From a virus, in the IMG/VR virus record IMGVR_UViG_3300042924_000897, positions 1-22,146 of that record: a DNA stretch of 22,146 nt. One strand, 5' to 3'. Under the pieces are notes generated by a model. It did not search any database and had not been told where the DNA came from. It was given only the letters and a program-made list of their open reading frames with translations. A program made the translations under genes and the position numbers. Shown piece after piece: positions 1 through 22,146 of this stretch. Positions within the stretch are counted from its first letter, which is position 1. Each line of letters starts with the position of its first letter.

Positions 1-42
1 ATTGCGGGCTACCCCCATGTCCTTACAGGGTTGAACGCTTAA
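1..42 (+). CDS. 3' end of an upstream gene (partial)
   Basis: Frame 1 is open from the window edge and ends in TAA at 40-42. The visible C-terminal residues are IAGYPHVLTGLNA. The stop overlaps the next start codon (TAATG), as between the other genes of this operon, which supports it being a real gene end. The position just before the DUF115-like gene and the head-completion genes would suit a capsid or head gene, but thirteen residues are too few to name it. Confidence 0.6.
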   Translation: MAGYPHVLTGLNA

Positions 43-818
43 TGCAGCCTCTGGAGATCACGGTTCAAGCGGCGGGTACAGCGGAGGAGCTTTGCTCCAA
101 CATTCGCTCGGCGCTTGGCCGTGGTCTACCAGAACTGACCCCCACTCCCATTAAGCACGATGGAACATTCGTGTGCGTGGCGAGTGGGTGGTCTATGCCC
201 GATTTCGTAGAGGAAATCAGAGCGCACCGCAAAGCCGGTCGGCCCATTGTGGCAATCAAGGCAGCGCATGACTTCCTGTGCGAAAACGGCATCCAGCCTG
301 ATATGTGGGTCAACCTTGACCCGCGTGACCGCACTAGCGGCATCCAAAAGGCTAACGACCATACGGTGTATCTCGTTGCCTCACGCTGCCCGCCCGTCAC
401 GTTTGACTACCTAAAGGGCAAAAACGTATGGCTGTGGCACTCATGGGCAGACGGCCCCGAGATGCAGGCGATTGGCCCCGGCAAGTTGGCCGTGGGTGGC
501 GGGACGACATCGGGACTTCGTGCCATCAACATTGGTTATCTGCTCGGGTTCCGCAACTTCGTGCTGTACGGGTACGACAGTTGCAACCGGGCAGATGGCT
601 TGAAGCGTTTTACCGGGGAATTCACCGGCCCATCCATTGACGTTCATGTGGGCGGCCCAACCGGCAAGAAGTTTAACTGCAACATGGCGATGGCCCAGCA
701 AGCCAACGAGTTCCAGAAACTGTTTGAGGTGATGGGCGACATCAACGTGGATGCGCGTGGCCCCGGCTTGATTGCCGAGATCATGCGAGTGCGCCACGAA
801 CAGGCAAAGGCAGCCTGA
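42..818 (+). CDS. DUF115 / MptE-like Rossmann-fold protein
   Basis: This 258-residue protein resembles the phage branch of the DUF115 (6-hydroxymethylpterin pyrophosphokinase MptE-like) family. Visible hallmarks are a strand-loop near residues 42-52 (FVCVASGWSMPD), the stretch around residue 85-93 (GIQPDMWVNLDPRD), and the Gly-rich turn GGGTTSGLRAINIGYLLGF at about 152-170, followed by LYGYD. Members act on nucleotide- or sugar-nucleotide-like substrates; the Maf flagellin-modifying proteins carry the same domain, so a glycosyltransferase role is possible. It shares TAATG with the gene before and TGATG with the gene after, so it is translated with virion genes. There is no strong Shine-Dalgarno; AGGG at 27-30 is the best candidate. 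The family call is fairly secure and the substrate is unknown. Confidence 0.75.
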   Translation: MQPLEITVQAAGTAEELCSNIRSALGRGLPELTPTPIKHDGTFVCVASGWSMPDFVEEIRAHRKAGRPIVAIKAAHDFLCENGIQPDMWVNLDPRDRTSGIQKANDHTVYLVASRCPPVTFDYLKGKNVWLWHSWADGPEMQAIGPGKLAVGGGTTSGLRAINIGYLLGFRNFVLYGYDSCNRADGLKRFTGEFTGPSIDVHVGGPTGKKFNCNMAMAQQANEFQKLFEVMGDINVDARGPGLIAEIMRVRHEQAKAA

Positions 819-1645
819 TGGCTATTCCCTCTCGCGTACTCGGATCGGGCGTGAACGGCCTGTCCACCGTCTCCATTTGCGGCGACGGCAACGCGAGCGT
901 GAGCGCAGCCGGTACGTCGGCAGGCAATGCCACGGCCATCACATTTGTTTACAACAACGTCACGACGGTAGGCTCTGGCGCAGGCGTTAAACTGCCGCCG
1001 ACCGAAATGGGCGAGACGATCATTGTTAAGAACAGCGGCGCGAACCCGCTGACCGTGTACCCATACGATACGGGTAGCAGCATCAACAACGTCGGGTATG
1101 GCACGATTAACCCTGACTGCTCGGCCATGTTCTATGCCGTGAGCAATACGCTCTGGGAAGAACTGCAAGGCTTTGGGCGAGCGGTGCCGATCCTGCATTA
1201 CGGTGCGTTTAGCGACACGACGTTGCAAACGGCAGCATCTATCAACACCGCCTACGCGATGACGTTTAACACGACGGACGCGGCGAATGGCGTGTCTATC
1301 GGCTCGCCTACCTCTCGGCTTGTGGTGGCTAACCAAGGCGTCTACAACGTGCAGTTTTCCGCACAGTTGGACGAAACCTCTGGCGGCACGGCTAACGTCT
1401 ACATCTGGCTACGCAAAAACGGCACAAATGTCGCCAACACCGCCAGCACGGTTGCTCTGCAAGGCACTTCGGCGCGTACCGTAGCCGCGTGGAACTTCAT
1501 CATTCAACTTGAGCCTACCAACTACGTTGAGTTGATGTGGGCAACCGATACCACAAACGCTAGAATTCTCGCAGCCAGCGCCACAAGCGTATGGCCTGCG
1601 ATCCCCTCGGTCATTTGTACCGTCACACAGGTCAACAACCTGTAA
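818..1645 (+). CDS. Virion decoration protein with C1q/TNF-like C-terminal domain
   Basis: This 275-residue protein appears to have two beta domains. Residues 1 to about 122 are Gly/Ala/Thr-rich with alternating short strands. Residues about 128-275 start with HYGAFSDTTLQTAASINTAY and continue with the VVANQGVYNVQFSAQLD pattern and a final ICTVTQVNNL strand. That second part matches the C1q/TNF-like jelly-roll domain that recurs on phage decoration and fibre proteins. The start codon overlaps the stop of the DUF115-like gene (TGATG at 816-820). Placement between head-region genes suggests a capsid or tail surface protein. The role is inferred from fold resemblance and context, since no catalytic residues are visible. 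Confidence 0.7.
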   Translation: MAIPSRVLGSGVNGLSTVSICGDGNASVSAAGTSAGNATAITFVYNNVTTVGSGAGVKLPPTEMGETIIVKNSGANPLTVYPYDTGSSINNVGYGTINPDCSAMFYAVSNTLWEELQGFGRAVPILHYGAFSDTTLQTAASINTAYAMTFNTTDAANGVSIGSPTSRLVVANQGVYNVQFSAQLDETSGGTANVYIWLRKNGTNVANTASTVALQGTSARTVAAWNFIIQLEPTNYVELMWATDTTNARILAASATSVWPAIPSVICTVTQVNNL

Positions 1646-1665
1646 TCCCCACAGGAGCAAGGACA

Positions 1666-2211
1666 ATGCCACTAGATAGCGATGTTTCTAACGCCGACGC
1701 ACAGTTGCACGTTGAGTTTTACGTCAAGGACGATGGCCCCGGCAAAGGCAAGACCTACTGCCGCATCATGGCTCCCGGCGATAAGACCAACATCATTGAC
1801 CAGCCCTCACGCGACGAACATAAATCACGGTTCCCGCGCCAATGGCTGTACTTTCAGACGCAACAGAGCGATGGCGTGGCCGCAGAAATTGGCACCCCGC
1901 TGTCGGAGTGGCAAAAGGACGCTCCCGAGGAAATTACACGCGACCAGATTGCAGAACTGGTTATTTTGAAGTTTGTGACGGTAGAGCAGTTGGCTCTGGC
2001 GTCGGACGCGCAACTGCAACGCATCGGCATGGGTGGAGTTGGCCTGCGCGAGCGGGCAAAACTGTACTTGAACCGCAAGAACCGCGCTGAAAGCAGCGCA
2101 GAACTTGAGGACACCAAGCGCCAGTTGGCCGAGTTGCAAGCACAAATGGCGGCCTTGATGGAGGACAAGCCTCGTCGTGGTCGCCCGCCGAAAGAACTAA
2201 CGGAGGCATAG
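1666..2211 (+). CDS. Virion-cluster protein with HhH-like, coiled-coil and AT-hook-like segments
   Basis: The start was set at the ATG at 1666 because AGGAG at 1653-1657 lies 8 bases upstream; an in-frame extension to 1591 would run into the previous gene. The 181-residue product has an N-terminal beta-type region (1-85), a helical segment at about 104-135 (VTVEQLALASDAQLQRIGMG, then LRERAKLYL) that resembles a helix-hairpin-helix, a charged coiled coil at about 140-165, and a basic Pro/Arg tail with RRGRPPK at 170-176 that looks like an AT-hook. Similar small proteins sit just before the head-to-tail adaptor in other short-tailed phages, usually as hypothetical. DNA contact during head filling or closure is inference from these motifs. 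Confidence 0.65.
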   Translation: MPLDSDVSNADAQLHVEFYVKDDGPGKGKTYCRIMAPGDKTNIIDQPSRDEHKSRFPRQWLYFQTQQSDGVAAEIGTPLSEWQKDAPEEITRDQIAELVILKFVTVEQLALASDAQLQRIGMGGVGLRERAKLYLNRKNRAESSAELEDTKRQLAELQAQMAALMEDKPRRGRPPKELTEA

Positions 2212-2212
2212 C

Positions 2213-3124
2213 ATGGGCAGCACGATGGTTGAACTCATACAGGAATGTACCGAGGAGCTCGGTATTCCTACGCCGTCCACCGTCGCTGGCAATAACAGCC
2301 AAGACGTTGTGCAGTTGCTCGCGTTGATGAACGCTGTTGGGTATGAGCTTCTCCGTCGTGCTGATTGGCGCGAACTGACCCGCCAATACACCTTTTACAC
2401 CGAGGCCACCACGGCCACGGGTAACTGGGTCAACGGTGTCGCCGCAATCACCGGGCTTGCCTCTACGGCGGGCTTGGACACGACCTATCAGGTGCAAGGG
2501 GTCGGCATCCCGAACGCCACCTACGTCACCTCTGTCGGCGCTACGTCGGTCACGCTGAACTACCAGACGACCGAAACGGTTGTTGGCGGTCAGGTCATCT
2601 TCCAAAAGGTAAAATACGGCTTGCCGCCTGATTACGTCAGCACGGTCAACCGCACCCATTGGGATAAGAGCAAGCGTTGGGAAATGCTCGGCCCCGAGTC
2701 GCCGCAGCAATGGGAATGGCTGCTCTCGGGCTACATTAGTACCGGCCCGCGTATCCGCTGGCGTCTGCTCGGCAAATACTTCCAGATTTGGCCGGGAATG
2801 AACGGTGGGGAGTTGCTCGGCTTTGAGTACCGCAGCAAGGCGTGGGCAGAAGCGGCAGACGGCACCCCGCAAAACAGCTTCACCAACGACAACGACACCT
2901 GCATCTACCCAGATCGCTTGATGGTGTTGGGTACGAAGCTCAAGTACTTTGAGGCCAAGGGCTTTGACACGACCGCCCTCTACCGCGATTACCTGATGGA
3001 ATTTGAGACGGCTGTGGCGCAAGACACGGCTGCCGCTAACCTCTCGTTTGCCCCGCGACCGGGTACGGTGTTGATCGGTTACGACAACATCCCCGATAGC
3101 GGCTATGGCACGGGCAACAACTAA
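2213..3124 (+). CDS. Head-to-tail adaptor (SU10/gp11-like)
   Basis: This 303-residue protein begins MGSTMVELIQECTEELGIPT, with GGAGG at 2202-2206 as its ribosome site. The N-terminal helix, the NDVVQLLALMN-like segment (here SQDVVQLLALMNAVGYELLR), the RRADWRELTRQYTF segment and the later KYGLPPDYVSTVNRTHWD are typical of the phage adaptor proteins that bind below the portal in short-tailed phages. Residues about 65-120 look like an inserted beta domain. The C-terminal half (PDRLMVLGTKLKYFEAKGFD) forms the helical bundle expected to contact the portal ring. It abuts the previous gene and overlaps the next by one base (TAATG), so it is translationally coupled. The family assignment is from pattern recognition only. 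Confidence 0.75.
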   Translation: MGSTMVELIQECTEELGIPTPSTVAGNNSQDVVQLLALMNAVGYELLRRADWRELTRQYTFYTEATTATGNWVNGVAAITGLASTAGLDTTYQVQGVGIPNATYVTSVGATSVTLNYQTTETVVGGQVIFQKVKYGLPPDYVSTVNRTHWDKSKRWEMLGPESPQQWEWLLSGYISTGPRIRWRLLGKYFQIWPGMNGGELLGFEYRSKAWAEAADGTPQNSFTNDNDTCIYPDRLMVLGTKLKYFEAKGFDTTALYRDYLMEFETAVAQDTAAANLSFAPRPGTVLIGYDNIPDSGYGTGNN

Positions 3125-4701
3125 TGGCATCGCCCGTCCGTAGACGGCTAATCCAGCGCACGACGAACAACGTCGCATCCTTGCCTGCCCCCGTGGGCGG
3201 GTGGAACGCCCGTGACTCGCTCGCCAACATGGCTCCGACCGATGCCGTTACGCTGAACAACCTGTTCCCGGGTGTGTCTAGCGTCACGCTGCGCGGCGGG
3301 TACGTTAAACACGCCACCGGCATGACAGGGCAGATTGAAAGCCTGCTCGTCTACAACGCCGCTGCGGTTGACAAGATGTTTGCTGCGGTAGGCGGCAACA
3401 TTTACGAAGTCACGACAGCGGGAGCGGTAGGCGCGGCCAAAGTCACAGGCCTGTCTAACAGCCGCTGGGAATACACCAACATCACAACGTCAGGCGGCGG
3501 GTATTTGTACGCTGCCAACGGCGCGGATAAGCCGCTGCTGTTTGACGGCACGACATGGACGCCGATTGACGGCGCATCCACGCCCGCCATCACAGGCGTA
3601 ACCACAACGACTTTGATGCAGCCGACGCTGTTCAAGAATCGGATGTGGTTTATTCAGAAGGACACGCTCAAGGCTTGGTATCTGCCGACAGCCTCTGTGG
3701 GTGGCGCAGCGCAGGTGCTTGACCTGTCATCAGTCGCGCACTTGGGCGGTACGCTTATTGCGATGGCGTCGTGGACGATTGACGCAGGCTACGGCGTTGA
3801 CGACAACCTTGTTTTCATCACCGACCAAGGCGAAGTCATCGTATATCGCGGCACCGATCCCTCTAGCGCCTCCACATGGGCGCTGATCGGCGTGTGGATC
3901 GTCGGTGCGCCAATTTCCCGTCGTTGTTTGCAGAAATACGGCGGCGATTTGCTGATTTTGACGCTAGATGGCTTGATTCCGTTTGCCTCTGCGTTGCAAT
4001 CGTCGCGCCTAGACCCGCAGGTATCGCTGTCAGACAAGATTCAGGGCGCGTTTGCAGCGGCTGCAAGGGCATACAAAAACAGTTTTGGCTGGGCATTGCT
4101 TTATAACCCGCTCAACAACGCCTTGATTGTGAACATTCCAACAGGCACAAGCGGCCAAGAGCAGTTTGTGATGAACAACATCACCAAAGCGTGGTGCAAG
4201 TTCACGGGTTGGAACGCCAACTGTTTTGCGTTGCTCAACGATAAACCGTATTTCGGCGGTGATGGCTACGTTGCCGAGTGTTGGACAACGGCAAGCGGCT
4301 CTGGCGGGTATAACGACGACGGTATCGCCATCAGTACGCAGGCGCTACAAGCGTTTAACTACTTTGAGACGCGAGGCGTCATCAAGTATTTCACCCGTGG
4401 CCGCCCGACCATCTATAGCAACGGTCAGCCGACCATCAACATCGGCATGAACGTAGACTTTCAAACCAACGCCGACCTTGGTGCGCTGTCCTTCGTGGCA
4501 ACGCAGTACGGTCTATGGGACGTTGGCCTATGGAATCAGGCGGTGTGGGGTGCTGACCTCATCATCACGAACAACTTTGTAGGTATCCAAGGCATCGGTT
4601 ATTGCGGTGGGTTGGTTTTCAACAGCACCAGCAAAAACGTCTCCTTGGAATGGGCATCAACGGACGTTGTGTATCAACTCGGATGGGCTGGCGCATCGTA
4701 A
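3124..4701 (+). CDS. Tail hub or nozzle protein, P22 gp10-like beta-propeller
   Basis: This 525-residue protein starts with a basic segment, then LPAPVGGWNARDSLANMAP and the NLFPGVSSVTLRGGY segment. This N-terminal signature is common to phage packaged-DNA stabilisation or tail hub proteins related to P22 gp10. The rest is a series of strand-turn repeats (YLYAANGADKPLLFDGTTW, LVFITDQGEVIVYRGTDP, LLILTLDGLIPFA), as in a beta-propeller, and it ends in a Trp-rich beta region (YGLWDVGLWNQAVWG). The expected role is to plug the portal and adaptor channel and hold the tail needle or nozzle. Length is slightly above P22 gp10 (about 470). It follows the adaptor directly, which is the usual order. The start overlaps the adaptor stop. 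Confidence 0.75.
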   Translation: MASPVRRRLIQRTTNNVASLPAPVGGWNARDSLANMAPTDAVTLNNLFPGVSSVTLRGGYVKHATGMTGQIESLLVYNAAAVDKMFAAVGGNIYEVTTAGAVGAAKVTGLSNSRWEYTNITTSGGGYLYAANGADKPLLFDGTTWTPIDGASTPAITGVTTTTLMQPTLFKNRMWFIQKDTLKAWYLPTASVGGAAQVLDLSSVAHLGGTLIAMASWTIDAGYGVDDNLVFITDQGEVIVYRGTDPSSASTWALIGVWIVGAPISRRCLQKYGGDLLILTLDGLIPFASALQSSRLDPQVSLSDKIQGAFAAAARAYKNSFGWALLYNPLNNALIVNIPTGTSGQEQFVMNNITKAWCKFTGWNANCFALLNDKPYFGGDGYVAECWTTASGSGGYNDDGIAISTQALQAFNYFETRGVIKYFTRGRPTIYSNGQPTINIGMNVDFQTNADLGALSFVATQYGLWDVGLWNQAVWGADLIITNNFVGIQGIGYCGGLVFNSTSKNVSLEWASTDVVYQLGWAGAS

Positions 4702-5123
4702 ACGGCCCCCATGTGGGCCATTGGGTCATGTCGCGCACGGACGGCGGCTATAACGCTGACCGTTCTGTTGCCATTGGCCTAGAAAAAGACGGTGAGTTGG
4801 TCGCCGGTACGGTTTATGAGATGTGGAACGGCAGATCGGTCGTTTGTCACATCACTTGGGATCAAGTCACACCGGCATACCTAGCCGCTGTGTACGATTA
4901 TCCCTATAACGTCTGTAATGTTGATAAGATAATAGGGCCGATTTCCAGCAACCATACCCGGGCGCTGAAACTGGTCACGAAAATGGGGTTTTCGGAGGAA
5001 GCGCGTATCAAAGACGGCGCACCTGACGGAGACATTGTTTTTATGACGCAGACACCTGACAAGTGTCGTTTCTTGGAGCCGAGGTATGGGCAAAAAATCA
5101 CCAGCGCCGCCGCCAGCACCTGA
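4683..5123 (+). CDS. GNAT-family acetyltransferase
   Basis: This 146-residue protein fits a small GNAT N-acetyltransferase. The visible parts are the AIGLEKDGELVAGTVYE beta-hairpin (30-46), the CoA-pyrophosphate and following helix region at about 84-103 (GPISSNHTRALKLVTKMGF) and the closing PDGDIVFM strand (114-121). Phage copies of this shape often lie among tail genes. The start at 4683 was preferred because MGWRIVNG begins the domain; an in-frame upstream extension to 4602 lies wholly inside the propeller gene. There is no clear ribosome site, so coupling to the upstream gene (19-base overlap) is likely. It also overlaps the next gene by 38 bases. Target unknown: a virion protein or a host protein. 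Confidence 0.7.
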   Translation: MGWRIVNGPHVGHWVMSRTDGGYNADRSVAIGLEKDGELVAGTVYEMWNGRSVVCHITWDQVTPAYLAAVYDYPYNVCNVDKIIGPISSNHTRALKLVTKMGFSEEARIKDGAPDGDIVFMTQTPDKCRFLEPRYGQKITSAAAST

Positions 5124-7506
5124 TTACACCACTCTTGCCATCAAGCAGGGTGAGGCCAACTTGGCAGCCGCCAAGCAATCGGCCTATATGTCCAATCCCA
5201 ACATCTACGGCCCCACCGGGTCGCAGACGGTTACTTGGCAAAAGACGCCCACGATTGACACCGACGCCTACAACAAGGCGATGGAGGCGTGGCAGCAACG
5301 TCTTTACAGCAATCCCGAGTTTGCAGGCGAAGCGCCGACGCAAGAACAGTTCACGACCTACATTGAGCAGCCGACTGTTCGCCAAACCATCAACCCCGAG
5401 GCTGAAGCCGCACTCCGCGCTCAAGAATTAGCGCAACGGCGTATGTCAGAGGCCGCTGCTGGCGCAGCTGCGGGGCTTGGCAACCTTGGCATCGCATCAG
5501 CGTTTGACGCCCGCAATTTGCCAAGTGTCAGTTATGACACCGGCTACGCTGGCGCAATCCAAGGCGCACCGCAAAACTTTTACACCCCAATCGCCGGTTA
5601 CGCGCAAGAGGCGCTGCCGGGGCAGGTAACAGCAGGCCAGCAAGCGCAAGCAAACGTGGCTGTGCAAGGCGCGCAGTTACCCGCACAGGCGGAGATGTAT
5701 GGCCGAGCAGGCGGCGGCCCTGCCGCGCCGACTAATCTTGGCTCGCTAGACGCAAGCCAGTTCTATTCACAAAGCGCCCCCGGCGGCCAAGCGTTTGGAA
5801 CCGCACAAGGCGGCCCCGCTGGCGGTCTTTTCGGTTTGGCGCAGGCTGGCCCGCAAGGATTAAACCTGCAAGGGCTTGACTTGTCCGGCATCGGCGGCGT
5901 GGCCGGTGGCCCGCAACAAGGCCAGTTTGGCTACGCGCAGCAGTTTGTCCAAGGCCCGCAGTTACAGCGCGAAATTGACATCGCTAACTTGCCGCAAGGC
6001 CCGGTCAACGCTGGTATGACGGCGCAGACGGCATTGCTGTCGCGTTTATCTCCGCAGTTGCAGGGTGAGCGTCAGCAACTCCAGACGCAACTGATCAACC
6101 AAGGATTGCGACCGGGTGGCGAGGCGTACAACTCGGCCATGTCGGCGCAGATGCAGAAGGAAAACGACCTTTTGTTGCAAGCCGCCGCGCAGGGCATCAG
6201 CCTTGACCAAGCAGCTCGCCAGCAGGCGTTTAGTGAGCAGCAATCCCGCGCTATGTTCGCCAACCAAGCCGCCCTCTCGGGTTTTGGTGCGGGCATGGAG
6301 CAGGCCGGTTTATACAACACCGGGTTGGGGCAAAACCTCCAGCAATCGCTGGCGACGCAAGCCGCGCAGAACCAAGCGCAACAGCAAGCGTTTCAACAAC
6401 GTCTGCAAGCGGGTGAGTTTGGCCGTGAGGCGCAACTGGCATCGTTTGGAAGTCAGCAATCTGCCGCAGATGCGTATAACCGCGCTGTCGCGCAGAACTT
6501 TGGGCAAGCCCAAGCCGCACAGCAAATGCAAAATCAGGCCATCGGCCAGAATTTTGAGCAGGCTTTGGCGGCGCAACAAGCGCAAAACGCAGCCATCGCG
6601 CAAAACTACCAGCAAGCCCTCGGTGCGGGTCAGTTCAACCGCGAGGCATTGTTGCAGCAGTTTGGCATGGGGCAACAAGCGCAAGAACTGCAAAACGCGG
6701 CGATTTCGCAAAACTACGAGCGTCAACTGGCAGCCAATCAGGCGGCCAATCAGGCTTTGCAGCAGATTTTTGGGCAAAGCGTCACGCAACAACAACTGCA
6801 AAACCAAGCCGCCGCGCAAAACTTCCAACAGCAGGTGGCCGCACAGCAAGCCAACCTTGCTCGTCAGGCGCAGCAAGTTGGTCAGGCGCAGGGAGCCGCA
6901 GGGTTCTACAACGAGGCGCAGTCGCAAGCGATGCAACAAGAGTTGGCGCGTCAGGCTGCCGCCAATGCCGCCCAACAACAGCAGTTCCAACAAAACATCG
7001 CGCAACAACAGTTCCGCAACACGGCGATACAGCAAGCACTTGCCCAGCAGGCCGCAATTCGCAGCATCCCGGTCAACGAGATCAGCGCATTGTTGTCAGG
7101 CGGTCAGGTCAACGTGCCGCAATTCCAAGGCTACAGCGGCGTCACCGTCGCACCTGCGCCTATTTTCCAAGCGGGTCAGGCGGCGGGCGATTTCGCACAA
7201 CGCAACTATCAAAACCAAGTTGGCTCGTATAACGCAGGCATGGGGTTACTTGGCAGCCTTGCGGGAGCCGCTGGAACGGCTGTCAGCGGCCCGCTCGGCG
7301 TAGCGGGATTGTTTACGTCAGACCGCCGTTTGAAGTCCAACATCGTGCGCGTCGGCACTCACCCGCTCGGCATTGGCGTATACGAGTACGACATCAACGG
7401 CGAGCGTCAGCGCGGCGTAATGGCAGATGAGGTTGAGACGGTGCTACCGGAGGCGGTTGTAACCCGTTCCGATGGCTACAAGATGGTCAACTACGGGTTA
7501 CTTTGA
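5086..7506 (+). CDS. Gln/Ala-rich virion protein with C-terminal S74-type chaperone
   Basis: This 806-residue protein starts MGKKSPAPPPAPDYTTLA, with GGAG at 5075-5078. Residues about 1-140 are mixed, about 150-330 are Gly/Gln/Pro-rich and probably flexible. About 330-660 are long Gln/Ala-rich helices with a repeated AAQNFQQ-type motif (variants AIGQNFEQALAAQQ, AIAQNYQQALGAG, AISQNYERQLAANQ). The last 62 residues begin SDRRLKSNI at Ser745, which matches the Ser-Asp-x-Arg-x-Lys signature of S74 intramolecular chaperones (self-cleavage before the Ser, Ser/Lys pair Ser745/Lys750), and end EVETVLPEAVV...YGLL. The tail is shorter than most S74 domains and lacks the usual final helix. The position suggests a tail or ejection component; the exact role is uncertain. 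Confidence 0.7.
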   Translation: MGKKSPAPPPAPDYTTLAIKQGEANLAAAKQSAYMSNPNIYGPTGSQTVTWQKTPTIDTDAYNKAMEAWQQRLYSNPEFAGEAPTQEQFTTYIEQPTVRQTINPEAEAALRAQELAQRRMSEAAAGAAAGLGNLGIASAFDARNLPSVSYDTGYAGAIQGAPQNFYTPIAGYAQEALPGQVTAGQQAQANVAVQGAQLPAQAEMYGRAGGGPAAPTNLGSLDASQFYSQSAPGGQAFGTAQGGPAGGLFGLAQAGPQGLNLQGLDLSGIGGVAGGPQQGQFGYAQQFVQGPQLQREIDIANLPQGPVNAGMTAQTALLSRLSPQLQGERQQLQTQLINQGLRPGGEAYNSAMSAQMQKENDLLLQAAAQGISLDQAARQQAFSEQQSRAMFANQAALSGFGAGMEQAGLYNTGLGQNLQQSLATQAAQNQAQQQAFQQRLQAGEFGREAQLASFGSQQSAADAYNRAVAQNFGQAQAAQQMQNQAIGQNFEQALAAQQAQNAAIAQNYQQALGAGQFNREALLQQFGMGQQAQELQNAAISQNYERQLAANQAANQALQQIFGQSVTQQQLQNQAAAQNFQQQVAAQQANLARQAQQVGQAQGAAGFYNEAQSQAMQQELARQAAANAAQQQQFQQNIAQQQFRNTAIQQALAQQAAIRSIPVNEISALLSGGQVNVPQFQGYSGVTVAPAPIFQAGQAAGDFAQRNYQNQVGSYNAGMGLLGSLAGAAGTAVSGPLGVAGLFTSDRRLKSNIVRVGTHPLGIGVYEYDINGERQRGVMADEVETVLPEAVVTRSDGYKMVNYGLL

Positions 7507-7516
7507 GGGCTAACGC

Positions 7517-7894
7517 ATGAACGGATTTACACCAGACCGCCGACCGCAGCAGTTGGCCCAGATGATGGCGATGCAGGAGCGCAACCGTTCCTTGTCAGCC
7601 CCGCCGGGTCAGCGCGACATGGCAATGCGTCAGGTTCCCGGCCTTGCTTACGGACAACCGACGGCTAACGCCGCTCCCGGTGTGCCGCCGCAAAACATGA
7701 CCTTTAACGGCCCGCAAACGTCACCGCAACCCGGCATCACCGGCAATCGCGGCATGATGGGCGGTATGGGTCGCCCGCAGGGTATGTCGCCGCAGATCGG
7801 TGGACGCCCGATGCGCCCGCGTATGCCTGCTTCTCCCGGCATGACGACGCCGCAGGGAGGAGCCTACAGAGGGGACTTTGAAAATGCCGGTTAA
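7517..7894 (+). CDS. Small Pro/Gly/Met-rich disordered protein
   Basis: This 125-residue protein has no recognisable fold. After a short possible helix (QQLAQMMAMQERNRS, 11-25) it consists of Pro, Gly, Gln, Met and Arg repeats (GMMGGMGRPQGM, GGRPMRPRMP), which suggests an intrinsically disordered, basic, virion-associated protein. It lies 10 bases after the Gln-rich gene and overlaps the next gene by 11 bases, so it belongs to the same operon. I do not recognise the family. Low complexity means that similarity searches would be unreliable. It could be a linker or scaffold for the neighbouring ejection-type proteins. Confidence 0.6.
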   Translation: MNGFTPDRRPQQLAQMMAMQERNRSLSAPPGQRDMAMRQVPGLAYGQPTANAAPGVPPQNMTFNGPQTSPQPGITGNRGMMGGMGRPQGMSPQIGGRPMRPRMPASPGMTTPQGGAYRGDFENAG

Positions 7895-9248
7895 GTACAC
7901 GCAAACCTTCCGCGCACCGACTGAATACGAACGTCAGTTAGAGGAAGCCCGTCGCCGTGCGATGTTGGCCGAAGCCCTCGCGCAGCAGCAGTACGAACCG
8001 ATGGAAGGCAATGCAGCGCCGATCCCGAAGGCCGCGCCGCTTGTAAAAGCATTGCAGAGTTTTATGACCGCCCGTGCGGGTCGGCAGGCAGAAGAAGCCA
8101 AGGCCGCCGCAGAGAAGGCAGGTCGCACAGAATTTGCTGATTACATCCGTTCGTTTGAACCCGAGCAGCGTAACGTCAGCATGGCCGAGTTGGCCGCGAT
8201 GGAAGCGCCGATGCCGATGATCAACACGGAGCCGGGCGGTGGCCCTGCCGTGCCGTATGGTCAGCCGGGGTTCCGCAGCACCGAATACGCACAGCCGAGC
8301 GCCATTGCAGCGCCTAATCAGCTTTTAACGCCCGCGATGGGGGCAGATGGTCAGCCTGACTTTAGCCAGCCAATGCAGATGCAGGTTGGCGGCCCGCTAA
8401 CGGCAGCGCAAAAACGTGCGCGAGCGTTAGAAGGCTTGGAAAGCGGCAATCCGATGGTGCAGCAGTTCGCCATGTCGCAGTACGAGGCAACGATGCCCAA
8501 GACGGCCAACCTCAAGATTGGCGACATTGACCCCAGCAAATTCACGCCTGCAAGCGTGGCTGATGCAACTCGCACGGGAGACATCAGCAAGTTGGTTGCA
8601 ATTGAAAAGCCTGCCGAGTCTATGGCTGGCAAACCGTCACCTGCTGATTTCACGCCTGCCAGCATGGCGAAATTCGCAAAAACCGGCAATTACGCTGATT
8701 TGGTGCCTTTGGTTAAAGGCCCAACAACGCAAATTATTACGCCGCGCGACAAACAAAAAGATGAAGGCCAATTGCGCGATCAATTGCAATCGCGGCTTAA
8801 AGACATGGATTGGTCAGGCATACAAAAAGCTTATCAGCGCATCTTTACGGCACCGGAAACGGCGGTTGGTGACGTTGCAATTGTTTATGCTGTTGCAAAG
8901 GGTGACGATCCAACTGGCGCTGTTCGTTCAGAAGATTTTGACCTTCGTGCTAAAGAGGGCAGCCTTGGTGGTCGCATAAAATCGCTATATGAAGAAGCTG
9001 CAAGCGGAAGAATGTTGCCAGAACGCCGTCAGCAACTAATTGATGCGGCTTACGATTTGTATAAGGCGCGAGAGGCAGACGTCAACGCCCTTATTGGTCA
9101 ATACGGTAACATTGCTCAAAGAAGCGATTTGAACGTGGAAAACGTTATAGAGCCGTTTAAATCTAAATCAATGGAACGTCGGGTCGTTTGGAGTAAGGAA
9201 AAGCAAGACGAATTAGATAGGCTGAAGCGTAAACGGGATGGAGGTTAA
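7884..9248 (+). CDS. Probable internal/ejection-type virion protein (454 aa)
   Basis: The start is ATG 7884, with GAGGGG at 7869-7874 nine bases upstream; an in-frame TTG at 7878 is too close to that site. Residues 1-90 are Ala/Glu/Arg-rich helix (YERQLEEARRRAMLAEALAQ). The middle (90-270) is Pro/Met-rich with two similar blocks (KFTPASVADATRTGDISKLV and DFTPASMAKFAKTGNYADLV), which look like an internal duplication. Residues about 290-440 contain GDVAIVYAVAKGDDPTGAVR, then GGRIKSLYEEAASGRMLPER and AAYDLYKAREADV, a pattern I associate with phage internal virion proteins (the DPGSVVREGEF-type motif). Codon choice changes from GC-ending to AT-richer within this gene at about 8.6-8.7 kb. The function is inferred from context. 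Confidence 0.65.
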   Translation: MPVKYTQTFRAPTEYERQLEEARRRAMLAEALAQQQYEPMEGNAAPIPKAAPLVKALQSFMTARAGRQAEEAKAAAEKAGRTEFADYIRSFEPEQRNVSMAELAAMEAPMPMINTEPGGGPAVPYGQPGFRSTEYAQPSAIAAPNQLLTPAMGADGQPDFSQPMQMQVGGPLTAAQKRARALEGLESGNPMVQQFAMSQYEATMPKTANLKIGDIDPSKFTPASVADATRTGDISKLVAIEKPAESMAGKPSPADFTPASMAKFAKTGNYADLVPLVKGPTTQIITPRDKQKDEGQLRDQLQSRLKDMDWSGIQKAYQRIFTAPETAVGDVAIVYAVAKGDDPTGAVRSEDFDLRAKEGSLGGRIKSLYEEAASGRMLPERRQQLIDAAYDLYKAREADVNALIGQYGNIAQRSDLNVENVIEPFKSKSMERRVVWSKEKQDELDRLKRKRDGG

Positions 9249-9252
9249 AAAA

Positions 9253-11223
9253 ATGGCACTTACTCCCGAGGAAGAAAAACGCTTTAAAGAGTTAATGATG
9301 GAGCGCAATGCTTACGAGCAACAGCGCCAAATGATGACGCATTATTCGGGCGATTACGGTGTAAAGCCTGAATCAGAAGAATTTCAAGCAGGCAGAACAA
9401 TGCCGCGTTGGGCTCAAACTACGTTGCAAACCGCGCAGGCGCTTGGTTTTGGCATGATCCCAAAATTAACTGGCCCAAAAACTGGCGAAATGGTGCGCGG
9501 CGCAACTACGCAATTTCGTGAAGATTACCCAAAAACCGCGTTTGGTATAGATGTTGGCGGTTCAATGCTGCCCGGCATGATGGGCGTTGGCGCTGGCCCG
9601 CGATTGATGTCGGCGGGAGGACGCACTACTCGTTTGCCGCCAACTATTGATATGAGTGCAGGTCGCAGAATTGGCGGCGCTGCAATGGCTGGCGGTGTTG
9701 AAGGCGGTTTGTCTGGTTTTGGCTATTCAGACGCAACAACAAACCCAGATTTAATGAAAGATATTTTGCTTAATGCAGCAATGGGCGGCGGTGGCGGTGG
9801 CGCATCTAGCGCCGCAACTGGCGTTTTAGGAGCGGTTAGCCGAAATGTTGGTGAACGCGCTTCCGAAAAAGTTGCATTGACAGAATCGCAAAAACGTTTG
9901 ATTCAAGCATTAATCCGTGACACGCCAGAAGGCCAAGACGTTGGCCCTTATGTAGCGGCTCGGTTGCGTAATTTAGGCCCAGAAGCGGCTTTGTTGGATG
10001 TAGGCGAAAACGCAAGGCAACTTGCGGATTTGCTTGCTACGTTGCCGGGCAAAGGCAAACAAGAATTGCGTGATTTTGTGGAAACCCGCGCTTTAACGAG
10101 AGGCGAGCGCATGGCGCAAGCAGGGCAAGAAAGTCTAGAAACGGGAGGAAAGCGGCTGCTTTCAACGTTAGACGACCTTGCCGAGCAACGATCCCGCGAA
10201 GCTGGCCCGTTGTACCGTCAATTAGAAGGCATAACGGTAACCGATCCATCGGGGACTATTGCAAGCATTGTGAAACGCGCTGAACAGTTGGGCGCAACGC
10301 GCATTGCACGCAGTCTTGCAGAAACTCAAAAAGTAACAAGAGGCGGCAAAGGGTGGACGTTTAAAGGAGTTGAAACCGGCACATACAACGCATCTGACCT
10401 TGCAAACATTAAGGAAGGTCTTGACGCCTTAATTGAGCAACAAACTGACGCTGCAACCGGAAAAATTAGCAAGTTAGGACTATCTTACGCCGAATTACGC
10501 GACAAATTGCGATCAGAGCTAATTGATCGCACAACCAATGCAGAAACGGGGCAATCGGTATACCGACAAGCGTTAGATGCGTGGGCTGGCCCAAGTGCAA
10601 CTGGTGAAGCAGCAAATTTAGGCAGAACCGTGTTGAATCGCAGTCTGTCTGCCGATCAATTGCGAAAAGATTTGCTAAAAATGTCGGAATCGGAGCGAGA
10701 GGCTGCTCGTATTGGCGCGTTTGAGGCGATACGCGACAAAGTAGGTACATCCAAAGCGGGACGCACCGAAATGATGAATCTGGTAGAAAATTTTGTGCCG
10801 CGTGAAAAATTAGAGTTGTTGTTTGGATCGCGTGAAAAATTTGACCAGTTTTATCGCACGATGCTTGCTGAACGCACGATGCGCGAAGCTGATGTTTTGG
10901 GCCGTGGTTCACAAACCGCACCACGACAAGCTGCGCTTGGCGAGTTAAATGCCGATGTGGCGCTAGATGTTGGCGGCATGGCGTCAGGAAGCCCGATAAA
11001 CTTCATTACAAGTGGCGCAAGATTGTGGAATCAAGCGCAGTTGCCTGAAAAAACCCGCAATCAATTAGCGCGAGCATTAATGATGCGCGGCCCACGGGCT
11101 GAAGAAGATGTTTTTAACATTGAAAAAGTTGCTCGGAAACTCGCAGAGCAACGCGCTCGTAGGGCGGCAGCCATTGGTGGCGCAGGCGGCGCAGGCGCAA
11201 CTAGCGCAACGCAGAACAGATAG
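9253..11223 (+). CDS. Large ejection-type virion protein (656 aa)
   Basis: The start is ATG 9253 rather than 9238, because GGAGG at 9240-9244 lies 8 bases before 9253 and would be inside the longer version. Residues 1-30 are charged helix. Residues about 50-210 are Gly/Ala/Met-rich with weakly hydrophobic stretches (ALGFGMIPKL, GGSMLPGMMGVGAGP, AAMGGGGGGASSAATG). This is the pattern of membrane-penetrating N-terminal regions in phage DNA-ejection proteins. Residues about 210-600 are helical, with the SAYxxAxxAWAGPS-type segment (QSVYRQALDAWAGPS) and GRGSQTAPRQAALG, both frequent in phage and prophage internal proteins. The Ala/Gly-rich tail ends TSATQNR. Lysine is mostly AAA and leucine often TTA or TTG, unlike the genes upstream of 8.6 kb. 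Confidence 0.65.
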   Translation: MALTPEEEKRFKELMMERNAYEQQRQMMTHYSGDYGVKPESEEFQAGRTMPRWAQTTLQTAQALGFGMIPKLTGPKTGEMVRGATTQFREDYPKTAFGIDVGGSMLPGMMGVGAGPRLMSAGGRTTRLPPTIDMSAGRRIGGAAMAGGVEGGLSGFGYSDATTNPDLMKDILLNAAMGGGGGGASSAATGVLGAVSRNVGERASEKVALTESQKRLIQALIRDTPEGQDVGPYVAARLRNLGPEAALLDVGENARQLADLLATLPGKGKQELRDFVETRALTRGERMAQAGQESLETGGKRLLSTLDDLAEQRSREAGPLYRQLEGITVTDPSGTIASIVKRAEQLGATRIARSLAETQKVTRGGKGWTFKGVETGTYNASDLANIKEGLDALIEQQTDAATGKISKLGLSYAELRDKLRSELIDRTTNAETGQSVYRQALDAWAGPSATGEAANLGRTVLNRSLSADQLRKDLLKMSESEREAARIGAFEAIRDKVGTSKAGRTEMMNLVENFVPREKLELLFGSREKFDQFYRTMLAERTMREADVLGRGSQTAPRQAALGELNADVALDVGGMASGSPINFITSGARLWNQAQLPEKTRNQLARALMMRGPRAEEDVFNIEKVARKLAEQRARRAAAIGGAGGAGATSATQNR

Positions 11224-11235
11224 GAGTAAGCACAG

Positions 11236-14200
11236 ATGAGTTTTAACGGCAGCGGTACATTTCTCATCAACTCAACGGGGCAGCCCGTTGTCGCCAACAC
11301 CGTCATCTCGGCCACGGTATTTAATGCCCTGACGGCAGACCTTGCCTCGGGTTTAACAAACTGCATTACAAAAGACGGTCAGTCCACGCCCACGGCTAAC
11401 ATCCCGATGGGCAACAACAAGGTCACGGGCTTGGCAGCTGGCACGTTGGCGAACGATGCCGCCAACCTCGGGCAAGTGCAGTCTACTGCCGCCAAGCTAA
11501 TTACGATTTCTGGCACCGACACAATTACCGGCACGATGTCGCCCACCCTGACCGCCTATGCTGCGGGTCAGTTGTTTTACTTTGTGGCGGGCGGCGCGAA
11601 CACGGGCGCTGTGACGCTGAACGTGGACGGGTTGGGATCAAGAGCCGTCACCCGCGACGGCAGCACGGCGCTTGCCGCTGGCGACATCAACTCGGGCGAG
11701 ATGGTTGTCGTTATCTACGACGGCACCCGCTTCCAGATGATTAACGCCGCCAACTCGTTCGGCAACACGACGATCAACGGCACCCTAACGGTTACGGGCA
11801 ACACCACCCTCGGTGCCAACGTATCCATCGCCTCGGCGCTTGCGGTAGGCGGTAAGGCCGACCTGCCCAACGTCTCTGCTGCGTTGATGGTGGCAGCGGT
11901 TGGCATCATTACGGACTTACGCGCATCAGGCGCTTCTATCTCGTCGGCCAACGTCGGCACGGCGATCGTCACCAATCTCACGGCCACGGGCGCGTCTGTC
12001 GCCTCGGTCAACGCCAATGTGGCGCTACTCACCACAGCCACCGTCACAAACTTGACGGCGACCGGCGCATCTATCGCCTCGGCCAATATCGGCAACCTTG
12101 CCCTCTCGGGCATTTCGGTCGCCTCGGCTAACTTTGGCGTGGCGGTTGTCACCGACTTGCGCGTAGATGGCGCGTCCATCACCTCTGCCAACGTCGGCAC
12201 AGCCGTTATCACAACCGGCACCTTCACCAATTTGACGGCAACGGGAGCCTCGGTTGCCTCTGCCAACGCAGGGGTGGCTAACGTCACCGATTTGCGAGCG
12301 GTAAGCGCATCGGTCACCTCGGCCAACCTTGGCACCGCTGTCATTACCAACGGCACGGTCACCAATCTGATCGCCACCTCGGCATCGGTCGCGTCGGTCA
12401 ACGCTGCTGTGGCGCTTGTCACCACAGGCACGGTCACGAACCTGACCAGCACCGCCGCTTCTATTGCCTCGGCTAACCTCGGTACAGCGGTTATCACGAC
12501 GCTGACGGCCACAGGGGCGTCTGTAGCCTCTGCCAATGTCGGCGTAGCGGCTACGACCACGCTGACGGCTGTGCAAGCCTCCATCGGCTCTGCCAACTTG
12601 CTGACCGCTCGCTTCTTGGGCGCAACGTCAGGTTATGTCGGCATACAGGGAGCCACGAACGCAGGCAGCACGACCTACACGCTCCCCTCGGCTGACGGTA
12701 CAAGCGGGCAAGTGCTGTCCACCAACGGCACCGGCACCTTGTCGTGGACATCGGCAGGCGGCGGCGGTACGGGCGATGTCGTCGGCCCCGCTTCGGCTAC
12801 CGATAACGCCGTTGCTCGGTTTGACCTAACCACCGGCAAACTGATCCAAAACAGCAGCGTCATCGTAGACGATAGCGGCAGCATCACAGGTGTTGCGTCC
12901 CTCGCGGCGGTAACGGCGTCCATTACGTCTGCGAACGCAGGCACGGCGGTGATTACCACCGGCAACCTCACCTTCTCCAGCACCGCCCAGCGCATCACGG
13001 GCGACTTTAGCAATGCGACTCATAGCAATCGCCTTTTGTTTCAAAATAGCGGCACAAATTTGCCGACGATTGTTGGTGCTTTACCAAGCGGAACGTCTGT
13101 CACAAGTGGATTTTTCGCATACGGCGGATCAACCGCAGCCGATACCGCTGGCGCTAGCATTGTATTGAATGGCGGAACAGACGCCAGAATAAGCAGCAGC
13201 ATTCTCGGCACCGGCTCCTACCTCCCGATGACCTTCTACACCGGAGGCAGCGAGAGGGTCAGGATAGATACGTCGGGCAACGTCGGTATTGGGACGGCTT
13301 CGCCTGCAACAACGCTGCACTTAAAAGGTAGTTTTTCAAGCGGTTGTGTTCGGGCAGAAACAACTGGTTCGTTGGCAAGCAATAGCGTTTATAACTTCTT
13401 CGCTTATTACGATACCGGTGGGCAAGCCGCTTACGTTGGTTATGGCGGTGTAGCAAATAGTTTTGACATCGTAAACGCACAAGCGTCGGGGTTTCTGACA
13501 TTCAAAACCGGCGGCTACACCGAACGGATGCGCATTGACTCCTCCGGCAACGTCGGGATCGGCGGGACGGCGCAGCCACAGGATAAAGTTGGCATTGAAG
13601 GAGTATTGCCTACAAGCAGTAATTCTTCTGCGGGTTACGCAATTCGGGGGACTGTGCCAAGCGGGTCAACTACGGGCGCAAATGCGTTTATTTCAAGACT
13701 GACAACTGCTGCCGCGTCTTTTACTTCTGGCGAATTTCGTCATTTTTATGCAAATCCAGCGACAAAAGGTGCTGGTTCTACAATCACAAATCAATATGGG
13801 TTTTTGGCTGAAAGCACGCTAACAGACGCCACCAACAACTACGGCTTCTACAGCAACATCGCCTCTGGCTCTAACCGCTGGAACTTCTATGCAGCGGGGA
13901 CGGCGAGTAATTACATGGCGGGCCGACTTGGCATTGGAATGTCGCCCGAAAGTTATTCAAGTTACAGAGCGTCTATTCAGGCTGCCTCTGGTGCAAACGC
14001 TTGTCTTTTGTTAAATGATACGGCTGGTATTACGACTGAATTTATTTGGAATAACGCAACATCGGGAGACAACATATTTGTTCAGTTTGGGACAGACGGC
14101 GGTGCAACGCTTCGCGGGTCTATTGATTACAACCGTGGCGGCGGCCTTGTTCGTTACAACACAACGTCGGACTACCGCGCCAAAACCATCATTGGGTCAG

Positions 14201-14457
14201 TTACAAACTCTGGCGAGTTGGTAGATGCGCTAAAGGTCTACGTCGGCAAGATGAACGGCGCGACGGTAGAGCGTCCGATGCTGATTGCTCACGAAGCGCA
14301 AGAAGTTGCGCCGTATGCCGTAAGCGGTGAAAAGGATGCCGTGGATAAAGACGGCAAGCCCGTTTACCAACAGATTGATGTTTCTTCACTTGTCCCGCTG
14401 CTGATTGCGGAAGTCAAATCTCTGCGGCAGCGTGTCGCTGAACTGGAGGCTAAATAA
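11236..14457 (+). CDS. Tail fibre with repeat shaft and S74-type chaperone
   Basis: This 1073-residue protein has AGGAG at 11222-11226. Residues 1-85 (MSFNGSGTFLINSTGQPVVA and TANIPMGNNKVTGLA) are a widespread phage fibre N-terminal domain that attaches to the particle. Residues about 223-458 are a shaft of repeats with consensus TxLxATGASVASANxGxA. Next come GGGGTGDVVGPASATDNAVA, and variable blocks separated by the RVRIDTSGNVGIGTASP and RMRIDSSGNVGIGG modules. The last 96 residues start SDYRAK at Ser978 (Lys983 partner), then PMLIAHEAQEVAPYAV and VPLLIAEVKSLRQRVAELE. This is an S74 trimerisation chaperone expected to cut itself off before Ser978. The fibre should bind the host surface. AT-rich blocks between GC-rich modules point to mosaic assembly. 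Confidence 0.88.
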   Translation: MSFNGSGTFLINSTGQPVVANTVISATVFNALTADLASGLTNCITKDGQSTPTANIPMGNNKVTGLAAGTLANDAANLGQVQSTAAKLITISGTDTITGTMSPTLTAYAAGQLFYFVAGGANTGAVTLNVDGLGSRAVTRDGSTALAAGDINSGEMVVVIYDGTRFQMINAANSFGNTTINGTLTVTGNTTLGANVSIASALAVGGKADLPNVSAALMVAAVGIITDLRASGASISSANVGTAIVTNLTATGASVASVNANVALLTTATVTNLTATGASIASANIGNLALSGISVASANFGVAVVTDLRVDGASITSANVGTAVITTGTFTNLTATGASVASANAGVANVTDLRAVSASVTSANLGTAVITNGTVTNLIATSASVASVNAAVALVTTGTVTNLTSTAASIASANLGTAVITTLTATGASVASANVGVAATTTLTAVQASIGSANLLTARFLGATSGYVGIQGATNAGSTTYTLPSADGTSGQVLSTNGTGTLSWTSAGGGGTGDVVGPASATDNAVARFDLTTGKLIQNSSVIVDDSGSITGVASLAAVTASITSANAGTAVITTGNLTFSSTAQRITGDFSNATHSNRLLFQNSGTNLPTIVGALPSGTSVTSGFFAYGGSTAADTAGASIVLNGGTDARISSSILGTGSYLPMTFYTGGSERVRIDTSGNVGIGTASPATTLHLKGSFSSGCVRAETTGSLASNSVYNFFAYYDTGGQAAYVGYGGVANSFDIVNAQASGFLTFKTGGYTERMRIDSSGNVGIGGTAQPQDKVGIEGVLPTSSNSSAGYAIRGTVPSGSTTGANAFISRLTTAAASFTSGEFRHFYANPATKGAGSTITNQYGFLAESTLTDATNNYGFYSNIASGSNRWNFYAAGTASNYMAGRLGIGMSPESYSSYRASIQAASGANACLLLNDTAGITTEFIWNNATSGDNIFVQFGTDGGATLRGSIDYNRGGGLVRYNTTSDYRAKTIIGSVTNSGELVDALKVYVGKMNGATVERPMLIAHEAQEVAPYAVSGEKDAVDKDGKPVYQQIDVSSLVPLLIAEVKSLRQRVAELEAK
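11902..12610 (+). repeat. In-frame tandem repeats of the fibre shaft
   Basis: About eleven degenerate units of roughly 20-25 codons encode variants of LTATGASVASANVGTA. They alternate ASV and ASI, and ANxG and NAxV, and many end in VTTG or ITTG before the next unit. At DNA level the core GCCTCGGCCAAC or GCCTCTGCCAACG recurs with synonymous changes. A partial further unit occurs at about 12910-12960. Such repeats form a fibrous shaft, probably a triple-stranded beta structure, and their number can change by recombination. Confidence 0.75.
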
Positions 14458-14772
14458 ATGGCTACTTGGAAAATTGAAAACATGATCGTTAAGCCGCAAG
14501 ACGGCTCGCATAACGACGTTGTGGTGACGGCAACGTGGCGCTGCACGGCGGTGGATGGCGACCACTCTGCCTCCAACTACGGCAGCATGGGTTTTGCCTC
14601 GCCGAGCGGCGACTTCGTGGCGTATCCCGACCTGACCGAAGCCGATGTGCTGGGCTGGGTGTGGGCGAACGGCGTGGATAAGGCCGAGGTAGAGGCAAAC
14701 GTAGCGCGTGAGTTGGATATGCTCGTCAACCCGCCGACCGTCGCCAAGCCGCTGCCGTGGAGCGCAGAATGA
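14458..14772 (+). CDS. Small conserved phage protein after the fibre gene
   Basis: This 104-residue protein starts MATWKIENMIVKPQDGSHND at an ATG directly after the fibre stop; GGAGG at 14445-14449 is 8 bases upstream, inside the fibre gene. The pattern W-x-I-x-N-M near the start, VVVTATWRCTAVDG, SGDFVAYPDLTEADVLGWV and a final helix with Glu/Leu is that of a small family seen next to tail fibres in many phages and annotated as hypothetical. No catalytic or membrane features are visible. It overlaps the next small gene by four bases (ATGA). A tail or fibre accessory role is only a guess from position. Confidence 0.7.
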   Translation: MATWKIENMIVKPQDGSHNDVVVTATWRCTAVDGDHSASNYGSMGFASPSGDFVAYPDLTEADVLGWVWANGVDKAEVEANVARELDMLVNPPTVAKPLPWSAE

Positions 14773-14921
14773 TTAAGTTGGAATTATCCGTTGAGGAAGT
14801 GAACGCTATCCTGCAAGTGCTGGGCGACCTGCCGACCAAGGTAGGCGCTTGGCCGCTGATGTTGAAGATTAAAGAACAGGCAGAGCCGCAGGTGCCGAAG
14901 GTAGAGGAAACGAAGCAATGA
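14769..14921 (+). CDS. 50-aa hypothetical protein
   Basis: This short gene is framed by four-base ATGA overlaps on both sides (14769-14772 and 14918-14921), which is strong evidence that it is translated. The product MIKLELSVEEVNAILQVLGD continues with LPTKVGAWPLMLKIKEQAEP and ends in a charged tail. It has an N-terminal strand and an amphipathic helix (VEEVNAILQVLGDL) of a type I recall as a short phage protein near fibre and lysis genes. Function unknown. Confidence 0.7.
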   Translation: MIKLELSVEEVNAILQVLGDLPTKVGAWPLMLKIKEQAEPQVPKVEETKQ

Positions 14922-15112
14922 CGACGGTACAAGAGCTAGAGACGACCGTGACGAGCCACATTGACGTTTGCACGGTGCGTTACGAAGCGATCCATGCGCG
15001 ACTGAAGCGCCTTGAGCAGCTCATGTTGAAGGTAGGCGGCGCGATTATCCTTATCCTTCTTGGCGCACTCGGCAGCATGGGAATGTTGCTTTTACAGGCG
15101 TTGCAGCAATGA
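14918..15112 (+). CDS. XhlA-like membrane protein (possible holin accessory)
   Basis: The 64-residue product has a hydrophilic helical N-terminus (1-37; QELETTVTSHIDVCTVRYEA, likely coiled coil) and one strongly hydrophobic segment at 39-60 (VGGAIILILLGALGSMGMLL). This layout matches haemolysin XhlA-like proteins that cooperate with holins. It is linked by ATGA overlaps to both neighbours, the second of which is another membrane protein. No signal peptidase site is seen. The role in lysis comes from layout and position, not from a specific motif. Confidence 0.6.
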   Translation: MTTVQELETTVTSHIDVCTVRYEAIHARLKRLEQLMLKVGGAIILILLGALGSMGMLLLQALQQ

Positions 15113-15522
15113 CCGAACCCACCGACATCCAACTGCTCAAGGTGCAGATACAGGCCGAATTGCAGCGCCTAGAGGCTCACAGCAGCGCCAAGGATGTCGC
15201 GGGCAAGGCTATCGGCAAGGACGGCCTTAAATACATCACAGCCATTGTGGTGATCGGTGTGTTGTCTAGCCTTGCGCTGGATAGCGACAAGATCGCTGCT
15301 GTGATGGGGCTGCTCGGTGCCTCGCTGACCGCTCTCATCTCCATGCTTGCCAGCATTGCAGGCACGGTGGAGAAGGAGGAAAAGCCCGAGTTTGAGGTGA
15401 TTAAGGAACTGATCGCCAAACTAGACCGTCTGGATCGCAAAGAGCAGCCGATGCGAGTGGACGTTGAGGGCGATCATGTAACCGTCACCAAAGGCGATGA
15501 CGTAGTGAGGGCAAGCAAATGA
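15109..15522 (+). CDS. Two-TM membrane protein of the lysis cassette
   Basis: This 137-residue protein has a charged helix (1-40), two hydrophobic segments at about 41-57 (KYITAIVVIGVLSSLAL) and 61-85 (KIAAVMGLLGASLTALISML), and a long charged C-terminal tail with EVIKELIAKLDRLDRKE. The tight hairpin suggests a holin, or a membrane partner of the 161-residue protein that follows. It is coupled by ATGA overlaps upstream (15109-15112) and downstream (15519-15522). A holin assignment is plausible but cannot be separated from an accessory role. Confidence 0.55.
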   Translation: MTEPTDIQLLKVQIQAELQRLEAHSSAKDVAGKAIGKDGLKYITAIVVIGVLSSLALDSDKIAAVMGLLGASLTALISMLASIAGTVEKEEKPEFEVIKELIAKLDRLDRKEQPMRVDVEGDHVTVTKGDDVVRASK

Positions 15523-16004
15523 TGACGATGGTCAGCACGTTTCTGTCGTTCCTTGCGGGCGGTCTGCCCAAGATTCTGCAAATCTTCCAAGATCGGCAGG
15601 ACAAGAAGCATGAGCTTGCGTTGGTTGCCGCACAGAAGGAGCGTGAACTAGCCCTCGCTGAACGCGGCTTTATCGCGCAGGCACGGGTTGAGGAAATTAA
15701 GCTGGAGCAAATTCAGACGCAGACCGCTGCCGAGGAGCGTCAGGCGCTCTACAGCCACGACGTAGAGATTGGCAAAGGCGCAAGCCAATGGATGATCAAC
15801 CTCCGTGCGTCGGTGCGCCCGGTCGTCACCTACATCTTTGTGCTGGAGTTGGTCGCGCTGAACGTGGCTGGCGTCTGGTACGCTTATACGACGGGCATCC
15901 CGTTTGCCGTGGCGATGGAAAACGTATTCAGCGACGATGAAATGCTGATTCTCTCCAGCATCATTGCGTTTTGGTTTGGTACGCAGGCTTTCGGCAAAAA
16001 GTGA
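15519..16004 (+). CDS. Putative holin (3TM holin-like)
   Basis: This 161-residue protein has a short hydrophobic N-terminal segment (FLSFLAGGLPKILQIF, 8-23), a coiled coil rich in Glu, Lys and Gln at about 27-75, then two membrane segments at 102-123 (VVTYIFVLELVALNVAGVWY) and 141-156 (EMLILSSIIAFWFGTQ). It ends in WFGTQAFGKK. The RASVRPVVTY start of the first segment and the WFG-x-x-x-FGKK ending match the phage 3TM-type holin family (GTA-type holin). The stop overlaps the start of the next gene (GTGA at 16001-16004). Of the three adjacent membrane proteins, this is the best holin candidate. Confidence 0.65.
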   Translation: MMTMVSTFLSFLAGGLPKILQIFQDRQDKKHELALVAAQKERELALAERGFIAQARVEEIKLEQIQTQTAAEERQALYSHDVEIGKGASQWMINLRASVRPVVTYIFVLELVALNVAGVWYAYTTGIPFAVAMENVFSDDEMLILSSIIAFWFGTQAFGKK

Positions 16005-16549
16005 CAGCGGTATACCACATTAGGGAACGATCAAGCCTTGCGCTTGATGAAGGGTACGTTGGAATCAGCGTAAACCCTGCTGTTAGGTTTTACCAACACA
16101 AAAATGCTGCAAAGACTCGCCGCAATCATTTATCAAACGCTATTAAAAAGTATGGCGACGAGATATGTGTTGATGTTATTGCGTCGGATCTTAATGAAGA
16201 TCTTGCGCGGTTTTTAGAAAAAATGCTTCGTCCATTTGAAAACATGGGGTGGAATACATGTATTGGAGGTGGCATCCCTCCAAACCCAAAAGGCAAGGAA
16301 AGGCCAGAGGCTTACCGTAAAAACATATCTATTGCCAAACTTGGTAGCAAGAATCCGATGTTTGGTAAAAAGATTGTATTTTCGGACAGTCACAAAAAAA
16401 AATTATCTACTGCATTGAAAGGCAAGCCAAGCAAACTAAAAGGGGTTTCAAGGTCAAGAGTGGCTTGCCCTAAATGTGGGGTAACTGGCGGTGATGGTGC
16501 AATGTACCGCTGGCATTTTGAAAATTGCAGATATGAAAGTAAGCCCTGA
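16001..16549 (+). CDS. GIY-YIG homing endonuclease with zinc finger
   Basis: The start was placed at GTG 16001 because GTGA overlaps the holin stop and the GIY-YIG fold begins at once; a TTG 30 bases upstream lies inside the holin gene. In the 182-residue product, Y5-H6-I7 and G18-Y19-V20-G21 form the two GIY-YIG strands, with Arg29, His33 and Glu73 (ARFLEKMLRP) as expected catalytic residues. NUMOD3-like DNA-binding segments follow (GSKNPMFGKK at about 114-123, and SDSHKKKLSTALKGKP), then a C-x2-C-x12-H-x3-C zinc site (C156, C159, H172, C176). It cuts DNA to spread its own gene. The gene is much more AT-rich than its neighbours, which indicates recent acquisition. It overlaps the endolysin gene by 17 bases. 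Confidence 0.88.
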   Translation: MTAVYHIRERSSLALDEGYVGISVNPAVRFYQHKNAAKTRRNHLSNAIKKYGDEICVDVIASDLNEDLARFLEKMLRPFENMGWNTCIGGGIPPNPKGKERPEAYRKNISIAKLGSKNPMFGKKIVFSDSHKKKLSTALKGKPSKLKGVSRSRVACPKCGVTGGDGAMYRWHFENCRYESKP

Positions 16550-17015
16550 TCTTATTAAACTTGTGAAATGCCATGAGGGTGTCCGAACCCGTCCGTATCA
16601 GTGTCCGGCGTTAATCTGGAGCGTCGGGGTCGGCCACGTTATAGACCCCTCACACGCGGCGGTAAAATATGAGGAACGGCGCACCTTACCGATACCCGAG
16701 GGCTGGGATCGCAGCCTCTCTATGGGAGAGGTGGACGCTATCCTTGCTCAAGACCTTGGCCGGTTTGAGCGCGGCGTGGCCCGACTTTGCCCTGCTGTTG
16801 TTGGTCATCAAGGCCGGTTTGACGCATTGGTAAGTTTTGCCTTTAACGTCGGCCTTGGGAACCTGCAACGTTCTAGCCTACGCATGAAAATTAACCGTGG
16901 CGAGTTTGAAGAAGCCGCCGACGAGTTTATAAAATGGACAAAAGCCGGTGGCCGAGTTTTACCCGGCCTTGTGAAACGGCGTCAGGACGAGCGGGCGATG
17001 TATCTTAACGGTTAA
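16533..17015 (+). CDS. GH24 endolysin (T4-lysozyme type)
   Basis: This 160-residue muramidase cleaves the peptidoglycan glycan strand after holin-mediated release. The start at 16533 gives MKVSPDLIKLVKCHEGVR, the usual family N-terminus; the longer in-frame version lies within the endonuclease gene. The catalytic loop reads CHEGVRTRPYQCPALIWSVG, so Glu15 aligns with T4 Glu11, Cys24 with Asp20 and Ser30 with Thr26. GVGHVI follows. The C-terminal lobe includes ARLCPAVVGHQGRFDALVSF, FNVGLGNLQRSSLRMKINRG and FIKWTKAGGRVLPGLVKRRQ, all typical. There is no signal peptide or SAR segment, so it needs a holin. The gene ends in an 11-base convergent overlap with the leftward operon. Confidence 0.92.
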   Translation: MKVSPDLIKLVKCHEGVRTRPYQCPALIWSVGVGHVIDPSHAAVKYEERRTLPIPEGWDRSLSMGEVDAILAQDLGRFERGVARLCPAVVGHQGRFDALVSFAFNVGLGNLQRSSLRMKINRGEFEEAADEFIKWTKAGGRVLPGLVKRRQDERAMYLNG

Positions 17016-17016
17016 G
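17004..17016. repeat. Palindrome spanning two convergent stop codons
   Basis: CTTAAC-G-GTTAAG is a perfect inverted repeat. It contains the TAA of the endolysin (17013-17015, plus strand) and the TAA of the last leftward gene (17005-17007, minus strand). No T-tract follows on either strand, so it is not an evident terminator. The symmetry lets both genes end in the same 13 bases. Confidence 0.6.
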
Positions 17017-17208
17017 CAAATACTCTATTTCGTTGCGTAGCGTCTTAATCTCTAACTCCAACAGCGTGGCTTCATCGTGTAGTCCCATGCGCCGCATCGC
17101 TACAAACGCATTAGCAAGCCTGTCGCCCTGCTTCTGGCCGTACCCCCAAGGGATGCGCTCCATCTCCTCCTTCCACGCACCCGGTGGGCTGATGTCGTCT
17201 TTCACCAT
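17005..17208 (-). CDS. 67-aa hypothetical protein, last gene of the leftward operon
   Basis: The start at 17208 is chosen over 17232 because GGAGGG (complement of 17217-17222) lies 8 bases upstream of it. The product begins MVKDDISPPGAWKEEMERIP, then WGYGQKQGDRLANAFVAMRR, and ends in a coiled-coil-like helix (LLELEIKTLRNEIEYLLNR). It overlaps the preceding 37-codon gene by 7 bases. I do not recognise a family. The 11-base tail-to-tail overlap with the endolysin gene leaves no room for a separate terminator. Confidence 0.6.
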   Translation of the reverse strand: MVKDDISPPGAWKEEMERIPWGYGQKQGDRLANAFVAMRRMGLHDEATLLELEIKTLRNEIEYLLNR

Positions 17209-17315
17209 ATATCGCGCCCTCCACGCGCACATCGCCAGTTAGGGGCTGGCACAGAACGCCATTCGCGGTCACGGTTAGCCTTGAGCTTGCGGAACAGGTC
17301 TATGATCCATCTCAC
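17202..17315 (-). CDS. 37-aa basic micro-protein
   Basis: GTG at 17315 shares GTGA with the stop of the upstream gene. GGAGG lies 7 bases before it, and the stop overlaps the next start by 7 bases, so the frame exactly fills what would otherwise be a gap of about 100 bases. The product MRWIIDLFRKLKANRDREWR ends in VPAPNWRCARGGRDIW. It has an N-terminal amphipathic helix (WIIDLFRKLKA) and a net positive charge with four Trp. It could be a small membrane-surface or nucleic-acid-binding peptide; no family is recognised. Confidence 0.5.
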   Translation of the reverse strand: MRWIIDLFRKLKANRDREWRSVPAPNWRCARGGRDIW

Positions 17316-17863
17316 GGTAGTGCCTCCACGCTGTAGTTGGTACTAGGTGACTTCCAGCCTCGCGGTATTTCGCCATGTAAGTGCGAAGGGTCTATCCAAC
17401 GCAATTTATTGTTGGGCATGGCAACCCATTGGCCGCTATCTAACGCGATGATGTGGTGATCCTTGGATTGGTCAGGTATTTCCGACCAACCGCCATTGGC
17501 CCAAAACACGCTAAACAGGTACACGCCTGACCGCAGCACCTTGTCGCGGCAATATGCCTCTACTCGGTGGTTACGCAGGAACTGCATCTCACGCACCTCG
17601 CAGAACCGGCTAAAACTGTCCCACCACACGCACACGTTAAGCGGTAGCGGGTCGCAGGGCTTGGAGCAGATCGCGTGTATAGGCATCCTTGCCCACATTG
17701 CACCACATTCCAGCATCACGCTGAACATAGGCGCTCGCATCGGCTCGGCTCTAAAGCCTAGGACGGTGCAGAGGGTGAAGTCGCCGTGACCCTGCTCTTG
17801 GTCGTACAGAAATTCGTTTCGGATATAGGCCGTGGTGTACGGCGTATCTACCATAAAACTCAT
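17312..17863 (-). CDS. 183-aa hypothetical protein
   Basis: The protein starts MSFMVDTPYTTAYIRNEFLY, with GAGGGG five bases before the start and an ATGA overlap with the YbcO-like gene upstream. It is rich in Trp and Cys (about eight Cys; C-x7-C in MPIHAICSKPCDPLPLNVCV, and VWWDSFSRF). The sequence looks like a compact alpha/beta cytosolic protein, without membrane segments or catalytic motifs that I recognise. I believe similar proteins occur in early regions of other phages as hypotheticals. It sits between recombination genes and two micro-genes. Function unknown. Confidence 0.65.
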   Translation of the reverse strand: MSFMVDTPYTTAYIRNEFLYDQEQGHGDFTLCTVLGFRAEPMRAPMFSVMLECGAMWARMPIHAICSKPCDPLPLNVCVWWDSFSRFCEVREMQFLRNHRVEAYCRDKVLRSGVYLFSVFWANGGWSEIPDQSKDHHIIALDSGQWVAMPNNKLRWIDPSHLHGEIPRGWKSPSTNYSVEALP

Positions 17864-18144
17864 ACGATCCCCTCTTTGCGTAGTTGTGCGATGGTTCGCA
17901 CCATGCCCTCAAGGTGAGCTAGGCGCACATAGTCGCGGTCAAGATCGGTACGGAATCGGCGGTCTACAGCGTCGTGACACGCAGAACACGCCCACGCACC
18001 GAGTAAGTCATCAGCCTTGATGCCCATACCGCTGACCCCTGATAGGCGTATGTGCGCCAATACGGTCGTTGCGCTGTTGTGGTTGCAGATGCCGGGCAAG
18101 CGCACCATGCAGCCTCGGCCTTTGGCTTCATTCCGTAGGTTCAT
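17860..18144 (-). CDS. YbcO/DUF1364-family putative nuclease
   Basis: The start is ATG 18144, with GGAG 7 bases upstream; a TTG at 18180 lacks a ribosome site. The 94-residue product reads MNLRNEAKGRGCMVRLPGIC, then TTVLAHIRLSGVSGMGIKAD, LLGAWACSACHDAVDRR and LAHLEGMVRTIAQLRKEG. This is the DUF1364 (YbcO) pattern of lambdoid nin-type regions: Cys12 and Cys20, His31, and C53-x2-C56-H57 with Asp61. These suggest a zinc-bound HNH-like nuclease acting on recombination intermediates. Length fits the family (about 96). It overlaps the NinB-like gene by 17 bases, as expected for nin-region partners. Confidence 0.85.
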   Translation of the reverse strand: MNLRNEAKGRGCMVRLPGICNHNSATTVLAHIRLSGVSGMGIKADDLLGAWACSACHDAVDRRFRTDLDRDYVRLAHLEGMVRTIAQLRKEGIV

Positions 18145-18544
18145 GCAAAGGCTCCGGTAGTGGGCCAATGCCCAATTCAATGCATTTGTTTTCTATACCG
18201 TATAGGTACTCTGTAAATTCTTCTTTGGTCATGCGCGATGTACGTTTAAGCGGTCGCAAACGTTTTCTGCCAAATCCTTCTAGCGTTTCCCAACCCCAGA
18301 TTTCGCCCAACAGCCATTCGTGAATATCGTCTCGCGTAAAGCCTCGCAAACTTTCTCCAGCGGCTTCCATGATCATGGGATAAACCACTCCAAAGAGATA
18401 CCGCGACTGCTGATTGGTTTTAGGTTTTTTCCACTCGGTTACTTCCACCGACCACACACGGCGAGGGTCTAACCCTTGCGTCATGCGCGTTATGGCAACC
18501 GCCATTTGCTCGGGCGTCGTGCCTTTGGGAAATATGCGTTTCAA
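18128..18544 (-). CDS. NinB-like recombination protein
   Basis: The product contains RRVWSVEVTEWKKPKTNQQS, then RYLFGVVYPMIMEAAGESLR, FTRDDIHEWLLGEIWGWETL, RPLKRTSRMTKEEFTEYLYG and LGIGPLPEP. This order matches the NinB family, which binds single-stranded DNA and assists phage recombination. The start is uncertain. TTG 18544 gives a TTGA overlap with the glycosyltransferase stop and has GAGG 7 bases upstream; GTG 18562 would add six residues but has no ribosome site. The TTG version is 138 residues. The YbcO-like neighbour downstream supports a nin-type module. Confidence 0.72.
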   Translation of the reverse strand: MKRIFPKGTTPEQMAVAITRMTQGLDPRRVWSVEVTEWKKPKTNQQSRYLFGVVYPMIMEAAGESLRGFTRDDIHEWLLGEIWGWETLEGFGRKRLRPLKRTSRMTKEEFTEYLYGIENKCIELGIGPLPEPLHEPTE

Positions 18545-19203
18545 CGGCTTGCCTCTAGCCACTCGCGCCCATACTCAACGTCCATGTAATCCTTAAACCA
18601 CGGGCCACCTCGGGTGAAATGCACAGCGATGGGATTCGGGCATTGGTCGCGGGTGTGCCAGCCCTCAAGGTAGTTCCATGTGATCGGTAGCTCGCCAATA
18701 ACGTCATCGGTGAGCCATTGGAATCGGTGCAAATACATCCCCGTCTCGCGATTGACCACCTCGGGCGTGAGCGCCTTGACTTGTTCGTGGCCGCAGTTGA
18801 TAAACATAAAAGACGACCAGTTTTTACGGGGATATTGATGCTGCGTTTTGTTGTCCATCTTGACGGTTTCCGTCGGCCTATAGTCGTGCTTTACAAGAAA
18901 GCAGGCTTTTGCCCCGTCGGCGTAGTCCAGCAGTCCCGCAATGTCGCCCCGGAAAAGAAAATCGCAGTCCACAAATACCGCCCAACCGTCATAACCGGCG
19001 AGGTATGGGGTCAGAAAACGAGTAAAAGAAAACTCGGTAGACGACAGCGGATCAGCCTCACGCCAATAAAGGCTACGCTCCCGAAGTTCTGACTGCACAA
19101 TAGGCTTGATGTCCACCGGGATGCTGGCGTGACGCAGGATTGACCGACGGCAGACCTGATACGCAATATCCTCGCGGCTATCCCAGCCGATAAATACCTT
19201 CAT
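18541..19203 (-). CDS. Glycosyltransferase with DXD motif
   Basis: The 220-residue protein starts MKVFIGWDSREDIAYQVCRR, with AGGAG five bases upstream. It has the pattern SSTEFSFTRFLTPYLAGYDG, the metal and nucleotide-sugar motif D79-C80-D81 in WAVFVDCDFLF, then YPRKNWSSFMFINCGHE (about 124-140), FQWLTDDVIGELPITWNYLE, and AVHFTRGGPWF near the end. This is a family of small retaining-type (GT8-like) sugar transferases found in bacterial surface-polysaccharide loci and phages. It has no membrane segment. Overlaps of ATGA upstream and TTGA or more downstream put it inside the recombination operon. The acceptor may be host surface glycan, a phage protein or modified DNA; the sequence cannot decide. 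Confidence 0.82.
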   Translation of the reverse strand: MKVFIGWDSREDIAYQVCRRSILRHASIPVDIKPIVQSELRERSLYWREADPLSSTEFSFTRFLTPYLAGYDGWAVFVDCDFLFRGDIAGLLDYADGAKACFLVKHDYRPTETVKMDNKTQHQYPRKNWSSFMFINCGHEQVKALTPEVVNRETGMYLHRFQWLTDDVIGELPITWNYLEGWHTRDQCPNPIAVHFTRGGPWFKDYMDVEYGREWLEASR

Positions 19204-19676
19204 AACCGCTCCTCAAAGTCTATGTACCGCCAACCCAAGTATTCGGGCGTCACGGCGTATACGTCATAGTCGTACCCGCGCTCCCGATCCACTATCTTTT
19301 GTACCCGCCAATCGGGGAACGTCGTCTTAACGTCCACCAGCGCCGCTACGGTCATGCTGGCGTTGACGATGTAGTAGTAGTCAGGGCGAGGATCGGCAGC
19401 ATCAAACGACTTCTTGGCGCAGATCGCGGCAGTCTCAAACGGCCACGCCTGATACCCGAAATCGTGCTTGATGTGCTTTACCTCTATCCGCTTGCCCGAG
19501 GCGTATATGTCGCCCCTATCGGCAAACTCTGCCCGGTCGGCAAAGTCCTTTGCCATCCGACGTTTTGGCAGCGTCACCGTATGGCCGATGTTGAGAAGGT
19601 AAGTCGCCACGACAATCTCTGCCGGGCGACTCGCCCTAAACCTCGCCTCAAAATCAGAAGGGGGTATCAAGGTCAT
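19200..19676 (-). CDS. PD-(D/E)XK-like nuclease
   Basis: The 158-residue protein has Glu20 in a first helix (RPAEIVVATYLLNIGHTVTL). The core motif is GDI (Asp56), then RIEVK (Glu65 and Lys67), spaced as in PD-(D/E)XK restriction-type folds. KHIKHDFGYQAWPFETAAIC and a DYYYIVNASMTVAALVDV strand pair follow. It should cut DNA with a metal ion. The start at 19676 has only a weak GGG upstream and overlaps the SSB-like gene by 23 bases, which suggests coupled translation. It overlaps the glycosyltransferase start by ATGA. A recombination or host-DNA-degradation exonuclease partner of the ERF protein is a reasonable inference. Confidence 0.7.
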   Translation of the reverse strand: MTLIPPSDFEARFRASRPAEIVVATYLLNIGHTVTLPKRRMAKDFADRAEFADRGDIYASGKRIEVKHIKHDFGYQAWPFETAAICAKKSFDAADPRPDYYYIVNASMTVAALVDVKTTFPDWRVQKIVDRERGYDYDVYAVTPEYLGWRYIDFEERL

Positions 19677-19938
19677 CCCAGTTTTTCTCGTTTATCTCGG
19701 GTTTCTTCGTGGCTTGATGTTGCGGTTCGCCACCGCGTGACAACTTGCCCTCACCCTTGGGTTCAATCTTGATGCTCATGTACTTGTCGCCTGTCTTTTG
19801 CGAGGACTTGATCCAAGCCGACAGGTTGTAGTCCACGTTGTTGATGACTGCCGAGCCACGGTAGTCGGGGCGCTTCTCGTTGCCGTCCTTGTTGTTCTTA
19901 AACAGAACGCCTTTCATGTTCGGATCGTAATCAGGCAC
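19654..19938 (-). CDS. Small SSB-like protein with acidic C-terminal tip
   Basis: The gene starts at GTG 19938, with AAGGAG 7 bases upstream; an ATG 21 bases later has no ribosome site. The 94-residue product contains MKGVLFKNNKDGNEKRPDYR, GSAVINNVDYNLSAWIKSSQ and TGDKYMSIKI, an OB- or DUF736-like beta pattern. A Pro/Gln/Lys linker leads to the end NWDDLDTPF. That ending closely resembles the acidic DDDIPF tip by which SSB proteins recruit partners. It overlaps the ERF gene by 8 bases. An ssDNA-binding role next to an annealase is well supported by context but not proven. Confidence 0.65.
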   Translation of the reverse strand: MPDYDPNMKGVLFKNNKDGNEKRPDYRGSAVINNVDYNLSAWIKSSQKTGDKYMSIKIEPKGEGKLSRGGEPQHQATKKPEINEKNWDDLDTPF

Positions 19939-20626
19939 GGTGTTTCTCCTTGGTCATTTGAATGTACTTCTTGATGGCTGACCGCTCCTTTGCCGTCATG
20001 GCATTGGCTACGGCGATATAAAGGTCGTGGTCAGGGTTGACGAGTTCGTGGACGGCCAACACCGCTAATGCGATGTCGTATTCGTCGGCGTCCATGTCAA
20101 ACGCGGCACGGAACTGGTTGACGAAAATATCCCGTTTGGCGGGGTCTACGTCCTTACCCATGTCACCCCTAGGGTCATTGGTAAAGCCCGCCTTCGGAGC
20201 CACCTCATGCGTCTGGGCGTCAGCGTCGTTGTCACCCTCGGTCGGGATGCAAAACGTCTGAAACGCAGCGTACTTATAAGCGGCTGACATGGCCTTGTTG
20301 CTGGCCTTATCGCCCGAGTCCATCGCCTCACCTACCGTCACGACCGTGTGCTTGCTCGCATCTTCGGCGGCTACAAAGTCAAACTCTACGGTCAGCGTGA
20401 CGTAGAACAGCGCCGTGCCTTGGCGGTTCTGGCGCTCAATAACCTGTCGGTCAGTCACGCGGGGCAGGATGCACAAGCCATGCTTTGACAGCAGCGGCGA
20501 AAGCGCACCGTACACTTGGTCAATGCCACGGAAAGCGTAGCCCTGCGACTGGTTCTTGCTCTCCTTGCTAATGCCAATCTTGGATAACTCGGCGGTAACC
20601 GCCGCAATCTTTTCATAAACCTTCAT
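19931..20626 (-). CDS. ERF-family single-strand annealing recombinase
   Basis: The 231-residue protein starts MKVYEKIAAVTAELSKIGIS at ATG 20626, with AAGGAG 7 bases upstream. The ERF signature is clear: QGYAFRGIDQVYGALSPLLS (28-47), the FYVTLTVEFDF strand, and GEAMDSGDKASNKAMSAAYK (99-118) followed by YAAFQTFCIPTEGD. These proteins anneal complementary single strands in phage recombination and genome circularisation. The C-terminal part (about 170-231) is helical and less conserved. It lies in operon with the SSB-like protein and nucleases downstream and two micro-genes upstream, one of which overlaps it by 14 bases. Confidence 0.9.
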   Translation of the reverse strand: MKVYEKIAAVTAELSKIGISKESKNQSQGYAFRGIDQVYGALSPLLSKHGLCILPRVTDRQVIERQNRQGTALFYVTLTVEFDFVAAEDASKHTVVTVGEAMDSGDKASNKAMSAAYKYAAFQTFCIPTEGDNDADAQTHEVAPKAGFTNDPRGDMGKDVDPAKRDIFVNQFRAAFDMDADEYDIALAVLAVHELVNPDHDLYIAVANAMTAKERSAIKKYIQMTKEKHRA

Positions 20627-20744
20627 CTTCTTGCTCCTTTAGTTCTGCTAATGCCTTGTTGCAGGCTTCTATGCGTTCTTGTTCTTCCAGTTCTTGCATC
20701 AGTTGGTCTTGGTGATGCCACCAAGTCATATCGTCATCGTGCAT
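20613..20744 (-). CDS. 43-aa charged micro-protein
   Basis: ATG 20744 is preceded by GAGGAG ten bases upstream. The frame ends 14 bases inside the ERF gene. The product MHDDDMTWWHHQDQLMQELE ends in ACNKALAELKEQEDEGL. It has a His/Asp/Trp-rich start and then a Glu-rich helix of coiled-coil type. It overlaps the 40-residue membrane peptide gene upstream by 11 bases. The continuous overlap chain and ribosome site support it, although no family is known. Confidence 0.5.
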   Translation of the reverse strand: MHDDDMTWWHHQDQLMQELEEQERIEACNKALAELKEQEDEGL

Positions 20745-20856
20745 GGCTGGCTCGCTCCTCTGCCGGGGTGCAGCCACCGTCGCCGCACGGGTCGTTGATG
20801 GCAGCTATGGCGTATAGCGCCACAATGAGGATGGCTTGGGGTAACCAGCGGCTCAC
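20734..20856 (-). CDS. 40-aa single-TM micro-protein
   Basis: GTG 20856 forms GTGA with the stop of the 92-residue gene upstream, and GGGGAG lies 7 bases before it. The product MSRWLPQAILIVALYAIAAI continues NDPCGDGGCTPAEERASHAR. It has one hydrophobic segment (about 4-20), then a small Cys-Gly loop (C24, C29) and a charged tail. It may be a small inner-membrane peptide. The stop lies 11 bases inside the next micro-gene. No family is recognised. Confidence 0.5.
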   Translation of the reverse strand: MSRWLPQAILIVALYAIAAINDPCGDGGCTPAEERASHAR

Positions 20857-21131
20857 AGGTCGTCTCCCCACGGGCCGTTCATCAGCGCGTCGTTGGTGGC
20901 GATTTCCTCAAGCTCAAAGATGGCATCTGCGCCGAGGTCACAAATGTCTAGCTTGATGTCGTGGTTAAGCGATGAGGCGGCCTTGTCGTTATCAAGGAAG
21001 ATACCGATCAGGTCGGCAGCCTCAAGGATGATGCCGCCATCTAGGTCTTGGGTGTACTCCACGCGCACCTCAAACTTGTTAGAGAGGGCGTAGAACGTAC
21101 CGAAACCGTGGAATGTGTCTTTGCGAGGCAT
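20853..21131 (-). CDS. 92-aa acidic hypothetical protein
   Basis: The start is ATG 21131, with AGGAG 8 bases upstream; an in-frame ATG at 21158 lacks a site. The product begins MPRKDTFHGFGTFYALSNKF and is strongly acidic in the second half (LDICDLGADAIFELEEIATN, and a final NGPWGDDL). Predicted structure is beta strands followed by an acidic helix. No motif is recognised. An operator-like repeat (21170-21183) and a terminator-like hairpin (21184-21204) lie between it and the first leftward gene, so its expression may be separately controlled. Confidence 0.6.
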   Translation of the reverse strand: MPRKDTFHGFGTFYALSNKFEVRVEYTQDLDGGIILEAADLIGIFLDNDKAASSLNHDIKLDICDLGADAIFELEEIATNDALMNGPWGDDL

Positions 21132-21169
21132 ATCTGTTGCTCCTGTTGTGTTTATCAACGTGGGGTAGA

Positions 21170-21183
21170 TTAACCAAAGTAAA
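21170..21183. promoter_or_regulatory. Operator-like site 3, TTAAC-caaa-GTAAA
   Basis: This site matches nine of ten arm bases of TTAAC-N4-GTTAA, the inverted repeat on the -10 box of the main leftward promoter. It lies about 40 bases upstream of the 92-residue gene, next to the terminator-like hairpin. No convincing promoter is visible there, so its effect is unclear. Confidence 0.4.
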
Positions 21184-21204
21184 GGCGGGTTGGAAGTCCC
21201 CGCC
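21184..21204 (-). terminator. Possible leftward terminator or attenuator
   Basis: On the minus strand GGCGGG, a nine-base loop and CCCGCC form a 6-bp GC stem, followed by TTTACTTT. It lies 8 bases after the stop of the first leftward gene and before the 92-residue gene. It would stop or reduce transcription unless there is antitermination or a second promoter. Confidence 0.45.
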
Positions 21205-21212
21205 GTGCTTTG

Positions 21213-21521
21213 TCAGAAATTGTAGTCGTAGAACTTTTGGGGCTTGTCGGCGAGGGCATAACGATTGCCGTGCGCATCTTTCCAGCCTTTCTTGCCGAGG
21301 CGAATACGCACCGACTTGGCCGACTCGTCGCTGCTAATAACCCAGCGTTGTTCGCTCTGGTTGATAACTGTGCCGCAAAAACCGCCCGGAACAAAATCAG
21401 GCTTCCATGACTGATCGCGTTCGGCATTCATGGCGCGAATCTCAAGGGTCTTGTCGCTGATACGGCGAACAATCTCAAACGGGTTGATGTCGCTGTAGCC
21501 AATGTGATTTGCGTAATTCAT
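21213..21521 (-). CDS. Conserved 102-aa phage protein, first leftward gene
   Basis: The protein starts MNYANHIGYSDINPFEIVRR, with AGGAAG 7 bases upstream. It continues SWKPDFVPGGFCGTVINQSE, QRWVISSDESAKSVRIRLG and ends YALADKPQKFYDYNF. I recognise this as a well-conserved small family of phages and plasmids without known function; the FVPGGF and KFYDYNF segments are its most constant parts. The fold is probably a small beta barrel. It is the promoter-proximal gene of the leftward operon, with a leader of about 40 bases from the predicted start site. High conservation and first position suggest an early host-interaction or DNA-metabolism role, but this is inference. Confidence 0.75.
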   Translation of the reverse strand: MNYANHIGYSDINPFEIVRRISDKTLEIRAMNAERDQSWKPDFVPGGFCGTVINQSEQRWVISSDESAKSVRIRLGKKGWKDAHGNRYALADKPQKFYDYNF

Positions 21522-21569
21522 GTGTTTGCTTCCTATCTGTGTTAGCAGGTCATTAGTGACCGTGATGAA

Positions 21570-21600
21570 ATCTTAACCTATGTTAATAGGCGAGTGTCAA
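21570..21600 (-). promoter_or_regulatory. Leftward early promoter
   Basis: On the minus strand a perfect -35 TTGACA (21600-21595) is followed after 19 bases by TAAGAT (21575-21570). Transcription would start near 21563, about 40 bases before the first leftward gene. The 19-base spacer is longer than ideal. Inverted repeats overlap the -35 box, the spacer and the -10 box, as expected for a repressed promoter. Confidence 0.6.
21573..21586. promoter_or_regulatory. Operator-like site 1, TTAAC-ctat-GTTAA
   Basis: This is a perfect inverted repeat with 5-base arms and a 4-base centre, lying on the -10 box of the leftward promoter. The same pattern recurs at 21645-21658 and 21170-21183. It is a likely binding site for a small dimeric HTH protein such as the Cro-like product encoded at 21668. 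Confidence 0.5.
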
Positions 21601-21604
21601 CACT
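21593..21604. promoter_or_regulatory. Inverted repeat AGTGT-ca-ACACT over the -35 box
   Basis: A perfect 5-2-5 palindrome covers the TTGACA box of the leftward promoter. Two other perfect 5-4-5 repeats lie close by: CCTAT-gtta-ATAGG (21577-21590) in the spacer and GGTCA-ttag-TGACC (21548-21561) at the predicted start site. Their sequences differ from each other, so more than one protein, or RNA structure in the leader, may be involved. Confidence 0.4.
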
Positions 21605-21631
21605 TATTCCAACGACCATAGTGCGGATACG

Positions 21632-21661
21632 TTGCCGAGGGGCTGTAACGCAAGTTAAAAT
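21632..21661 (+). promoter_or_regulatory. Rightward promoter of the Cro-like gene
   Basis: TTGCCG (21632-21637), an 18-base spacer and TAAAAT (21656-21661) give a good promoter on the plus strand. The expected start is 6-8 bases after the -10 box, at or next to the A of the Cro-like start codon (21668). No Shine-Dalgarno precedes that codon, so the message may be leaderless. Confidence 0.55.
21645..21658. promoter_or_regulatory. Operator-like site 2, GTAAC-gcaa-GTTAA
   Basis: This site matches nine of ten arm bases of the perfect site at 21573-21586 and has the same 4-base centre length. It overlaps the -10 box of the rightward promoter. With site 1 it would let one protein control both divergent promoters, including its own. 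Confidence 0.5.
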
Positions 21662-21667
21662 GGCAAA

Positions 21668-21835
21668 ATGGACATCAAATCAGCATTAAAGAAGTTTGGT
21701 TCCCCGAGCGGTATCGCACGGGCGTTTGGCGTTAAACCCCCGGCTGTATCCAGATGGATACGTAACGGGGCGATCCCGCAACAAAGGCTGTGGCAGTACA
21801 AGGCTGGGCTGGTTAAAGCGCCAAAAGGGCGTTAG
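21668..21835 (+). CDS. Cro-like HTH repressor (55 aa)
   Basis: This short product reads MDIKSALKKFGSPSGIARAF, then GVKPPAVSRWIRNGAIPQQR and ends LVKAPKGR. It has the Cro/YdaS helix-turn-helix: helix 2 at about 13-20 (SPSGIARAF), turn G-V-K, recognition helix at about 24-31 (PPAVSRWI), and the typical GAIPQQRLWQY helix. It should bind DNA as a dimer and repress early promoters. The gene is divergent from the leftward operon, as cro-type genes are, and ends shortly before a strong hairpin. No Shine-Dalgarno is present. No CI-type partner lies in the window, so a temperate lifestyle is not shown. Confidence 0.85.
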   Translation: MDIKSALKKFGSPSGIARAFGVKPPAVSRWIRNGAIPQQRLWQYKAGLVKAPKGR

Positions 21836-21855
21836 TGGACGCCAGAAACGACAAA

Positions 21856-21869
21856 CCCCCTTTCGGGGG
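21856..21869 (+). terminator. Terminator after the Cro-like gene
   Basis: CCCCC, loop TTTC, GGGGG, preceded by AAA and followed by CTT on the plus strand. It lies 20 bases after the Cro-like stop. Read on the minus strand the same hairpin is followed by TTTGTCGTTT, so it may act in both directions. Confidence 0.65.
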
Positions 21870-21877
21870 CTTGACGC

Positions 21878-21892
21878 GGCCGGGGGACGGCC
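21878..21892. repeat. GC-rich hairpin GGCCG-gggga-CGGCC
   Basis: A perfect 5-5-5 inverted repeat lies eight bases after the terminator hairpin. There is no T-tract. On the minus strand it would lie within the short transcript predicted from the promoter at 21925-21954. Confidence 0.5.
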
Positions 21893-21924
21893 ATACGCTT
21901 CGGGTAGTTGCAGAGCGTGGAAGA

Positions 21925-21954
21925 ATCTTAACAGCGCCGTTCTGGCCCTGTCAA
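21925..21954 (-). promoter_or_regulatory. Second leftward promoter
   Basis: On the minus strand TTGACA (21954-21949), an 18-base spacer and TAAGAT (21930-21925) form a strong-looking promoter. It shares the -35 box and the extended GTTAAGAT -10 region with the early promoter at 21570-21600. Transcription would start near 21918 and meet the hairpin at 21856-21869 after about 60 bases. Confidence 0.5.
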
Positions 21955-22146
21955 AAACCCCACGCAGTTCCCTTGGTATGGAACTAAAAATCTACCAGCG
22001 GAGGGCCGGTCGTTTGGATCGGGCTGGACACCGCTTACCAAAGTCCAGCGGGCCTAAACACCGTGGCTATACGGGCATAGGCTTGGCCTCGCTGCCTTCC
22101 GCAGAAGTGGGGGGTAGGGGGGCCATTCCCGGGCTTCCGAGCATTG

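Follow-up and report, generated by a model that had tools for sequence, protein, structure and literature searches.

The three copies of the inverted repeat TTAAC-N4-GTTAA in the phage DNA analyzed here are very probably the operators of a 55-aa Cro protein, by which it would repress its own gene and the leftward early genes. The DNA, hereafter the window, is a complete IMG/VR record of 22,146 bases. Our reading is based on sequence comparison with related phages, which revealed the sites and how well they are conserved, the register they keep with the putative promoters, and that they co-vary with the recognition helix of Cro.

Three Motif Copies in the Early Control Region

The motif occurred three times in the window with at most one mismatch, and no other copies were observed (table 1). 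The earlier note had given the positions and match counts of these copies exactly, with an expectation of fewer than 0.02 such matches in about 490 bases. When the 509 bases of 21159-21667 were dinucleotide-shuffled 20,000 times, the mean was 0.019 sites, and no shuffle contained three copies. In look-elsewhere shuffles, in which any 5-base arm and any gap of 0-8 were allowed, three copies were reached in 0 of 500. The motif is real and far from chance.

Table 1. Features of the control region and of the neighboring early genes, in window coordinates
Feature	Position	Strand	Description
O_L	21573..21586	.	TTAACCTATGTTAA; perfect (10/10) match, on the leftward promoter
O_R	21645..21658	.	GTAACGCAAGTTAA; 9/10 match, on the rightward promoter
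Third putative operator	21170..21183	.	TTAACCAAAGTAAA; 9/10 match, before the second leftward gene
P_L -35 box	21595..21600	-	TTGACA; conserved in relatives
P_L -10 box	21570..21575	-	TAAGAT; 19-bp spacer; its first three bases coincide with the final three of O_L
P_R -35 box	21632..21637	+	TTGCCG
P_R -10 box	21656..21661	+	TAAAAT; 6 nt separate its end from the cro ATG
cro	21668..21835	+	55-aa P22-type Cro; recognition helix at about residues 24-33, with Arg29
First leftward gene	21213..21521	-	102 aa, phrog_19789
Second leftward gene	20853..21131	-	92 aa, MPRKDTFHGFGTFYAL... (MPRKDTF...)
Candidate -10 box of the weak second leftward promoter	21167..21172	-	TAATCT; overlaps the operator in the register seen at P_L and P_R
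Terminator-like hairpin	21184..21204	-	GGCGGG-N9-CCCGCC; located where the first leftward gene ends and where the second promoter would have its -35 box
ERF single-strand annealing protein gene	19931..20626	-	Farther along the leftward early genes

The motif was not equally frequent outside the control region. A near-identical 34-kb phage carried the same three sites only, and whole contigs of 34-38 kb with this Cro type had two or three sites each, all of them in the control region or before the second leftward gene. Scanning viral contigs identified 29 close relatives, and the search of relatives proposed in the earlier note bore out the enrichment: across 30 loci, 55 sites fell within the 7.3 kb directly upstream of cro, and the other 160 kb held 33, mostly the conserved third site. 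Among 389 loci, every perfect match to the motif lay directly ahead of a gene for this Cro type.

The 55-aa protein matched the P22_Cro profile (PF14549) with 33.8 bits, above the curated cutoff of 30.2; its score against the YdaS profile (PF15943), 28.4 bits, was under the curated cutoff of 30. Dyad operators with 5-bp halves spaced 4 bp apart at the Cro protein's own promoter, a trait of PF14549, were present here as well. The structure model (pLDDT 79) consisted of four helices, among which the helix of residues 24-33 was assigned as the recognition helix. The top-ranked structural matches were all Cro proteins, with E-values of about 0.03 or worse for this short protein, and the best-ranked solved folds, at these weak E-values, were N15 Cro in its free and operator-bound forms, Xfaso 1 Cro, and P22 Cro. 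No matches were obtained in a tblastn search of cultured phages with the window Cro, and two bacterial genome scans yielded either no match or three distant HTH proteins that lacked the sites; thus, no prophage or host was identified.

Probable Operators Overlap Both Divergent Promoters

As the earlier note had observed, the two main copies overlap the leftward TAAGAT and rightward TAAAAT boxes. They do so in the same register, with the operator ending on the third base of the -10 box at each promoter, and because of this shared overlap occlusion of P_L and P_R is likely; the register on the -10 box also points to repression rather than activation. One could instead suppose that the motif is no more than an extended promoter element, in which the TTAANNT of the -10 region has acquired its symmetry by chance and no repressor is involved, and the three shared bases in both directions would fit such an element. 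However, the distal half-site, which lies outside the -10 box and is not needed by the promoter, was conserved as well as the proximal one (C5, 36/36 and 40/40; A4, 35/36 and 40/40), and relatives with another recognition helix changed the inner bases to TTAAG...CTTAA while the promoter was kept. We therefore find the promoter-element explanation hardly credible, and operators overlapping promoters remain our preferred reading.

In 68 of 72 cases, O_R began 22-26 nt ahead of the cro ATG. Because of the short distance between the P_R -10 box and the ATG, and because most relatives have no Shine-Dalgarno sequence before cro, the cro mRNA is probably leaderless, as is known for PY54 (PMC4488713). 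The distances between O_L and O_R seemed to cluster near multiples of 10.5 bp, but this signal vanished when they were collapsed to independent distance classes (p = 0.6); thus, DNA looping is not claimed.

Two further inverted repeats were observed in this region. One, GGTCA-N4-TGACC (21549-21562, minus strand), lies where the leftward mRNA is predicted to begin, a place at which many relatives have a hairpin of other sequence (CCAGCA/TGCTGG and others); it is perhaps an mRNA-stabilizing stem-loop. The other, TACATA-N10-TATGTA or similar, lies between O_L and O_R upstream of P_R in relatives L007, L009, L012, L014, L019, L021-L023, and L025, with related forms in L028-L031 and L043, and is absent from the window; it is possibly the site of another regulator.

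Sites Follow the Recognition Helix of Cro

In the upstream regions of the relatives, the motif lay over the leftward -10 box, and in nearly all of them over the rightward -10 box too, either exact or with a weaker distal half; this placement was kept although the first leftward gene varies among the phages. With Cro proteins carrying the helix xxPAVSRW, the motif was found in all 72 distinct upstream regions, 67 of which contained two or more copies. A motif-blind enumeration of 1024 half-sites with gaps of 2-7 ranked TTAAC with gap 4 first by far: this combination occurred in 39 of 40 non-redundant regions and was present in two or more copies in 35, versus 4 for the runner-up. With AVSQWR Cro proteins, by contrast, the top half-site was TTAAG with gap 4 (28/29 regions), and TTAAC was seen in 1/29. 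The resulting split, xxPAVSRW with TTAAC versus AVSQWR with TTAAG-N4-CTTAA, was 38:0 versus 0:27, counts that overstate independence and would give too small a formal p-value because the relatives share ancestry; the separation itself is nonetheless clear. The neighboring gene did not account for the sites: homologues of the 102-aa protein had them beside an xxPAVSRW Cro, and lacked them beside a Cro with the helix ITSQAVSQW or where no xxPAVSRW Cro was found adjacent. These patterns argue for the 55-aa HTH protein as the reader of the sites, as the earlier note had predicted.

An automatic test of an Arg/Gln rule, using dyad calls on 16 cultured-phage Cro proteins, was not significant, and the calls were noisy; on inspection of the 16 regions, the inner base was C with several Arg/Lys Cro proteins and G with several Gln Cro proteins, which we regard as a lead only. 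Rules linking the Cro recognition helix to the operator half-site are attributed to Hall and co-workers (2005) in the passages of PMC4488713 and PMC4997575 that cite them. EBPR podovirus 1 and Pseudanabaena phage Pan3 were considered as relatives and rejected, being without these sites at the regulator or divergent region.

In lambda, CI and Cro share operators. Since lambdoid phages use one operator set for two repressors, the main reader of the sites could be another regulator, either one encoded by the host or a phage repressor of the CI type, and a gene for the latter might have been missed in records whose completeness is not certified. However, no S24 repressor was found in 31 records and no tyrosine integrase (PF00589) in 36, records that may be incomplete; the HTH_3 matches in the window's group were weak matches to Cro itself; only a few phages with the helix VSRPAVSRW had one further weak HTH match; and the sites co-vary with the Cro helix. 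We consider another main reader quite improbable and retain Cro in that role.

Cro without a Detected CI Partner

Resolvase-type recombinases were likewise not found in the 13 records searched for them. The gene divergent from cro encodes the phrog_19789 protein, not a CI- or C2-type repressor, and there is one operator per promoter, versus three between the divergent promoters of the lambda/P22-type switch. Many contigs of the group cluster at 33.4-36.6 kb, and the uncultivated phage MW202520 is circular. Because no CI or integrase was found, the system would work as the Cro half of the switch on its own, and we do not claim membership in the lambda/P22 CI-Cro immunity switch; the group seems to be one of environmental phages without the usual partner repressor. 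A broader proposal, to which we give an even chance, is that a large group of environmental podoviruses of about 34 kb relies on Cro by itself for early shut-off and has neither CI nor integrase, with successive early genes served by their own Cro-operated promoters and with a natural switch from TTAAG to TTAAC accompanying the Gln to Arg change in the helix.

The Third Site

Two small leftward genes precede ERF and other early genes, and the third site lies before the second of them. This gene probably starts not at TTG 21158 but at ATG 21131, the better-placed start, which follows a Shine-Dalgarno sequence. The site is conserved in position and matched 9/10 in nearly all relatives, and several relatives have a full TTGACA-17-TTAACAT promoter beneath it. 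In the window, it adjoins the terminator-like hairpin, its outer half-site is degenerate, and its promoter is weak with a poor -35 box; the hairpin in place of the -35 box, together with the degenerate outer half-site, is shared by the window and a subset of the relatives (L009, L019, L021-L023, and L025).

These weaknesses would also be expected if the site were a nonfunctional remnant, a former O_L that stayed in place as the 102-aa cassette arrived with its own copy of the control region; in L018, this second gene borders directly on the control region and the matching site is its O_L. Such an origin without present function is possible but doubtful, because a useless site would be expected to decay, yet the 9/10 match is kept in nearly all relatives, several of them with the full promoter. 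We regard the third site as an operator by descent, one that probably, though not certainly, still works in this phage; control of the second leftward gene by Cro in this phage is less certain.

Relatives L028-L031 have one or two extra TTTAC-N4-GTTAA sites, at about -1133 and +2600 from the cro start, which suggests more Cro-controlled promoters. Farther along the leftward region (17312-18180, minus strand), the window has genes for a YbcO-type nuclease (PF07102) and for a protein with a match to phrog_3704, labeled ferredoxin (moron category) by PHROGs.

Region Downstream of cro

The region of about 320 nt that separates cro from a rightward HNH endonuclease gene (21836-22146 in the window; L004:3166-3491, up to the HNH gene) is conserved and apparently structured, with at least two sequence classes. 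Compensatory changes were seen in 12 of 65 pairs in class A, to which the window belongs, and in 19 of 79 pairs in class B (L008, L018, L019, L021, and L028-L030), which comprises only 7 sequences. The region had no match among Rfam families and is possibly an undescribed structured RNA. It also contains a leftward promoter-like TTGACA-18-TAAGAT (21925-21954, minus strand), followed by a terminator-like hairpin (21852-21873, minus strand); together they would yield a short transcript that stops at the 3' end of cro and somewhat resembles the lambda OOP RNA. A rightward TTGACG-17-TACGCT, conserved in relatives, faces this promoter-like sequence. The hairpin directly after cro was rejected as a cro terminator, since it fails the scan criteria and its T-rich tail serves leftward transcription.

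Proposed Circuit and Its Meaning

We propose that Cro would bind as a dimer, each recognition helix reading one TTAAC half-site. At O_R and O_L, it would block RNA polymerase by covering, in P_R and P_L respectively, the spacer together with the upstream portion of the -10 box. As Cro accumulates, it would limit its own, probably leaderless, mRNA through O_R and shut P_L at O_L, turning the leftward early genes off; the third site may bring about the same repression of the second leftward gene, if this gene is served by its own promoter.

The novelty is modest, this being a classic kind of control, here with a useful natural specificity pair and in an apparently CI-less setting. Many short-tailed environmental phage contigs have this control region, and no description of its regulation was found in the literature searched. 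The paired Arg/TTAAC and Gln/TTAAG sets offer a clean natural test of a joint change in repressor and operator specificity, and a Cro retained without detectable CI would reveal a role in the lytic cycle apart from lysogeny.

Comparison with Known Systems

The Cro of P22 (NC_002371) belongs to the same Pfam family as the window Cro, and the operators annotated in its OR, TTAAGTCATCTTAA and TTAAGTGTTCTTTA, have the geometry seen here, with 5-bp halves 4 bp apart; in both phages, cro lies directly to the right of its operator and promoter. The half-site is TTAAG-N4-CTTAA in P22 versus TTAAC here, and the same helix position is Gln in P22 versus Arg here. P22 has OR1-3 where the window has one operator per promoter, its divergent gene is that of the C2 repressor whereas here it belongs to an early-gene operon, and c1 follows cro in P22 but not here.

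The same layout as in the window was found in MW202520 (cta1H496, 33.6 kb), which has ERF and SSB leftward and a small Cro rightward, together with P22-like coat and portal proteins; neither integrase nor S24 repressor was found in it. It differs in its helix, PPAVSQW, and its TTAAG-type operators. N15 Cro, solved bound to its operator (PDB 6ON0), and the Cro of telomere phage PY54 are small and all-helical, as the window Cro may be from its structure model. N15 Cro is the top structural match of the window Cro, at a weak E-value, and PY54 has a single operator per Cro target and a leaderless cro mRNA (PMC4488713). Both PY54 and N15 have a CI/CB prophage repressor, whereas none was found here, and PY54 Cro was reported not to repress its own synthesis (PMC4488713), whereas in the window O_R lies on the cro promoter.
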